A stretch of DNA of 64,000 bases from Streptantibioticus cattleyicolor NRRL 8057 = DSM 46488 (GTDB lineage: Bacteria; Actinomycetota; Actinomycetes; Streptomycetales; Streptomycetaceae), in NCBI RefSeq assembly GCF_000240165.1, contig NC_017586.1:62001-126000 (forward strand), given 5' to 3'. Position numbers and translations under genes: made by a program. The notes under the pieces are model-generated. The model had not been told where the DNA came from, ran no database searches, and was given only the letters and a program-made list of their open reading frames with translations. Of the stretch, positions 1-64,000 are shown piece after piece. Every line of letters begins with the position of its first letter. Position 1 is the first letter of the stretch.

Positions 1-1
1 G

Positions 2-250
2 GGCCCGGCCGGTTCCGGCGCCGACCACGAAGTGGCCTTCCCGGTCTTCCAGTACCGGGGCCTGGCCGACGAGGTGATCCCCACCGCCACCGAGGACGCC
101 ACCCGGCAAGCGTACTGCCGGGCCGGGATCACCACCGCCTGGAAGACCTACCCCGGTGACCACCTGCTCACCGACAAGGAGGCGGTGAACGACGCCGTCG
201 GCTGGTTCGCCGACCGCTTCGCCGGCAAACCGGCGCCCGACGACTGCTGA
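2..250 (+). CDS. alpha/beta hydrolase, secretory-lipase-like, C-terminal fragment
   Basis: The reading frame is open from the left edge, so only the last 82 residues are present. They show the end of an alpha/beta-hydrolase fold: a beta strand (PVFQYRG) leading to LADEV, where the acidic triad residue is expected, and later YPGDHLL, which carries the likely catalytic His. This spacing fits the bacterial secretory lipase/esterase group. The nucleophile Ser lies outside the window. An internal GTG at 32 is in frame but cannot be the true start, because coding continues upstream of it. Substrate cannot be inferred. Confidence 0.75.
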   Translation, partial: GPAGSGADHEVAFPVFQYRGLADEVIPTATEDATRQAYCRAGITTAWKTYPGDHLLTDKEAVNDAVGWFADRFAGKPAPDDC

Positions 251-408
251 TCCGCCGCGCGGGCCGCCTTGCCCCGGCCGCGTGTTGTCAGCAAAGTGAC
301 AAGACGCGGCCGGGCAATCCGCGTTCCGGTCAGCAGCGCGCGCCCGGACGGGCCGGTACGGTCGACGGCCCGGAGCGGTCCCGCCACGCGGAAGGAGCGG
401 CAGCCACG

Positions 409-1617
409 GTGTCGGAGCGCAAGCTTTCGGTCCATGAACCGTTCAGCCGGTTACCGCCCCAGCTCCACGACCACTTCCTGCCGTACCTCCCCCAGGTCTC
501 CGAGGACGTCGTGGCGGCCATCCAGACGCAGATCCCGGAGTACGCGCGCCCCGCCGACCCGACGTACACGCGCACCGTGCGCACCGGGGTGGAGCAGGGG
601 CTCACCTTGTTCATGGAGCGGCTGCGGCAGCCGGTGGGCGCCTCGGAGTCGGTGATCGACACCTATCGCAGCATCGGCCGCGGGGAGGCCAACGAGGGGC
701 GCAGCCTGGACGCCTTCCAGGTGGCGCTGCGGCTGGCGGCGCGGGTCACCTGGCGGCGCATCAACGAGCTGGCCGACCCCGAACTGGTGCCGCGCGAGGT
801 GCTGGCCGCGCTCGGTGAGGCGATCCTGCTGCACCTGGACGAGATAGCCGAGGCCACCTCCGCCGGGTACACCGAGGCCCGATTACGCGCCGCCGGGGAG
901 CTGCAACGGCGGCGCCGGCGGCTGCTGGAGATGCTCATCAGCGAACCGCCCGCGCCCGCGGAGGTCGTCAGCGACCTGGCGCACGCCGCCCAGTGGCCGG
1001 TGCCCAGGGACATCGCCGTGCTCGTGGTGGACCACGCCGGCGAGCCGGAGGCGGCGCCGCCGATGGTCCCGCCGGAGTTCCTGGCCCGCTTCGACTCCCG
1101 TCCCGGTTGTGTGGTCGTCCCCGATCCGGACGGCCCCGGCCGGGACCGCGCCGTCGACCTGGCGCTGCGCGGGCACCGCGCCGCCCTGGGGCCGACGGTG
1201 CCGGTGCCGCAGGGCGCCCGGTCGCTGCGCTGGGCCACCGAGGCGCTGGTGCTGGCCCGCCGCGGCATCCTCCCCGGTGACCAGGTGGTGCGCTGCGCCG
1301 AGCATCTGGCGACCATGCTGCTCTTCCGCGACGAGGCGCTCACCGACGCCCTCGCCGCCCGCCATCTGGGCCCGTTGCAGAGCGTGCGCCCGCCCCATCG
1401 CGACCGGCTCGCGGAGACCCTGCTGTGCTGGTTGCAGAGCGGGCGCAACGCCAACGAGGTCGCGGTGCGCCTCGGTATCCATCCGCAGACCGTGCGTTAC
1501 CGGCTGCGGCAGCTCGACGACCTCTTCGGCGATCTCCTCCAGGACCCCGACGCCCGCTTCGAGCTGGAACTGGTGCTGCGCGCGGCCCGGTTGCGCGAGG
1601 GTCGCGGCGCCGGGTGA
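409..1617 (+). CDS. PucR-type helix-turn-helix transcriptional regulator
   Basis: A 402-aa cytoplasmic regulator. The C-terminus (about residues 343-374) contains NEVAVRLGIHPQTVRYRLRQ, the helix-turn-helix typical of the PucR/CdaR C-terminal family (HTH_30). The N-terminal half is helical and lacks a recognisable ligand domain, resembling the RsbT-co-antagonist-like/PucR regulators common in streptomycetes. The GTG at 409 follows a GGAAGGAG-like ribosome site. It is probably monocistronic or weakly coupled to the CapA-type gene 32 bp downstream. The target is unknown; a nearby hydrolase or its own gene is possible. Confidence 0.85.
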   Translation: MSERKLSVHEPFSRLPPQLHDHFLPYLPQVSEDVVAAIQTQIPEYARPADPTYTRTVRTGVEQGLTLFMERLRQPVGASESVIDTYRSIGRGEANEGRSLDAFQVALRLAARVTWRRINELADPELVPREVLAALGEAILLHLDEIAEATSAGYTEARLRAAGELQRRRRRLLEMLISEPPAPAEVVSDLAHAAQWPVPRDIAVLVVDHAGEPEAAPPMVPPEFLARFDSRPGCVVVPDPDGPGRDRAVDLALRGHRAALGPTVPVPQGARSLRWATEALVLARRGILPGDQVVRCAEHLATMLLFRDEALTDALAARHLGPLQSVRPPHRDRLAETLLCWLQSGRNANEVAVRLGIHPQTVRYRLRQLDDLFGDLLQDPDARFELELVLRAARLREGRGAG

Positions 1618-1649
1618 GGGACCATGGGACGGGAGAGGTGGTGCCCGCG

Positions 1650-2615
1650 ATGACGGTCAGGCTGGCGCTGGCCGGGGACACGATGCTCGGCCGCGAGGTG
1701 GCGGGGCGCCTCGCGCGGTGCGGGGCCGACGCGCTGTTCGCGCCCGAGGTCGGGCGGGCCGCCGCCGCGGCCGATCTGTTCGTGCTCAACCTGGAGTGCT
1801 GCGTCTCCGACCGCGGCGCCCCGGCCCCCGTCCCCGGCAAGCCGTTCTTCTTCCGCGCCCCGCCCGGCGCGGTGCGCGCGCTGGCCGGGCTCGGGGTGGA
1901 CGCCGTCACGCTCGCCAACAACCACGCCCTGGACTTCGGCCCCGAGGCCCTCGCGGACACCCGTGAGCTGCTGGCCGGGGCGGGGATCGCGGCGGTGGGC
2001 GCGGGGCCGGACGTGGCCGCCGCGCGGGCCCCGGCGGTGCTGACCGCGGGCGGGGTACGGGTCGGGCTGCTGGGCGTCACCGATCACCCGGAGGAGTTCG
2101 CGGCCGGTCCGGACCGGCCCGGCACCGCGTACGCGGATCTGTGGTCGGGGGTGCCGGGGTGGCTCACCGACGCGGTGGCCGCGCTGCGGGAACGGTGCGA
2201 CGTGGCCGTGGTCACCGTGCACTGGGGGCCCAACATGACGCCGCGGCCGGTGGCCCACGTACGCCGCTGCGCGCCTGGGTTGCTGGCGGCCGGCGCCACC
2301 GTGGTGGCCGGTCACTCGGCCCACGTACCGCACGGTTTCACCCGGCGGGTGCTGTACGACCTCGGGGACTTCATCGACGACTACGCGGTGCACCCGGTGC
2401 TCCGCAACGACCTCGGGGTGCTGTGGCTGGTGACGCTGGACGGCCCGGTGGTGCGACGGGTCGACGCGGTGCCGCTGGCGCTGGACTTCTGCCACACCCG
2501 GCGGGCGGTGGGCGCCGAGTACGCCTGGATGCGCGACCGGCTCACCTCGGCCTGTGCCGAACTGGGCACGCCGCTGGGTGACATGGGCGACCGCCTCACC
2601 GCGCGCTGGGTGTGA
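1650..2615 (+). CDS. CapA family protein (poly-gamma-glutamate synthesis-type metallophosphoesterase fold)
   Basis: A 321-aa protein of the PGA_cap/CapA family, a calcineurin-like metallophosphoesterase fold. Visible motifs are LAGDTMLGRE near residue 7, NLECCVSD near 45, LANNHALDFG near 88, VTVHWG near 187 and AGHSAHVPHGF near 220; their Asp/Asn/His residues form the metal site. I chose the ATG at 1650, which follows a GGAGAGG site; in-frame GTGs at 1638 and 1641 lie too close to it. No signal peptide or membrane anchor is seen, unlike capsule-associated CapA, so a cytoplasmic hydrolase role is as likely as polymer synthesis. No capB/capC genes are nearby. Confidence 0.85.
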   Translation: MTVRLALAGDTMLGREVAGRLARCGADALFAPEVGRAAAAADLFVLNLECCVSDRGAPAPVPGKPFFFRAPPGAVRALAGLGVDAVTLANNHALDFGPEALADTRELLAGAGIAAVGAGPDVAAARAPAVLTAGGVRVGLLGVTDHPEEFAAGPDRPGTAYADLWSGVPGWLTDAVAALRERCDVAVVTVHWGPNMTPRPVAHVRRCAPGLLAAGATVVAGHSAHVPHGFTRRVLYDLGDFIDDYAVHPVLRNDLGVLWLVTLDGPVVRRVDAVPLALDFCHTRRAVGAEYAWMRDRLTSACAELGTPLGDMGDRLTARWV

Positions 2616-2734
2616 CGGCGGGCCCGGCGCGGCCACGGGTACGCTTGGCTCGGCCCCGTGAGTGGATCATGCTCGGGGCGACAGCGCCGCACCGCGGTGG
2701 GGCGTGCGAACAACGGGACCTTCAGGGGGTACCA

Positions 2735-3184
2735 GTGACCTGCTTCTTCGATCCTTCCCACGCTCCGGGCAGCGTCAGCGTGATGTGGGCCCCGCAGTGG
2801 GGCGTCTCCCGGCCGATCCAGGCGTGCGGGCCGTGCGCGCAGCGGGTGCAGACCACCCCGCCGCCGTTCTACATGCCGCAGGGCGCCGCGGCCGGTTACC
2901 CGCAGCCCACCGCCGGTTACCCGCAGCCCGGCTACCCTCAGCAGGGTTACGCCCAGCCGTCCGGCGGCTACGCCCAGCCCGGTTACCCGCAGCGGCCCGG
3001 GCACAGCACCGCGGCCGTGGTCGGCGCGGGCGTGGCGGGGCTGGCGGCCGGCGCGCTCCTCAACGAGATGCTGGACGACCACGAGCCGCAGGTGATCGAG
3101 AACACCACGATCGTGGAGAACAACTACTACGAGGGCGACGAGTACGACACCGTCGTCACCGACGACGACGGCGGCTTCTTCTAG
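2735..3184 (+). CDS. small GYPQ-repeat protein with glycine-zipper segment, function unknown
   Basis: A 149-aa protein. The N-terminal 45 residues contain Cys pairs (a CGPC near residue 30) that could form a small zinc ribbon. They are followed by a low-complexity run of GYPQP/GYAQP repeats (about 50-90), a Gly/Ala-rich hydrophobic stretch (VVGAGVAGLAAGALL) and a very acidic C-terminus ending DDDGGFF. I chose GTG 2735 because AGGGGG lies 5 nt upstream; an ATG at 2669 and a GTG at 2612 are in frame but have poorer sites. I do not recognise a named family. The glycine zipper suggests membrane association or self-assembly. Confidence 0.7.
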   Translation: MTCFFDPSHAPGSVSVMWAPQWGVSRPIQACGPCAQRVQTTPPPFYMPQGAAAGYPQPTAGYPQPGYPQQGYAQPSGGYAQPGYPQRPGHSTAAVVGAGVAGLAAGALLNEMLDDHEPQVIENTTIVENNYYEGDEYDTVVTDDDGGFF

Positions 3185-3230
3185 CCCGCCGGCGGACCGC
3201 CGACCGGCCGGGAAGCGGCCAGGGCGCACA

Positions 3231-3276
3231 CAGGGCACCGGCCCGGCCGACTGATGTCGGCCGGGCCGGTGCCCTG
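3231..3276. terminator. perfect 21-bp hairpin, bidirectional terminator
   Basis: A perfect 21-bp inverted repeat (arms 3231-3251 and 3256-3276, loop TGAT) lies between the convergent 2735-3184 gene and the permease ending at 3305. Position and strength fit a bidirectional terminator; no long U tract is present, as is common in actinomycetes. Confidence 0.8.
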
Positions 3277-3304
3277 TTCGGCTGGGTCCGTCGATCGGAT
3301 CCGG

Positions 3305-4948
3305 TCAGTGGCCGCCCTCGTCGACCACGGTGACGTCGGCGATGTTCCGCTCGATCTCCGGGGCGGGCAGCGCGGTGGCCCGGGCCCAGTAGTAGATGCC
3401 CAGCGAGAAGACCGCGATCACGGCCATGTCCCACCACAGCGGCAGGTTGCCCTTGGAGCCGTCGCCGAAGCCGCCCTGCCAGGAGATGACGCCCATGCCG
3501 ATCAGGTAGACCGGCAGCCACTGGGCGGCCTTCCAGTCCAGCCGGGGCGCCTGCGGCAGCCCCTTGCGGTGCGCGTAGGTGGCGTACCCGCCCAGCAGCA
3601 GGTAGCCGAGGACGATGGCGATGCCCAGGCGCCACAGGGTGCCCCAGCCGGACCAGTAGATGATGAAGCTGGAGATGACGAAGGAGACCGGGGATATCCA
3701 CGAGCCGCCGGGCAGCCGGTAGGGGCGCGCCCGCTCCGGCAGCCGGTCCCGCAACACGCCGAAGGCGAGCGGGGCACCGGCGTACATCAGCACGCTCGCC
3801 GAGGTGATGAAGCTGACCAGCTGCTGCCAGCTCGGGAAGGGCAGGAAGCAGACGACGCCGGTGACGAACGAGATGATCAGGCCGAACCACGGCACGCCGC
3901 GCTTGTCGGTGCTCTCGAAGAGCTTGGGCGCGTAGCCGTTCTTGCTCAGGCCGTAGGAGATGCGCGAGGTGGAGGTGGTGTAGATCAGGCCGGTGCCGCC
4001 GGGGGAGATCACCGCGTCGACGTAGAGGACGACGCCGAGCCAGCCGAGGCCGACCAGGGTCGCCAGACCCGCGAACGGGCCGCTGATGCCGGCGAAGTCG
4101 AGGTTGGCCCAGCCCTTGGCGAACGAGGCGCCGGGCAGCGCGCCGATGAAGACGACCTGGAGCAGCAGGTAGATCAGGGCGCCGATGGCGACCGAGCCGA
4201 GCGTGGCGCGCGGGATGTCGCGCTTGGGGTTGCGGCTCTCCCCGGAGAGCTGGATCGCCTGCTCGAAGCCGAGCAGGGCGAAGATGATGCCGCTGGTGCT
4301 GATCGCTCCGAGGATGCCCTTGACGCCGAACGGGGCGAAGCCGTGCGAGGTGAAGTTGCTGCCGTGGAAGTGGGTGGCGGCGAGCACGAAGATGGTGAAG
4401 AGCGGCACGGCCACCTTCCACCAGGTGGCGGCGCTGTTGGTGTGGGCGAGCAGCCGGACGCCGAGGAAGTTCACCGCCACGAAGACGGCCATCAGCACGA
4501 CTGCGACGACGAAGCCGCTGATGGTCAGCGTGGAGTCCTTGTGCTGGAGGCCCTGGGCCCAGTGCCAGTGACCGGCGTAGCCGATCATGGCCTCGACCTC
4601 GATCGGGGCCACGGTGGCCGCCTGGAGCCAGGAGAACCAGCCGAAGGACATGCCGGCCAGGCCGCCGAAGGCGTAGTGCGGGTAGCGGGCGGTGCCGCCG
4701 GCCACCGGGAAGAGGCCGCCGAGTTCGGCGTGGACCAGGGCGAGCAGCACGATCGCCACGGCACCGATGCCCCAGGAGATGATGGCGGCCGGTCCCGCCA
4801 CGACGACGGCGTTCTTGGCGCCGTACAGCCAGCCGGAGCCGATGATGGATCCGACGGACGCCCACATCAATCCGATCAGACCGACATCGCGGCGCAGGGT
4901 GCTGGGATCACGTGCCGTCTGCGGGGCGTACTGGTCAACGCTAGCCAT
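3305..4948 (-). CDS. APC superfamily amino acid permease
   Basis: A 547-aa integral membrane transporter. The N-terminus has the APC signature (SVGSIIGSGWLYG in TM1, residues about 32-44), followed by about a dozen hydrophobic segments; an ISTSGIIFALLGFEQAIQLSGE segment matches the TM6 region of amino acid-polyamine-organocation permeases. The last about 20 residues are charged and cytoplasmic. The substrate cannot be assigned. The ATG at 4948 gives the normal N-terminal length for the family. It stands alone, with a 288-bp region upstream that also holds the terminator of the ceb operon. Confidence 0.9.
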   Translation of the reverse strand: MASVDQYAPQTARDPSTLRRDVGLIGLMWASVGSIIGSGWLYGAKNAVVVAGPAAIISWGIGAVAIVLLALVHAELGGLFPVAGGTARYPHYAFGGLAGMSFGWFSWLQAATVAPIEVEAMIGYAGHWHWAQGLQHKDSTLTISGFVVAVVLMAVFVAVNFLGVRLLAHTNSAATWWKVAVPLFTIFVLAATHFHGSNFTSHGFAPFGVKGILGAISTSGIIFALLGFEQAIQLSGESRNPKRDIPRATLGSVAIGALIYLLLQVVFIGALPGASFAKGWANLDFAGISGPFAGLATLVGLGWLGVVLYVDAVISPGGTGLIYTTSTSRISYGLSKNGYAPKLFESTDKRGVPWFGLIISFVTGVVCFLPFPSWQQLVSFITSASVLMYAGAPLAFGVLRDRLPERARPYRLPGGSWISPVSFVISSFIIYWSGWGTLWRLGIAIVLGYLLLGGYATYAHRKGLPQAPRLDWKAAQWLPVYLIGMGVISWQGGFGDGSKGNLPLWWDMAVIAVFSLGIYYWARATALPAPEIERNIADVTVVDEGGH

Positions 4949-5065
4949 GAGGGCCTCTCGAAAAATGGGATGAGATTGAGAGTTGCCTCAGAGTAGGGAG
5001 AGTTAAGTGCTCTGCAAAGATCCCGTGTCTGAATAGTTACCTTCCCTGCCGCCGCATCGCAGGTA

Positions 5066-5104
5066 GGCGCGGGTCAGGGCGCAATTTCCGCCCTCACCCG
5101 CGCC
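5066..5104. terminator. hairpin downstream of bglC
   Basis: Arms 5066-5081 and 5089-5104 form a 16-bp stem with one mismatch and a 7-nt loop, about 130 bp beyond the bglC stop codon. It is the likely terminator of the cebEFG-bglC transcript. In the other direction a short T-rich run follows it. Confidence 0.55.
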
Positions 5105-5236
5105 TCTTTGGACCCTGTCCGGCTAATCGGACCCAGCAGACACAAGGTCCACACAGAACGGGACCTTGGAAATCCAGTTTCTGTGAAGTAAAGGAATGCG
5201 ACATTCCCGCCGGACGGCCGCGGCGGCCCCGGCGGG

Positions 5237-6667
5237 CTACCCGGCCGGCGGCAACTCCCCGGTGCGCGCGACCTCGGCGTACCAGCGCGCGCTCGACTTG
5301 GGGGTGCGCACCTGCGTGGCACGGTCCACCCGCACCAGCCCGAAACGCTTCCCGTAGCCGTGGGACCACTCGAAGTTGTCCAGCAGCGACCACACGAAGT
5401 AGCCCCGGACCGGGGCACCATCGCTGATCGCCCGGTGCGCCGCGGCGAGGTGATCGTGAATGTAGCGGATCCGGTCGGGATCGTGCACCATTCCGGACGC
5501 GTCGGGTTGGTCGTCGAAGGCGGCGCCGTTCTCCGTGATCAGCAGCGGCAGCCCCGGATGGTCGGCGCTCAGCCGCATCAGCAGGTCGTACAGGCCCGAG
5601 GCGTCGATCGCCCAGCCCATGGCGGTGCGCTCCCCGTCCGGCCGCCGGAAGTCCACCCGGTCCGCCCCTGGCCAGGGCGAATGCGTGGTGGAGCCGTGTC
5701 CGTCGGCGCGCTGCGCGGGCCGTCCGTCGGGGGCGGCGGCGACCAGGGTCGGGGTGTAGTAGTTGACGCCGAGCGCGTCGAGCGGCTGATGGACGGCGCG
5801 TTCGTCGCCGTCGCGCACGAAGGACCAGTCGGTGACCGACGCGGTGTCCTCGACGAGGTCCGCCGGGTAGCGGCCGTGCAGCATGGGACCGGTGAAGACG
5901 CGGGTGCCCAGCGCGTCGATGCGCCGGGCGGCGTCCAGGTCGGCCGGGTCGTTCGAGGCGGCGCGCACCAGATGGGGGTTGAGGCAGACCGAGACCCCGG
6001 CGTGCCCCGGCAGCACGGCGCGCAGCGCGCTCACCGCGAGGCCGTGCGCGAGGTTGAGGTGGTGGGCGGCGGCGAGCGCGGCGGCCGGTTCGGTGCGGCC
6101 GGGCGCGTGCACCCCGGAGCCGTAGCCCAGGAAGGCGCTGCACCACGGCTCGTTGAGGGTGGACCACAGCGGCACCCGGTCGCCCAGGGCGGCGCCGACC
6201 AGGGCCGCGTACTCGGCGAAGCGGTACGCGGTGTCCCGGTGCGGCCAGCCGCCGGCGTCCTCCAGCTCCTGCGGCAGGTCCCAGTGGTAGAGGGTGAGCG
6301 CCGGCTGGATGCCGTGCGCCAGCAGGTCGTCGACGAGGGCACGGTAGAAGTCCAGGCCGCGCTGTACGGCGGGGCCGCGCCCGGTGGGCTGCACCCGGGG
6401 CCACGAGACGGAGAACCGGTAGGCGCCCACCCCGAGGCCGGCCATCAGCGCCACGTCCTCGGCCCGGTGGTGGTAGTGGTCCACCGCCTCGTCCCCGGTG
6501 TCGCCGCCGGTCACGGTGGCCGGGCGGTGGCTGAAGGTGTCCCAGATCGACGGGGTGCGGCCGTCCTCGCGCACCGCGCCCTCGATCTGGTAGGCCGAGG
6601 TCGCCGTCCCCCACAGGAATCCGGTGGGGAACCGCAGGGTTCCGGGGTCGCGGGCGGGTTCGGTCAT
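5237..6667 (-). CDS. bglC: GH1 beta-glucosidase BglC
   Basis: Hydrolyses imported cellobiose/cello-oligosaccharides to glucose in the cytoplasm. The 476-aa GH1 protein shows the N-terminal [18 protein letters not shown]-type signature, the acid/base Glu in STLNEPW (about residue 168) and the nucleophile Glu in LLITENG (about residue 375). No signal peptide is present. I chose ATG 6667, preceded by GGGAG. An in-frame ATG at 6751 overlaps the cebG stop (ATGA) and would add 28 low-complexity residues; translational coupling makes it a real alternative. It is last in the operon, exactly as bglC is in characterised Streptomyces ceb loci. Confidence 0.93.
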
Positions 6668-6747
6668 CGATGGCTCCCAATCGTGCGGGGTCGGGCGGCG
6701 GGAGGTACGCGAGGCCGGGCGGCGCGGGGCGGACGGGGTCGCCTGGC

Positions 6748-7617
6748 TCATCCCTTCACCGCCCCCTGCATCACACCGCCGACGATCTGCTTGCCGAAGA
6801 GCGCGAACGCCACCAGCAGCGGCACCGTGGCGATCACCGCGCCGGCCATGATCACCGCCTCGTTGATGTTGTATCCGCCGCCGATGCCGGCCAGCGCCAC
6901 CTGCAACGTCGGGTTGCCGGTCGGGGTGAGGGCGATCAGCGGCCACAGGAAGTCGTTCCACGCCTGGACGAAGGTGAGCATGCCGAGCACCGCCATGGCG
7001 GGACGGGCGGCGGGGAAGACCACGTGCCACACGATGCGCAGCGAGTTGGCGCCGTCGGTGCGGGCGGCCTCCAGCAGTTCGGTGGGGAGCGCCTCGCTCA
7101 GGTACTGGCGCATGAAGAAGACACCGAACGCGGTCACCAGGCCGGGCAGGATCACCGCCTGGAGGTGGTCGGTCCAGTGCAGCCCGGAGATCAGCTGGAA
7201 CAGCGGCAGGACGCTGAGCTGCGGCGGCACCGCGATGGTGGCGACCACCAGCGTCAGCAGCACGTTGCGTCCGGTGAAGCGCAGCTTGGCGAAGGCGAAG
7301 CCGGCGAAGGTGGCGAAGAGCACGGTGGCCGCGGTCACCGCGCCGGCCACGATCACCGAGTTGACCAGCGCCAGGCCGAGGGAATGGGCACCGGGTCCGT
7401 TGTAGTTCCACACCGCCCGCAGGTTGCGCAGCAGGTTGCCGCCGGGCACCAGCGGCGGCGGGCTCTGGGCGATCCGGCTCTGCGAGGTGGAGGCGGCCAC
7501 CACCGCGAAGTACAGGGGGAACAGCGAGGCCACCGCCACCACGGTCAGCACCAGATACGCCAGCGGTCCGCCGTGCCGTTGCCGTCCGGCCCGTACGCCC
7601 AGGCGCAGGCTCGTCAT
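6748..7617 (-). CDS. cebG: cellobiose/cellotriose ABC transporter permease CebG
   Basis: A 289-aa MalG-type inner-membrane permease with about six transmembrane segments. The EAA loop that contacts the ATPase is visible ([23 protein letters not shown], from about residue 187). It pairs with CebF to move cello-oligosaccharides delivered by the lipoprotein CebE. Its ATG overlaps the cebF stop by ATGA, so it is translationally coupled. No ATPase gene is in the operon; in streptomycetes the shared ATPase MsiK, encoded elsewhere, energises this transporter. Confidence 0.92.
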
Positions 7618-8636
7618 GTCCGTCCTCCCGCCCTGCCGCGCCGCAGCCGGACGGCCACCGCGTTGGCGGCGCCGATCAGCACCGCGAGGAAGAAGATCAC
7701 CCATGCGACGGCGGCGGCCCGGCCCAGGTGCTCGGAGCTGAAGGCGAGCCGGTAGACGTAGAGCGCGAGGGTGGAGTACTGGTTGTCCGGGCCGCCGTTG
7801 ATGCCGAGCTGGCTGCCGCCGAACAGATAGGGCTCGCCGAAGAGTTGGAGCGAGCCGATGGCCGAGATGATCGCGGTGAAGAGGATGGTGGGCCGCAGCG
7901 CCGGCACGGTCACCCGGCGGAACTGCTGCCAGCAGTTGGCCCCGTCGATCGACGCCGCCTCGTACAGCTCCTGCGGGACGGCCTGCATGGCGGCGAGGTA
8001 GATCAGGGTGTTGTAGCCGGTCCACCGCCAGATGACGATGGCGGAGACGGCCAGTTGTGAACTCCACGACCCCGCCTGCCAGGCGACCGGGGGCACCCCG
8101 AACCAGTGCAGCACCCAGTTGACGAAGCCGGCGTCGTCCTGCTGGAAGATGAACTGGAAGATCAGCGCCGCGGCGGCCACCGAGGTGGCGTAGGGGGCGA
8201 GCAGCGCCACCCGGAAGAACGCCCGGCCGCGCAGCCGGTAGTTGAGCAGGTGGGCCAGTCCGATGGCGGCCAGGAGCTGCGGCACCGCGGAGAGCACACC
8301 GATGGTGAAGGTGTTGCGCAGCGACTTGAGGAAGACCTGGTCGTGCAGGAGCGAGGTGTAGTTGTCCAGCCCGGTCCAGGTCATCTCGTTGGGGGCCAGC
8401 GTGCTGACGGAGTGCAGCGAGGTCCAGCCGGTCCACACCAGCGGGAAGACCCCGAAGGCGGCGAAGAGCAGGAAGAAGGGGGCGACGAACAGGTAGGGGG
8501 TGAGGCGTACGTCGAGCCGGTAGAGCCGGCCGCGCCAGGTGGGGCGGGCGGGCGGTGGCGGGTGGTGCGGTGCGGGGCCGGCCGGGGGCGGGGGCTGGGG
8601 CCCGCTCCCCCGGGCGGCGGTGGCGGACACGGCCAC
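7614..8636 (-). CDS. cebF: cellobiose/cellotriose ABC transporter permease CebF
   Basis: A 340-aa MalF-type permease. A Pro-rich cytoplasmic N-terminus (about 45 residues) precedes six hydrophobic segments. The EAA motif [20 protein letters not shown] lies in the C-terminal third. GTG 8636 is preceded by AAGGAG at good spacing. It sits 93 bp after cebE and overlaps cebG by 4 bp. Assignment to CebF rather than another sugar system rests on synteny (CebR box, cebE, bglC). Confidence 0.92.
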
Positions 8637-8729
8637 GGCGTTCTCCTTGGGCGGGGTCGGTGCGGTTGCCTGCGCGGGGGCGGCCGGGACGCCGCGGTGG
8701 TGTCGGGTCCCGGTGCCGCGCGCGCCGGG

Positions 8730-10064
8730 TCAGCCGGTGGTGTCCGTCCGGATCTGCGTCATGGTGGCCTGCCACGCCTGGTCAGGGCTCTGGTGGCGCT
8801 GTTCCATCAGCAGCACGCCGTTGCCCATGTCGTTGCGGATGACGCCGTCGTAGCGGCCGATCGGGGCGGCCGGGATCTTCCGCGCGGCCTCGGAGAAGAT
8901 CCGGCCGATGGGGGCGCCGGACAGGAAGGCGTTCTTGGCGCCGGCGACTTGGGGCAGCGGGTAGGCCTTGACGTTGGACGGGAAGTTGCCGACGTTGGGG
9001 GTGGCGAAGACCTTGGCCTCCTGCGGGGCGTCGGTCAGCCAGCGCACCAGTGCCTCGGCCTCGGCCACGTGCCTGCCCTGGGCGGGGACGGTCAGGTAGG
9101 AGCCGCCCCAGTCGGAGGCCTGCGGGGCGGTGGCCACGTTCCACACCCCGGAGTTCTTGGGCCCGGCGTCGTTGACGATGTTGGCCATCTGCCAGGCGGG
9201 GCAGATGGTGGTGGCGAAGGTGTTGCCGGAGAAACCGGCCGACCACTGCGTGGAGAACTGCGCGATGCCGCCGGTCTCGCCAGCCGCCACCGCCTGCCCG
9301 GCCAGCCGCCAGGCGGCCTTCACCGCCGGGTTGGTCTCGTACACCGGATTGCCGGAGGTGTCGTAGTACTGCTGGGCGCCGCTGCCCACCACGCTGTTGA
9401 ACAGGCCCTCGCCGCTGTCCAGGAAGTAGGTGCCCTTGGGGGCGTGCTGCTGGTAGCGCTTGCCCACCACGTTGACGAAGGTGTCCCAGCTTCCGGTCCA
9501 CAGCGCGCCGACCGCGGCGGGGTCGGTGGGCAGCCCGGCGGCCTTGAACAGCTTGGTGTTGTAGCAGACCGCCTCCGGCCCCAGGTCGGTGCCGAGGCCC
9601 ACCACCTTGCCGTCCGCGGCCTTGCCCTGCGCCCACTTCACCGGTGCCCACGAGGACGGGTCGACCCCGGACACCTTGGACAGGTCGGCGAACTTCCCGG
9701 CCAGCGTGGTGGTCACCTGGCCCATGCGCGAGATGTCGAACGCCTGGATGTCGGCGGCGCCGGAACCGGCCGCGAGGTGGGCCTGGGTGGCGTTCCAGTA
9801 GTTCTGCTCGTTGGAGTTGTTGTCCTCGACGATCTTGATATCGGGGTGGAGCTTCATGTATTCGGCAAAGAGGCCCGCGCCCTTGTCGTTGTAGCCGAAC
9901 GTCCCGAAGTCACCGACCTTCAAGGTGATGGTCCCGGAGGAGGCGGACGTCTCCCCCGGGCCGTCGGAGCATCCGGCGAGCAGACCGGCGGCGAGCGCCG
10001 CGGCGGCGGCCACCACCGGCAGGCGGCGGCGTGGCCGGTGAGGGTGCGGACGGGAGGTGGACAT
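8730..10064 (-). CDS. cebE: cello-oligosaccharide-binding lipoprotein CebE
   Basis: A 444-aa extracellular substrate-binding protein of the family 1 sugar-binding group. The signal peptide ends in lipobox LLAGC (about residues 28-32), so the mature protein is lipid-anchored at Cys. The body shows typical features of this group, including KLFKAAGLP and a C-terminal EAEALVRWLTDAP segment. A perfect AGGAGG precedes ATG 10064. It is first in the cebEFG-bglC operon, directly downstream of a CebR operator at 10187-10200, so expression is expected to rise with cellobiose or cellotriose. Ligand assignment rests on synteny. Confidence 0.93.
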   Translation of the reverse strand: MSTSRPHPHRPRRRLPVVAAAAALAAGLLAGCSDGPGETSASSGTITLKVGDFGTFGYNDKGAGLFAEYMKLHPDIKIVEDNNSNEQNYWNATQAHLAAGSGAADIQAFDISRMGQVTTTLAGKFADLSKVSGVDPSSWAPVKWAQGKAADGKVVGLGTDLGPEAVCYNTKLFKAAGLPTDPAAVGALWTGSWDTFVNVVGKRYQQHAPKGTYFLDSGEGLFNSVVGSGAQQYYDTSGNPVYETNPAVKAAWRLAGQAVAAGETGGIAQFSTQWSAGFSGNTFATTICPAWQMANIVNDAGPKNSGVWNVATAPQASDWGGSYLTVPAQGRHVAEAEALVRWLTDAPQEAKVFATPNVGNFPSNVKAYPLPQVAGAKNAFLSGAPIGRIFSEAARKIPAAPIGRYDGVIRNDMGNGVLLMEQRHQSPDQAWQATMTQIRTDTTG

Positions 10065-10186
10065 GGCGGAGCCCTCCTGAATGGCGACTGGCTGGCGCGC
10101 GGTTGGGCGCGAGAAGCTGCGGCTGGACGGCGGTGCGCGGTGGTTCACAGTTCGGTGACATGTGACAAGTGAAGTGTCGGCTACTG

Positions 10187-10200
10187 TGGGAGCGCTCCCA
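10187..10200. promoter_or_regulatory. CebR operator TGGGAGCGCTCCCA between cebR and cebE
   Basis: A perfect 14-bp palindrome identical to the CebR box known in Streptomyces cellulose utilisation. It lies about 123 bp from the cebE start and 129 bp from the cebR start, so it can repress the operon and possibly cebR. In characterised species cellobiose/cellotriose releases CebR. Confidence 0.92.
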
Positions 10201-10328
10201 GCCGACGTGAGTCGAAGACTCTCCGGTCTCCGGGAGGATGTCAAGGGAGCGGAGTCGCCCGGCGGACGACCGGGGCACGCCGCCGACGGAGGGACCGGGC
10301 AGTGGAGCACGACAGCCGGGAGGCGACG

Positions 10329-11363
10329 ATGACGGCGAACGGACGGCGGATGCGGGGGCCGACCCTGGAGGAGGTGGCCTCCCTGGCCGGGGTGGGCCGG
10401 GGCACCGTCTCCCGGGTCATCAACGGCTCCGGGCGGGTCAGCCCCAAGACCAAGGCGGCGGTGGAACGGGTCATCGCCGAGCTGGGCTACGTGCCGGACC
10501 GGGCCGCCCGGGCGCTGGCCGGCCACCGCAACGACGCCATCGCGCTGGTCATCCCCGAGTCCGAGAGCAAGCTGTCGGAGCCGTACTTCTCCGACATCAT
10601 CCGCGGTGTCGGCGCCGAACTCGCCGAAACCGACACGCAGTTGCTGCTCACCTTGATCCGCACCCCCAAGGAGCGCCAGCGGCTCGCCCAGTTCCTCACC
10701 TCGCACCGGGTCGACGGCGTGCTGCTGGTCTCGGTGCACGAGGACGACCCCCTGCCCGACCTGCTGGAACGCATCGAGATGCCGGCCGTGCTCAACGGCC
10801 GCCGCTCCGGCCGGGAACGGGTCAGCTACGTCGACTCGGACAACGTCGGCGGCGCCCGCGCGGCCGTGGCCCACCTGGTGGCGCGGGGGCGCCGGACGAT
10901 CGCCACCATCACCGGCCCGGGCGACATGTACGTGGCCTCCTGCCGGTTCCAGGGGTACGCCGACGCGCTGCGGGAGGCCGGGCTGCCGGTGGACCGCCCG
11001 GGGCACGGCCTGGTGGCCGCCGGGGACTTCACCGAGGAGAGCGGCACCCGGGCGATGCGGCTGCTGCTGGAGCGCCGCCCCGAGGTGGACGCCGTCTTCG
11101 CCGCCTCCGACCTGATGGCGGCCGGGGCGCTGCGGGCGCTGCGCGAGGCCGGTCGCCGGGTCCCCGACGACGTGGCCCTGGTCGGCTTCGACGACTCGGC
11201 GGTGGCCCGGCACACCGAGCCACCGCTGACCAGCGTGCGGCAGCCGATCCACGCCATGGGCAGCACCATGGCCCGGGTGCTGCTGGACGAGATCGCCGAC
11301 CGCTCGGCCGCCCGCCGCCAGGTGGTGCTCAGCACCGAGCTGGTGGTGCGGGAGTCCGCCTGA
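10329..11363 (+). CDS. cebR: LacI-family repressor CebR
   Basis: A 344-aa LacI/GalR repressor. The N-terminal HTH (LEEVASLAGVGRGTVSRVIN, from about residue 13) is followed by a periplasmic-binding-protein-like effector domain. It is expected to bind TGGGAGCGCTCCCA and to be released by cello-oligosaccharides. ATG 10329 follows GGGAGG; an in-frame GTG at 10302 is an alternative adding nine residues. It is divergent from cebE and upstream of a GH6 cellulase carrying the same operator, which makes the assignment strong. Confidence 0.93.
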   Translation: MTANGRRMRGPTLEEVASLAGVGRGTVSRVINGSGRVSPKTKAAVERVIAELGYVPDRAARALAGHRNDAIALVIPESESKLSEPYFSDIIRGVGAELAETDTQLLLTLIRTPKERQRLAQFLTSHRVDGVLLVSVHEDDPLPDLLERIEMPAVLNGRRSGRERVSYVDSDNVGGARAAVAHLVARGRRTIATITGPGDMYVASCRFQGYADALREAGLPVDRPGHGLVAAGDFTEESGTRAMRLLLERRPEVDAVFAASDLMAAGALRALREAGRRVPDDVALVGFDDSAVARHTEPPLTSVRQPIHAMGSTMARVLLDEIADRSAARRQVVLSTELVVRESA

Positions 11364-11666
11364 CCGCTCCGCTCCCCCGCCCAACCTCCTTCAGGAAGTG
11401 AACGCATCCGGGCCCCTTGACGCGGCACCGGGGCGCTGGCTTGATGTGATGCGGTGTCAGATGACAGCGCGTCGCCGACACCGGTGACCCGGTGCCCGTA
11501 GCCGGCGGCCCCCGCCGCCGCACGTCGCCGCCGCCCCGCAGCGAACCGTACCGCCCCACCAGGCGGGCGGTTCCGCCGCGGCAGGCGTGGGAGCGCTCCC
11601 AACCGGCGCCGTCCCACCGCACCACCACGCACCGCATCCACCGACCGACCAGCGAAAGGATCGGCA
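11364..11666. promoter_or_regulatory. intergenic region upstream of the GH6 cellulase
   Basis: 303 bp without a gene. Apart from the CebR box at 11588-11601 and the AAAGGA ribosome site at 11655-11660, I see no clear promoter hexamers, terminator or small ORF. Confidence 0.5.
11588..11601. promoter_or_regulatory. second CebR operator TGGGAGCGCTCCCA, upstream of GH6 cellulase
   Basis: Identical to the box at 10187-10200. It ends 65 bp before the GTG start of the secreted GH6 enzyme, a position suited to blocking its promoter. This places the extracellular cellulase and the importer under one repressor. Confidence 0.92.
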
Positions 11667-13670
11667 GTGCCGCATCCCCTCATGCGTCGGCTCAGAGCAG
11701 CCGCTACGGCGGCCGTGCTGGGTACCGCGGCGCTCCTACCCGTCGTCGCGTCCCAGCCGGCCCACGCCGGTACGGTCCACGTGGCCAACCCCTACGTGGG
11801 CGCGACGAGTTACCTCAACCCCGACTACGTCGCCGAGGTCAAGGCCCAGGCGGCGGCCGACGGCGGCAGCCTCGGCGCCGCGGAGGCGAAGGTGGCGGAC
11901 TACCCGACCGCCATCTGGCTGGACCACATCGCCGCGATCGCCGGTGACGGCACCCACCGCGGCCTGCGGGCCCACCTGGACGCCGCCGAGGCCCAGGCGA
12001 AGAGCTCCGGCTCGCCGGTACTGGTCGAGCTGGTCGTCTACGACCTGCCCGGCCGGGACTGCGCCGCGCTGGCCTCCAACGGCGAACTGCCCGCCACCGC
12101 GGCGGGGCTGGCGCAGTACGAGTCCCAGTACATCGACCCGATCGCCGCCATCGTCGGCGATCCGGCCTACGCCGACCTGCGGGTCGCCGCGGTGATCGAG
12201 CCGGACTCGCTGCCCAACGCCGTCACCAACCAGAGCAAGCCCGCCTGCGCCGCCGCGACCCCCTACTACGAGCAGGGCATCGAGTACGCGCTCGACAAGC
12301 TCCACCCCGTCCCCAACGTCTACACCTACCTCGACATCGCCCACTCGGCCTGGCTCGGCTGGTCGAGCAACATGGGCCCGGCCGCGCGGGAGTACGTCAA
12401 GGTGGTCTCCGCGACCAAGGCCGGGTACGACAGCGTGGACGGCTTCATCAGCGACACCGCCAACTACACACCGCTGCGCGAGCCGTTCCTGACCGACCCC
12501 GACCTCACCGTCGGCGGCACCGCGCTCAAGGCGGTCAACTTCTACCAGTGGAACCCCTACTTCGACGAGTACGGCTACGACAACGCCATGTACTCGACGC
12601 TGGTGTCGGCCGGGTTCCCGGCCCGGATCGGGTTCCTGATCGACACCTCCCGCAACGGCTGGGGCGGCCCCGGACGCCCGGCCGCGCTCGACCCCACCCC
12701 GGGCAACGCCACCGACTACGTCAACGCCAACCGTGTCGACAAGCGCCCGTTCCGCGGTGACTGGTGCAACGTCGACGGGGCCGGCCTCGGTGCCCGTCCG
12801 CAGGTCCAGCCGTACGGCGCCGACAGCCACATCATCGGCTTCGTGTGGATCAAGCCGCCGGGCGAGTCCGACGGCGACTACCCCACCGCCACGCACAGCC
12901 ACGGCGACCCGCACTGCGACCCGGCCGGCACCCAGACCGACGGCAACGGCGGCACCTACCCCACGGGCGCCATCCCCGGCTACGACGTCCCGGCCGGGCA
13001 GTGGTTCCCGGCGCAGTTCCAGCAGTTGGTGAGCAACGCCTACCCGGCGATCGGCTCCACCGGCGGCACCGGTGACACCACCCCGCCGACCGCGCCCACC
13101 GGGCTGACCGTCACCGGCACCACCGCCTCCAGCGTGTCGCTGTCGTGGTCGCCGGCCACCGACAATGTCGGCGTCACCGGATACCGCGTATACCGCGGCA
13201 CCACCCTGGCGGCCACCGTGACCGGCACCTCGTACACCGACACCGGTCTGTCCGCGGCCACCTCCTACACCTACACCGTCACAGCGTTCGACGCGGCCGA
13301 CAACGTCTCCCCGGCCTCCGCCGCGGTCACCGCGACCACGGCGAGCGGCGGCGGGGGCGGCACCGGTTCCGGCTGCCGGGCGGCGTACACCGTCGCCAGC
13401 GACTGGGGTTCCGGCTTCACCGCGAACGTCACGGTCACCAACACCGGCCAGACGCCCACGAAGTCGTGGACGGTGACCTGGACCTGGGGCGGCGACCAGA
13501 AGGTCACCAACGCCTGGAACGCCGCCTACACCCAGACCGGGGCGTCGGTGACGGCGAGCGCCCAGAGCTACGACGCGGTGATCGCCCCCGGCGGCAACAC
13601 CTCCTTCGGGTTGCAGGCCACCTACTCGGGTGCCAACCCGGCTCCCACGCTCAGCTGCACCGCGAGCTGA
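11667..13670 (+). CDS. secreted GH6 cellobiohydrolase with FN3 and CBM2
   Basis: A 667-aa secreted cellulase. The signal peptide ends at AHA (about residue 35). The GH6 domain spans about 36-460, with YDLPGRDC (acid Asp), VIEPDSLPN and FVWIKPPGESDG motifs. An FN3 domain follows (about 475-560, DNVGVTGYRVYRG), then a Gly linker and a CBM2 cellulose-binding module (about 570-667) with Cys near each end and Trp-rich strands. The long catalytic domain favours an exo-acting cellobiohydrolase over the shorter GH6 endoglucanases. GTG 11667 has AAAGGA 6 nt upstream; an in-frame ATG lies at 11682. Confidence 0.93.
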   Translation: MPHPLMRRLRAAATAAVLGTAALLPVVASQPAHAGTVHVANPYVGATSYLNPDYVAEVKAQAAADGGSLGAAEAKVADYPTAIWLDHIAAIAGDGTHRGLRAHLDAAEAQAKSSGSPVLVELVVYDLPGRDCAALASNGELPATAAGLAQYESQYIDPIAAIVGDPAYADLRVAAVIEPDSLPNAVTNQSKPACAAATPYYEQGIEYALDKLHPVPNVYTYLDIAHSAWLGWSSNMGPAAREYVKVVSATKAGYDSVDGFISDTANYTPLREPFLTDPDLTVGGTALKAVNFYQWNPYFDEYGYDNAMYSTLVSAGFPARIGFLIDTSRNGWGGPGRPAALDPTPGNATDYVNANRVDKRPFRGDWCNVDGAGLGARPQVQPYGADSHIIGFVWIKPPGESDGDYPTATHSHGDPHCDPAGTQTDGNGGTYPTGAIPGYDVPAGQWFPAQFQQLVSNAYPAIGSTGGTGDTTPPTAPTGLTVTGTTASSVSLSWSPATDNVGVTGYRVYRGTTLAATVTGTSYTDTGLSAATSYTYTVTAFDAADNVSPASAAVTATTASGGGGGTGSGCRAAYTVASDWGSGFTANVTVTNTGQTPTKSWTVTWTWGGDQKVTNAWNAAYTQTGASVTASAQSYDAVIAPGGNTSFGLQATYSGANPAPTLSCTAS

Positions 13671-13674
13671 GACC

Positions 13675-13715
13675 GGCGCGGCCGGAGGCGGGCGCGACGC
13701 CCCTCCGGCCGCGCC
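13675..13715. terminator. hairpin after the GH6 gene
   Basis: A 14-bp perfect stem (13675-13688 with 13702-13715) and a 13-nt loop begin 4 bp after the GH6 stop codon. A likely intrinsic terminator without a clear U tract. Confidence 0.65.
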
Positions 13716-13814
13716 GCTCCACCACCGGCGGTGGGACGGACGGGTGATCCGGCGGCCGGGCGGGACCGGCCGGGCGGCGGGCCCGGTGCGGCGGCCGTAG
13801 GATCGCCAGGGCCG

Positions 13815-13844
13815 GTCACCGGGACACCACGAGGTGCCGGTGAC
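13815..13844. repeat. inverted repeat upstream of the GDPD gene
   Basis: GTCACCGG (13815-13822) and CCGGTGAC (13837-13844) face each other, with further pairing inside the loop (CACC with GGTG). It lies 31 bp before the GDPD start and just after a TAGGAT hexamer at 13798-13803 that could be a -10 box. It could be an operator or an mRNA hairpin; no regulator is known. Confidence 0.35.
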
Positions 13845-13875
13845 GGATGTGCGTTCCACCGTCCCGGGAGGTCCC

Positions 13876-14814
13876 ATGCGCCTGCGTCCCCGTCCCGTCG
13901 CGGCCAAGGGCGGCGTCGCCGTCGCGGCCACCACGCTGGCCCTGGCCGGGGTGGCCTGCCAGGCGCCGGGCGTCCACCGGGCGAGTCAGGCCCCGGCGGC
14001 GGACGCCCGCCCCTCGGCGATCGTCCTGGGCCACCGGGGCGCCTGCGCCTACGCCCCGGAGAACACCCTGGCCTCGATCGACATGGCCCGGCAGCTCGGG
14101 GTCACCTGGGTGGAGAACGACGTCCAGCGCACCAAGGACGGCCACCTCGTGGTCATCCACGACGCGACGCTCGCCCGGACCACCGACGCGCGGCAGGTCT
14201 ATCCGGACCGGGCGCCGTGGAACGTCTCGGACCTCACCCTGGCGCAGATCGAGAAGCTCGACGCGGGCAGCTGGTTCTCCTCGCGGTACGCCGGCGAACG
14301 GGTGCCGACCCTGGACCGCTACCTCGCCCGGGTGGAACGCAACCGGCAGAACCTGCTGCTGGAGATCAAGGAACCGCGGCGCTACCCCGGGATCGAGCGG
14401 CAGATCGCGGACACGCTGCGCCGCGACGGCTGGCTCGACCAGGACCACGTGGCCCGGCGGCTGATCGTGCAGAGCTTCTCGGCGACCTCGCTGGCCGCCT
14501 TCCACCGGCTGCTGCCCCAGGTCACCACCGGCCTGCTGGGCAACCCCCCGGTGTCCGAACTGAAGCGGGACGCGGCCTTCGCCGACCAGATCAACCCGGA
14601 CGGCAACCGGGTGCCACCCGGCTACTTCGCCGCCGTCCACGCGGTGCGCGGGCCGCACGGCCGGCCGATGCGTGCCTTCGCCTGGATCGTCAACGACCCG
14701 CGGACCGCGGTACGGCTGACCCGGGAAGGCGCCGACGGCATCATCACCAACAAGCCGGACGTGATGCGGAAGGCGCTGGCGGCCGTCGCCGCGCCGGCCA
14801 CCCCCAAGAGCTGA
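13876..14814 (+). CDS. glycerophosphodiester phosphodiesterase, exported
   Basis: Hydrolyses glycerophosphodiesters to glycerol 3-phosphate and an alcohol. The 312-aa protein has an N-terminal hydrophobic signal ending near VAC (residues about 26-28), a poor lipobox because position -3 is Gly, so it may be cleaved or lipidated. The GDPD domain shows GHRGACAYAPENT (catalytic His near 53), WVENDVQRTKDGHLVVIHD (Glu/Asp metal ligands and second His) and NLLLEIKE. GGGAGG precedes ATG 13876. It lies just upstream of the lasso-peptide genes but has no obvious role in that pathway. Confidence 0.9.
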   Translation: MRLRPRPVAAKGGVAVAATTLALAGVACQAPGVHRASQAPAADARPSAIVLGHRGACAYAPENTLASIDMARQLGVTWVENDVQRTKDGHLVVIHDATLARTTDARQVYPDRAPWNVSDLTLAQIEKLDAGSWFSSRYAGERVPTLDRYLARVERNRQNLLLEIKEPRRYPGIERQIADTLRRDGWLDQDHVARRLIVQSFSATSLAAFHRLLPQVTTGLLGNPPVSELKRDAAFADQINPDGNRVPPGYFAAVHAVRGPHGRPMRAFAWIVNDPRTAVRLTREGADGIITNKPDVMRKALAAVAAPATPKS

Positions 14815-14952
14815 CACCACATCAGCTTGCGGGCGTGGCCGCCGGGCGGGCGCCGTCGCGCTCCGCAAAGCGCCGGTGAGCACCGAAGGCACCCGTCGCA
14901 CAACCTCCCAAGCCGGGAATCGCGGCCTTTCACCCTTACGGGTGGTGCCAAT

Positions 14953-14981
14953 TTGACTACGCACTGCAACACTTCTTTACA
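14953..14981 (+). promoter_or_regulatory. possible promoter of the lasso precursor gene
   Basis: TTGACT (14953-14958) and TTTACA (14976-14981) are separated by 17 bp, in a locally AT-richer stretch about 40 bp before the precursor gene. The -35 match is good and the -10 match poor, so this is tentative. Confidence 0.3.
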
Positions 14982-15019
14982 GCGCCAGGCTTTGACATGG
15001 CGAGAGGAGGTGTTTTGCG

Positions 15020-15154
15020 GTGACCGAAAGCATCGAGGCATACGAGCCCCCCATGCTGGTCGAGGTCGGCTCCTTCGCCGAGCTGACCCGTTCCTACCAC
15101 TGGGGTGACTACCACGACTGGCACCACGGTTGGTACGGCTGGTGGGACGACTGA
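15020..15154 (+). CDS. lasso peptide precursor (44 aa)
   Basis: A short gene translated from GTG 15020 behind a strong AGGAGG (15005-15010). The 24-residue leader carries the actinobacterial lasso motif YxxPxL (Y8, P11, L13), recognised by the RRE protein, and ends in Thr-Arg, so Thr holds the conserved -2 position. The predicted core is SYHWGDYHDWHHGWYGWWDD. An amide from Ser1 to Asp9 would give a nine-residue macrolactam ring, leaving an 11-residue Trp/His-rich tail. The three genes that follow encode the cyclase, RRE and leader peptidase, which makes the call firm. Cleavage site and ring are predictions; the peptide's activity is unknown. Confidence 0.9.
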   Translation: MTESIEAYEPPMLVEVGSFAELTRSYHWGDYHDWHHGWYGWWDD

Positions 15155-15229
15155 CCCAGCGCCCTTGCGGCTGCGCCGGTGCGGGGACACCGGCGCAGTC
15201 CGCCTGCGCACATCGGTGAGGGGGGTTGT

Positions 15230-17047
15230 GTGGGGGTGGAGTTCGCGGTCTTTCCGGACCATCCGCACGGCGCGGCGCTGGCGCGGGGGTTGCAGAGCGC
15301 GAGCGGGGGGCGGTCGATCGCCCATCCGTCGGGCAGGCCCTGGATCGTGGGGCACTGGGCCGAGGACGCGGTGGTGCGCGCGTCCGTCGGTGACCGGAGC
15401 GCCGTGGTCTTCGGCATGACGGACTTCGACGAGCGGTCGCTGGCGGCGGGGCTGGCCACCGTGGTCTCCACCGACGAGACAGGCGCGCTCACCGGCCCGT
15501 TGGCCGGCAGCCACCACCTGTGTCTGTCGGTCGGCGGTGAAGTGCGCCTCCAGGGCAGCCTGTCGGGGGTGCGCGAGGTCTACTTCGCCGAGCACCACGG
15601 GGTGACGGTGGCCTCCGGCAGCGCCGCGCTGGCCGCCCGGCTGTCCGGCCGCGGGGTGGACGAGGAACGGCTGGCCCTGCGGCTGCTGGCGCCGGACGCG
15701 CCGTGGCCGGTCGGCGACGAGAGCGGCTGGGCCGGGGTCACCACGCTGCCGGTCGGCCACTGGCTGCGGCTCGCCCGGGACGGCGGCGGACGGGTGGTGC
15801 GCTGGTGGGTGCCGCCGGAGCCACGGCTGCCGATGGCCGCCGCCGCGGCGGCCGTACGGGAAGCGCTGGCCGAGGCGGTCGCGGTCCGCACGGCACGCGG
15901 CGGGGTGCTCAGCGCCGACCTGTCCGGCGGTCTGGACTCGGCCGGCCTGTGCTTCCTGGCCGCCGACGGCCCGGCCCGGCTGGTCACGCTGCACGCGCTG
16001 GCGGTCGACGCCGGCAACGACGACAGCGCGTGGGCGGCCCGGTCCGCCGAACGGCTCGGCGCCGCGCGGCACGTGGTGGTGGCCGCCGACGACGGCCCCC
16101 GGTGGTTCGCCACGCCGCCGTGCGCCGACGGTGATCTGGAGGGCCCGGTCGTGCTGGCCCGCACCCGGGCCAAGGCCGCCCACGCGGTGGCCCACGCGGC
16201 GCGGGAGGGCTCCCGGATCCATCTCACCGGGATCGGCGGTGACGAGTTGTTCACCATGCGCCCGGCGTTGCTGCACGCGATGGCGCGGGCCCATCCGGCG
16301 GTGGCGGTACGGCAGTTGCGGGCCACCCGGACGCTGGGCCGGTGGTCGCTGCTGACCACCGCGCGCCAGGTATGGGGCGGCGGTGACTACCCGCGCTGGC
16401 TGGCGCGCTGCGCCGAGCGGCTCACGCTCACCCCGGGTTCGTCCTGGGTCACCGGTGCCGACTGGGGGGTGCCCCCGGTGATGCCGCCGTGGGCGACGCC
16501 ACGGGCCACGGCCACCGCGCGCCGGTTGCTGGCCGCCGCGGCCGAGGCCCGTCCGGCACCGCTGGCCCCGCTGCGGGTGCAGCACGACATGATCCGCGCG
16601 GTGCGCGCGGCCGGCGCGGCGGTACGCGGTCTCGGTCACGCCGTCGCCGGCCTCCAGGTCGCCTACGAGGCCCCCTACCTCGACGACCGGGTGCTCGACG
16701 CGGCGCTGGCGGTGCGGCTGGCCGACCGCTGGGCGCTGGACCACTACAAACCCGTACTGGCGGCGGCGCTGCGCGGCGTCGTCCCCGGCGAACTGCTCGA
16801 CCGCCGTACCAAGGGCGACTACAGCGCGGAGCTCTTCACCGGGCTGCGCCGCCACCGGGACGACGTGCTCGACGTCTGCGCGGAACTGGCCGACCGGGGC
16901 CTGGTGGACGGCCAGGCGCTGCGCGCGGCGCTCACCGGGCTCCATCCGGTGACCCGGGGGCTGCTGCCGCTCGACGCCACGTTGTCCTGCGCCACCTGGC
17001 TGCGGGCGGTCGGGCACGACACGGCGTGGCAAGGAGGTGCGGCGTGA
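15230..17047 (+). CDS. lasso peptide macrolactam synthetase (asparagine synthetase homologue, C protein)
   Basis: A 605-aa asparagine-synthetase-type enzyme expected to adenylate the core Asp side chain and form the ring amide with the core N-terminus. The ATP-binding PPi loop LSGGLDSAG lies near residue 230, with a second ATP-site motif LTGIGGDELF near 337. The N-terminal half resembles the glutaminase domain but lacks the catalytic Cys2, as in other lasso cyclases. GTG 15230 follows a GAGGGGGG tract 75 bp after the precursor stop. Its stop overlaps the RRE gene start (GTGA), showing an operon. Confidence 0.92.
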   Translation: MGVEFAVFPDHPHGAALARGLQSASGGRSIAHPSGRPWIVGHWAEDAVVRASVGDRSAVVFGMTDFDERSLAAGLATVVSTDETGALTGPLAGSHHLCLSVGGEVRLQGSLSGVREVYFAEHHGVTVASGSAALAARLSGRGVDEERLALRLLAPDAPWPVGDESGWAGVTTLPVGHWLRLARDGGGRVVRWWVPPEPRLPMAAAAAAVREALAEAVAVRTARGGVLSADLSGGLDSAGLCFLAADGPARLVTLHALAVDAGNDDSAWAARSAERLGAARHVVVAADDGPRWFATPPCADGDLEGPVVLARTRAKAAHAVAHAAREGSRIHLTGIGGDELFTMRPALLHAMARAHPAVAVRQLRATRTLGRWSLLTTARQVWGGGDYPRWLARCAERLTLTPGSSWVTGADWGVPPVMPPWATPRATATARRLLAAAAEARPAPLAPLRVQHDMIRAVRAAGAAVRGLGHAVAGLQVAYEAPYLDDRVLDAALAVRLADRWALDHYKPVLAAALRGVVPGELLDRRTKGDYSAELFTGLRRHRDDVLDVCAELADRGLVDGQALRAALTGLHPVTRGLLPLDATLSCATWLRAVGHDTAWQGGAA

Positions 17048-17301
17048 GTTTCACACTGGCCCGTCATGTGACCCGTTCGGCCACCGAGGGAGGCATGGTG
17101 CTGCTGGACGAACGCAGCGGCCGTTACTGGCAGTTGAACGCCACCGGGGCCACCGTGCTGGAGGCCCTGCTGGACACCGGTGACGAGGCGCTGGCCGCCG
17201 CCGCTCTGCGGGAGCGGTGTCCGAGCGCGGGCGACCGGGCGGAGCGGGACGTCGGGCGGCTGGTCGCCATGTTGCGGGACGCCGGGCTGGTGGTGTCGTG
17301 A
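17044..17301 (+). CDS. PqqD-like RRE protein of the lasso cluster (B1)
   Basis: An 85-aa stand-alone RiPP recognition element of the PqqD fold, expected to bind the YxxPxL motif of the leader and present the precursor to the peptidase. The family pattern GGMVLLDERSGRYWQLNATG is visible at about residues 17-36. AAGGAGG precedes GTG 17044, which overlaps the cyclase stop; the stop overlaps the next gene by GTGA, so all three are translationally coupled. Confidence 0.9.
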   Translation: MSFTLARHVTRSATEGGMVLLDERSGRYWQLNATGATVLEALLDTGDEALAAAALRERCPSAGDRAERDVGRLVAMLRDAGLVVS

Positions 17302-17729
17302 GCGCCCAGGTGACGCTGGACGAGCGGGCGTTGCTGCCGTGGTGGCGGCGGGCGGTGGCGTTGTGCGCGGTCTTCGCGGCCCGGCTGCTGGTGCGCCTGC
17401 CGCCGGGGCGGTTGCGGCGGGTGCTCACCCGGGTGTGCCGGGGCGCGCGGCCGGCCGGCGCGGAGTCGGCGGCCCGGGCGCGGGAGGCGGTGGTGGCGGT
17501 GAGTCTGCGCTGCGCCGGCCCCTACTGCCTTCAACGGTCGGTGGCCACCGCGTTGTTGTGCCGGCTCTCCGGTCAGTGGCCGGACTGGTGCACGGGGGTG
17601 CGCACCGAGCCGTTCCGGGCGCACGCCTGGGTCGAGGCGGAGGGTGTTCCGGTCGGCGAGGACGCGGCGGGGTTGCGCGGTTTCCGGGTGCTGCTGAGGG
17701 TCTCCGCCTCGGGGAGGCGGGCCGGGTAG
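17298..17729 (+). CDS. transglutaminase-like lasso leader peptidase (B2)
   Basis: A 143-aa Cys protease of the transglutaminase-like superfamily that removes the leader peptide. The nucleophile Cys is in GPYCLQRSVA (near residue 77) and the catalytic His in FRAHAWVE (near 108). Length and motif order match actinobacterial lasso B2 proteins. The start GTG overlaps the RRE stop. It is the last gene of the cluster: the next gene is convergent, so no lasso ABC transporter, methyltransferase or isopeptidase follows. Confidence 0.9.
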   Translation: MSAQVTLDERALLPWWRRAVALCAVFAARLLVRLPPGRLRRVLTRVCRGARPAGAESAARAREAVVAVSLRCAGPYCLQRSVATALLCRLSGQWPDWCTGVRTEPFRAHAWVEAEGVPVGEDAAGLRGFRVLLRVSASGRRAG

Positions 17730-17823
17730 CGGGCCCGGGTGCGCGTCGGCTTCGCGGTGCGCGCGGCGCGGCGCTCCGGTGTGCGGTGCCGGGTCCGGCC
17801 ACCCGGCGTACGCCGCCGTGGTC

Positions 17824-18438
17824 CTACCGCCGGGGGCTCAGTCCGCGCAGGGCGGTCTCGACGACCCGGTCGGCGAAGGCGGCGGTGAGCGGGCCGGTGC
17901 GGTGGAGCCAGCGGTCGAGCACCGGGCCGAAGATCATGTCGACGGCGAGGTCGAGGTCGACGTCCTCGGCGAGCTGGCCGGCGTGGCGGGCGGCGCGCAG
18001 GCGTTCCTTCTTCAGTTCCCGCATGGGGCCGCCGAGGCGTTCGGCGTATTCGGCGGCGAGCGCGGGGTCGTTGACGATCTCGGTGTGCAGGGCGCGCATC
18101 GGGCCGTCGTAGCGGGGGTCGCGCAGTTCCTCGACGGTGGCCCGCAGCACGAGTTTGAGGTCGGCCTCCAGGTCTCCGGTGTCCGGGAGCGCGGTGGGGC
18201 CGCCGTCGGGCGGTTCGGCCAGGGTGAGGAAGGCGTCGAAGAGGAGTGCGCCCTTCGAGGGCCACCAGCGGTAGATGGTCTGCTTGCCCACCCCGGCCCG
18301 GGCGGCGATGCCCTCGATGCTCAGCTTGGCGTAGCCGACCTCGCCGACGAGGTCGAAGGCGGCGGTGAGGATGGCCCGCCGGGAGGTCTCGCTGCGGCGG
18401 CGGGAGTCCGGGGTGCCGCTCCGGCGCTGAGTGGTCAT
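17824..18438 (-). CDS. TetR-family repressor
   Basis: A 204-aa TetR regulator. The HTH is at about residues 40-62 (SIEGIAARAGVGKQTIYRWW), followed by a helical ligand domain with ALHTEIVNDPALAAEY, typical of the TetR_C_11-type group. It is divergent from the SDR gene. Two 13-bp palindromes of the same design (18465-18477 and 18519-18531) lie between them, so it probably represses both genes and responds to a small lipophilic ligand related to the SDR substrate. Confidence 0.9.
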   Translation of the reverse strand: MTTQRRSGTPDSRRRSETSRRAILTAAFDLVGEVGYAKLSIEGIAARAGVGKQTIYRWWPSKGALLFDAFLTLAEPPDGGPTALPDTGDLEADLKLVLRATVEELRDPRYDGPMRALHTEIVNDPALAAEYAERLGGPMRELKKERLRAARHAGQLAEDVDLDLAVDMIFGPVLDRWLHRTGPLTAAFADRVVETALRGLSPRR

Positions 18439-18464
18439 GGGGCGACCTTACCAGGAGCGAGACG

Positions 18465-18477
18465 AGACGGTCCGTCT
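18465..18477. promoter_or_regulatory. putative TetR operator 1, AGACGGTCCGTCT
   Basis: A palindrome AGACG-N3-CGTCT, 26 bp from the TetR start codon. Its right end abuts a TTGACT hexamer (18477-18482) that could be the -35 box of the SDR promoter. Confidence 0.7.
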
Positions 18478-18518
18478 TGACTCGGGCCGGTCGAGCTGTC
18501 ATGGTCGCTGGCAAGACG

Positions 18519-18531
18519 AGACGGCTCGTCT
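18519..18531. promoter_or_regulatory. putative TetR operator 2, AGACGGCTCGTCT
   Basis: Same arms AGACG/CGTCT as operator 1, centred 54 bp away (about five helical turns) and inside a longer 18514-18531 inverted repeat. It would overlap the SDR transcription start region. Confidence 0.7.
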
Positions 18532-18588
18532 CGCTGGAGGCGACGACCGTCCGCCCGCCCCGGCCCCCGCACCCGAAGGGAATCCCCC

Positions 18589-19458
18589 ATGACCACCGCC
18601 CCCTCCGCCGCCCGCGCCCCCCGCACCTGGTTCATCACCGGGGCCGGCCGGGGGCTCGGCCGCGCCTTCACCGAAGCCGCCCTCGCCGCCGGCGACCGGG
18701 TGGCCGCCGCCTCACGGGACATCACCGGGCTCGAAGAGCTGGCCGCACACCACGAGGGACGGCTGCTGCCGCTGCGGCTGGACGTCACCGACCGCGCCGC
18801 CGTCCTCGCCACGGTGGCGGCAGCCGCCGACCACTTCGACGGCCTCGACATCGTGGTCAACAACGCCGGGGTGCTCGCCACCGGCATGGTCGAGGAGTTC
18901 ACCGAGGCCGAGGCCCGCGCCCACCTCGACGTCAACTTCTTCGCCGCGCTGTGGGTCACCCAGGCGGTGATACCGGTGCTGCGGGCACGGGGCCGGGGTC
19001 ACCTGGTGCAGATGTCCAGCATCGGCGGCGTGACTTCGATGGCGACCACCGGACTGTACAGCGCGGGCAAGTTCGCGCTGGAGGGGATGAGCGAGGCGCT
19101 CGCCGGTGAGGTCGCCGGGTTCGGCGTCAAGGTGACCATCGTGGAGCCCGGCGGCTACTGGACCGATCTGTACGCCAACGCCACCGCCACCACCCCCGAC
19201 CCGGCGTACGCCGGACTCCGCGCGGAGCTGGAACGGCTGTGGGCGGAAGGCTCCGTCGACAGCGAACCGCGGCTCGCCGCCGAGGCGTTGCTGACCCTGG
19301 TGGACAGCGACGACCCGCCGCTGCGGCTGATCCTCGGCGGGACGGTGTACGACGCGGCGCTGGCGGCATACCGGCGGCGGATGGAGACCTGGGCCGCCTG
19401 GGAACCGGTGACCCGGGCCGCCGAGCACGCCGCCCCGGCCCCGTCCGGCCAGGGGTGA
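18589..19458 (+). CDS. short-chain dehydrogenase/reductase
   Basis: A 289-aa classical SDR. The nucleotide-binding motif is ITGAGRGLG (TGxxxGxG, residues 16-24), followed by VVNNAG near 85 and the catalytic set Ser near 143 (MSS), Tyr157 and Lys161 (YSAGK). An Arg/Ser pair after beta-2 (AASRDI) suggests NADP(H) preference. The substrate is unknown. Divergence from the TetR gene and twin operators suggest induction by its substrate or a related toxic compound. Confidence 0.92.
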   Translation: MTTAPSAARAPRTWFITGAGRGLGRAFTEAALAAGDRVAAASRDITGLEELAAHHEGRLLPLRLDVTDRAAVLATVAAAADHFDGLDIVVNNAGVLATGMVEEFTEAEARAHLDVNFFAALWVTQAVIPVLRARGRGHLVQMSSIGGVTSMATTGLYSAGKFALEGMSEALAGEVAGFGVKVTIVEPGGYWTDLYANATATTPDPAYAGLRAELERLWAEGSVDSEPRLAAEALLTLVDSDDPPLRLILGGTVYDAALAAYRRRMETWAAWEPVTRAAEHAAPAPSGQG

Positions 19459-19480
19459 CGCCCGGGCCTGCCGCCCCGCG

Positions 19481-20901
19481 TCACCGGGTCATCCGGTCGA
19501 TGGCGGCCATCGGCACCGCCACCATCGCGGGCCGGTTGCGCGCCTCGTACATCGCCTCGTAGACCGCCTTGTGCACGGTGTAGGCACGCAGCAGCACCGT
19601 CTGCTCGCGCGGATCGCGGCCGGCGACGGCGGCGTACCCCCGGCAGAACGCGTCCTGGGCGCGGTCGGCCCAGGCACGTCCGGCCCGGGCGCCGGCCGGA
19701 TCGGGGGCGCGGTCCGGCACCGCGAGGTGGGCGGCGTAGTCGAAGGAACGCAGCATCCCGGCGACGTCGCGCAACGGTGAGTGCTTGACAGCGCGTTCGG
19801 CCATGGGCGCCGCCGGCTCGCCCTCGAAGTCGATCAGTGTCCAGCCGGACCGCGAACGCAGCACCTGGGCGAGGTGGAGGTCGCCGTGCACCCGCTGGAC
19901 GGGGACGCCGGGCGGCAGGGCGGCGAGGGCCGCGAAGGCGTCCCGCAGCGCACCCGCGTACCGGCGCAGCCCCGGCACGACGTGCTGGGCCTCGTCCAGC
20001 CTGCCGTTCATCGCCTCGGCGAGCGCGACGAGTTGATCCCGCCCCATGGTGTCGCTGCCGAGCGCGGCGGCCAGGTCGGCGTGGACGGAGGCCACCGCGC
20101 GCCCCATGGCGAAGACCTCCGCCGCGAAGCCGGTTCCGTCCCCCTCCCACCTGCCGTCATCGGTCAGCAGCCGCCGCAGATCGCGTCCGGCCAGCTCCCA
20201 GCCGTCCACCGCGCCGGAGAGGAAGGTCTGCACGATGGCGCAGGTCAGCGGCGCACCGTCGAGTTCGCCCTCCACGGCGCCGTGCAGTGGCGCGGTGTAC
20301 GGGCTGGCGCTGGCACGCAGCGCGCGCTGGAGTTCGAGGTCGGGGTTGACCCCGGTGTGCAGGCGGCGGAAGACCTTGAGCAGGTAGCGGTCGTCCACCA
20401 CGACACAGGAGTTGCTCTGTTCGGCGCCGATCGGGCGGCTGGCGGAGGCGGGCTCGGCCAGCGGTGCGGCCACCCCGGAGCGCACCGGCGGTTCGCTGCG
20501 GAAGGCCAGCGGGTGGTGGGTGCGTCCGGACCCGATCAACCGCAGGATCTCGCAGACGAGTTCGTGGTCGGCGAGGGCGTCGTAGAGGGTCGTCCCGTCG
20601 ATGTGGCCGATGACGTGGGGGCCCGGCGGCTCCGGCGCCCCGGCCCGGACGGCGAGCGGCACCTGGTAGTGCTGGGCCGCGGTGCCGTCGGCGAAGTCGA
20701 CGCGGACCACCAGGAAGAGCCCCCGGGGTCCGCCCTCGGCCAGCCGGTCGGCGAAGACGGTGCGCTGCACCACGCCCACCCGGGCCGGACCGGCGCCCTT
20801 GCCGGCGAACCAGCGCTGCCGCGGCAGCCAGTCGGCCAGCGCCGCCTCCGTCCCCGGCGGCAGCACCGGTCCGGTACGGCTCACCACATCCGCCGCGACG
20901 C

Positions 20902-20905
<4 letters not shown>
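19481..20905 (-). CDS. pep2: maltokinase (Pep2/Mak)
   Basis: A 474-aa kinase that phosphorylates maltose to maltose 1-phosphate, the donor for the GlgE alpha-glucan pathway. The N-terminal cap has [12 protein letters not shown], a maltokinase signature. The C-terminal phosphotransferase lobe has [12 protein letters not shown] (catalytic Asp near residue 342) and LIDFEGEP (metal-binding Asp near 361). GTG 20905 overlaps the treS stop (GTGA), so TreS and the kinase are coupled and form the trehalose to maltose to maltose 1-phosphate route. glgE and glgB are not in the window. Confidence 0.93.
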
Positions 20906-22653
<1,748 letters not shown>

Positions 22654-22884
22654 CTGTTCCTCCCATGGGTGGCGGGGATGGGGCGACGGTCCGCACGGGG
22701 CGGGGTGTGCTGCGGGGACCGGCCGGGCACGCCGGACGCCACCGGTCGTCCGCCCGCCGGTGAGGTTGCGGTCCCGCGGGTGCCGGGGAGGTCCGACGGA
22801 CGCGCCACCAGCATCACGTCCGGCGGCCCGGGGCTGCCAGGAACCGGTGGAGACTGCGGCAACTCCCGCAAGTCGCGAGATCGT

Positions 22885-24027
22885 TCAGCGCACCGGCGCC
22901 GGATCGCGCGCCGGTGTGACGGGCACCGGACGCCGCCGCCCCCAGCGTCTGGTCGCCGGGCGTTCCACGACGCCGTACAGCACCCAGGCCGCCAGCAGGC
23001 TCACCGCGAGGAAGGCGAGCACCAGCCCCACGGCGGCCGGGGTGGACCAGGTGCGTCCGGCGCCGAGCAGCCGGTGACCGTACATCAGCACCAGCCGGTG
23101 GACCAGGTACAGGGCGAACGACAGCTCGCCGAGGCGGACGAGCGGCGGCCGGCCGAGCACCCCGGCGCGTCCGGTCACATCCGCCCGGGCCACCGCGGGG
23201 ATCAGCAGGGCGAGCGGCACGATGGTGACCGCGGTGAGGCTGTACAGGTAGGGCGCCCGGGTGGCCCCCCAGTAGCAGAGCACCAGCAGGGCGGTGGCGG
23301 GCAGCGGGCCGACCGGGGACCACCGGCGGGCCCGCACCGTCCGGGCGAGCACCGCGCCGAGCACGAACTCCGGTAGCCGGGCCGCCGGGAGCACGTACAC
23401 CAGCCAGAACCGCCACTGCGGGCTGGTGCCGTCCGGCATGGAGACCAGCGGACGGGCCGGCAGCGCCTCGGCGACCAGCGGCAGCAGGGCGACCACGGCC
23501 ACCATCGCCGCGGCCCACCACCACAGCCGTTCGGGGCGGATCCGGCGGATGCCGCGCCACAGCAGCGGGAACGCCAGGTAGAACAGCACCTCGCAGGAGA
23601 GCGACCAGGTGACGGGGTTGCCGCTGCCGAACATGGTCACCTGCGGGAACCAGGACTGGATCAGCAGCAGGTTGGTGACGGCCTGGCCGACGGTGAAGAC
23701 ACCACCGGTGGCGGCCAGCAGCGCGAACGCGGCGACGGCGGTGAGCAGATGGCCGGGGTAGACCTTGGCGCACCGCCGCCGCCAGAACGCCCGGGCGGTG
23801 TCGCCGGGCGCCGCCGACCAGGCCAGCACGAAGCCGCTGAGGACGAAGAAGAACGACACCCCGAGCCAGCCGGCCTTGGCCACCAGCGCGGAGAACCCGT
23901 GCTGCGCCCCGGGGTCGCCGAAGAAGTGCTCGAAGGAGGCGTGGAAGACGAAGACCAGGGCTGCCGCGACGAACCGCAGTCCGGTCAGTGAAGGCAGTCT
24001 GGCGGTACGGGGATCGGCAGGTGTCAT
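22885..24027 (-). CDS. acyltransferase-3 family membrane protein (first paralogue)
   Basis: A 380-aa polytopic membrane acyltransferase of the Acyl_transf_3 (OafA/YrhL-like) family. It starts RLPSLTGLRFVAAALVFVFH, with the conserved His in TM1, and carries WSLSCEVLFYLAFPLLW and RLGELSFALYLVH; about ten membrane helices are present. Such enzymes move acyl groups onto extracellular sugars or secondary metabolites. ATG 24027 has CAGGAG upstream. It is clearly paralogous to the protein at 30612-31838 (same motifs in the same order). It is divergent from the DJ-1/ThDP operon, so a shared function is possible but unproven. Confidence 0.88.
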   Translation of the reverse strand: MTPADPRTARLPSLTGLRFVAAALVFVFHASFEHFFGDPGAQHGFSALVAKAGWLGVSFFFVLSGFVLAWSAAPGDTARAFWRRRCAKVYPGHLLTAVAAFALLAATGGVFTVGQAVTNLLLIQSWFPQVTMFGSGNPVTWSLSCEVLFYLAFPLLWRGIRRIRPERLWWWAAAMVAVVALLPLVAEALPARPLVSMPDGTSPQWRFWLVYVLPAARLPEFVLGAVLARTVRARRWSPVGPLPATALLVLCYWGATRAPYLYSLTAVTIVPLALLIPAVARADVTGRAGVLGRPPLVRLGELSFALYLVHRLVLMYGHRLLGAGRTWSTPAAVGLVLAFLAVSLLAAWVLYGVVERPATRRWGRRRPVPVTPARDPAPVR

Positions 24028-24329
24028 GACCGACGGCTCCTGGTTCTCGGGCGGTGCCGCCCACGGGGGACACGGCGTCGCCGCCTCGTGGGGACGCGGG
24101 GCGCGCCGCCGCGTTGTTCGAATTTCAGGGCAGCAGAGCGACCCCGGCCGTGTAATCAGCGCGGCCCGGATCCGCGACGGTTGCGGCAAGTCACGACAGT
24201 CGTCACGCGGCTGTTGTGGTCGGTGCCCCGGGCGGGCTTGAATCGGGTGCGTCTGCGGTGCTTCCGCGCCCTCCCCGGGCTGTCTTTCCCGGGCACCCGG
24301 GCATCCCCTTTCGCAGCAGGGAGACATCC
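24028..24329. promoter_or_regulatory. divergent promoter region of the DJ-1/ThDP operon
   Basis: 302 bp between divergent genes, so it must hold both promoters. An imperfect inverted repeat around 24190-24206 (GTCACGAC / GTCGTCAC) is the only operator-like feature I see. No regulator gene is adjacent. Confidence 0.4.
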
Positions 24330-25157
24330 GTGTCCAAACGCATCCTGGTGGTGCTTTCCGAGTACGGCTACTGGGGGGAGGAACTCGTCGGTCCGCTGGA
24401 GGCGTTCGACGCCCGCGACTACCGCACCACGTTCATCACCCCCAACGGCAAGCGGGCGCACGCGCTGCCGCCGAGCCTGGACTCCGAGTACCTCGACCCG
24501 CCGCTGGGCCGTTCGGTCACCAGTCGGGACATGGCCCGGCGCGCGCGGGCCCTGGACGACTCCAGCCGGCTGGACAACCCGCTCAGCCTCGCCGAGATGG
24601 TCCCCGAGCGGCCCTACTACAGCGCGCTCAACCACCTCCGTGAGCTGGAGGAGTACCACCGCGGGCTCGCCGGGGCCACCGGCGAACTCCTCTCCGCCTT
24701 CGACGCGTTGATGATCGTCGGCGGCAGCGGTCCCATCGTTGACCTGGCCAACAACGAGCGCCTGCACGAACTGGTGCTCGCCTTCGCCGCGGCGGGGCGG
24801 CCGATCCTCGCCGAGTGCTACGGCGTGGCGACGCTCGCCTTCGCCCGGGACTGGGAGAGCCGGCGCAGCCTGTTGTGGGGCAAGCACGTCACCGGCCACC
24901 CCAAGGAGTACGACTACAAGGACGGCACCGGCTTCCTCGGCGTGGACTTCAACATGGGTCCGCCGCCGTACCCGCTGGAGTACATCCTGCGGGACGCCAC
25001 CGGGCCGGACGGCCGCTTCCACGGCAACGTCGGCAAGGAGACCTCGGTCGTCGTCGACTTCCCGTTCGTCACGGCCCGTTCCACCCCGGACTCCACGCTC
25101 GCCGGCGAGTTGCTGATCGAGGTGCTGGAGAACGGGCTGACCCGCTACGGGTGGTAG
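24330..25157 (+). CDS. DJ-1/PfpI superfamily protein, long form
   Basis: A 275-aa member of the DJ-1/PfpI (class I amidotransferase-like) superfamily. The N-terminus RILVVLSEYGYWGEELVGPL and TTFITPNG match the first strands of the fold; the nucleophile elbow is AECYGVATL with Cys near residue 163. Length and inserts resemble Hsp31-type members (glyoxalase III, chaperone or hydratase activities are known in the superfamily), but no specific activity can be assigned. GTG 24330 follows CAGGGAG. It is first in an operon that also contains a second, shorter DJ-1 protein. Confidence 0.82.
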   Translation: MSKRILVVLSEYGYWGEELVGPLEAFDARDYRTTFITPNGKRAHALPPSLDSEYLDPPLGRSVTSRDMARRARALDDSSRLDNPLSLAEMVPERPYYSALNHLRELEEYHRGLAGATGELLSAFDALMIVGGSGPIVDLANNERLHELVLAFAAAGRPILAECYGVATLAFARDWESRRSLLWGKHVTGHPKEYDYKDGTGFLGVDFNMGPPPYPLEYILRDATGPDGRFHGNVGKETSVVVDFPFVTARSTPDSTLAGELLIEVLENGLTRYGW

Positions 25158-25245
25158 CGGCGCGCCCGGTGCCGGGTGCCGTGTCGTGCGCCATGTCGTG
25201 ATGTGCCGTGTCGTGCCGTGTCCCAGGGTTCCCAGGGAGGGACGG

Positions 25246-26877
25246 ATGTCCGCCAGACCAGGCAAGGCCGCGCTCTTCGAGCAGTTGGCCGCCGACGGCA
25301 TCACCCATATGTTCGGCAACCCCGGCACGGTCGAGCAGGGCTTCCTCGACCTGGCCGACGGCAGTGCCACGCGCTATGTGCTGACGCTCCACGAGAGCGT
25401 GGCGGTGGCCATGGCGGACGGCTACGCCCGCGCGGGCGCCCGGCCCGGCCTGGTGCAGTTGCACAGCGGGGTGGGGCTCGGCAACGCGATCGGGATGCTG
25501 TACCAGGCGCGGCGCGGTGGTTCGCCGCTGGTGGCGCTCGCCGGCGAGGCCGGGGTGCGGTACGACGCGATGGACGCGCAGATGGCCGCGGACCTGGTGG
25601 CGATGGCCGAGCCGGTGACCAAGTACGCGACCCGGGTGGTGCATCCCGCGTCGCTGCTGCGGGTGGTGCGCCGGGCGGTGAAGATCGCCATGACGCCGCC
25701 GCGCGGACCGGTGCTGGTGGTGCTCCCGGCCGACGTGCTCGACCAGGAGACCGAGGAGCCCGCGGTGGCCGCCGGTGTGCCGTCGACCCGGGTGGTGCCG
25801 GAGCCGGACGCGATCGAGTGGGCCGCCGACGCCCTGCTCGCCGGGGACCGGCCACTGGTGCTGATGGGCGACGGGGTCGCGGTCAGCGGCGCGCAGCGGC
25901 AACTCACCGAGGTGGCCGAGTTGTTGGGGGCGCCGGTGTGGGGGGTCAACTCCTCCGAGGTGAACTTCGACACCACGCATCCGCTCTTCGCCGGCAACCT
26001 CGGCCACATGTTCGGCGCGGACAGCGCCCGGGTGGTCGCCGACGCCGACCCGGTGCTGATCGTCGGGACGTATGTCTTCCCCGAGGTCTTCCCCGAGCTG
26101 GCCGCCCCGTTCCGGCCGGGCGCGCGGATCGTGCACATCGACGCGGACGCCTACGAGATCGGCAAGAACTTCCCCGTCGGCGTCGGCCTCGCCGCCGACC
26201 CGGCGCCCACCCTGGCCGCGCTCGCCGGACGGCTGCGGGCCCGCGGACGCGAACCCCGCCGCGGCACCCGGACACCGCCGGAGAACGGCACCCGGACACC
26301 GCCGCGGGCCGACGGCCAGGCGGCGCCGCGGACCATGACGGACCGCTTCGCCGCGGAGCTGGCGGCGCAGGCACCGCCCGGGCTGGCCGTCTTCGACGAG
26401 GCGCTGACCTGCTCGCCCGCGCTGACCCGGTGGCTGCCGCCGCGGGTGCCGGGCACCTACTTCCAGACCCGCGGCGGTTCCCTCGGAGTGGGCATCCCGG
26501 GGGCGCTGGGGGTCAAGCTGGCCCGGCCGGAGCTGACCGTGGTCGGCTTCACCGGCGACGGCGGCAGCATGTACACCATCCAGGCGCTGTGGACGGCGGC
26601 CCGGTACGCCATCGACGCCAAGTTCGTCGTCTGCGACAACGGCCGTTACCGGCTGCTGGACCACAACATCGAGCGCTACTGGCGGGACCGGGCGATCGAG
26701 CCGCACGCCTACCCGGACGCCTTCGACCTGTCCCGGCCGCGGATCCGCTTCACCGAGTTGGCCGGCTCGCTCGGGGTGCCGGCCGTCCGGGTGGCGGAGC
26801 CGGAGCAGGTGGCGGACGCGGTGCGCGCCATGCTCGGCCACCGCGGTCCGTTCCTGGTGGACCTGGTGACCGACTGA
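25246..26877 (+). CDS. thiamine-diphosphate-dependent enzyme (acetolactate synthase/benzoylformate decarboxylase-like)
   Basis: A 543-aa three-domain ThDP enzyme. The Pyr domain has the cofactor-activating Glu in TLHESVAVAMADGYARAG (about E50). The central FAD/NAD-like domain spans about 190-345. The PP domain has the ThDP/Mg motif GDGGSMYTIQALW near 437 ending at CDN near 465. The set fits carboligases or 2-oxoacid decarboxylases; the substrate is open. A linker near 340-352 contains a 19-bp direct repeat (RGTRTPPENGTRTPPR). ATG 25246 has GGGAGG upstream. Its neighbours suggest chemistry on a small aldehyde or ketose. Confidence 0.87.
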   Translation: MSARPGKAALFEQLAADGITHMFGNPGTVEQGFLDLADGSATRYVLTLHESVAVAMADGYARAGARPGLVQLHSGVGLGNAIGMLYQARRGGSPLVALAGEAGVRYDAMDAQMAADLVAMAEPVTKYATRVVHPASLLRVVRRAVKIAMTPPRGPVLVVLPADVLDQETEEPAVAAGVPSTRVVPEPDAIEWAADALLAGDRPLVLMGDGVAVSGAQRQLTEVAELLGAPVWGVNSSEVNFDTTHPLFAGNLGHMFGADSARVVADADPVLIVGTYVFPEVFPELAAPFRPGARIVHIDADAYEIGKNFPVGVGLAADPAPTLAALAGRLRARGREPRRGTRTPPENGTRTPPRADGQAAPRTMTDRFAAELAAQAPPGLAVFDEALTCSPALTRWLPPRVPGTYFQTRGGSLGVGIPGALGVKLARPELTVVGFTGDGGSMYTIQALWTAARYAIDAKFVVCDNGRYRLLDHNIERYWRDRAIEPHAYPDAFDLSRPRIRFTELAGSLGVPAVRVAEPEQVADAVRAMLGHRGPFLVDLVTD

Positions 26878-26917
26878 CCGTGCGGCACCGCCCCGACGAC
26901 GTTGCGAGGAGCAAGCC

Positions 26918-27367
26918 ATGCCGACCGTGCAGAACCACGCGGAACTCACCCTGGCCACGGTGGAGGACCTGGCCCGCCGGTGGTACCGGGCGCTCGACCG
27001 GCACGACCCACTGGAGGAGGTGGTGCCGTTCCTGGTCCGCGACGGGCTGGTGATGCGCTTCCCCGAGGGCACTGTGGAGGGCCTGGCCGGCTTCGCCGAC
27101 TGGTACGAGACGGTGACCCACCGGTTCTTCGACGAGGCGCACGAGGTGCGTTCGGTGGCCGTGCTGCCGATGGGCCCGGCGATCGCCGAGGTGAAGGTGG
27201 TGGTCAACTGGCAGGCCAGCGTGTGGTCGCCACCCGCCCCGCAGAGCCGGTGGCTCGGCTTCGACGCCCACCAGACCTGGACCGTGGTGCTCGACGGGGG
27301 CTCCGCGCGGATCCGCGGCTACACCGTGGACGCGCTGGAGCCGATGCCCGGCTCGGCCGTGCTGTGA
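26918..27367 (+). CDS. NTF2-like/SnoaL-like protein
   Basis: A 149-aa protein with the cone-shaped NTF2-like pattern: an N-terminal helix ARRWYRALDRHDPLEEVVPFL, VMRFPEG, GLAGFADWYETV, then antiparallel strands (EVKVVVNWQASVW, HQTWTVVLDGGSARIRGYTVD). SnoaL-like members act as cyclases, hydratases or binding proteins in secondary metabolism, but catalytic residues cannot be named here. A GCGAGGAGC site lies before ATG 26918, 40 bp after the ThDP gene, so it is part of the same operon. Confidence 0.75.
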   Translation: MPTVQNHAELTLATVEDLARRWYRALDRHDPLEEVVPFLVRDGLVMRFPEGTVEGLAGFADWYETVTHRFFDEAHEVRSVAVLPMGPAIAEVKVVVNWQASVWSPPAPQSRWLGFDAHQTWTVVLDGGSARIRGYTVDALEPMPGSAVL

Positions 27368-27432
27368 CCGCGGCGGCCGGCGCCCGATGGAACTGACACG
27401 ACATCAGCCGGATCGATTCGGGGAATGTGCAC

Positions 27433-28044
27433 ATGGGTACCGTCAAACCGCTCAAGACCGGACGACTGGCCGGCAAGCGCGTCGGCGTCCTCATGGAGAG
27501 CGACTTCGTGGAGGACGAGATCGACTACTACCTGCGGCGCTTCGCGGAGGAGGGCGCCGAGGTACGGCTGCTGACCCGGCTGTGGGGGCAGCCCCGGCTC
27601 ACCTTCACCGGGCACGAACACCGGCGCGCCGTCGAGGTCGACGGTGACCTGGAGGCGCTGGACTACCACGAACTGCTCCAGTACTCCGCGCTGGTGGTGC
27701 CCGGCGGGATGGTGGCGGACCGGCTGCGGTACAGCGAGGACGTCGACCAGGCGTCGCCGGCGCTGGAGCTGCTCCGACGGGCGTTCCGCATCCCCAACCT
27801 GGTCAAGGCGTTCTGCTGCCACGGGCTGCTGCTGGTCTCGGCCGCCCCGGAGCTGGTCCGGGAGCGCCCGGTCGCCTGCCACAACAACCTCGCCGCCGAC
27901 GTGCGCAACATGGGCGCGGTCTACCTCAACCAGGACGTGGTGGTCGACCGCGACCTGGTCACCGTGCGCACCGCGGACCACTGCCACCTGCTGGCCCGTA
28001 CCGTCATCGAGCGCCTGGCCGAACTGCGGAAGGCAGCCGCGTGA
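27433..28044 (+). CDS. DJ-1/PfpI superfamily protein, short form
   Basis: A 203-aa second DJ-1/PfpI protein in the operon. It has GKRVGVLMESDFVEDEI at the N-terminus, YSALVVPGGM (acid loop) and the nucleophile region KAFCCHGLLLVSAA with two adjacent Cys near 128-129, followed by a typical ACHNNLAADVRNMGAVYLNQDVV-like end. It is closer to the canonical PfpI length than the 275-aa relative. ATG 27433 has GGGGA 8 nt upstream; GTG 27427 is in frame too. The stop overlaps the next gene (GTGA), so the two are coupled. Confidence 0.83.
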   Translation: MGTVKPLKTGRLAGKRVGVLMESDFVEDEIDYYLRRFAEEGAEVRLLTRLWGQPRLTFTGHEHRRAVEVDGDLEALDYHELLQYSALVVPGGMVADRLRYSEDVDQASPALELLRRAFRIPNLVKAFCCHGLLLVSAAPELVRERPVACHNNLAADVRNMGAVYLNQDVVVDRDLVTVRTADHCHLLARTVIERLAELRKAAA

Positions 28045-29861
28045 ACGCCCACCTCAGCTGGTCCTTCTCCGACAGCGCGGCCGGCTACGTACTCTCCCGG
28101 CAGGGCAGCCGGGTGCAGATCAAGACGCTGGACGACCGGGAACTCACCCTCCATCTGTCCGAGTCCACCTCGGCCGAGCTGCTGCGCAACCTCGGCGAGC
28201 CCTACCGGGACGTCACCGAGCGCATCGACGAGTACCTGGTGCACGGCGCCCTGGTCTTCTCCTACGGGCCGGTCTACCCCGATCCGGAAGGGCTGTACTT
28301 CCAGGTGTCCAAGCTGCTGTTCGTCGGGGACGGCGAGGTGCCGTACCCGTTCGACCGCAAGGGCTGGTGGGTGCGGCAGATCGAGCGGCTGGGGCGGTTC
28401 TACCGCCGCTCGCAGTTCGGTGACGGCCCGGTGGACTTCACCGATTACCGCACCCGGGTCAACACCGCCGGCCACAAGACCGACGAGCACGTGCAGGAGA
28501 CCGACACCATCTCCCGGATGGTGTACGGCATGGCCAGCGCCTACATGCTCACCGGCGAGGAGGACTTCCTGGAGGTAGCCGAGCGCGGCTCGCGCTACCT
28601 CCACGACCACATGCGCTTCCACGACGAGGCCGAGGACATCGTCTACTGGTATCACGGCATCGAGCTGGAGCGGCTGCGCGAACGCAAGCTGTTCGCCTCG
28701 GAGTTCGGCGACGACTACCAGGCGATCCCGGCCTACGAGCAGATCTACGCGCTGGTCGGGCTCGCCCAGACCTACCGGGTCACCGGCGACCCGGTGATCG
28801 CCAAGGACATCGAGGACACCGTCCGGCTGTTCCAGAAGTTCTTCCACGACCCGCGGCTGGGCGGCTACTACTCGCACATCGACCCGGTGACGCTCAGCCC
28901 GCACCACGACGGCCTCGGCCCCAACCGGGCTCGCAAGAACTGGAACGCGCTCGGCGACCACGCCCCGGCGTATCTGATCAACCTCTACCTCGCCACCGGC
29001 GAGGAGCGCCATCTGCGCATGCTGGAACACATCTTCGACATGATCGTCACCCACATGCCGGACCGCTCGCCGGGCGGCAGCCCGTTCGTCAACGAGCGCT
29101 TCCAGGGTGACTGGACGCCCGACCACACCTGGGGCTGGCAGCAGAACCGGGCGGTGGTCGGCCACAACCTGAAGATCGCCTGGAACCTGATGCGGATGAA
29201 CGCCGTGCTCCCCAAGCGCGAATACCTCGCGGTGGCCCGGGAACTGGCCCGCACCATGCCCGCGGTGGGCCGTGACCCGCAGCGCGGCGGCTGGTACGAC
29301 ACCGTGCAGCGCAAGGCGGTCAACGGCCGGCACGCCTTCGCCTGGCACGACCGCAAGACCTGGTGGCAGCAGGAGCAGGCGATCCTGGCCTACCTGATCC
29401 TCGCCGGCCACACCGGTGACCACGACTACCTGCGCCACGCCCGGGAGGCGTCCGCCTTCTACAACGCCTTCTTCCTCGACCACGACGAAGGCGCCGTGCA
29501 CTTCACCGTGCTCGCCCAGGGGCTGCCCTACCTGATCGGCAACGAACGGCTCAAGGGCAGCCACGCGATGGCCATGTACCACAAGGCCGAACTGTGCTAT
29601 CTCGCCGAGGTCTACACGCAGTTGCTGGTCAACGGCGAGCCGATCGAGCTGTGGTTCAAGCCGCGTACCGACGCCGAGTTCCCCGGTCGGCTGCTGCGGG
29701 TGGCCCCCGACATCCTGCCGCGCGGCCGGGTGGTGCTCGACCGGGTGCTGATCGACGGCGCCCCCAGCACCGACTTCGACGCCGAGGCGATGACGGTCGC
29801 GCTGCCGGTCAGCTCCGAGCGGCAGACGGTACGGGTCCGGCTGCGGCCGGCCGACGGCTGA
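28041..29861 (+). CDS. AGE-family (N-acylglucosamine 2-epimerase-like) protein with N-terminal extension
   Basis: A 606-aa protein. From about residue 150 onward it shows an (alpha/alpha)6-barrel pattern with AGE-family features, notably FAWHDRKTWWQQEQAILAYL near 432, which carries the His, Lys, Trp and Gln positions of the AGE/cellobiose-epimerase active site, and RMVYGMASAYMLTGE near 155. The first about 130 residues are an extra domain (GPVYPDPEGLYFQVSKLLFVGDGE) not found in the ordinary about 400-aa epimerases. It may epimerise or isomerise a sugar or sugar-like ketose. It is coupled to the upstream DJ-1 gene by GTGA and is last in the operon. Confidence 0.8.
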   Translation: MNAHLSWSFSDSAAGYVLSRQGSRVQIKTLDDRELTLHLSESTSAELLRNLGEPYRDVTERIDEYLVHGALVFSYGPVYPDPEGLYFQVSKLLFVGDGEVPYPFDRKGWWVRQIERLGRFYRRSQFGDGPVDFTDYRTRVNTAGHKTDEHVQETDTISRMVYGMASAYMLTGEEDFLEVAERGSRYLHDHMRFHDEAEDIVYWYHGIELERLRERKLFASEFGDDYQAIPAYEQIYALVGLAQTYRVTGDPVIAKDIEDTVRLFQKFFHDPRLGGYYSHIDPVTLSPHHDGLGPNRARKNWNALGDHAPAYLINLYLATGEERHLRMLEHIFDMIVTHMPDRSPGGSPFVNERFQGDWTPDHTWGWQQNRAVVGHNLKIAWNLMRMNAVLPKREYLAVARELARTMPAVGRDPQRGGWYDTVQRKAVNGRHAFAWHDRKTWWQQEQAILAYLILAGHTGDHDYLRHAREASAFYNAFFLDHDEGAVHFTVLAQGLPYLIGNERLKGSHAMAMYHKAELCYLAEVYTQLLVNGEPIELWFKPRTDAEFPGRLLRVAPDILPRGRVVLDRVLIDGAPSTDFDAEAMTVALPVSSERQTVRVRLRPADG

Positions 29862-29878
29862 CCGCGCCCCCGCCGCGT

Positions 29879-29915
29879 TCCGCCCCGGTCGTCCGTACGG
29901 TACGGCCGGGGCGGA
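29879..29915. terminator. hairpin between convergent AGE and DsbA-like genes
   Basis: A 14-bp stem (29879-29892 with 29902-29915; one position would be a G-U pair) with a 9-nt loop, starting 18 bp after the AGE stop. It probably terminates the DJ-1/ThDP operon and the opposing transcript. Confidence 0.7.
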
Positions 29916-29961
29916 CGCATGGCGTGTGGTGCGCCCCGGGCCGGGTGGCCCGGGGCGGGGT

Positions 29962-30615
29962 TCACGCGACGCGGGCGAGGGTGGCGACGGTGGTCGGCAC
30001 GCTCTCCAGCGGGGTGGTCGGGGTGGGCGCGGTGGCCGCGGCGCGCTCCACGGCACGCAGCAACTCCTCCTTGCCGGGCACCCCTTCACGGCGCCAGGGG
30101 CCGATCGCCACGGTGGGCACCATGGTGACCCCGTGCCGTCCGCGAGCCTCGGCGACCGCGTCGAGGTGGCGGCGGGTGTACCGCTCGGAGAGGATGGCCG
30201 CCCGGTACGCCCTCGGGTCGAGCCCCACCTCGGCGGCGAGCCGGGTCAGCTCCACCGGGTCGGAGATGTCCGCCCACTCGTGGAAGTACGCCGTGGAGAC
30301 CCGCTCGGTGTAGGCGGTGCCCACGCCGTGGTCGAGCGCGAACTGGTAGCCCAGGAACGCCATCCGGCTGCGCCGCAACGGGGTTCCGGGCGGGCTCGGC
30401 AACTCCACGCCGACCCGCTCGGCCAGCGGCCTGACCTCCGCCTCCCAGATGCCGCGCGGGTACTCCCCCACCTCCACGGCGCAGTCGGGGTTGACCTCGA
30501 ACGGATGCCACTCCAGGACGACGTCCTGGCGGGGCAGCGCCTCCTGGAGCACCCGGCGGGTGATGAGGCTGAACGGACAGATGTAGTCGAACCAGACGTC
30601 GATGGTGACGGTCAC
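29962..30615 (-). CDS. DsbA-family (FrnE-like) thioredoxin-fold protein
   Basis: A 217-aa cytoplasmic thioredoxin-fold protein with DVWFDYICPFSLITRRVL at residues 5-22: the FrnE/HCCA-isomerase type start, but the active site reads CPFS, so the resolving Cys is replaced by Ser. A later cis-Pro motif (TMVPTVAIG) is near 170. It could be a monothiol oxidoreductase, glutathione-transferase-like isomerase or chaperone. Its GTG start overlaps the stop of the upstream acyltransferase (GTGA), so the two are co-translated, an unusual pairing. Confidence 0.82.
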   Translation of the reverse strand: MTVTIDVWFDYICPFSLITRRVLQEALPRQDVVLEWHPFEVNPDCAVEVGEYPRGIWEAEVRPLAERVGVELPSPPGTPLRRSRMAFLGYQFALDHGVGTAYTERVSTAYFHEWADISDPVELTRLAAEVGLDPRAYRAAILSERYTRRHLDAVAEARGRHGVTMVPTVAIGPWRREGVPGKEELLRAVERAAATAPTPTTPLESVPTTVATLARVA

Positions 30616-31838
30616 GGACTCTCCTCACGACGAGCGGAGGTTGACGTGTGCCACGCGTCCCGGCCGGCCGGGACGCGCGAGGGGCCGGGGAGCGCGGCGG
30701 GGCGCGCCCCGGTGGGTTCGGGGGGCCGGGCCGGGGAGCCGAAACGGCGCAGCACGGGGCGTTCGTAGCCCACGTGCACCAGCCAGGCCAGCAGCAGCGA
30801 CACCACGGCGCTGAGCAGCACCATGCCGACGGCGGCCGGGGCGGACCACGCCCGCCGCTCCCCCAGCGCGATGTGCCCGTAGCGCTGCACGAGCCGGTGG
30901 ACCAGGTAGAACGCGAACGACACCTCGCCCAGCCTCACCATCGCCCGATGGCGGAACGGCGACCGCGTCCCCCGTACGTCGGCCACCGCGGCGGCGCTGA
31001 TCAGCCAGGTGACGGGGACCAGGGTGACGGCCACCATGCCGTACTCGAACGGCGCGTACAGCGCGACGGCGTAGCCGGCCACCAGGGCGGCGCCGGCCGG
31101 CAGCAGCCCCGGGCCGCTCCAGCGTCCGGCGCGCACGATGCGGGCCATCACCATGCCCAGCACGAACTCCAGCGCCCGTACCGGCGGGAAGGCGAAGACG
31201 AACCAGTACCGCTGCTCGGAGACGGCCAGCCACGACATGTGCGGCTGCCCCGGCAGCAGCGCGCCGGCCACCGCCGGTACGCAGCACACCGCCGCCACCA
31301 GGGCGCCCGCCCACCACCACAACCGCTCCGGGCGGACCCGCGCGACCAGCCGGAACAGCAGCGGGAACGCCAGGTAGAACAGGGCCTCGCAACTGAGCGA
31401 CCAGCTCACCGGGTCGACGCTGAGGATCACGTTCACGTCCGGGGTCCAGCTCTGCACCAGCAGCAGGTTGCGCACCGCGCCCGGGGCGGGCAGCCCGGCC
31501 CAGGCCAGCAGGGCGAGGGCGGCCAGGAAGGTGAGCAGATGGGTGGGGTAGATGCGGAAGAACCGCCGGCGCCAGAAGCGGCGCGCGGGGTCGTCCCGGC
31601 GGGCGGACCAGGTCAGCAGGAAGCCGCTGAGCACGAAGAAGTACGAGACACCGACCCACCCGGCCTTGCCGGCGAGCCAGGAGAAGGCGGCACCGGCCGC
31701 GTGGTCGCGGAAGGCGTTCTCGTAGGTGGCGTGGAAGGCGAAGACCAGCGCGGCGGCGACGAACCGCATGCCGGTCAGCGACGGCAGGCGGCCGGGACCG
31801 GGCCGGCCGACGGTGTCGGATGCGGTGGTCGCGGTCAT
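30612..31838 (-). CDS. acyltransferase-3 family membrane protein (second paralogue)
   Basis: A 408-aa Acyl_transf_3 membrane protein paralogous to 22885-24027: RLPSLTGMRFVAAALVFAFH in TM1, SYFFVLSGFLLTW, WSLSCEALFYLAFPLLFRL and RLGEVSFAFYLVHRLVQRYGH occur in the same order. About ten membrane segments and a Pro/Arg-rich cytoplasmic tail are seen. It is coupled by a 4-bp overlap to the DsbA-like gene. The two paralogues bracket the DJ-1/ThDP/AGE operon, suggesting either duplication or two acylations of one exported product. Confidence 0.87.
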   Translation of the reverse strand: MTATTASDTVGRPGPGRLPSLTGMRFVAAALVFAFHATYENAFRDHAAGAAFSWLAGKAGWVGVSYFFVLSGFLLTWSARRDDPARRFWRRRFFRIYPTHLLTFLAALALLAWAGLPAPGAVRNLLLVQSWTPDVNVILSVDPVSWSLSCEALFYLAFPLLFRLVARVRPERLWWWAGALVAAVCCVPAVAGALLPGQPHMSWLAVSEQRYWFVFAFPPVRALEFVLGMVMARIVRAGRWSGPGLLPAGAALVAGYAVALYAPFEYGMVAVTLVPVTWLISAAAVADVRGTRSPFRHRAMVRLGEVSFAFYLVHRLVQRYGHIALGERRAWSAPAAVGMVLLSAVVSLLLAWLVHVGYERPVLRRFGSPARPPEPTGARPAALPGPSRVPAGRDAWHTSTSARREESP

Positions 31839-32015
31839 GGTGGCTCCCGGGAGGAGGGGTTCAGCGAGGCCCGCGTCGGGCGAGAGGTCGGCGCGCCGTC
31901 CGGACCGGGCCCGCGCGGAGCCCGGAAGGGGGAGGTACGGCCCCGGGGTTCGCGGCCCGGACGGCGCGTCGTGGCGGCCCCGTCACCGACGGAAGGCGGC
32001 GGGGCGGGTCGGTGG

Positions 32016-33485
32016 TCATGTCGGCCGGGCCGACCGGGCGGTGAGCCGGGGCACGAGCGCGAGCGCGGCCAGGGCGAGCACGGTGTTGGCGACCAGCGCG
32101 GCGGTGAAGGCATGCCAGTGGGCGGCCGGTGTGGTGCCGGAGCCGAGGGCGGTGAGGAAGACCAGGCCGACCACGGTGACCCCGAGCGACATGCCGATCT
32201 GGGTGGACGTCTCCAGCACGCCCGAAGCGGCGCCGGAGTCGGCCGGCGGCACCCCGTCGAGCGCGGCGCCGAACAGCGGGCTGACGCCCAGCCCCTCGCC
32301 GAAGCCGATCACCACGAGCGCGGGCAGCAGGACCCACCCGGTCGCCCGCTCCCCCGCGGTCACCGAGGTCACCAGGAGCGCCACCGTGCCGGCCGCGTTG
32401 ACCAGGTAGCCGATGGCCGGCACCCGGTGCCCGGCCACCGCCTGGAGCTTCGGTGCCACCAACGAGGCCGCCACGAAGGCGATCGCCAGCGGCGCGAAGG
32501 TCAAACCGGCGGCCAGCGGCAGGTATCCGAGACCACTTTGCAGCTGGAGGGTGAGGACGAAGAAGAGCCCGGCGTTCCCGGCGAAGAAGACCAGGGCGAC
32601 GAGGTTGCCCCCGGCGAAGGCGGGCCGACGCAGCAGCCGGGGGTCGATCAGCGCGTCACCGCCGCGCGCGGCCACGGCGCGTTCGACGGCGAAGAACGCG
32701 GCGAGCGCGGGCACGGAGACCGCGAGGCAGATCCAGCACCACGCGGGCCAGCCGGCCGACCCGCCCTCGATCAGCGGCAACGACAGCGCCAGCAGCGCCA
32801 CCGTGAGCAGCAGCGTGCCGCGCACGTCCAGCCGCGGGCGTCGCCGGCCACCCGGCACCTTGGGCATCACCAGCGCGGCGCCGATCAGCACCAGCAGTCC
32901 CAGCGGCACGTTCAGCAGGAACACCGACCGCCAGGACAGCCCGAACAGGTCGGCCTGCACCAGCAGTCCGCCGAGTACCTGGCCGACGACGGAGGCGACG
33001 CCGATCGTCGCCCCGAACACCGCGAAGGCACGCTCGCGCCACCGGCCGTGGAACGACGTCTGGAGCACCGAGAGAACCTGCGGGTAGAAGAGCGCGGCGC
33101 CGAGCGCCTGCGCGACCCGGAAGCCGATCAGCGCGCCCGCCGAGCCGGCCAGCCCGCAGGCGAGCGAGGCCGCGGTGAACAGCGCCAGCCCGGCCTGGAA
33201 CATCCGCCGGGCGCCGTGGATGTCGCCGAGGCGTCCCCCGGTCACCAGGAAGAGCCCGTAGGCGAGCACGTACCCGGAGACCACGAGTTCGACCTGCGGG
33301 TAGCTCGCGCCCAGCCCGGTGCGCACGGCGGGCACCGCGACGTTGACGATGAACGAGTCCATGACGGCCATGAAGGTGCCGGCCATCACCACCACCAGCA
33401 GCCATCCGTCGCGGGCGGACGGCACCGCCGCGCCGCGGGGCCGCGCGGAGGCCACCGCCGTGGTGGTCACACGGGTTTCCGCCAC
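32016..33485 (-). CDS. MFS drug-efflux-type transporter (DHA2-like, 14 TM)
   Basis: A 489-aa major facilitator with motif FMAVMDSFIVNVAVPAV in TM1, GGRLGDIHGARR (motif A, loop 2-3) and about 14 hydrophobic segments, as in the EmrB/QacA DHA2 group. It probably exports drugs or a metabolite by proton antiport. I chose GTG 33485, which follows GAGGAGAGG; an upstream in-frame start at 33521 would add a non-hydrophobic leader. It is 177 bp downstream of the acyltransferase promoter side and could serve the adjacent cluster, but this is only positional. Confidence 0.9.
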   Translation of the reverse strand: MAETRVTTTAVASARPRGAAVPSARDGWLLVVVMAGTFMAVMDSFIVNVAVPAVRTGLGASYPQVELVVSGYVLAYGLFLVTGGRLGDIHGARRMFQAGLALFTAASLACGLAGSAGALIGFRVAQALGAALFYPQVLSVLQTSFHGRWRERAFAVFGATIGVASVVGQVLGGLLVQADLFGLSWRSVFLLNVPLGLLVLIGAALVMPKVPGGRRRPRLDVRGTLLLTVALLALSLPLIEGGSAGWPAWCWICLAVSVPALAAFFAVERAVAARGGDALIDPRLLRRPAFAGGNLVALVFFAGNAGLFFVLTLQLQSGLGYLPLAAGLTFAPLAIAFVAASLVAPKLQAVAGHRVPAIGYLVNAAGTVALLVTSVTAGERATGWVLLPALVVIGFGEGLGVSPLFGAALDGVPPADSGAASGVLETSTQIGMSLGVTVVGLVFLTALGSGTTPAAHWHAFTAALVANTVLALAALALVPRLTARSARPT

Positions 33486-33789
33486 GAAAGCCTCTCCTCG
33501 CCGGATGTCGTCGAACGGCACGCCGGCGTCGGGCGGTCACGCCAGGTGCGCGGCCGCCCGCCGTGCCCCGCCGTACGCCGTCTCCCGCGCCGCGTCGTGC
33601 CCTTCAACCTTCGCCACAGCCCGGCCCGGGGGACAACTCCGACTTGTGAAAGAAGTCCTTGAGAGGCATGAAGGCATCTGGATCCGGCGGTTGCCGCGCA
33701 CGCTCCCCTACGGCACGACTCGCGTCACCAACCTGCTCGACGCCGTCTCACACTTCACCTGGCGACGTCAGACCGAGGGTGGAAAGTCC
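33486..33789. other. gene-poor stretch upstream of the MFS gene
   Basis: 304 bp. It must contain the MFS promoter and the 3' flank of the gene ending at 33790. A plus-strand frame across about 33640-33790 (reading VLERHEGIWIRRLPRTLPYG) has protein-like composition but no start or stop of its own that makes a gene. I see no clear terminator. Confidence 0.4.
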
Positions 33790-34818
33790 TCACTGGATCA
33801 GCTCCTTGTGGGGGTGGTCCGACGACACCGGGCAGACGTGGATCTGAAGGCTGTAACCGCTTCCCACGGTGATCATCGTCGGGCGGTGGGCCAGGCTGTG
33901 GGCAGGGGCGGTCGACGCAGCGGCGGCCTGGTCCTCGTAAGGGATCCAACTGCCCGTGCTCGCGTCCCATTCGTCCGAGGCGATGGTCAGCAGCGGGGTC
34001 AACTCGGCGTCGCAGACCGCGCAGAGGCGGGGGACCGGGTCGGTGAGGCCCCAGCGGGACCAGCCACCGGTCTTCCAGCCGGGCGCGAGGGACAGTTCGT
34101 CGAGGTAGAACTCCCCGGGCGCGAGCTCGTAGGAGCTGTCCGGGGCCGCGCCGGCCGACTGCCACGTGGCCCAGTCGTCCAGCCGTGCCCGCAACTGCGT
34201 GCTGAGTTCCATGGGGTGGGGGTACTCGGTGACCTGTTCCGGGTCGAGCAGGCACGGCTCGGGCACGTAGTCCTCGGACTGGACCGCTGCCGACTGCGGG
34301 GGCGCCGTGAGGACCTCGGTGACCGTAGCGGCGGACCGCCAGAACAGCGCGGTCCTGGGCCTGGGTTCGGGCAGGTGGTCGAAGGGACACCACAGCACCT
34401 GGAGCAGGTCGGCCCCCTCGGGGACCACCGGCAGGGGGACGTCCCGCACGTACAACTGGGCCACGGGCAGCATGGCGACCGGTCCGTCGGGCCACGGCCG
34501 ATCCGTCCTGAGCTGCTCGTCGGACACCAACTCCTCGGGGCCGAGGCCCGGTTGGCCCGCCGCCGCGGCCTGGATGCGCCGTCGTCGCCGTACATCCGCC
34601 GGCGAGACGGCCGGGTTCACCCCGTCCGGCTCATGCGGGCCCTCGCAGTACGGCCACGGCTCGGCGGCGGGCCACAGCAGCGGCCCACCGACCGAGCTGT
34701 CGTACGGCGACGGCGACCCGGGGCGGGGATGCAGCCGGGTCGCCGTACGTGCCAGCGGGGCCAGTTGGGGCAGGACCGCGGAGACGTCGACCGGCCGCGG
34801 TGGGGTGGTACGGCTCAT
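33790..34818 (-). CDS. hypothetical protein, possibly DUF1963/YwqG-like
   Basis: A 342-aa soluble protein without signal peptide. Weak features suggest the DUF1963/YwqG group: SSVGGPLLWPAAEPWPYC near the N-terminus (the GGxPxxP-W opening), a Gln-Leu segment near 120, and late LCAVCDAELTPLLTIASDE. I am not certain of the family. Start ATG 34818. It lies 30 bp downstream of the secreted lectin-nuclease gene in the same orientation, so they may be co-transcribed. An immunity or binding role is conceivable because YwqG-type genes occur beside toxin loci, but this is inference. Confidence 0.65.
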   Translation of the reverse strand: MSRTTPPRPVDVSAVLPQLAPLARTATRLHPRPGSPSPYDSSVGGPLLWPAAEPWPYCEGPHEPDGVNPAVSPADVRRRRRIQAAAAGQPGLGPEELVSDEQLRTDRPWPDGPVAMLPVAQLYVRDVPLPVVPEGADLLQVLWCPFDHLPEPRPRTALFWRSAATVTEVLTAPPQSAAVQSEDYVPEPCLLDPEQVTEYPHPMELSTQLRARLDDWATWQSAGAAPDSSYELAPGEFYLDELSLAPGWKTGGWSRWGLTDPVPRLCAVCDAELTPLLTIASDEWDASTGSWIPYEDQAAAASTAPAHSLAHRPTMITVGSGYSLQIHVCPVSSDHPHKELIQ

Positions 34819-34848
34819 CCTGGCTCCCGGCGATGTCGGTCGGTGGCG

Positions 34849-36036
34849 TCAGTTACCGAGGTTGAGGCCGCTGCTGGCCTGGGTGTTGGGGATGACGATG
34901 TTGCCGAACAGCTGTTGCCTCGTTCCGTTCGCCCGCTCGACGGTGGCGCTCATGGTGACGCCGTAGGGGATCGTACTGGTGCTGCTGAGGTAGTCGGGTG
35001 TCACCTCGTAGAAGATCGCGTCGTTGCCGCCCAGGCCTTTGATGGCTCGCCTGGTCTCCTGCTCGTACGTCCGCATGCTGGGGGTTCCGGTGTTCATGCC
35101 CACCTGCCAGCAGGGGACGAGGTTGGCCTGTCCACCGTCGCGCACCTGGCCCTTCCCGCCGAGTACGTTGGCGATCAGGTGGCACCGGGCGACGACGGCC
35201 CCCGGCGCGTGTGCCGCGACGAACTTCTGCGCGTCCTGCAGGCCGGTGATGTCCCCGGACGCCACGCTGCCCTCGCCCGGCGGGTTCCGCAGGCACGCCC
35301 GTGCCATGGCCGCCCGGGTCCCGGGCGGTCCGGGCGGGACGGTGGTCTTGTTGCGCTGCGGAACGGGCTGGGTGGTGTTCGTCAGCCAGCCGTGGCCGTC
35401 GTCGACCGCCCCGCCCGGCCTGTGCTCCAGGCAGTCGGCCTGCGGCCCGCGACGGGTTCCGGTCGCCCAGACCGACTGGTAGACCCCGAACCCGAGATCC
35501 TGGTAGATGACCACATTGCCGTCGTTCTGGATGTTGAGCAGGCACCCCACCCCCTGATTCCCGCAGTCCCAGGTGGTGTTGCTGGCCCAGATGGGCTGGT
35601 CCGCACGGTTGTAGACCACCAGGTTCCCGTCGAACTGGAAGGCCAGGTAGGCGCCGCCCGCGTTGGCCTGCGGCGCGGTCCACTCGATGTTCCCGTTGAT
35701 CCGGACCTCGAAGGTGCCCTTGTTCATGTCGACCCAGGTACGGCCGTCCGGCGACGCCCTGCGGCTCCCGTCGCCGAGCCGCCAGCCCCCACTCCACGGA
35801 TTGTGGAAGGGGCCGATGGCCGTACCCGGCGGAAGGCCGAAGACGATGCCGGAAGGTTTCGCCTTCGGCGTGGGACTGCCGGGGCGAGCGACATGGTGGG
35901 CCGGGGCCGGGTGGGACGATCCGGCCGACGCGGTCGGCGCGGTCTGTGCGGCCTGTGCGGCCTGTGCGGGCAGCGTCAGGCCGAGGGTGGCGAGTGCGGT
36001 GACGGCGGTGGCGGCGAGAATGCGCGGTAAATGCAC
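34849..36036 (-). CDS. secreted B-lectin / DNA-RNA non-specific endonuclease fusion
   Basis: A 395-aa exported protein. A signal peptide ends near AQA (about residues 25-30), followed by a Pro/Ala linker. A bulb-type mannose-specific lectin domain (about 75-195) shows the repeated pattern FDGNLVVYN...PIWASNT and NDGNVVIYQ...SVWATGT. The C-terminal domain (about 205-395) resembles the Endonuclea_NS_2 toxin nuclease group: ARCHLIANVLGG near 288 (catalytic His) and ANLVPC near 311 (metal-site Asn). The start is GTG 36036 with AAGGGGG upstream. It may degrade nucleic acids at glycan-bearing surfaces, as a nutrient nuclease or bacteriocin-like toxin. Confidence 0.82.
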   Translation of the reverse strand: MHLPRILAATAVTALATLGLTLPAQAAQAAQTAPTASAGSSHPAPAHHVARPGSPTPKAKPSGIVFGLPPGTAIGPFHNPWSGGWRLGDGSRRASPDGRTWVDMNKGTFEVRINGNIEWTAPQANAGGAYLAFQFDGNLVVYNRADQPIWASNTTWDCGNQGVGCLLNIQNDGNVVIYQDLGFGVYQSVWATGTRRGPQADCLEHRPGGAVDDGHGWLTNTTQPVPQRNKTTVPPGPPGTRAAMARACLRNPPGEGSVASGDITGLQDAQKFVAAHAPGAVVARCHLIANVLGGKGQVRDGGQANLVPCWQVGMNTGTPSMRTYEQETRRAIKGLGGNDAIFYEVTPDYLSSTSTIPYGVTMSATVERANGTRQQLFGNIVIPNTQASSGLNLGN

Positions 36037-36725
36037 GCGTGATCCCCCTTATGGGTCGGCGTGGTGTATTTCCTGGGTCACGGCGGGCTGCCCTTGGCGA
36101 TACGAACGCCATGGCGACGGGTTCCACTCGCCGACGACCGGACTTTCGGTTGTCTGGGAACTCCCAGCGAGAATGCGGTTGTCGGTGCTGGTCCTCGTTC
36201 AGCCGTCGATCTGGTGCTGTCTGCCGACGGTGAAGTGGCGAGGTGGTGATTTCACACCTTCTTCGCATGTTCTGCGCATGCGGCCCCCGGAATTCCGGAC
36301 TTTGCCTTCGGCTACGGCAGCACGATCCTGCACCGGAACAGCTCCGGGCGGTACCCCTACGGCGATTGTTTTCCCGCCGGATCGACAACAGGGTCGGACG
36401 AGTTCCTCTGCTTCTTCGGCAGGCGCGTGGACATCCGAAGCGGCGGCCATACCCACACCGCCCCGGTGACCGCAGAAGTCTGGGACAGCGCTCCGCCTGA
36501 GGATGCGTGAAGGAGATCGCTCCAACGGGCGCCGCGCGTCGGCCGCCGGCGGGAGACGGGTGTCCGTCAGGCATCGGCCGACCTACCGCCTTCCGGGTGA
36601 CCCACGCGCCCGGTGGTACACGGGTGCCCACTCGTGCGGGTGCATCGGCGGTTTGCGCCCTACCCGTCGGCGCGCCCCGGGGGTTGACTGGGCGTCCCTG
36701 TCACCGAGCCGTGGGAGGCAAACCC
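36037..36725. other. 689-bp gene-poor, locally AT-richer region
   Basis: Holds the divergent promoters for the lectin-nuclease and the RiPP-type genes. It is visibly less GC-rich around 36060-36420 than its surroundings. It contains a protein-like gene remnant (36250-36510) and a TTGACT hexamer at 36684-36689 without a matching -10 box. I see no repeats, tRNA or IS ends. Confidence 0.5.
36250..36510 (+). pseudogene. gene remnant without start codon
   Basis: An open frame between stop codons at 36247 and 36508 encodes 86 residues with actinobacterial codon bias in its last 70 codons (nearly all third positions G or C) and protein-like content (FGYGSTILHRNSSGRYPYGD, then EFLCFFGRRVDIRSGGHTHT). 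It has no ATG, GTG or TTG near its beginning. It looks like the 3' end of a gene that lost its 5' part or suffered a frameshift. I do not recognise the family. It could also be chance. Confidence 0.3.
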
Positions 36726-36857
36726 GTGGATGTGATCGTGCGCGCCGGTGGAGGCGACGACGGCGACAAGCTGCCCGGCCAGCCGTGGCCCGGGCCGACG
36801 GAGGACCCCAAGCCTGACGGCAGCGCTCCGGAAGGCGACGGGAAACACCGGAGGTGA
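36726..36857 (+). CDS. 43-aa Asp/Gly/Pro-rich peptide, candidate imiditide-type RiPP precursor
   Basis: A small gene starting GTG 36726 with GGGAGG (36713-36718) 7 nt upstream and stopping in a GTGA overlap with the methyltransferase. The peptide is hydrophilic and acidic in the middle with a basic C-terminus (KHRR). It contains three Asp-Gly pairs (D12-G13, D31-G32, D38-G39), the dipeptide most prone to aspartimide formation after Asp methylation, plus a PGQPWPGP segment. Its coupling to a PIMT-like enzyme with the RiPP-type C-terminal extension makes it a plausible substrate. No leader/core boundary can be drawn and no other RiPP enzyme is adjacent. Confidence 0.65.
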   Translation: MDVIVRAGGGDDGDKLPGQPWPGPTEDPKPDGSAPEGDGKHRR

Positions 36858-38038
36858 CGACCACCGAGGAGCGGCCTGGCCACGCCGGGCTGGGCCGCTA
36901 CCTGCACGAGATCGGCGCACTCACCCCCGAGTGGGCCGAGGCGTTCCACGCGGTGCCGAGGTCGGCGTTCCTGCCGGACCTGATGTGGCCGCACGACATG
37001 GAAACCGGCCGCTCCTCCCCCGTCGACCGGCGGAAGGACCCCGAAGCGTGGGGCCGGTACGCGCACGAAAACTGTCCGATCGTCACCCAGTGGGACGACG
37101 GCGCCCACGACGGGATCGAGCCCGGCACGGTGCCGACGAGTTCGGCGAGCGCACCGTCGGTGGTGTTCCGGATGCTGGCCGACCTCGATGTGCAGCCGGG
37201 CCACAAGGTTCTCGAACTCGGTGCCGGGACGGGCTACAACGCCGGCCTGCTCGCCTACCGGGCGGGTGCGGGCAACGTCGTCACCGTCGATGTGGACCCG
37301 GCCGTGACGGCGCGTGCCCGGCGGGCCCTGGACGGTCTCGGCCTTGATGTCGAGGTGGTCACCGGTGACGGGCTGGCCGGCTTCCCGGACCGGGCCCCGT
37401 TCGACCGGACGATCGCCACGTTCGGGCTGCGCTCGCTGCCGGGAGCGTGGGTGGAGCAGACCCGGCCGGGGGGCGTGATCGTCGCGCCGTGGGGGACGAA
37501 CTTCGCCCACCACGACGCGGTGGCCCGGCTGGTGGTGGCCGGGGACGGCAGGTCGGCGTCGGGACGGTTCAGGCGGCTGGTGGAGTTCATGAAAGCCCGC
37601 TCGCAGCGGCTCGAGTTCGCGGGCCACAGCGCGTACGTGCCGGACGACGTACCCGGCAGCGCGGACGAGTCGTACACCGAGGTGCCGGCCGGGGACTTCC
37701 CCGCGCACCTGGACGCTCCGGCCCGGTTCGCGGTCGGACTGCGTGTCCGCGATGTCTGGCATGGCATGTCGGCTTCCGGGGATCGGCGGCTGGCCTGGTT
37801 CTACGGCCTCACCGACACGTCATGGGCGGTGGTCGCGTTCCGCGACGGGGAGAGGAGGCATCCGGTGTACCAGTCGGGGCCGCGCCGCCTCTGGGACGAG
37901 GTCGAGGCCGCGTGGCGCTGGTGGTGTGCGGTCGGCCGGCCGGGGGTGGACGGGTTCGGGCTGACGATGCGGCTGGACGGTGGCCACGAGGTGTGGCTGG
38001 AGACCGGGGACCGGCGGGTGCGGGTGCGGCATGAGTGA
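36854..38038 (+). CDS. PIMT-like O-methyltransferase of the RiPP-associated type
   Basis: A 394-aa SAM-dependent methyltransferase related to protein-L-isoaspartate O-methyltransferases. SAM motif I is VLELGAGTGYNAG (about residues 119-131), followed by VVTVDVD and GDGLAGFPDRAPFDR. It is much longer than housekeeping PIMT (about 210-230 aa): a C-terminal extension ends with LWDEVEAAWRWW, GRPGVDGFGLTM and VWLE, the motif set I associate with methyltransferases of lasso, graspetide, FxLD-lanthipeptide and imiditide clusters. It probably methylates Asp of the coupled 43-aa peptide, which can close to aspartimide. GTG 36854 overlaps the peptide stop. Confidence 0.85.
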   Translation: MTTTEERPGHAGLGRYLHEIGALTPEWAEAFHAVPRSAFLPDLMWPHDMETGRSSPVDRRKDPEAWGRYAHENCPIVTQWDDGAHDGIEPGTVPTSSASAPSVVFRMLADLDVQPGHKVLELGAGTGYNAGLLAYRAGAGNVVTVDVDPAVTARARRALDGLGLDVEVVTGDGLAGFPDRAPFDRTIATFGLRSLPGAWVEQTRPGGVIVAPWGTNFAHHDAVARLVVAGDGRSASGRFRRLVEFMKARSQRLEFAGHSAYVPDDVPGSADESYTEVPAGDFPAHLDAPARFAVGLRVRDVWHGMSASGDRRLAWFYGLTDTSWAVVAFRDGERRHPVYQSGPRRLWDEVEAAWRWWCAVGRPGVDGFGLTMRLDGGHEVWLETGDRRVRVRHE

Positions 38039-38494
38039 TCCGCTGATCGGGCGCTCAGCAGGATAGGCGGGTGGCCTTCGACTGCCCGCCTCCAACACGT
38101 GGACGATCCGGCCGACGGCTGACGCGGCGAGGCCCGGACCCGACCGGGTGAAACGGCGATACCCCGCCGACTGCGGCTCGTCATCCACGGCCCGGCCACC
38201 CTCCTCCCCTGGTCCGCCGCCGCGATCGCCGCCCTCGGCCTGGTGCTGCACCTGCTGACCACCCGGGGCGCCACGGCCGCCAGCACGGAGGCGTCCCGGC
38301 TCGCCCAGAAGGTGTGAGGCGGCCCTTCGAGCCTGCGCGGACGCAACGCGCGGTACGCGGCGGGTCCGCCGAGCCGGAGGCTTGCGTACCGGCGGGCGGC
38401 CGGCGGGCGCGCACACGCCTAGGCGGAGCGGATCGGGGTGGTGTTCACTGAACGCGCCGTGCCCGTCGGATGTCGTCGGATGGGGGGAAGGTCC
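38039..38494. other. 456-bp intergenic region
   Basis: No convincing gene. A plus-strand frame 38123-38317 reads like a short membrane segment (WSAAAIAALGLVLHLL) ending QKV, but has no usable start codon. The rest presumably contains the kinase promoter. A G-rich ribosome site (GGGGGGAAGG) ends just before 38495. Confidence 0.4.
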
Positions 38495-40810
38495 GTGGGG
38501 CGACCGAGGCGAGAACTGGACCCGCAGGCCGGTCCGTTGGAGGCGTTCTGCCATGACCTGGAGGAGTTGCGGGCCGCGGCCGGGCTGACGTTGCGCAGGC
38601 TGGAGGAGCGCTCCGGGTATTCGAAGGCGGCGCTGTCGAAGGCGACGTCGGCGGTGTCGTTGCCCTCGTTGGACCTGACGATGGCGTACGTCGGGGCGTG
38701 CGGCGGGGATCAGCGGGAGTGGGAGAGCCGGTGGACGGCGTTGCGGGAGGTGCTGAACGCGAGCCGTCCGGAGTTGCTGACCGATCCGTCCGGCCCCGCC
38801 GGGACGGACGCGGCGGACGCGTTGCGGGTCGTCCGGGAGACCGCCGGGGCCGGTCGCCACGGGGAGGCCGCCGCCATGGCCGCCGCCTGGGAGGAGCACG
38901 CGCGGCGCAGTCACGGCGACGGCAGCGCACAGGTAGCCCACTGGGCCGGGATCCGCGCCGATCTCGCCCGGATGGCCGGGGACATGGCGGGTGCCACCGG
39001 GCTGTGGATCGCCGCCGCCCGTGCCCGCCTGGCCGGCGGACCTGCCGACGACCCCGCGCTGCTCGCCGCGGCCCGCAGCGCCCACTGGTGCTGGCAGCAG
39101 ATCGCCGACCCCGACCGTGCCCGGCAGGCCGGGGTCCAACTCCTCGATCTGCTGCGGTCGTTACCCGCGTTGGACCCGCGGCACGTCGCGGCGGCCGAGT
39201 ACCGGCTCGCCGCGCTGGGGCCGGGGGCCACCGCATCGCCGCGGCCGGATCCGGCGGGCACCCGGTGGCCGGGGTCGGCGGATCCCGTCTCGGCGCCACC
39301 GGGGACCGCACCGTCCGGCGGCCGGGTTCCCCGCCGCGCCGTCGCCCCTCTGCTGTCCGGCGACCCGGACCGCGTCGGCCCGTTCCGGCTGCTCGGCCGG
39401 CTCGGATCGGGCGCGATGGGGCAGGTCTTCCTCGGGGTCTCCAGGGCGGGGCGGCCGGTGGCGGTGAAGGTGGTCCGTTCCGAGCTGGCCGAGGACGCCA
39501 CCTTCCGCCGCCGGTTCGCCGCCGAGGTCGCCGCCGCCCGCACGGTGCAGGGTCCCTACACCCCGGCGGTGGTGGACGCCGATCCGGACGCCGAGCGGCC
39601 GTGGATGGCGACCACCTGCATCCCCGGGCCCTCGCTGGGTGACGTGGTGTCGTCCGGCGGCCCGCTGCCCGCCCCCGTGGTCCGCGCGCTGGCGGCCGGC
39701 ATCGCGGAGGCGCTGACCGCCATCCACGCCGCCGGGGTGCTCCACCGGGACCTCAAGCCCGGCAACGTCCTGCTCGACCGCGACGGGCCCAAGGTGATCG
39801 ACTTCGGCATCGCGCACGCCGCCGACCACACCCGGCTCACCCGTACCGGGGCCCAGCTCGGCACGGTTCCGTACATGGCACCGGAGCAGGCGGCGGGGCG
39901 GCCGGTCGGACCGGCCACCGACGTCTTCGCACTCGGATCGCTCCTGGCCTACGCGGCCACCGGCATCCCGCCGTTCGGGGAGAGCGGCACCGGCGAGGTG
40001 CTCTACCGCATCGTGCACTCCGAGCCCGACCCGGAGGCGCTGGAGTGCGCGGATCCGGCGCTGCGCGAGCTGATCGGGGCGTGCCTGGCCAAGGACCCGG
40101 CGCGCCGGCCGACGCCCGGGAGGATCGTGGCCGCCTGCGCGCAGGCGGCCGGCGCCGAGCCGTGGCCGCCGCCCGCGCTCGCCGCCCGGCTCGCCGAGCA
40201 CGACGCGGAGTTGACCACGTTGCTGGCCCGGCAGCCGGAACGCCGCCGGATGCGTCCGACGCGTCCGGCGCTCCGGTTCAGCCTGGTGCCGCTGGTCCTC
40301 GCCACCGGGATCGTGGTGGCCGTGATGCTGGTCGGCTCGCGCGGCGGCACCACGGGCCACGACACCGGGACGCCACCGGCCACCTCCCGCTCCGCGGCAC
40401 CGGTGCCGAAGCCGGCCCGCGACGGCCAGGACCCGTACACCGGGGCGCACTGCGGACCGGACCAGCAGGAGGCCGACCGGCGCGCGATGACCTGGCCGGA
40501 CGGCTCCCCCTACGGCTACCTGGTGCTCTTCCACTCCCCCGGCTGCGCGGCGAGTTGGGGTTACGTCTACGGCCCCAACTCCCACAAGTGGTCGGTGCAC
40601 ATCACCGCCCACCGGCAGGGCGACGGGGCCACCGCGCCCTCCGCCTTCTCCGGCGACCTGCGCCCCAACTCCTGGGGCAACGTGCTCTCCACCCGCACCG
40701 GCTGCGTGTGGATCGAGGGGTGGGTCAGCGAGGAGAAGGCGCAGTCCCGGCACACCGTCACCGACTGCGTCCAGGACGGCGGCCCGGTCACGGTCACCGG
40801 GTCGCCGTGA
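38495..40810 (+). CDS. HTH (XRE) - Ser/Thr protein kinase - TM - DUF2690 protein
   Basis: A 771-aa multidomain protein. The N-terminal XRE-type HTH (about 15-75, LRRLEERSGYSKAALSKATS) is followed by a helical TPR-like region (about 100-255) and a Pro-rich linker. A PknB-type kinase (about 294-555) has GSGAMGQV (P loop), VAVKVV (Lys), LHRDLKPGN (catalytic Asp near 418), IDFG and APEQAAG. One membrane helix (about 594-614) leads to an extracellular Cys-containing C-terminal domain resembling DUF2690 (DPYxTGAHC, LFHSPGCAASWG). GTG 38495 is preceded by a G-rich site; ATG 38480 is an alternative. It probably senses an external signal; the intracellular HTH is unusual for such a kinase. Confidence 0.85.
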   Translation: MGRPRRELDPQAGPLEAFCHDLEELRAAAGLTLRRLEERSGYSKAALSKATSAVSLPSLDLTMAYVGACGGDQREWESRWTALREVLNASRPELLTDPSGPAGTDAADALRVVRETAGAGRHGEAAAMAAAWEEHARRSHGDGSAQVAHWAGIRADLARMAGDMAGATGLWIAAARARLAGGPADDPALLAAARSAHWCWQQIADPDRARQAGVQLLDLLRSLPALDPRHVAAAEYRLAALGPGATASPRPDPAGTRWPGSADPVSAPPGTAPSGGRVPRRAVAPLLSGDPDRVGPFRLLGRLGSGAMGQVFLGVSRAGRPVAVKVVRSELAEDATFRRRFAAEVAAARTVQGPYTPAVVDADPDAERPWMATTCIPGPSLGDVVSSGGPLPAPVVRALAAGIAEALTAIHAAGVLHRDLKPGNVLLDRDGPKVIDFGIAHAADHTRLTRTGAQLGTVPYMAPEQAAGRPVGPATDVFALGSLLAYAATGIPPFGESGTGEVLYRIVHSEPDPEALECADPALRELIGACLAKDPARRPTPGRIVAACAQAAGAEPWPPPALAARLAEHDAELTTLLARQPERRRMRPTRPALRFSLVPLVLATGIVVAVMLVGSRGGTTGHDTGTPPATSRSAAPVPKPARDGQDPYTGAHCGPDQQEADRRAMTWPDGSPYGYLVLFHSPGCAASWGYVYGPNSHKWSVHITAHRQGDGATAPSAFSGDLRPNSWGNVLSTRTGCVWIEGWVSEEKAQSRHTVTDCVQDGGPVTVTGSP

Positions 40811-40823
40811 ACCGGCGGCCGGC

Positions 40824-41999
40824 TCAGGCGATGCCGAGCAGGTGGTCCATGGCGAGCTGGTCGAGGCGTTCGAAGGCCATCCCGCGTTCCGCGGCGGCGG
40901 CCACGTCGAACTCCTCGTAGGCGGATCGGTCGGCGAGCAGCGTCGTCACCGTCTCGCCGGGGGCCAGGGTGGGCCGGGCCAGGTCGTCCAGCCGGGCGGC
41001 GCGCAGCGCCTCGGCAACCCGGGGGTCGGCGCGGAAGGCGGCGGACCTGGCCTTCAGCGCGAGGTAGTTGCGCATGCAGCCGGCCGCGGAGTCCCACACC
41101 CCGTCGGGGTCCTCGGTGCGCGGCGGCTTGAAGTCGAAGTGGCGCGAGCCGCGGTACCCGGCGGATTCCAACAGGTCGACCAGCCAGAACGCCTGGCGGA
41201 GGTCGCCCGCGCCGAAACGCAGGTCCTGGTCGTACTTGACGCCCGACTGGCCGTTGAGGTCGATGTGGAAGAGCTTGCCGGACCACAGCGCCTGCGCGAC
41301 GCCGTGGGTGACGTTGAGCCCGGCCATCTGCTCGTGGCCCACCTCGGGGTTGACGCCGACGAGTTCGGGGTGCTCCAGCCGTTCGATGAAGGCCAGGGCG
41401 TGGCCGACGGTGGGCAGCAGGATGTCGCCGCGCGGTTCGTTGGGCTTGGGCTCGACGGCGAAGCGCAGCGGGTAGCGCTGTTCGTGGACGTAGGCGGTGA
41501 GCAGGTCGAAGGCTTCCTTGAGGCGGTCGAGGGCGGCGGGTACGTCCTTGGCGGCGCCCGATTCGGCGCCCTCCCGGCCGCCCCAGGCGACGTAGACCTC
41601 GGCGCCGAGTTCGACGGCCAGGTCGATGTTGCGCAGGGTCTTGCGCAGCGCGAAGCGGCGCACGTCGCGGTCGTTGGCGGTGAAGGCGCCGTCCTTGAAG
41701 ACCGGGTGGGTGAACAGGTTGGTGGTGGCCATCGGCACCTTGAGCCCGGTGGCGTCCAGTGCCTGCCGGAAGCGCTTGAGGATGGCCTCGCGGCGGCTGT
41801 CGGTGGCGTCGAAGCCGAAGAGGTCGTCGTCGTGGAAGGTGACCCCGTGGGCGCCGAGGGCGGCGAGGCGGTGGACGGCCTCGACCGGGTCGAGCGGGGG
41901 CCGGGTGGCGTCGCCGAACGGGTCGCGGCCGGCCCAGCCGACGGTCCACAGGCCGAAGGAGAACCGGTCCTCGGGGGTGGGGGTCAGTTCGTCGGTCAC
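40824..41999 (-). CDS. xylA: xylose isomerase XylA
   Basis: A 391-aa TIM-barrel enzyme that interconverts D-xylose and D-xylulose (and glucose/fructose). Actinobacterial class I motifs are visible: [11 protein letters not shown] at the start, [11 protein letters not shown] (catalytic His), [20 protein letters not shown] (Glu/Lys metal and proton-shuttle residues), [10 protein letters not shown] and LFHIDLNGQ with metal-binding Asp/His. The start GTG 41999 has AGGGAG upstream and gives the normal Streptomyces length (about 388 aa). It is divergent from xylB across a 127-bp region with an AT-rich inverted repeat. Confidence 0.96.
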
Positions 42000-42042
42000 C
42001 GTGTCTCCCTGGGGTGTGCGAGGGGCGGGTCCGGCCACGCCC

Positions 42043-42071
42043 TATTGGTTAAGCCGGAAAACAAACTAATA
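42043..42071. promoter_or_regulatory. putative XylR operator in the xylA-xylB divergent promoter
   Basis: An AT-rich island in GC-rich DNA. TATTGGTT (42043-42050) faces AACTAATA (42064-42071), 7 of 8 positions complementary, with a 13-bp spacer. The A/T-rich arms resemble operators of ROK-type xylose repressors, and a ROK regulator gene ends this locus. Confidence 0.65.
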
Positions 42072-42126
42072 TCGCTGCGCGGCGCCGGGAACCCCCCGGC
42101 GCCGGTGAACCGCCGGGGAGGCCGGG

Positions 42127-43587
42127 TTGGCTGCACAGCAGGACGCGCGAGGAGAACGGGTCGTCATCGGCGTGGACAGCTCCACGCAGGCCACCAAGGC
42201 GGTGGCCGTGGGCGTGGACACCGGCACGGTTCTGGGCACCGGGCGCCACGCGCACTCCGTCACCTCCGGGGCGGGCCGGGAGAGCGACCCGGAGCAGTGG
42301 TGGGCCGCGCTGACCGGGGCGGTCGCCGCCACCGGCCACGCCGGCCGGGCCGAGGCGGTCGCCGTCGCCGGGCAGCAGCACGGCCTGGTGGCGCTCGGCG
42401 CGGACGGCCGGCCGGTGCGCCCCGCGCTGCTGTGGAACGACGTGCGTTCCGCGCCGCAGGCCGCCGCGCTGGTCGAACGGTTCGGCGCCGAGGAGCTGGC
42501 GGAGCGCACCGGCAGCGTGCCCACCGCCGCGTTCACCATCGCCAAGTGGGCCTGGCTGCGGGAGAACGAGCCGGCCGCCGCCGACCGGGTGGCCGCCGTC
42601 CGCCTGCCGCACGACTACCTCACCGAGCAGCTGACCGGAGCCGCCACCACCGACCGCGGCGACGTCTCCGGCACCGGCTGGTGGACCCCGCACGGCTACG
42701 ACGGTGAACTCCTCGGCCACGTCGGGCTGTCGGCGGCGGCGCTGCCGGAGGTCGTCGCGCCGGGCACGGCGGCCGGACGGGTACGTGGCGGTGACGGACC
42801 GCTGCGGCCCGGCACCCTGGTCGCGGCCGGCACCGGGGACAACATGGCCGCGGCGCTGGGCCTCGGGCTGCGCCCCGGATCGCCGGTGGTCTCGCTGGGC
42901 ACCTCGGGCACCGTGTTCGCGGTCACCCGGGGCAGGCCGCGGGACCCCTCCGGGGTGGTCGCCGGGTTCGCCGACGCGCTCGGCGGCTGGCTGCCACTGG
43001 CCTGCACCCTCAACTGCACGCTGGCGGTGGACCGGTTCGCCGCGTTGCTCGGCCGCGACCGGGAGGCCGTGGAGCCCGGCGGCACGGCCGTGGTGCTGCC
43101 GTTCCTGGACGGGGAGCGCACGCCCAACCTGCCGTACGCCTCGGGGCTGTTGCACGGGCTGCGCCACGACACCACGCCCGGCCAGGTGCTCCAGGCGGCC
43201 TACGACGGCGCCGCGTACTCGCTGCTGGCCGCGGTGGACGACGTGTTGCGGGCCGGTGGTGAGGAGAACGATCCGCTGGCGCCGCTGCTGCTGGTGGGCG
43301 GCGGTGCGCGGGGGACGGCGTGGCGGGAGACGATGCGGCGGCTGTCCGGGCGGCCCGTTCAGGTGCCGGCCGCCGAGGAGCTGGTGGCGCTGGGCGCGGC
43401 GGCGCAGGCGGCGGGGGTGCTGACCGGGGAGGCCGCCGACGAGGTGGCCCGCCGCTGGGGCACCGGCCGGCCCGCCGTGGTGCTCGATCCGCGGCCGGCC
43501 GACACCGAGGCGCTGGCCCGGATCGGCGACACGCTGCGGCGTTCCCACGACCTGATGGCCCGTCAGCTACCCGCCGCCGAAGGGTGA
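42127..43587 (+). CDS. xylB: xylulokinase XylB
   Basis: A 486-aa FGGY-family kinase that phosphorylates D-xylulose to xylulose 5-phosphate for the pentose phosphate pathway. It shows VIGVDSSTQATKAV (phosphate 1 loop), AVAVAGQQHGLVAL (sugar-binding), WNDVRS, TGDNMAAALGLGL (catalytic Asp region) and LLVGGGARGTAWRETMRRL near the C-terminus. It starts with TTG 42127, six bases after GGGGAGG. Its stop overlaps the ROK regulator start. Confidence 0.95.
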   Translation: MAAQQDARGERVVIGVDSSTQATKAVAVGVDTGTVLGTGRHAHSVTSGAGRESDPEQWWAALTGAVAATGHAGRAEAVAVAGQQHGLVALGADGRPVRPALLWNDVRSAPQAAALVERFGAEELAERTGSVPTAAFTIAKWAWLRENEPAAADRVAAVRLPHDYLTEQLTGAATTDRGDVSGTGWWTPHGYDGELLGHVGLSAAALPEVVAPGTAAGRVRGGDGPLRPGTLVAAGTGDNMAAALGLGLRPGSPVVSLGTSGTVFAVTRGRPRDPSGVVAGFADALGGWLPLACTLNCTLAVDRFAALLGRDREAVEPGGTAVVLPFLDGERTPNLPYASGLLHGLRHDTTPGQVLQAAYDGAAYSLLAAVDDVLRAGGEENDPLAPLLLVGGGARGTAWRETMRRLSGRPVQVPAAEELVALGAAAQAAGVLTGEAADEVARRWGTGRPAVVLDPRPADTEALARIGDTLRRSHDLMARQLPAAEG

Positions 43588-44831
43588 TACGGGTGCTCGA
43601 CACGACCGGACGCGGCGTCGCGCAGTCACCGTCGGCCGCCTCCCAGCGGGACATGCGCCGGCACAACCTCGCCGCGGTACTGCGCACCGTGGCGGCGCAC
43701 GGCCCGCTCTCCCGCGCCGCCGTCGCCGATCACACCGGGCTCACCCGGGCTGCGGTCTCCAGCCTGGTCGACCAGTTGCGCGCGGACGGCCTGGTGGCCG
43801 AGGTGGGGCGGGCGCCCAGCGGCCGGGTGGGGCGGCCGGGCACCGCGCTGGCGGTCAACGAGCGCGGCCCGGCCGGACTCGGGCTGGAGATCGGCGTGTC
43901 GCACCTGGGCGCGTGCGTGGTGGATCTGCGCGGCGAGGTCAGGGTGTGGCTGCACCGCGACACCGGCAACCGCGGCCGGGACGCCGCCGAGGTGCTGGCG
44001 GAGCTGTCCGCGCTGGCGGGGCGGGCGATCGACCGGGCCGGGGCGGAGGGGCTGCGTCCGGTGGCGGCGGTGCTCTCGGTGCCGGGGGTGGTCGGCGCCG
44101 ACCCCGGGGTTCTGGAGCACGCCCCCAACCTGGGGTGGCGGCAGGTCGCGGTGGCCGGGGCGGTGCCGTCGCGCGGGGTGCCGCTGCGCGCGGAGAACGA
44201 GGCCAACCTCGGTGCGCTGGCCGAGGTGTGGACGGGTTCGCCCGGCCCCGATGTGCTCCATGTGTCGGCGGAGGCCGGGATCGGCGCAGCGCTGGTGATC
44301 GGCGGGCGGCTGTTCCGCGGGGCCCGGGGGTTCGCCGGTGAACTGGGCCATGTCCCGGTGCATCCGTCCGGCCCGCCCTGCGGCTGCGGTGCCCGCGGCT
44401 GCCTGGAACGGTACGCGGGGCTGGAGGCGGTACGGACCCGCGCCGGGCTGGCCCCGGACGCCGCCGACGGGGACGTGGTGGCCGCGCTCGCCGCCCGGGC
44501 ACGCGAGGGGGACGCCCGGACCCGGGGCGCGCTGGGCCGGGCGGCGACCGCGCTGGGCACGGCGCTGACCGGGGCGGTCAACCTGATGGATCCGGCGACG
44601 GTGGTGCTCGGCGGCGCCTACGCGGAGCTGGCGCCGTGGCTGCTGCCGGGGATGCGCCGGGAGTTGGCGGCGCGGGTCACCGTACGTCCGTGGCGGGACG
44701 GGCAGTTGACGGTGTCGGTGCTGGGGCGACGCGGTCCGCTGCTGGGCGCCGCGCTGTCGACGGTGCGGCGGATCGTGGAGGACCCGGTGGCCGCGGCGCC
44801 GGAGGGCGGCTGGGCGGGGTTGCGGGGGTGA
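43584..44831 (+). CDS. xylR: ROK-family transcriptional regulator, probable XylR
   Basis: A 415-aa ROK regulator. An N-terminal winged HTH (LRTVAAHGPLSRAAVADHTGL, about residues 33-53) is followed by the sugar-kinase-like domain with the zinc motif CGCGARGCLERYAG (about 270-283) and a GELGHVPVHP-type ROK signature with the catalytic-type His. Genes of this type following xylB repress xylose genes and are released by xylose. I use GTG 43584, which overlaps the xylB stop (GTGA); GTG 43593, behind AAGGG, is equally possible. Confidence 0.88.
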   Translation: MIRVLDTTGRGVAQSPSAASQRDMRRHNLAAVLRTVAAHGPLSRAAVADHTGLTRAAVSSLVDQLRADGLVAEVGRAPSGRVGRPGTALAVNERGPAGLGLEIGVSHLGACVVDLRGEVRVWLHRDTGNRGRDAAEVLAELSALAGRAIDRAGAEGLRPVAAVLSVPGVVGADPGVLEHAPNLGWRQVAVAGAVPSRGVPLRAENEANLGALAEVWTGSPGPDVLHVSAEAGIGAALVIGGRLFRGARGFAGELGHVPVHPSGPPCGCGARGCLERYAGLEAVRTRAGLAPDAADGDVVAALAARAREGDARTRGALGRAATALGTALTGAVNLMDPATVVLGGAYAELAPWLLPGMRRELAARVTVRPWRDGQLTVSVLGRRGPLLGAALSTVRRIVEDPVAAAPEGGWAGLRG

Positions 44832-45144
44832 ACCGTGGCCGGGGGGCGTCCGTCCGGTACGCGGTCGGCGTGGTACCGGTGCGTCGGCGGCGGGTTGAGC
44901 CTTCAAGGAGTGAAGAACACGCCGCCGTTGGGATGTTTACCTCGTTCACATCTTGACCTCCATGTGCGGGGCGCGGGAATCTCTGCTGGGCGCCGCCCGC
45001 GGTAGGTGAGACGAGTCGGCGGCGACCGCCGCCGTCCGCCCACGTGCCGACGGCGGTTTCGTACTCACAGCCGTCACTGACGACCGGTCCGGTCGCGGCG
45101 CAGCCGACGCCGCGGCGCCTCCGGTCCCAGCCAGGGAGGACAGC
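44832..45144. other. 313-bp intergenic region upstream of the GH3 gene
   Basis: No gene. It contains the promoter/operator candidate at 44932-44982 and the AGGGAGGA ribosome site just before TTG 45145. No convincing terminator for the xyl genes is seen, and no CebR box. Confidence 0.5.
44932..44982 (+). promoter_or_regulatory. candidate operator and promoter of the GH3 gene
   Basis: GATGTTTAC-CTC-GTTCACATC (44932-44952) is an inverted repeat with 7 of 9 positions paired. It is followed at once by TTGACC (44953-44958) and, after 18 bp, GAATCT (44977-44982), which could be -35 and -10 boxes. The regulator is not known. Confidence 0.4.
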
Positions 45145-47121
45145 TTGAGACAACACCCACCCCACGGCGGCCGGACGCGCCGGCGCCTGACGGCCGCCCG
45201 TGTGGCCGGCGCACTGGTCACCGCCGCGGCGCTGGTGGCCGCCGTGATGCCCGCCGCGTCGGCGCGGACCACGGCGGCCCCGGAGCACGGCGGCCACGCC
45301 ACGGCCGCGCACCACGGTACGGCCCCCTACCTCGACCCCCGGCTGCCGGTGCGGCAGCGCGTCGCCGACCTGCTCGGGCGGATGACGCTGGAGGAGAAGG
45401 TCGGCCAGATGACCCAGGCCGAGCGCGGCGCCGTCGACTCCGACCAGGGGCAGATCACCGATCTGAAGCTGGGCTCGCTGCTGTCCGGCGGGGGTTCGAC
45501 GCCGGCCTCCAACACCCCGCGGGCGTGGGCCGACATGATCGACGGCTACCAGTCGCACGCGCTCGCCACCCGGCTGCACATCCCGCTGCTCTACGGCATC
45601 GACGCGGTGCACGGCGACAACAACCTGGTCGGGGCCACCATCTTCCCGCACAACATCGCGCTGGGGGCGACCCGGGATCCGGCGCTGGTGCGTGCCGAGG
45701 AACACATCACCGCCACCGAGACCCGGGCCACCGGGCCGCAGTGGGTCTTCGCGCCCTGCCTGTGCGTCACCCGCGACGACCGCTGGGGACGCGCCTACGA
45801 GAGCTTCGGCGAGGACCCGGCGCTGGTGGAGCGGATGGAGACCGCAATCGACGGCTTCCAGGGCACCCGCCCCCAGGACCTCTCCCGCCCCGACCACGTG
45901 CTGGCGACCGCCAAGCACTTCGCCGGTGACGGCGACACCGCGTACGGCACCTCCACCACCAACACGTACACCATCGACCAGGGCGTGACCGTCACCGACC
46001 ACCGGCACTTCGCCGCCGTGGACCTGGCGCCGTACGTCCCCGCGGTGCGCGAGCACCACGTCGGCAGCGTCATGCCGTCCTACTCCAGCGTGCGGTGGAC
46101 GGACGTGCCCGGCAGCACCCCGGTGAAGATGAGCGCCAGCAAGGAGCTGCTGACCGGTGTGCTCAAGGAGAAGATCGGCTTCCAGGGCTTCCTGATCAGC
46201 GACTGGGAGGCGATCCACCAGCTCCCCGGGGACTACGCCACGCAGGTGCGCACCGCGGTCGACGCCGGGCTCGACATGTTCATGGAGCCGTACAGCGCCG
46301 AGCGGTTCGAGCAGACCCTGGTCTCCGAGGTGCGGGCCGGGCGGGTGCCGATGGCCCGTATCGACGACGCGGTGAGCCGGATCCTGCGGGCCAAGTTCGA
46401 ACTCGGCCTCTTCGAGCACCCCTACACCGACCGGCGCGACATCGGCACGATCGGCTCGCCGGAGCACCGGGCGGTGGCCCGCCGGGCGGTCGCCGAGTCG
46501 CAGGTGCTGCTGAAGAACGACCACGGGGCGCTGCCGCTCAAGCCCTCCCAGCGGATCTACGTGGCCGAGGTCAACGCCGACGACCTCGGCAACCAGGCCG
46601 GCGGCTGGACGGTGACCTGGCAGGGCCAGTCCGGCAACGGCCGCTTCCCCGGCACCACGATCCTCCAGGGCATCCGGCAGGCGGCCCCGGACGTCACCTA
46701 CAGCGCCGACGCCTCCGCGCCGACCGCGGGGTACGACGTGGGCGTGGTGGTGGTCGGCGAGACCCCGTACGCCGAGGGCATGGGCGACGTCGGCAACGGC
46801 CACACGCTCGACCTGTCGGCCGCCGACCGGGCCGCCGTCGACAAGGTGTGCGGGGCGATCCGCACCTGCGTGGTGCTCGACGTCGCCGGCCGGCCGCAGA
46901 TCGTCACGGACGAACTGCCCAAGGCGGACGCCTTCGTGATGTCCTGGCTGCCCGGCAGCGAGGGCGAGGGCGTGGCCGACGTGCTCTTCGGCAAGCGGCC
47001 GTTCACCGGCAAGCTGCCGGTGTCGTGGCCGCGCGCCGAGAGCCAGGAGCCGGTCAACGTCGGTGACCACCGTTACGACCCGCTGTTCCGGTACGGCTAC
47101 GGACTGACCACGGGGCGCTGA
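45145..47121 (+). CDS. secreted GH3 beta-glucosidase/exo-glucanase
   Basis: A 658-aa secreted glycoside hydrolase. A signal peptide ends near ASA (about residue 40). The first GH3 domain shows RMTLEEKVGQMTQAE, IPLLYGIDAVHGDN, ATAKHFAGDGDT (Lys-His pair) and the nucleophile Asp in GFLISDWEAI (about residue 353). The second domain carries VVGETPYAEGMGD (acid/base Glu near 537) and PLSWPR-type and RYGYGLT ends. This is the ExoP/plant exo-beta-glucanase type. It starts with TTG 45145 behind AGGGAGGA. It may release glucose from beta-glucans outside the cell; its closeness to xyl genes does not prove xylosidase activity. Confidence 0.92.
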   Translation: MRQHPPHGGRTRRRLTAARVAGALVTAAALVAAVMPAASARTTAAPEHGGHATAAHHGTAPYLDPRLPVRQRVADLLGRMTLEEKVGQMTQAERGAVDSDQGQITDLKLGSLLSGGGSTPASNTPRAWADMIDGYQSHALATRLHIPLLYGIDAVHGDNNLVGATIFPHNIALGATRDPALVRAEEHITATETRATGPQWVFAPCLCVTRDDRWGRAYESFGEDPALVERMETAIDGFQGTRPQDLSRPDHVLATAKHFAGDGDTAYGTSTTNTYTIDQGVTVTDHRHFAAVDLAPYVPAVREHHVGSVMPSYSSVRWTDVPGSTPVKMSASKELLTGVLKEKIGFQGFLISDWEAIHQLPGDYATQVRTAVDAGLDMFMEPYSAERFEQTLVSEVRAGRVPMARIDDAVSRILRAKFELGLFEHPYTDRRDIGTIGSPEHRAVARRAVAESQVLLKNDHGALPLKPSQRIYVAEVNADDLGNQAGGWTVTWQGQSGNGRFPGTTILQGIRQAAPDVTYSADASAPTAGYDVGVVVVGETPYAEGMGDVGNGHTLDLSAADRAAVDKVCGAIRTCVVLDVAGRPQIVTDELPKADAFVMSWLPGSEGEGVADVLFGKRPFTGKLPVSWPRAESQEPVNVGDHRYDPLFRYGYGLTTGR

Positions 47122-47133
47122 CCGCCGACCCGG

Positions 47134-47159
47134 GCCGCCCGCACCCCGGTGCGGGCGGC
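47134..47159. terminator. hairpin between convergent GH3 and VOC genes
   Basis: GCCGCCCGCACC (47134-47145) pairs with GGTGCGGGCGGC (47148-47159), about an 11-bp stem with a tight loop, in the 45-bp gap between convergent genes. Confidence 0.7.
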
Positions 47160-47166
47160 GGGCGGC

Positions 47167-47949
47167 TCAGACCATGGCGCTGGTGATCACCGCGAACGTG
47201 GCGCCGAAGGGGTCGGTGAACATCGCCAGCCGGCCGACGTTCTCCGCGTCCATGGGGGCTATCAGCGCGGTGGCGCCGTGCTCGGCGGCCCGGGCGGCGG
47301 TGGTGTCGCAGTCGATCACCTCGAAGTAGGGGTGCCAGTCGGAGGTGGTGCCTGCCGCCAGGTTTTCCGGCTGGAGCTGCATGATGCCACCGTGCTGGGC
47401 GTCCTGGCCGCCGCCGGAGGGGGTGACCAGGGTGTAGCCGGGGCCGAAGTCCACGTCGCGCAGGTCCCAGGAGAAGACCGAGCGGTAGAAATCCTTGGCC
47501 GCCGAGGCGTCGGTGGTGTACAGCTCCGTCCAGCACAGGGTGCCGGGGGCGGTGACCTCCTCCAGGCCCGCGACGTCGGCGGGCTCCCAGACCGCGAAGT
47601 CGGCGCCGGTGGGGTCGGTGAAGCCGGCCATGCGGCCCGCGGTGAAGACGTCGAACGGCCCGAACCGCACCGTGCCGCCCGCCTGCTCGACGGCCTTGGT
47701 GGTGGCCTGCGCGTCGGTGGTGTGGAAGTAGAGCGTCCAGGCGGAGCGGGCGCCCTCCTCGGTGAGCAGGCCGGCCGCGGCGACGACGCGGTCGCCGAGC
47801 CGGAAGAATCCGTACCCGCCCGCGTCCGGCCCCGCGGACTGGAACTCCCAGCCGAACAGCTCGCGGTAGAAGGCCGCGGCGGCGTCCACGTCCGGCGTGC
47901 CCAGGTCGAGCCAGTTGGGCGCGCCGGGCACGAAGTCGATGGTGAGCAT
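47167..47949 (-). CDS. VOC-family protein with two glyoxalase-like domains
   Basis: A 260-aa cytoplasmic protein made of two tandem betaalphabetabetabeta units (about 8-120 and 138-260), with PNWLDLGTPDVDAAAAFYRELFGW and CWTELYTTDASAAKDFYRSVFSW starting each. This is the CFP32-like arrangement of actinobacteria. The metal ligands of true glyoxalase I are not all evident, so function is unclear; it may bind or sequester small molecules. Start ATG 47949. Unrelated in obvious function to its neighbours. Confidence 0.88.
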   Translation of the reverse strand: MLTIDFVPGAPNWLDLGTPDVDAAAAFYRELFGWEFQSAGPDAGGYGFFRLGDRVVAAAGLLTEEGARSAWTLYFHTTDAQATTKAVEQAGGTVRFGPFDVFTAGRMAGFTDPTGADFAVWEPADVAGLEEVTAPGTLCWTELYTTDASAAKDFYRSVFSWDLRDVDFGPGYTLVTPSGGGQDAQHGGIMQLQPENLAAGTTSDWHPYFEVIDCDTTAARAAEHGATALIAPMDAENVGRLAMFTDPFGATFAVITSAMV

Positions 47950-48091
47950 GGATGGTCCTCCGGCTCGTACGGTGGCGACGGCCGCCGTGCCGCGCGGAAC
48001 GCGTCCCGGCGGCGGTCCCCTCGTACCTTCAGCATGGCAGGGCCCACTGACAATCGCCGTTCCGGCGGGTGCGCGGACGCGGGGCGTGGCC

Positions 48092-49831
48092 TTACGGACG
48101 CGGGATGTTGCGTAGGTTCGCCCGGGCCAGGTCGAGCATGCGGCCGACGCCGCCGTCGAGTACGGTGCGTCCGGCGGAGAAGGCGAACCCCTTGACCTGC
48201 CCGGCCGACAGGTGCGGCGGCATCGACAGCGCGTTGGGGTCGGTGACCAGCTCCACCAGGGCGGGTCCGTCGTGGGCCAGCCCCTCGGCGAGGGCGTCGC
48301 GCACCTGGCCGGGGCGTTCGGCCCGGATCGCGTGGATGCCCGCGGCCCGTGCGATGGCCGAGTAGTCCACCGGCGCGTGGTCGGTCTGGTAGTCGCGCAG
48401 GCCGTCCACCATCATCTCGAGTTTGACCATGCCAAGCGAGGAGTTGTTGAAGACGATCGTCTTCACCGGCAGGTCGTGCAGGCGCACCGTGAGCAGCTCC
48501 CCCATCAGCATGCCGAGGCCGCCGTCGCCGGAAAGCGAGATCACCTGCCGGCCGCGGTCGGCGAACTGGGCGCCGATGGCGTGCGGCAGCGCGTTGGCCA
48601 TGGTGCCGTGCAGGAAGGAACCGATCACCCGGCGGCGTCCGTTGGGCGTGATGTAGCGGGCCGCCCACACGTTGCACATGCCGGTGTCCACGGTGAAGAC
48701 CGCGTCGTCGGCGGCGAGTTCGTCGAGCACGGCCGCCGGGAACTCGGGGTGGATGGGCACATGGCGTTCGACGTTGCGGGTGTAGGCGCCGACCACGTTC
48801 TCCAGCGCCCTGGCGTGGCGGCGCAGCATGCGGTCGAGGAACGACCGGTCGGTCTTGGCGCGCACCAGCGGCAGCACCGCCCGCAGCGTCTCGCGGACGT
48901 CACCGTGCACCCCCAGCTCCAGCGCCGTGCGAGCGCCGAGCCGTCCCGCGTCGTGGTCGATCTGGACGGTGCGGGCCTGCGGCAGGAAGTCGTCGTACGG
49001 GAAGTCGGTGCCGAGCAGCACCACGAGGTCGGCCTCGTGTATGGCGTCGTAGCAGGCGCCGTAGCCGAGCAGGCCGCTCATGCCGACGTCGAAGGGGTTG
49101 TCGTACTGGATCCATTCCTTGCCGCGCAGCGAGTGGCCGACGGGGGCGTGGACGCGGTCGGCGAGGCGCATGACCTCCTCGTGGGCGCCGCGGACCCCGG
49201 CACCGCAGAAGAGGGTGACCGTGGCCGCCTCGTCGAGCTTGCGGGCCAGCGCCGTCACCTGGTCCTCCGGCGGCAGCACCCGGCCGAGCCCGGTGACCAG
49301 GTCGCTCGTCCCGGTGGGGTACCCGGACTCGGCGTGCGCCAGGTCGCCGGGGAGGACCACGACCGACACGCCCTGGTGGCCGATCGCGCGTTGCAGCGCG
49401 ATGCGCAGGACGCGGGGCATCTGGGCGGGTGAGCTGATCAGCTCGCAGTAGCGGCTGCATTCGGTGAACAGCCGTTCCGGGTGGGTCTCCTGGAAGAAGC
49501 CGGTGCCGATCTGCTTGGCGGGGATGTGCGAGGCGAGCGCGAGCACCGGCGCGCCGGAGCGGTTGGCGTCGTACAGGCCCTGGATCAGATGGGTGTTGCC
49601 CGGTCCGCAGCTGCCCGCGCAGACCGCGAGTTCGCCGGTGAGCTGGGCCTGCGCGGCGGCGGCGAAGGCGGCGGCCTCCTCGTTGCGTACGTGCACCCAC
49701 TCGATGCCCTCGGTGCGCCGTACGGCGTCCACCACGGGGTTGAGGCTGTCGCCCACCACCCCGTAGACGCGCTCGACCCCGGCCTGCCGGAGGATCTGCG
49801 TGAACTGCTGGGCCACGGTCGGGTTGGCCAT
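48092..49831 (-). CDS. poxB: pyruvate oxidase/dehydrogenase-type ThDP enzyme (PoxB-like)
   Basis: A 579-aa ThDP- and probably FAD-dependent enzyme of the pyruvate oxidase/PoxB group, decarboxylating pyruvate to acetate (quinone-linked) or acetyl phosphate. Features are VYGVVGDSLNPVVDA at the N-terminus, VRNEEAAAFAAAAQA with the activating Glu (about E53), central IQYDNPFDVGMSGLLGY, and SLSGDGGLGMLMGELLT...VFNNSSLGMV (ThDP/Mg motif, from about 434). ATG 49831 follows GAGGAG. It is monocistronic. It is unlike the shorter ThDP enzyme at 25246-26877. Confidence 0.9.
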   Translation of the reverse strand: MANPTVAQQFTQILRQAGVERVYGVVGDSLNPVVDAVRRTEGIEWVHVRNEEAAAFAAAAQAQLTGELAVCAGSCGPGNTHLIQGLYDANRSGAPVLALASHIPAKQIGTGFFQETHPERLFTECSRYCELISSPAQMPRVLRIALQRAIGHQGVSVVVLPGDLAHAESGYPTGTSDLVTGLGRVLPPEDQVTALARKLDEAATVTLFCGAGVRGAHEEVMRLADRVHAPVGHSLRGKEWIQYDNPFDVGMSGLLGYGACYDAIHEADLVVLLGTDFPYDDFLPQARTVQIDHDAGRLGARTALELGVHGDVRETLRAVLPLVRAKTDRSFLDRMLRRHARALENVVGAYTRNVERHVPIHPEFPAAVLDELAADDAVFTVDTGMCNVWAARYITPNGRRRVIGSFLHGTMANALPHAIGAQFADRGRQVISLSGDGGLGMLMGELLTVRLHDLPVKTIVFNNSSLGMVKLEMMVDGLRDYQTDHAPVDYSAIARAAGIHAIRAERPGQVRDALAEGLAHDGPALVELVTDPNALSMPPHLSAGQVKGFAFSAGRTVLDGGVGRMLDLARANLRNIPRP

Positions 49832-50086
49832 ACGGTCTCCTCGCGCGTCGTCGGCGGTGCGGATGCCACCGCCGGTGCCGGTCACGGCACGTGTGTCGCT
49901 TCCGATCCTGTCCGTGCCGGGCCGCAACCGCAGCGGGAGCGGCCGATCCGGGCACGGCTTCGGCGGGTCGCGGGCGGCGGGCGGTCACCCGGGTGGACTC
50001 CTTCGGCCTGACGGCGGGCGGGTGGCGGTGGTTCGGTGGGCGTGGCGGCCCACCGGCGGGGCCGTGGCCGACGGAAGGCGGAGCGG

Positions 50087-50989
50087 ATGAGCGAGCCGAC
50101 ACAGGACGCCCCCGGCGAGGGCCCACCCGGCAGAGGGGTGGCACCCGCCCCGGGGACCACGCTGCTCGCCGAGGTGGCGGCGGAGTTCGCCGGGACGCTG
50201 GTGCTGATCCTCTTCGGCTGCGGCGTGGTCGCCCAGGTCTCCGCGGGCGGCGCGCTGACCAACCCCAAGGGCGGTCTGGGCGCCCATGACAGCATCGCGT
50301 GGGCCTGGGGCCTGGGGGTGACCTTCGGCGTCTACCTGGCGGGCCGGATCAGCGGGGCCCACCTCAACCCCGCGGTGACGGTGTCGCTCGCGGCCTTCAA
50401 GGGGTTCCCGTGGCGCAAGGTGGCCCCGTTCGCGGTGGCCCAGACCGCCGGTGCCTTCGTCGCCGCGCTGCTGGTGCGCTGGAACTACACCGAGATCCTG
50501 GCCAGGGCGGATCCGGGGCACAGCGTCAAGACGCAGACCGTCTTCTCCACGCTGCCCGGCAACGGCTCACCGGTCGCCGGGGTCCACCAGTGGGGTGCCT
50601 TCCGCGACCAGGTGATCGGAACCGCGCTGCTGATGCTGCTGATCCTGGCCGTCACCGATCTGCTCAACACCCCGCCGGGCGCCAACCTCGCCCCGCTGGT
50701 CATCGGGCTGATCGTGGTCGTCATCGGCATGGCGTTCGGCGCGGACGCCGGGTACGCGATCAACCCGGCGCGTGACTTCGGGCCCCGGCTGGCCAGCTTC
50801 CTGACCGGGTACCGCGGGGCGTGGCGGGACCAGTGGGGCGACTACTACTTCTGGGTGCCGATCGTCGGGCCGCTGGTCGGCGGGGTGGCCGGCGGGGTGT
50901 TCTACCAGCTGTTCGTGGGGCGTTTCCTGCCCCGGCCGGAGCCGGAGCCCCCCGGGGAGCTGCCGTCGGCGCCCGGCGCCGGGGCGTGA
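50087..50989 (+). CDS. glpF: glycerol uptake facilitator (aquaglyceroporin) GlpF
   Basis: A 300-aa six-helix channel of the MIP family. Both pore motifs are present: HLNPAVTV (about 105-112) and YAINPARDFGPR (about 222-233). The Asp after the second NPAR and the GYAINPARD pattern mark a glycerol facilitator rather than a water channel. A charged N-terminus and a Pro/Glu-rich C-terminus flank the helices. ATG 50087 follows GGAAGGCGGAG. It is 33 bp upstream of glpK, forming a glycerol uptake operon. Confidence 0.94.
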   Translation: MSEPTQDAPGEGPPGRGVAPAPGTTLLAEVAAEFAGTLVLILFGCGVVAQVSAGGALTNPKGGLGAHDSIAWAWGLGVTFGVYLAGRISGAHLNPAVTVSLAAFKGFPWRKVAPFAVAQTAGAFVAALLVRWNYTEILARADPGHSVKTQTVFSTLPGNGSPVAGVHQWGAFRDQVIGTALLMLLILAVTDLLNTPPGANLAPLVIGLIVVVIGMAFGADAGYAINPARDFGPRLASFLTGYRGAWRDQWGDYYFWVPIVGPLVGGVAGGVFYQLFVGRFLPRPEPEPPGELPSAPGAGA

Positions 50990-51022
50990 ACGCGCGGACG
51001 CGACGAGGAGAGGCGGCGGGCG

Positions 51023-52537
<1,515 letters not shown>

Positions 52538-52675
52538 CCACGCACACCACGGGTCACCGCGGGGCGGGGTGATACGCGTCATTTCGCCGGATCGCCCGGA
52601 TGGGTAGGGTGGCGCGATCGTAGCGGGCGGCGAGCAGGAGACGCCCGGCGAGCGCGAGAGGGGAATCCGGCGCCC

Positions 52676-53218
52676 ATGGCTGCCGACCTGTCCGGTGTCA
52701 TCGCCGCGACCACGCAGTGGCTCACCCGTTCCTACCCGGTGACCGGTGGCGCGCTGGACGCCGCGCTGGCGCAGGCCCAGGCCCGTCAGGCGGTGACCGC
52801 CGCGGCCTGGCTGCGCTATCCCTCCCAGGCCGACGCCGCGCTGCTGGAGCTGCTCGGTCCGGGTGGCTCGGCGGCGCTGGACCGGCTCACCGGTTCCGGC
52901 GCCGCGGCTGCCGACGTCCCCGGCGCCGGTGAGGCGTGGCGCAGCTGGGTGGACGAGGTGGTGGCGAGCTGGGCGGCGTGCCTGCTCACCGACGCTCCGC
53001 TGGCCCGGGCCGCGGTGGCCGCGCTCGACGGGTGCGAGCACGCCGCGGGGCTGCCGTTCGAGTTCCGCCGGCTGACCGCCCCGGACCCGCACGACCGGCA
53101 CGCCGCGCCGCTGCTGCGCCACCCCGATCTGCTGGCGCCGGTCGCCGCGCTGCACCGCTCCGAGCTGCTGCGCCGGCTGTCGGCCGGCCACGCCGCGGAG
53201 ACCGAAGCCGCGGCCTGA
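52676..53218 (+). CDS. conserved-looking hypothetical protein
   Basis: A 180-aa, Ala-rich, helical protein with no signal peptide, membrane segment or known motif. ATG 52676 follows GAGAGGGG, and the frame has strong actinobacterial codon bias. A TAGGGT hexamer about 75 bp upstream could be its -10 box. I do not recognise the family. It sits between glpK and the chitinase, probably as its own transcription unit. Confidence 0.7.
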   Translation: MAADLSGVIAATTQWLTRSYPVTGGALDAALAQAQARQAVTAAAWLRYPSQADAALLELLGPGGSAALDRLTGSGAAAADVPGAGEAWRSWVDEVVASWAACLLTDAPLARAAVAALDGCEHAAGLPFEFRRLTAPDPHDRHAAPLLRHPDLLAPVAALHRSELLRRLSAGHAAETEAAA

Positions 53219-53290
53219 GCGCGTCCCGCCCGCAGCCGCACCGCCGTCGGCCGTGCGGCTGGTCCCTGCCGACGTCTTGACGCGGGGAGT

Positions 53291-53319
53291 TGGTCTAGTC
53301 CAACGTCTGGTCCAGGCCT
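53291..53319. promoter_or_regulatory. chi-type direct repeat / DasR-like site upstream of GH18 chitinase
   Basis: Two 12-bp related copies, TGGTCTAGTCCA (53291-53302) and TGGTCCAGGCCT (53308-53319), are separated by 5 bp. This is the arrangement of Streptomyces chitinase promoters, and the first copy with its flanks is a near match to the DasR box (GTTGGTCTAGTCCAAC, almost palindromic). It ends 37 bp before the chitinase start. Confidence 0.8.
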
Positions 53320-53356
53320 GTTCGACTCCCCCACCGCTCGTCGTCAGGAGACCGGC

Positions 53357-54874
53357 ATGACCCCAACTCTCCGGCGTCGGTGGCGTGTCGCGCTGACCGC
53401 CGGCGTCACCGCCGCCACGGCCACCGCCGTGGCGGCGGCCATGAGTCCGACCGCCGCCGACGCGATGGCCTCCCCCGCCCCCGCCGCCACCGCCCAGCTC
53501 CTCACCAACCCCGGCTTCGAGACCGGCACCCTGTCCGGCTGGAACTGCTCGCCCCAGGACAAGGTGGTCACCACGCCGGTCGCCGAGGGCTCCTACGCCC
53601 TCGCGGCCACCCCGAGCGGCGGCGACTACGCGCAGTGCGCGCAGACCGTCGCCGTCCGCCCCGGATCGACGTATACGCTCACCGCCCAGGTACAGGGGTC
53701 GTACGTCTACCTCGGCGCCACCGGCACCGGCACCACCGATCCCAGCACCTGGACCTCCTCCGCCTCGTGGGCGCCGTTGTCCACCACGTTCACCACCGGC
53801 CCCGCGACCACCTCGGTGACGGTGTGGGTGCACGGCTGGTACGGGCAGGGCACGTTCGGCGCCGACGCGCTGTCGCTGACCGGTCCCCCGCCCGCCGACG
53901 GCACCCCCACACCGACCCCGACGCCCACACCGACGCCCACGCCGACCCCGACTCCCACGCCCCCGGGCGGCACCGGCGCCTTCCAGCACCCGGCCTACCT
54001 CATGCCGCTGGACAACAGCCCGCAGTCGGTCACCGACATCGTCCAGGGCTCCGGCGAGAAGCAGTTCCTGCTCGCCTTCGTGCTGGACTCCGGCGGCTGC
54101 ACCCCGGCCTGGGACGGGGACCCCGCCCACACCGTGGCCGCCGACACCACCGTGCGCGCCGACGTCGACGCCGTCCGGGCGGCCGGCGGCGACGTGGCGG
54201 TCTCCTTCGGCGGCTACAACGGCACGGAACTGGGCGCCAGTTGCGGCGGACCGGCCGCCCTGGCCGCGGCCTACCAGCAGGTCGTCGACGCCTACCGGCT
54301 CACCCGGATCGACCTGGACTGGGAGGGCGACGACCTGGACGCCGACATGGCGGTGCGCTGGGCCGCGATCAAGACGCTGGAGCAGCACGACCCGGGGCTC
54401 GACGTCACCCTGACCATCCCGATGACCAGCGTCGGCCTGCCCGACACCGGCAAGGACGAGATACGCCAGGCCATCGCGGCCGGCGCCCGGATCGACGTCG
54501 TCAACATCATGGACTTCGACTTCGGCCTCACCGCCGGCACCGAGACCGACGCCGCCGAGACCGTGGCCGACGACGTCAACACCCAGCTCCAGGCGCTCTA
54601 CGGCTGGGACTCCGCCACCGCCTGGGCGCACACCTCGATCCAGCTCATGAACGGCCACACCGACCAGCCCAGCGAGCTGTTCACCCAGGACACCTTCACC
54701 GCGCTGCTGGCCTTCGCCCAGTCCAAGCACGTGGCCGCCTTCACCTACTGGGACGTCAACCGCGACCGGGCCTGTGACCCCAACACCGAGCACCGCTGGG
54801 CGGACGGCGCGTGCAGCAGCGTTCCGCAGAACCCGTGGGACTTCACCCGGATCGTCACCCGCTACACCGGCTGA
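53357..54874 (+). CDS. secreted GH18 chitinase with N-terminal carbohydrate-binding module
   Basis: A 505-aa secreted chitinase. The signal peptide spans about the first 40-45 residues. A jelly-roll carbohydrate-binding-like module (about 48-178, NPGFETGTLSGW start, CBM4/9-like) is joined by a Thr-Pro repeat linker (about 185-205) to a GH18 barrel (about 211-505) with VSFGGYNG and the catalytic strand IDLDWEG (Glu near 323). AGGAG precedes ATG 53357. The upstream chi-type repeat predicts control by DasR (N-acetylglucosamine). The short barrel resembles bacterial ChiC/ChiD-type enzymes with VSFGG. Confidence 0.92.
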   Translation: MTPTLRRRWRVALTAGVTAATATAVAAAMSPTAADAMASPAPAATAQLLTNPGFETGTLSGWNCSPQDKVVTTPVAEGSYALAATPSGGDYAQCAQTVAVRPGSTYTLTAQVQGSYVYLGATGTGTTDPSTWTSSASWAPLSTTFTTGPATTSVTVWVHGWYGQGTFGADALSLTGPPPADGTPTPTPTPTPTPTPTPTPTPPGGTGAFQHPAYLMPLDNSPQSVTDIVQGSGEKQFLLAFVLDSGGCTPAWDGDPAHTVAADTTVRADVDAVRAAGGDVAVSFGGYNGTELGASCGGPAALAAAYQQVVDAYRLTRIDLDWEGDDLDADMAVRWAAIKTLEQHDPGLDVTLTIPMTSVGLPDTGKDEIRQAIAAGARIDVVNIMDFDFGLTAGTETDAAETVADDVNTQLQALYGWDSATAWAHTSIQLMNGHTDQPSELFTQDTFTALLAFAQSKHVAAFTYWDVNRDRACDPNTEHRWADGACSSVPQNPWDFTRIVTRYTG

Positions 54875-54904
54875 ACCGGCGCACCGGGCACGCGGATGCG
54901 GGGG

Positions 54905-54919
54905 CAGACTGGACCCATG
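54905..54919 (+). promoter_or_regulatory. -10 box and leaderless start of the DUF2277 gene
   Basis: CAGACT (54905-54910) lies exactly 6 bp before ATG 54917 and no Shine-Dalgarno sequence is present. This is the usual geometry of a leaderless mRNA in actinomycetes. Confidence 0.55.
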
Positions 54920-55147
54920 TGCCGCAGCATCCGCACCCTCCGCCCGCCCATGACCCCCGACGTCACCGAGGAGGAGATCCACGCCGCCGCGTTGCAGTAC
55001 GTACGCAAGGTCTCCGGCTTCCGCGCGCCGGCGGCCCACAACCGCGCGGCGTTCGACGCCGCGGTGACCGCCGTCACCGACGCCACCCGGCACCTGCTGG
55101 CCTCCCTGGAGGTACGCGGCGCCGGCCCGGCCGCACCGCGCGCATGA
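54917..55147 (+). CDS. DUF2277 family protein
   Basis: A 76-aa protein beginning MCRSIRTLRPP, the hallmark start of DUF2277, followed by a helical EEEIHAAALQYVRKVSGF segment and a C-terminal helix. The function of the family is unknown; the N-terminal MCR motif is strictly kept and may be part of a binding site. I chose ATG 54917 over the upstream in-frame ATG at 54896 because of that motif. Probably translated from a leaderless transcript. Confidence 0.88.
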   Translation: MCRSIRTLRPPMTPDVTEEEIHAAALQYVRKVSGFRAPAAHNRAAFDAAVTAVTDATRHLLASLEVRGAGPAAPRA

Positions 55148-55149
55148 CG

Positions 55150-55186
55150 ACGGCGGCCGGGACCCGTAAGGGGTCCCGGCCGCCGT
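55150..55186. terminator. 16-bp hairpin between convergent genes
   Basis: A perfect 16-bp stem (55150-55165 with 55171-55186) and a 5-nt loop lie between the DUF2277 gene and the convergent deacetylase gene. A strong bidirectional terminator. Confidence 0.82.
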
Positions 55187-55211
55187 TCACGCGGGGTGGT
55201 CCGCCGGTGGC

Positions 55212-56159
55212 TCAGCGCGCGGGGAAGGCGTAGCCGTAGCCCTGCGCGTCGAGTTGGTCGAGCAGCCGGGCGAGGGCCGCCACGGTCTGCGAGCGGTCGC
55301 CGCCACCGTCGTGCATGAGGATGACCGCGCCCGGCCGCAGGTTGCTGTTGACATTGCGCAGGATGCCGTCGACGCCGGGGCGCCGCCAGTCGTTGGCGTC
55401 GTCGGTCCAGCCCAGCGGGCGCAGCCCGTGGTCGGCGGCGATGCCGCGGATCATCGGCGAGAAGTCGCCGCCGGGGGCGCGGTAGTACCACACCTTGCCG
55501 CCGTTCCCGGCGGCGCCGGCTATGTCGTTCTGGGCGTCGACGATCTCGTGGACGTTGTAGTCGAACCCCTTGCCGCTCTGCTTCTCGTCGTGGTGCACCG
55601 AGTGGTCGCACAGCCGGTCGCCGGCCGCGACGATCTCCTTCGTGAGGTAAGGGTAACGCTGCGCGTTGGGGCCGATCTCGCAGAAGGTGGCCTTGGCGTG
55701 GTGCTTGGCGAGCAGCGCGAGCACCTGCGGGGTCCAGCGCGGGTCGGGCCCGTCGTCGAAGGTGAGCGCCACCGACTTGCCGCCGCCCTCCACCCCGTGC
55801 GAGATGGTCAGCGGGACGGTGGCCGACGAGCCGGGTGCCTTGCCGGGGGCCGCGCCGGAGGCGCCGGCCGGGTGCGACGGCGTGCCCGGGGCCTTGCCGG
55901 CCGGGGCCGACGCCTTCCCGTCGGACGCCGGGGCCGAGGAGGCCGGCGAGGACGGGCCCGACGGCTGCCGCGAGGGCTTCGCCGGGGCGGAAGCGGACGC
56001 CGGAGCGGCGGACGGGGTGGCTGGTGAGGAGGGGGCGACGCGTGCCGACGTCGCAGTGCTGTGCGCACCCGAGTGGGTACCGCACGCGGTGAGCGCGCCA
56101 CCGCCGAGCGTCGCCACGAGCGCGGCGGCTGCCATCGCTTTGGCCCTGGCCGTTGCCAC
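55212..56159 (-). CDS. polysaccharide deacetylase lipoprotein (NodB/CE4)
   Basis: A 315-aa exported CE4 deacetylase acting on N-acetyl groups of peptidoglycan or chitin-like polymers. The signal peptide ends at lipobox LTAC (about residues 23-26). A long Ala/Pro/Ser linker follows (about 30-115), then the NodB domain with motif 1 ALTFDDGPD (about 130), motif 2 DHSVHHDE (His ligands near 182-186), motif 3 YYRAPGGD and motif 5 AVILMHDGGG. GTG 56159 follows GGAGG. Its closeness to the GH18 chitinase is suggestive, but they are on opposite strands and separately controlled. Confidence 0.92.
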   Translation of the reverse strand: MATARAKAMAAAALVATLGGGALTACGTHSGAHSTATSARVAPSSPATPSAAPASASAPAKPSRQPSGPSSPASSAPASDGKASAPAGKAPGTPSHPAGASGAAPGKAPGSSATVPLTISHGVEGGGKSVALTFDDGPDPRWTPQVLALLAKHHAKATFCEIGPNAQRYPYLTKEIVAAGDRLCDHSVHHDEKQSGKGFDYNVHEIVDAQNDIAGAAGNGGKVWYYRAPGGDFSPMIRGIAADHGLRPLGWTDDANDWRRPGVDGILRNVNSNLRPGAVILMHDGGGDRSQTVAALARLLDQLDAQGYGYAFPAR

Positions 56160-56711
56160 TGTTCTACCTCCGAGGGCACGCCGGGTGCCCGGATCGCTGG
56201 TGGGTCTGAGGAACGCGGATGATGCCGGCCCGGACGGCGGTGTCCGGTGGCCGGTCGTAGGGGGAAGGCCGGTGCGGGCCGGCCGTGGTGGAGCCGGTCG
56301 CCTTCGGGCGGACCGGCGAGGGGTGCGGATGACACGGGCGGACGGGCACGGAGGCCTGGTCGGGGAACCGGGTGCGCCCGCCTGTCGGGGGGCGCCGCAT
56401 GCCGCGTCGGTGCCGAGGACCGCCCCGCGCACCGGCCTCGGGGCCGGCGGACGGCACGGCCGGGGCGGCGCCCCGGGCACGTCACTCGCACTTTTCCGAT
56501 TTGCACCCGGTTGGGTCGGTCCACCCTAAACGAGAAGGGCGCGCGCGCCCCAGGGCGTACCGCGCATCAGTGGTGTGATTTATCTCCCTACAGGCGCACG
56601 ACGAACCAACCCGGCGCCAATTACGTCTCCATGGTCGACTGAGCCCCGGCACGGGCGTCGTGGGCTCCCCGGTCATGGCACGGAAGCCGCCGGGGGACAG
56701 GGGGTTGGGCC
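56160..56711. promoter_or_regulatory. 552-bp divergent promoter region
   Basis: No gene supported. The part at 56480-56640 is AT-richer and probably holds the promoter of the plus-strand secreted protein; I could not fit a convincing -35/-10 pair. The part at 56160-56470 is plain GC-rich DNA. Confidence 0.4.
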
Positions 56712-57890
56712 ATGAAGTGGGGCAAAGCGGCGTTGGCCGTGGGGAGCGCGGGGCTGCTGTGCGGCATGGTTCCGGCGGGGACGGCACTGGCCGCGCCGAC
56801 CGCGCCGGAACGGGACAAGCCGGTGGTGATCCTCAACGGCAACCTCGACGCCAGGCCGGGCGAACTGGTGGACATCGCGCTGGACGGCGTCGGCCACAAG
56901 GCGGGCTCGCACGGCGTGACCGCCTCGTCACCGGCGTTCCACGGCCCGGTGCGGCTGCGCTGGCACAGCGACGCGTACGGCTCGGGCTGGGACGCGCTGG
57001 TGGCGCTGCCGATGACCGACAAGCCCGGCTGGTACCGGGTGAACGTCGCGGTGGGCGGCCGGGTGGTGGGCCACGACCAGATACAGGTGGTGCGTTCGCA
57101 GCGGCCGTCGTTCGCGGTACGGGCCTCCGACACCGTGGCCCGCCCGGGCGAGCGGCTGTGGGCCGGCTTCGACGACCTGTACCCGGGCGAGACCGGGCGG
57201 GACTTCACCGTCTCCTCCCGGGCACTGGCGAAGCCGGTGCGCCTGGTGCACGACAAGACCACGGACTTCTACAACCCCCGGGCGTTCAGCGCCCGTCCGC
57301 AGTTGCCGGCCGGTGTCAAGGACGGCACCTACGCCTTCGTGCTCTCCGGTCCGCACGGAGTGATCAAGTCGGTGCGGCTCACCGTGCGGGCGGCCCGCCC
57401 GGGCGACCCCGACTACCGCGGCGTGACCCGTGGCCCGTCGTTCTACGCGCCGGGCAACGGCCCGGGTGACGGTCCGGACGCCAAGGTCCGCTCCGGCGGC
57501 CGGATCGGCGTGGTGTGGCGGGACCGCTACCCGGACGCCGGTGAGGACGAGCGGCTGGTGGCCACCTCCCCCGCCTTCACCGCGCCGCTCAAGCTGCGCC
57601 TGGACGACAGCAAGGGCGCCGACGGGGACGACCCGCGCTACATCGGCGTCGCCCGGGTCCGCACCGGACTGCGCCCGGGCAGCTACCCGGTCACCGTGGT
57701 CAGCCACCACGGCCGGGTGGTCAAGACCCGCCGGCTCACCGTCACCGCCGCCCCCGCGGCACACGGCGACGCGGGGCGGCCGACGGTCACCGAGATGGGC
57801 GTCGGCGCCGGGGCGCTGGCGCTCGGGCTGACCGGGGTGGGCCTGGCGGTACGCAACCGCCGCTCGACGCGTACCCCGCACGACGCCTGA
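56712..57890 (+). CDS. secreted, membrane-anchored hypothetical protein with repeated beta-rich units
   Basis: A 392-aa protein with a signal peptide (cleavage near ALAAP, about residue 27), an extracellular part that seems to repeat one Ig-like unit three times (ARPGELVDIAL..., ARPGERLWAGF..., RSGGRIGVVW..., each followed by TVSSRAL/ATSPAF-like strands and GTY/GSY turns), and a C-terminal anchor helix (VGAGALALGLTGVGLAV) with a basic tail. I do not recognise a named family. A GGGGG-type site precedes ATG 56712. It probably sits on the cell surface. Confidence 0.75.
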   Translation: MKWGKAALAVGSAGLLCGMVPAGTALAAPTAPERDKPVVILNGNLDARPGELVDIALDGVGHKAGSHGVTASSPAFHGPVRLRWHSDAYGSGWDALVALPMTDKPGWYRVNVAVGGRVVGHDQIQVVRSQRPSFAVRASDTVARPGERLWAGFDDLYPGETGRDFTVSSRALAKPVRLVHDKTTDFYNPRAFSARPQLPAGVKDGTYAFVLSGPHGVIKSVRLTVRAARPGDPDYRGVTRGPSFYAPGNGPGDGPDAKVRSGGRIGVVWRDRYPDAGEDERLVATSPAFTAPLKLRLDDSKGADGDDPRYIGVARVRTGLRPGSYPVTVVSHHGRVVKTRRLTVTAAPAAHGDAGRPTVTEMGVGAGALALGLTGVGLAVRNRRSTRTPHDA

Positions 57891-57921
57891 CCGGAGCCGG
57901 GCCTAGCGCCCGGACGGGACC

Positions 57922-57960
57922 GGCCGCGCCGTCCGCCTGTCGCCCGCGGACGGCGCGGCC
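57922..57960. terminator. 15-bp hairpin after the secreted repeat protein
   Basis: A perfect 15-bp stem (57922-57936 with 57946-57960) and a 9-nt loop, 31 bp after the stop codon of the 56712-57890 gene. A likely terminator. Confidence 0.78.
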
Positions 57961-58051
57961 CCGCCACCTCCGTGGCCGTCGGCGGCCCGGCGTGGGACGC
58001 TGGACGCAAGGACACGAGAGGGGCCGCCACCGAGGAGACTCGGGAGGGGCG

Positions 58052-59530
58052 ATGGGACGAGAGGTCCCCCGGCTCGACTTCACCCGCGACGACCGCCGCC
58101 GGTACCGGGAGAAGATGCGCGCCTGCCTGGACGCCCTGGCGCTCATGCTGCGCGGCGTCCGGTTCGACCAGGAGCACCCGCAGGTCGGGCTGGAGCTGGA
58201 GCTCAACCTGGTGGACGACGACGCCGAGCCCGCCATGCGCAACACCGAGGTGCTGCGGGCCATCGCCGACCCGGCGTGGTCGACCGAGCTGGGCCGGTTC
58301 AACCTGGAGGTCGACATCCCGCCGCGCACCCTGACCGCCGGCGGACCGGGCGACTGGGAACGCGAGGTGCGCGCCGCCCTCAACCACGCCGAGGCGCGGG
58401 CCGCCGCGCTCGGGGTGCACCTGATCATGGTGGGCATCCTGCCGACCCTGCGGCAGCAGGACGTCGGGATCACCGCGCTCTCCGAGAACCCCCGCTACCA
58501 CCTGCTCAACCAGCAGGTCTTCGCCGCCCGGGGCGAGGACCTGCGGATCGCCATCGACGGTCCGGACCGGCTGCGCACCTGGGCGGAGAGCATCACCCCG
58601 GAGGCCGCCTGCACCAGCACCCAGTTCCATCTCCAGGTGGCCCCACTGGAGTTCGCCGCCTGCTGGAACGCCGCCCAGGCGATCGCCGGGGTCCAGGTGG
58701 CGCTCGCCGCCAACTCGCCCTTCCTGTTCGGCAAGGAGCTGTGGCGGGAGACCCGGATCCCCCTCTTCGAGCAGGCCACCGACACCCGCGCGGTGGAGCT
58801 GAAGGAGCAGGGCGTGCGCCCCCGGGTGTGGTTCGGCGAGCGCTGGATCACCTCCGTCTTCGACCTGTTCGAGGAGAACGTGCGCTACTTCCCCGCCCTG
58901 CTGCCCATCTGCGACGAGGACGATCCGCTGCGCACCCTCCAGGACGGCGACACCCCCGCGCTGTCCGAACTCACCTTGCACAACGGCACCGTCTACCGCT
59001 GGAACCGCCCGGTGTACGACGTGGTGCACGGCGTTCCGCACCTGCGGGTGGAGAACCGGGTGCTGCCGGCCGGCCCCACCATGGCCGACGTGACCGCCAA
59101 CGGCGCCTTCTACTACGGGCTGGTGCGCGCGCTGGCGGAGGAGGAACGCCCGGTGTGGTCGCGGATGTCGTTCGCCGCCGCCCGCGACAACCTGCACGCC
59201 GCGGCCCGGTACGGCATCGACGCGCGGCTGTACTGGCCGGGGATGGGCGAGGTGCCCGCCCCCGAACTCGTGCTGCGCCGCCTGCTGCCCCTGGCCCACC
59301 AGGGGCTGGAACGGGCCGGGGTGGACGCCGACTGGCGCGAGCCGATGCTCGGCATCGTGGAGCAGCGGTGCGTCACCGGACGCAACGGCGCCACCTGGCA
59401 GGCCGAGGCGTTCCACGCCGTCGACGACCGGTTCAACCTCGGCGTCCACCAGGCGCTGCGCCGGGTGACCGCCGACTACATGGAGTACATGCACCTCAAC
59501 GTGCCGGTGCACACCTGGCCGGTCGACTGA
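58052..59530 (+). CDS. glutamate-cysteine ligase family 2-like protein
   Basis: A 492-aa member of the GCS2/carboxylate-amine ligase family (YbdK/EgtA-like), ATP-dependent enzymes that join an amino group to a glutamate-type carboxylate. It shows VGLELELNLVDDD near residue 46, GRFNLEVDIPPRTL near 90, and HLRVENRVLPAGPT near 330, with glutamates expected to bind Mg-ATP. The family also contains enzymes of unknown substrate in actinomycetes, so gamma-glutamylcysteine synthesis is not proven. GGGAGGGG precedes ATG 58052. It is monocistronic. Confidence 0.85.
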   Translation: MGREVPRLDFTRDDRRRYREKMRACLDALALMLRGVRFDQEHPQVGLELELNLVDDDAEPAMRNTEVLRAIADPAWSTELGRFNLEVDIPPRTLTAGGPGDWEREVRAALNHAEARAAALGVHLIMVGILPTLRQQDVGITALSENPRYHLLNQQVFAARGEDLRIAIDGPDRLRTWAESITPEAACTSTQFHLQVAPLEFAACWNAAQAIAGVQVALAANSPFLFGKELWRETRIPLFEQATDTRAVELKEQGVRPRVWFGERWITSVFDLFEENVRYFPALLPICDEDDPLRTLQDGDTPALSELTLHNGTVYRWNRPVYDVVHGVPHLRVENRVLPAGPTMADVTANGAFYYGLVRALAEEERPVWSRMSFAAARDNLHAAARYGIDARLYWPGMGEVPAPELVLRRLLPLAHQGLERAGVDADWREPMLGIVEQRCVTGRNGATWQAEAFHAVDDRFNLGVHQALRRVTADYMEYMHLNVPVHTWPVD

Positions 59531-59654
59531 TCCCCCACCGCGTCGGAGCGGCGCACTGTAGCAACACCTCCGCCCCGGCGGGGCCGGATCGCGGTGAAGT
59601 CAGGAGAAAGGGGGATGCCGGGGCGTCCGCCGCCCGGGCGGTCGGCGGCGACAC

Positions 59655-59670
59655 TAGCCTGCCGCGCGTG
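59655..59670 (+). promoter_or_regulatory. -10 box and probable leaderless start
   Basis: TAGCCT (59655-59660) lies 7 bp before GTG 59668, with no ribosome binding site between. This fits a leaderless transcript. Confidence 0.45.
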
Positions 59671-60774
59671 GAGATCTTCGCCGACACGCTCCGCCGATTC
59701 CCGCTCGTCGCCCGGCCCCGCCCCAACTGCCCGCCGCTGCGGATGCGGACGGACGAGCTGTGCGCGCTCGCGGAGGCCGCGGACCGGGACGACAGCCTGC
59801 CGCTGGCGTCCGCCGTGCACAACCAGGCCGCGCTGCTCGCCTCGGACGTGGGGCTGCCGGAGCTGGCCCGGGCCTGGTGCCGGCGGCACGCCGAGGTCTA
59901 CCTGCGGGCCGTCCCGCTGTCCGCCGCCACCGCGCGCCAGGCGCTCGAACCGCTGGTCAACCTCGGCCGGTTACAGGTGCGGGACGGCGCCGCCGCGCAC
60001 GCCGTGCGACTGCTGGACGCGGTGTACGAGGCGGTCGCCACCGGCCGGCCCACCGAGGTCGACGGGGTGGCGCTGCCGGCCGCGGAGCTGACCGCGACCG
60101 AGGGTGACCACGACGCGGTGGTGCGCTGGCTGTCCGGGGTCCGGCTCGCCGACGCCGTGCGCGCGCTGATCGGCTTGGGCCGCTGGCAGGACGCGGAGGC
60201 CCGGCTGCGGCGGCAGGGCGCGGTGGGGGCGCGGATGTCGGAGGGACGCCAGGTGGCGGTGGTCTGCCGGGTGCTCGCAGGCGACGCCGAGGGCGCGCTG
60301 GCGCTGGTGGGGCGGACGGTCGCGGGCGAGCCGTGGGAGGCCGCGGTGACCGCGTGCCTGGCCGCGCTGTGCCGGCGGGCGGACGGCCACCCCGCCGCCG
60401 CGGACGCCGACGCCGCGCTCGACGCCTGCCGCCGGCTCGACCTGCCGCCCCGCCTGACGGTCTTCGCCACCCGCCTCGCCCTCACCGCCGTCGACGTCAG
60501 CGGCGGCACCGGCCACCCCGGCGCCCGCGACCTCGCCCACGACCTCCTCGACCGCACCACCGGCCGCCGCGACGGCTACGCGGCCCGCGAGGTACTCGGA
60601 CACCCCGGCTGCGCCGTATTTATGACGGAGCATCAGCTCAAGGAGCTGACCGACACCGTGGACGCCTGCGGCCTCGGCCACGGCTCCCTGCCGGCCGCGT
60701 CGCAGGCGGCGCTGTCCACCGCGCTGGAGACCGCCGAGGCCGTGATCGCCCGAGTCCTCACGGCAGGCGGCTGA
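59668..60774 (+). CDS. hypothetical TPR-like helical protein
   Basis: A 368-aa cytoplasmic protein, almost entirely helical and Ala/Leu/Arg-rich, with repeated helix pairs (ELARAWCRRHAEVYL, QALEPLVNLGRLQVRDG, ADAVRALIGLGRWQDAEARLRRQG) that look like degenerate TPR/SEL1 units. No catalytic motif is seen. Its start, GTG 59668, is supported by a -10-like TAGCCT just upstream. A degenerate copy of its last codons follows the gene (60794-60856). Confidence 0.72.
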   Translation: MEIFADTLRRFPLVARPRPNCPPLRMRTDELCALAEAADRDDSLPLASAVHNQAALLASDVGLPELARAWCRRHAEVYLRAVPLSAATARQALEPLVNLGRLQVRDGAAAHAVRLLDAVYEAVATGRPTEVDGVALPAAELTATEGDHDAVVRWLSGVRLADAVRALIGLGRWQDAEARLRRQGAVGARMSEGRQVAVVCRVLAGDAEGALALVGRTVAGEPWEAAVTACLAALCRRADGHPAAADADAALDACRRLDLPPRLTVFATRLALTAVDVSGGTGHPGARDLAHDLLDRTTGRRDGYAAREVLGHPGCAVFMTEHQLKELTDTVDACGLGHGSLPAASQAALSTALETAEAVIARVLTAGG

Positions 60775-60793
60775 GCCGGACGGCGGGGCAGTC

Positions 60794-60856
60794 GGCCACG
60801 ACTCCCTGCCGACCGCCGGGGCCGTGGTCACCCGGGCCCTGACGGCAGGCGGTTGA
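60794..60856 (+). pseudogene. degenerate duplicate of the 3' end of the preceding gene
   Basis: Twenty codons and a stop read GHDSLPTAGAVVTRALTAGG, matching the two ends of the last 32 codons of the preceding gene (GHGSLPAAS ... AEAVIARVLTAGG) with the middle deleted. It has no start codon of its own. This is a relic of a tandem duplication. Confidence 0.6.
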
Positions 60857-60898
60857 GCCGGGGTGACCGTCCGGCACGCCGTGTGCTTCGATGCCGCC

Positions 60899-61426
60899 AT
60901 GACCGGCAACCCCCTGGCCCCGCGCGTCCGTCGCCGCCGCGACGCCGACCTCGACGGCTGCGCCCGTGCCCTGCGCGCCGTCCACGAACACGACGGCTAC
61001 CCCGTGGAGTGGCCCGCGGACCCGGTGGCGTGGCTGCGCCCGCCCCAGTTGCTGGCCGCCTGGGTGGCCGGAACGGGTACCGGCGTCGCCGGCCACGCCG
61101 CGCTGACCCGTGGCGGCCCCGGCGACGCCGCGGCCGAGGCGTGGGGCGCGTACGGGGGCGCAGACCCCGCGGCCACCGCACTGGTCGGCCGCCTCTTCGT
61201 CGACCCGGCGGCCCGTGGCGCGGGCCTCGGCGCGCTCCTGCTCGACCAGGCGGTACGCGAGGCCCGGCGCGTCGGCCTCCATCCGGTCCTGGACGTGGTG
61301 TCCACCGACACCGCCGCGGTGGCGCTCTACGAACGGCTCGGCTGGATCCGTACCGCCTCCGCCGACCAGGTGTGGGGTTCCGGCCGCACGGTGACGGTGC
61401 GCTGCTACGCCGCCCCGGCGGGGTGA
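60899..61426 (+). CDS. GNAT-family N-acetyltransferase
   Basis: A 175-aa GCN5-related acetyltransferase. The acetyl-CoA motif A is GRLFVDPAARGAGLGALLLDQAV (about residues 98-120), followed by motif B PVLDVVSTDTAAVALYERLGW, a classic GNAT end. The acceptor is unknown. I chose ATG 60899, where the domain starts; GTG 60863 is an in-frame alternative adding 12 residues. No clear ribosome site is seen for ATG 60899, so it may be leaderless. Confidence 0.85.
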   Translation: MTGNPLAPRVRRRRDADLDGCARALRAVHEHDGYPVEWPADPVAWLRPPQLLAAWVAGTGTGVAGHAALTRGGPGDAAAEAWGAYGGADPAATALVGRLFVDPAARGAGLGALLLDQAVREARRVGLHPVLDVVSTDTAAVALYERLGWIRTASADQVWGSGRTVTVRCYAAPAG

Positions 61427-61503
61427 CCGGAACGCGGCGGACGTGGCCGGGTGTTCTTCCGGACGGAACCCGCGCACCCCCTGGCGTTCCGTCGCCGGGC
61501 GCA

Positions 61504-61518
61504 TACTCTGCGGACATG
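61504..61518 (+). promoter_or_regulatory. -10 box and leaderless start of the phosphoesterase gene
   Basis: TACTCT (61504-61509) lies 6 bp before ATG 61516 and no ribosome site is present. The same geometry occurs at 54905-54919. Confidence 0.55.
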
Positions 61519-62982
61519 GACTGCTGCCCTCCGTCCCGCCGCCAGGCCCTGCTGTGGACCGGTCTGGCGGCGGTGGCCACCACCGCACTGGGCGCCGCGC
61601 CCGCCGCGCACGCCACCGCACCGGACGCGCTGCTCGTCACCGACCTCGACGTGGTCACCGTCACCGACACCAGCGTGGTGATCACCTGGTTCAGCGGCTC
61701 GCGCACCGAGCGGGACCGCTACGGCGCCCCCGCCCCCGTCCCCGGCGACACCGAGCTGCTCCTCGGCGACCCGGGCAACCCAGCCTCGCTGCGTACCGTC
61801 CTCCACGAGGACGGGCCCACCGCGTTCCACTACGCGGAGGTGCACGGCCTGGAGCCCGGGCGCACCTACGCCTTCGAGGCGCGTACCGCGGGCCGGCCGG
61901 CCCAGCAGTCGTCATTGCAGTTCCCCGGCAGCGGCGGCTCGATGGACCTGCCCGGGGTCTTCACCACCCTCCAACCGCCGCCCGGCAGGCCGCTGTTCAC
62001 CATCGCGCTGGCCAACGACACCCACATCGGCGAGCAGACCAGCGGCATCGTCCACGGCGCCTGGCCGCCCTCGTTCCAGCAGGACCCGGGGCTGCCGCCG
62101 TACCCGGAGGTGATGCTCGGCGCGATGCTGGAGGACCTGCGCCGGCCCGACCGCGGCGCCGACGTCCTCGTGGTGGCCGGCGACCTGACCTCCGAGGCGA
62201 GACCCGCCGACGTGGCACGGGTACGCCAACTCCTCGACGGGTGGGGGACGTTGGGCACCGATTACTTCGTGGCCCGGGGCAACCACGACCGGCCGCACGT
62301 GGGGGACGCGTACGCCGGGTGCACCCCGGTCTCCGGCGCCGCCGACCACCACGACTGCTGGGGGGACGTGTTCACCTACCGGCGGCAGGCGCTCACCGAG
62401 CACGAGGTGGGCGGCCTGCGGCTGATCGGGCTGGACACCACCACCCTGGACGCGCCCGGCGGCACCCTGGAGGAGGCGCAGTTCGCCGAGCTGGCCCGGC
62501 GGCTGCGGCACGACAAGGAGCGGCCCACGCTGCTCTTCGGCCACCACCCGGTGACGTACGAGTCGGCGGTCACCACGGCGGCCGGCCCCTCCTTCGACCT
62601 CGACCAGCACCAGGCCCGCCGGCTGGAGGCGCTCTACCGGCGCACCCCCGGGGTCTTCCTGCACCACAGCGGCCACACCCACCGCAACAAGCGCACCTTC
62701 GCCGACGACGCGGGACGGGTGGAGTTCCTGGAGGTGGGCGCCGTCAAGGAGTACCCCGGCGGCTACACCCTGGTGCGGCTGTACACCGGCGGCTACCAGG
62801 TCACCTTCCACAAGACCCGCTCCGACCTGGCCCGCCGGTGGAGCCAGCGCAGCCGCGCCGAGTACTTCGGGGTCTGGCCGCACTACACGCTGGGCACGAT
62901 CGCCGACCGCAACCACACGGTGGTGCGCGACCTGTCGGGGCTCACCCGGCCCACCGGTACGCGGACGGCGACCGGCGGCTGA
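61516..62982 (+). CDS. Tat-exported metallophosphoesterase
   Basis: A 488-aa exported phosphoesterase. The N-terminus carries a twin-arginine signal (SRRQALLWTGLAAVATTALG), with cleavage near AHA (about residue 33). An FN3-like/purple-acid-phosphatase N-terminal domain (about 40-150) precedes the metal centre: NDTHIG (about 166), VVAGDLTSEA (about 217), ARGNHDRPH (about 252), FGHHPVTYE (about 340) and HHSGHTHRNK (about 385). The Asp/Asn/His set is complete for a dinuclear site. The substrate could be phosphate esters or cyclic nucleotides. Tat export suits a protein folded with metals. Confidence 0.9.
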   Translation: MDCCPPSRRQALLWTGLAAVATTALGAAPAAHATAPDALLVTDLDVVTVTDTSVVITWFSGSRTERDRYGAPAPVPGDTELLLGDPGNPASLRTVLHEDGPTAFHYAEVHGLEPGRTYAFEARTAGRPAQQSSLQFPGSGGSMDLPGVFTTLQPPPGRPLFTIALANDTHIGEQTSGIVHGAWPPSFQQDPGLPPYPEVMLGAMLEDLRRPDRGADVLVVAGDLTSEARPADVARVRQLLDGWGTLGTDYFVARGNHDRPHVGDAYAGCTPVSGAADHHDCWGDVFTYRRQALTEHEVGGLRLIGLDTTTLDAPGGTLEEAQFAELARRLRHDKERPTLLFGHHPVTYESAVTTAAGPSFDLDQHQARRLEALYRRTPGVFLHHSGHTHRNKRTFADDAGRVEFLEVGAVKEYPGGYTLVRLYTGGYQVTFHKTRSDLARRWSQRSRAEYFGVWPHYTLGTIADRNHTVVRDLSGLTRPTGTRTATGG

Positions 62983-63071
62983 CCTGCCGTCCGGCGGGCG
63001 GCGCTGCCCCATGCCGACGATTTCCGGTCCGCCGGCCGGTGCCCGCTCCCCCGCGCGGGCAGGGATCGGGC

Positions 63072-63857
63072 ATGCCCCTGCTCGTCGGAACCTCGGGGTG
63101 GCAGTACAAGGACTGGCGTGGCGTGCTCTACCCGCCCGACGTGCCGCAGCGCGCGTGGCTGGCGGAGTACGCCCGGCGGTTCGCCACCGTGGAGAACAAC
63201 AACGCCTTCTACCGCCTGCCCTCCCCCGAGACCTTCGCGGCCTGGCGGGAGACGACCCCGGAGGGGTTCGTGATGGCGGTCAAGGCGAGCCGTTTCCTGA
63301 CCCATATGAAGCGGCTGCGGGATCCGGCGGAACCGGTGGAGCGGCTGCTGCGGCACGCCGCCCCGCTGGGGTCGCGGCTGGGCCCGGTGCTGTTGCAGCT
63401 GCCGCCCACGCTGCGGGGTGACGCCGGTCTCCTCGACGCCTGCCTGGAGCGCTTCCCGGCCGGGGTCCGGGTGGCGGTGGAGCCGCGTCACGAGTCGTGG
63501 TGGACGCACCCGGTGCGCGCGGTGCTGGAGCGCCAGGGGGCCGCGCTGTGCTGGGCCGACCGGCTGGCGCGTCCGGTAACCCCGCTGTGGCCGACGGCCG
63601 GATGGGGATACGTGCGCTTCCACGTGGGCATCGCCTCGCCGTGGCCGCGGTACGGGCGGCGGTCGCTGGTGTCGTGGGTGGAGCGGATCGCGCGGGAGTG
63701 GCCGGACGACGCCGACGTCTTCGTGTACTTCAACAACGACCCCGGGGCGGCGGCGGTGCTGGACGCGGTGGCGTTCGCCCGGCTGGCCGCGGCGGCGGGG
63801 CGGACGGTGGGGCGGACACCGGCGATTTCGGGCCGTTCCGGGCCGCCGGGCCGCTGA
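63072..63857 (+). CDS. DUF72 family protein
   Basis: A 261-aa TIM-barrel-like protein of the DUF72 family (YecE-like). Typical markers are LVGTSGWQYKDW at the N-terminus, FATVENNNAFYRLPS, FVMAVKASRFLTHMKRL, VAVEPRHESWW and DVFVYFNNDPGAAAV near the end. The biochemical role of the family is unresolved. ATG 63072 is preceded by AGGGA. A monocistronic gene. Confidence 0.92.
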   Translation: MPLLVGTSGWQYKDWRGVLYPPDVPQRAWLAEYARRFATVENNNAFYRLPSPETFAAWRETTPEGFVMAVKASRFLTHMKRLRDPAEPVERLLRHAAPLGSRLGPVLLQLPPTLRGDAGLLDACLERFPAGVRVAVEPRHESWWTHPVRAVLERQGAALCWADRLARPVTPLWPTAGWGYVRFHVGIASPWPRYGRRSLVSWVERIAREWPDDADVFVYFNNDPGAAAVLDAVAFARLAAAAGRTVGRTPAISGRSGPPGR

Positions 63858-63875
63858 CCGGTGCGCTACCCGTGG

Positions 63876-63897
63876 TGGCGCGGGCCGTGCCGCGCCA
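63876..63897. terminator. short hairpin after the DUF72 gene
   Basis: TGGCGCGG (63876-63883) and CCGCGCCA (63890-63897) form an 8-bp stem with a 6-nt loop about 19 bp after the stop codon; further imperfect pairing extends it. A weak terminator candidate. Confidence 0.4.
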
Positions 63898-63973
63898 TGG
63901 TGGTACCCGGCCCGCGCGCTCCACCGCGCCGGGCCCGTTCCGGTCCCCGCTTCGCGTCACCCACGGAGGTCGC

Positions 63974-64000
63974 ATGTCCCCCGGAACCGCTCCGCCGCAC
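63974..64000 (+). CDS. start of a gene cut by the window edge
   Basis: GGAGGT lies 5 nt before ATG 63974, and the frame stays open to the window end (nine codons, MSPGTAPPH). Too short to identify. Confidence 0.5.

What the first reader, a model, noticed from the sequence alone, without database searches (positions are those of the whole stretch)
36726..38038. Candidate imiditide-type RiPP locus: 43-aa Asp-Gly peptide coupled to a PIMT-like methyltransferase
The sequence shows a small peptide gene with its own GGGAGG site, three Asp-Gly pairs and a GTGA overlap with a 394-aa PIMT homologue. That enzyme is far longer than housekeeping PIMT and ends in WRWW / GRPxxxGFGLT / VWLE motifs. Established knowledge: C-terminally extended PIMT homologues modify lasso, graspetide, lanthipeptide and imiditide precursors, forming aspartimide from Asp methyl ester; imiditides need only precursor plus methyltransferase. 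Inference: this pair is such a two-gene system. The acidic centre and basic tail are unlike typical leader/core designs.
Basis: partly seen in the sequence, partly recalled or inferred. Interest (0 to 1): 0.85.

Follow-up and report, generated by a model that had tools for sequence, protein, structure and literature searches.

The report
Two-gene aspartimide peptide (type I pamtide)
An actinobacterium carries a tiny gene for a 43-residue peptide that runs straight into the gene of an enzyme which most likely alters one conserved aspartate in that peptide; it is one more member of a recently described natural-product class (pamtides, or imiditides), not a new kind of system.

Summary
In detail: a 43-aa Gly/Pro/Asp-rich ORF (36726-36857) with a GGGAGG site overlaps by GTGA a 394-aa PIMT homologue (36854-38038). 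It is not a chance ORF. Enzyme relatives carry a homologous peptide in the same place (consensus GDxLPGQPWxPPxPPSPDGxxPxGDGKHRK). Its conserved part shows dN<dS in 127 of 127 usable pairs. All 17 genome-wide profile hits at E<=1e-4 abut an enzyme homologue; 12 of the 17 helped build the profile. D31-G32 is invariant in 17 of 17 aligned peptides; D12 is Asp in 4, D38 in 12, D14 in 16. D31 is therefore the predicted site.

No lanthipeptide, lasso or graspetide enzyme was recognised among eight flanking genes. As an internal contrast, the same genome holds a complete graspetide locus whose methyltransferase passes the NCBIfam cut-off that this enzyme fails. Length, composition, basic tail, C-terminal extension and the WXXXGXP motif match published type I pamtides/imiditides. 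New member of a known kind. The chemistry was not tested here, and the biological role is unknown.

The parts
36713..36718 (+). GGGAGG ribosome-binding site of the peptide gene, 7 nt before the GTG
   Evidence: sequence
36726..36857 (+). 43-aa precursor peptide gene (GTG start, TGA stop included)
   Evidence: conserved in relatives; dN<dS in 127 of 127 usable pairs of 136; hit by the profile at 9.8e-15, though it is one of the 17 rows of that profile
36816..36818 (+). codon of D31, predicted site of methyl ester, aspartimide and isoaspartate (Asp31-Gly32)
   Evidence: D31 and G32 invariant in 17 of 17 rows of A2; Asp in 27 of 28 rows of A1
36843..36854 (+). basic tail K-H-R-R of the peptide, predicted contact to the enzyme
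   Evidence: a basic tail of the HRK kind ends most rows of A1 and A2 (L058 is an exception); published SpaA needs its last five residues (PMC10787088 and PMC13001092)
36854..36857 (+). GTGA overlap of the peptide's stop and the enzyme's start (inferred translational coupling)
   Evidence: sequence
36854..38038 (+). 394-aa PIMT-like (PAMT) aspartyl O-methyltransferase gene
   Evidence: Pfam PCMT 1.1e-23; TIGR04188 284 bits, below its cut-off of 380; Foldseek rank 1 is the two-domain T. maritima PIMT 1dl5
37139..37498 (+). part coding for the catalytic PCMT domain, residues 96-215
37601..38035 (+). part coding for the C-terminal extension, about residues 250-394 (boundary approximate)
   Evidence: outside the Pfam match; low-confidence model with strand/helix order b-a-b-b-b-b-a in 274-360
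37922..37942 (+). WXXXGXP motif (W357-C-A-V-G-R-P363)
   Evidence: sequence; motif described in PMC13001092; exact in 5 of 7 rows of A3

Best explanation
This is a two-gene type I pamtide/imiditide locus. The peptide (36726-36857) is the substrate of the PIMT-like methyltransferase encoded directly behind it (36854-38038). Shown here: both genes exist, overlap, are conserved as a pair, and the peptide is under purifying selection with an invariant Asp-Gly. Inferred from published relatives (SpaA/SpaM, NmaA/NmaM): the enzyme's C-terminal domain holds the peptide through its charged ends, above all the basic tail; the catalytic domain methylates the side chain of D31 with S-adenosylmethionine; the amide of Gly32 attacks the ester, giving an aspartimide (-18 Da), which opens slowly to isoaspartate or aspartate. 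No cyclase or other primary modifying enzyme is needed. Removal of the N-terminal part, export and biological role are unknown.
For: Peptide homologues directly upstream of enzyme homologues. D31-G32 invariant in 17 of 17, dN<dS in 127 of 127 usable pairs, third-codon-position differences 0.49 against 0.23 and 0.23 in residues 14-43. Genome-wide profile search: 17 of 17 hits at E<=1e-4 abut an enzyme homologue, five of them not rows of the profile. Peptide type follows the enzyme tree: 17 of the 20 rows of the window's clade (SH-aLRT 94) have the LPGQPW type. No RiPP enzyme recognised in eight flanking genes. Same genome: two further peptide-enzyme pairs and a complete graspetide locus as contrast. 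Fold of T. maritima PIMT. Match to published class features.
Against: No chemistry was tested. The rows of A1 and A2 were picked by eye from ORFs beside the enzyme, so the invariance of D31 is partly by choice. D14 is also nearly invariant (16 of 17). L034 and L066 show no peptide, L003 and L010 look frame-shifted, and L060 has a peptide without Asp at the D31 position. In L003 the PDG reads PGG. The structure model has mean pLDDT 63 and the C-terminal part is poor.
Confidence: 0.87

Rival explanations
1. The peptide is not the substrate but a small partner or regulator of the enzyme (for example an inhibitor or activator made in fixed ratio through the overlap), and the enzyme acts on other proteins.
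For: Sequence data show linkage and conservation, not catalysis; the same data would arise for a partner protein.
Against: The most conserved element is an Asp-Gly pair, the known target of this enzyme family, and the related SpaA and NmaA peptides are modified by their neighbours.
Confidence: 0.07
2. The enzyme is a tailoring methyltransferase of a graspetide, lanthipeptide or lasso peptide whose main enzymes lie elsewhere.
For: Best NCBIfam match is TIGR04188, the methyltransferase of ATP-grasp peptide systems (284 bits).
Against: Below the cut-off of 380, while the same genome's true graspetide copy scores 448 beside an ATP-grasp enzyme (394 bits, cut-off 350) and a TIGR04186 precursor (73 bits, cut-off 25). 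The window peptide matches no NCBIfam or Pfam family. None of eight flanking genes is such an enzyme; the 790-aa neighbour matches LanL and LanKC models far below cut-off and over its kinase part only. The peptide has no Cys, one Ser and one Thr.
Confidence: 0.03
3. A protein-repair PIMT with a chance ORF in front.
For: It has the PIMT catalytic domain.
Against: Conserved peptide under selection; scores below all PIMT equivalog cut-offs; long C-terminal extension.
Confidence: 0.02

Closest known systems
Type I pamtides / imiditides: SpaA-SpaM (Streptomyces sparsogenes), NmaA-NmaM (Nonomuraea maritima)
   Same: Two-gene layout; precursor of about 45 aa rich in Gly, Pro and Asp; conserved Asp near Pro/Gly; charged ends with a basic tail; PIMT homologue with extra C-terminal domain and WXXXGXP.
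   Different: The sequences of SpaA and NmaA were not available to compare. NmaA has His after the modified Asp; here it is Gly. Whether the LPGQPW / SPDG / GDGKHRK subgroup is one of the published conservation patterns could not be seen (a supplementary figure).
Type II pamtides / cysimiditides (FcaA-FcaM)
   Same: Two genes, same enzyme family.
   Different: Those precursors have a four-cysteine zinc motif; this peptide has no cysteine.
Graspetide system (TIGR04186 precursor, TIGR04187 ATP-grasp, TIGR04188 methyltransferase), present in the same genome
   Same: Related methyltransferase.
   Different: Needs an ATP-grasp enzyme and a different precursor; the window locus has neither.
Two-domain PIMT of Thermotoga maritima (1dl5)
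   Same: Best Foldseek match, aligned along almost the whole model.
   Different: Not paired with a small peptide as far as recalled; identity 21%.

Membership tests
Type I pamtide / imiditide | small precursor gene next to a PIMT homologue, pair conserved | tested here: met
Type I pamtide / imiditide | precursor about 45 aa, rich in Gly, Pro, Asp | tested here: met
   43 aa; Gly 9, Pro 7, Asp 7 (sequence) against the values in PMC10787088
[quoted passage not shown]
   P30-D31-G32 invariant in 17 of 17 rows of A2; Asp in 27 of 28 rows of A1
Type I pamtide / imiditide | basic C-terminal tail used by the enzyme | tested here: inconclusive
   tail present and conserved; its use by the enzyme is not testable here
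Type I pamtide / imiditide | PIMT homologue with extra C-terminal domain and WXXXGXP | tested here: met
   394 aa, PCMT 96-215; WCAVGRP; exact in 5 of 7 rows
Type I pamtide / imiditide | no other primary RiPP-modifying enzyme | tested here: met
   eight flanking genes scanned; genes further away in the window were not scanned
Type I pamtide / imiditide | aspartimide or isoaspartate formed on the linear peptide | not testable with these tools
   needs mass spectrometry
Type II pamtide / cysimiditide | two CXXCXGXG motifs in the precursor | tested here: not met
   no Cys in the peptide
Graspetide methyltransferase (TIGR04188) | score over the curated cut-off, ATP-grasp partner | tested here: not met
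   284 of 380 bits; no ATP-grasp in the flanking genes scanned
Housekeeping PIMT | score over a PIMT equivalog cut-off | tested here: not met
   94.6 of 188, 83.1 of 282, 77.3 of 159 bits, 72.5 of 359

The most novel reading that the evidence does not exclude
The modified peptide is not an antibiotic but an internal or released signal that feeds into the XRE-DUF5753 / DUF397 regulators of Streptomyces-type bacteria: such regulators are about ten times denser around these peptide-enzyme pairs than in the genomes at large (12 PF19054 matches in 8 of 20 loci against 1.1 expected), although the window locus itself has none within its flanks.
Probability: 0.06. Interest if true: 0.65.

Novelty: new member of a known kind. 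Interest (0 to 1): 0.3.

Why it matters
Pamtides/imiditides are the only RiPP class in which aspartimide or isoaspartate formation is the defining step, and only a few have been tested (the review names two type I and three type II). This locus adds a clearly delimited subgroup, with a conserved LPGQPW box, an SPDG target and a GDGKHRK tail, in which the predicted site and tail can be tested directly. The genome holds three such pairs beside a graspetide locus with a related enzyme, so one strain would let the substrate choice of four related methyltransferases be compared.

Tried and rejected
Considered and rejected: chance ORF, graspetide or lanthipeptide tailoring enzyme, cysimiditide (no Cys). 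The 790-aa kinase gene downstream (38438-40810) is not a class III/IV lanthionine synthetase: only its kinase part matches, far below cut-off.

Led nowhere: promoter and terminator scan of 36037-38437 found nothing, as expected for a G+C-rich actinobacterium; no Rfam match. The structure model is weak (mean pLDDT 63, seven sequences), so no claim is made on the peptide-binding site. The paper that named imiditides is not held, so NmaA and SpaA sequences were not compared. Literature searches on pamtide, imiditide and aspartyl O-methyltransferase showed no paper on this locus, but most subscription papers are not in that library.

Limits of counts: rows of A1 (28) and A2 (17) were chosen by eye among ORFs next to the enzyme; left out were L003 and L010 (look frame-shifted), L034 and L066 (no peptide seen), and from A2 also L058 and the Pro-rich types. 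The label script used loose patterns: for L056 and L086 it took a wrong frame, and some of the 13 rows labelled 'none' do have a candidate (L077; L080 and L075 look like cysimiditides). In one search only the first 17 candidates of each genome were scored. The 12 weaker hits (E 0.0016-0.0094) were not checked for neighbours; of three weak hits one abuts the enzyme (G007:C32) and two do not.

Full report
Observation. The region reads as described. A GGGAGG site (36713-36718) precedes a GTG at 36726; the frame ends with TGA at 36855-36857 and gives 43 residues, MDVIVRAGGGDDGDKLPGQPWPGPTEDPKPDGSAPEGDGKHRR. The methyltransferase starts at GTG 36854, overlapping as GTGA, and ends at 38038. An in-frame GTG at 36507 would give 116 aa, but relatives give peptides of 27-51 aa from their likely starts, so 36726 is preferred. 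Long ORFs on the other strand are usual in such G+C-rich DNA and were not pursued.

The enzyme. Pfam finds PCMT at residues 96-215. NCBIfam's best model is TIGR04188 at 284 bits, under its cut-off of 380, and all PIMT equivalog models are under theirs. The PDB relatives by sequence are PIMTs. The predicted model is only fair (mean pLDDT 63.1, C-terminal part poor), yet Foldseek ranks the two-domain PIMT of Thermotoga maritima, 1dl5, first over 392 alignment columns, and VIA-align gives it Z 20.8 over 209 residues (single-domain PIMTs score up to 22.9). In residues 274-360 the model has strand-helix-four strands-helix, the order that PMC10787088 reports for the extra domain of these enzymes. 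The WXXXGXP motif named in PMC13001092 is WCAVGRP here, and is exact in 5 of the 7 rows of A3.

The peptide is real and travels with the enzyme. Enzyme homologues are common: 39 of 41 relatives and 262 of 394 genomes of the class have a match at E<=0.001, most of them more distant family members. Upstream of close homologues lies a peptide with the same C-terminal half. Seventeen of these, window included, align with M1, G18, W21, P28, P30, D31, G32, P35, G37 and G39 invariant. In a wider set of 28, Asp is kept at the D31 column in 27 (counted from the printed alignment; L060 lacks it). Over residues 14-43 the mean pairwise differences at codon positions 1, 2 and 3 are 0.226, 0.229 and 0.487, and dN<dS in all 127 of 136 pairs with usable dS (median dN 0.284, dS 0.93). 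Synonymous sites are close to saturated in many pairs, so the values are rough, but their direction is uniform.

Genome-wide test. A profile of the 17 peptides was run against 41 relatives and 394 genomes of the class. At E<=1e-4 there are 17 distinct hits, and each lies directly upstream of an enzyme homologue listed. Twelve are rows of the profile itself; five are not (G024, G022, G014:C2:530720, G021, G200), so for them the result is a test. Weaker hits (E 0.0016-0.0094) are mostly unrelated or unchecked. No peptide of this type was found away from an enzyme at E<=1e-4.

Enzyme tree. In a tree of 62 enzymes the window lies in a clade of 20 (SH-aLRT 94) of which 17 have the LPGQPW-type peptide, two (L004, L008) a Pro-rich one that also ends in SPDG/SPDS...GHR, and one (L034) none. 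Labels cluster on the tree far more than shuffled ones (15 changes against a mean of 34, as low in 0 of 200).

Exceptions. L034 and L066 have no visible peptide; L003 and L010 look frame-shifted, and in L003 the target reads PGG; L060 has a short peptide without Asp at this place; L058 lacks the basic tail.

Which aspartate. In A2, position 12 is Asp in 4 of 17 and position 38 in 12 of 17; D31 is 17 of 17 and is always followed by Gly. D14 is Asp in 16 of 17 but is followed by Lys here and is not kept in the Pro-rich types. D31 is the prediction; D14 is the control to test.

Surroundings. Of eight flanking genes scanned (29962-43587), none is a RiPP enzyme: DsbA-like, acyltransferase, MFS transporter, an unassigned protein, a secreted protein with an endonuclease domain and weak lectin-bacteriocin similarity, an HTH-Ser/Thr kinase, xylose isomerase and xylulokinase. 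Across 27 loci there is no constant neighbour.

Other copies in this genome. One search lists nine enzyme matches in the genome's row, of which five places were looked at. C1:1606175 has an LPGQPW peptide (58% enzyme identity) and C2:3421374 a MGEHEK...SDGKHRK peptide. C2:3415358 is a complete graspetide locus: TIGR04186 precursor 72.8 bits (cut-off 25), TIGR04187 ATP-grasp 394 (350), TIGR04188 methyltransferase 448 (380). C2:633964 shows no clear peptide. The pamtide-type copies score 246-327 on TIGR04188. This is a good internal contrast: same genome, related enzymes, different partners.

Mechanism. Shown: pair, overlap, selection, invariant Asp-Gly. From published work on SpaA/SpaM and NmaA/NmaM (PMC10787088 parts 1-4 of 5; PMC13001092 part 1, section 10 and found passages): methylation of one Asp in a linear peptide, spontaneous aspartimide, hydrolysis to isoaspartate/aspartate, recognition by charge with the C-terminal region essential. 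Inferred: the same here, at D31, with the KHRR tail docking on the enzyme. Unknown: proteolysis, export and role.

Verdict. The reading as an imiditide/type I pamtide is supported; it is a new member of a known kind, of which 1414 type I examples had been listed by 2023. Whether this very pair is in that list could not be seen.

A lead beyond the question. XRE-type regulators with DUF5753 (PF19054) are dense near these loci: 12 matches in 8 of 20 stretches (L087-L106, 347,547 bases) against about 1.1 expected from 400 matches in about 123.6 Mb. The 20 stretches are not independent (several share a genome), regional clustering was not controlled, and the window has none in its flanks. XRE-DUF397 pairs regulate antibiotic production in Streptomyces (PMC10364602, PMC6262351: search listing and start of abstract only). 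This is the basis of the novel reading, at low odds.

Noticed in passing
L090, L091, L093, L097, L098, L099, L101, L105: XRE regulators with DUF5753 (12 PF19054 matches in 8 of 20 stretches, about 1.1 expected) and small DUF397 proteins cluster near pamtide-type loci.
   Followed up: partly
L122 1090-3432 (own genome C2:3414089-3416431): Complete graspetide locus: TIGR04186 precursor, TIGR04187 ATP-grasp enzyme, TIGR04188 methyltransferase.
   Followed up: partly
L038 2024-3309 and L039 about 6190-7415 (own genome): Two more peptide-methyltransferase pairs of pamtide type in the same genome.
   Followed up: partly
L080 and L075, upstream of the methyltransferase: Peptides with CxxCxGxG-like motifs, apparently type II pamtides (cysimiditides).
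   Followed up: no
L009, L043, L067, L068, L069: A separate peptide type (GGGGSDEGGNxxDG) on one enzyme branch (SH-aLRT 93), without the Pro-rich SPDG core.
   Followed up: no
L003 and L010: Peptide genes that look frame-shifted before an apparently intact enzyme reading frame (L010's match is partial); could be decay or sequencing error.
   Followed up: no
window 34849-36036 (-): Secreted protein with a DNA/RNA non-specific endonuclease domain (PF13930) and weak similarity to lectin-like bacteriocins (NF033557, 46 bits of 275): possible antibacterial toxin.
   Followed up: no
window 38438-40810 (+): HTH (HTH_31, below cut-off) fused to a Ser/Thr protein kinase, 400 bases downstream of the methyltransferase.
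   Followed up: no
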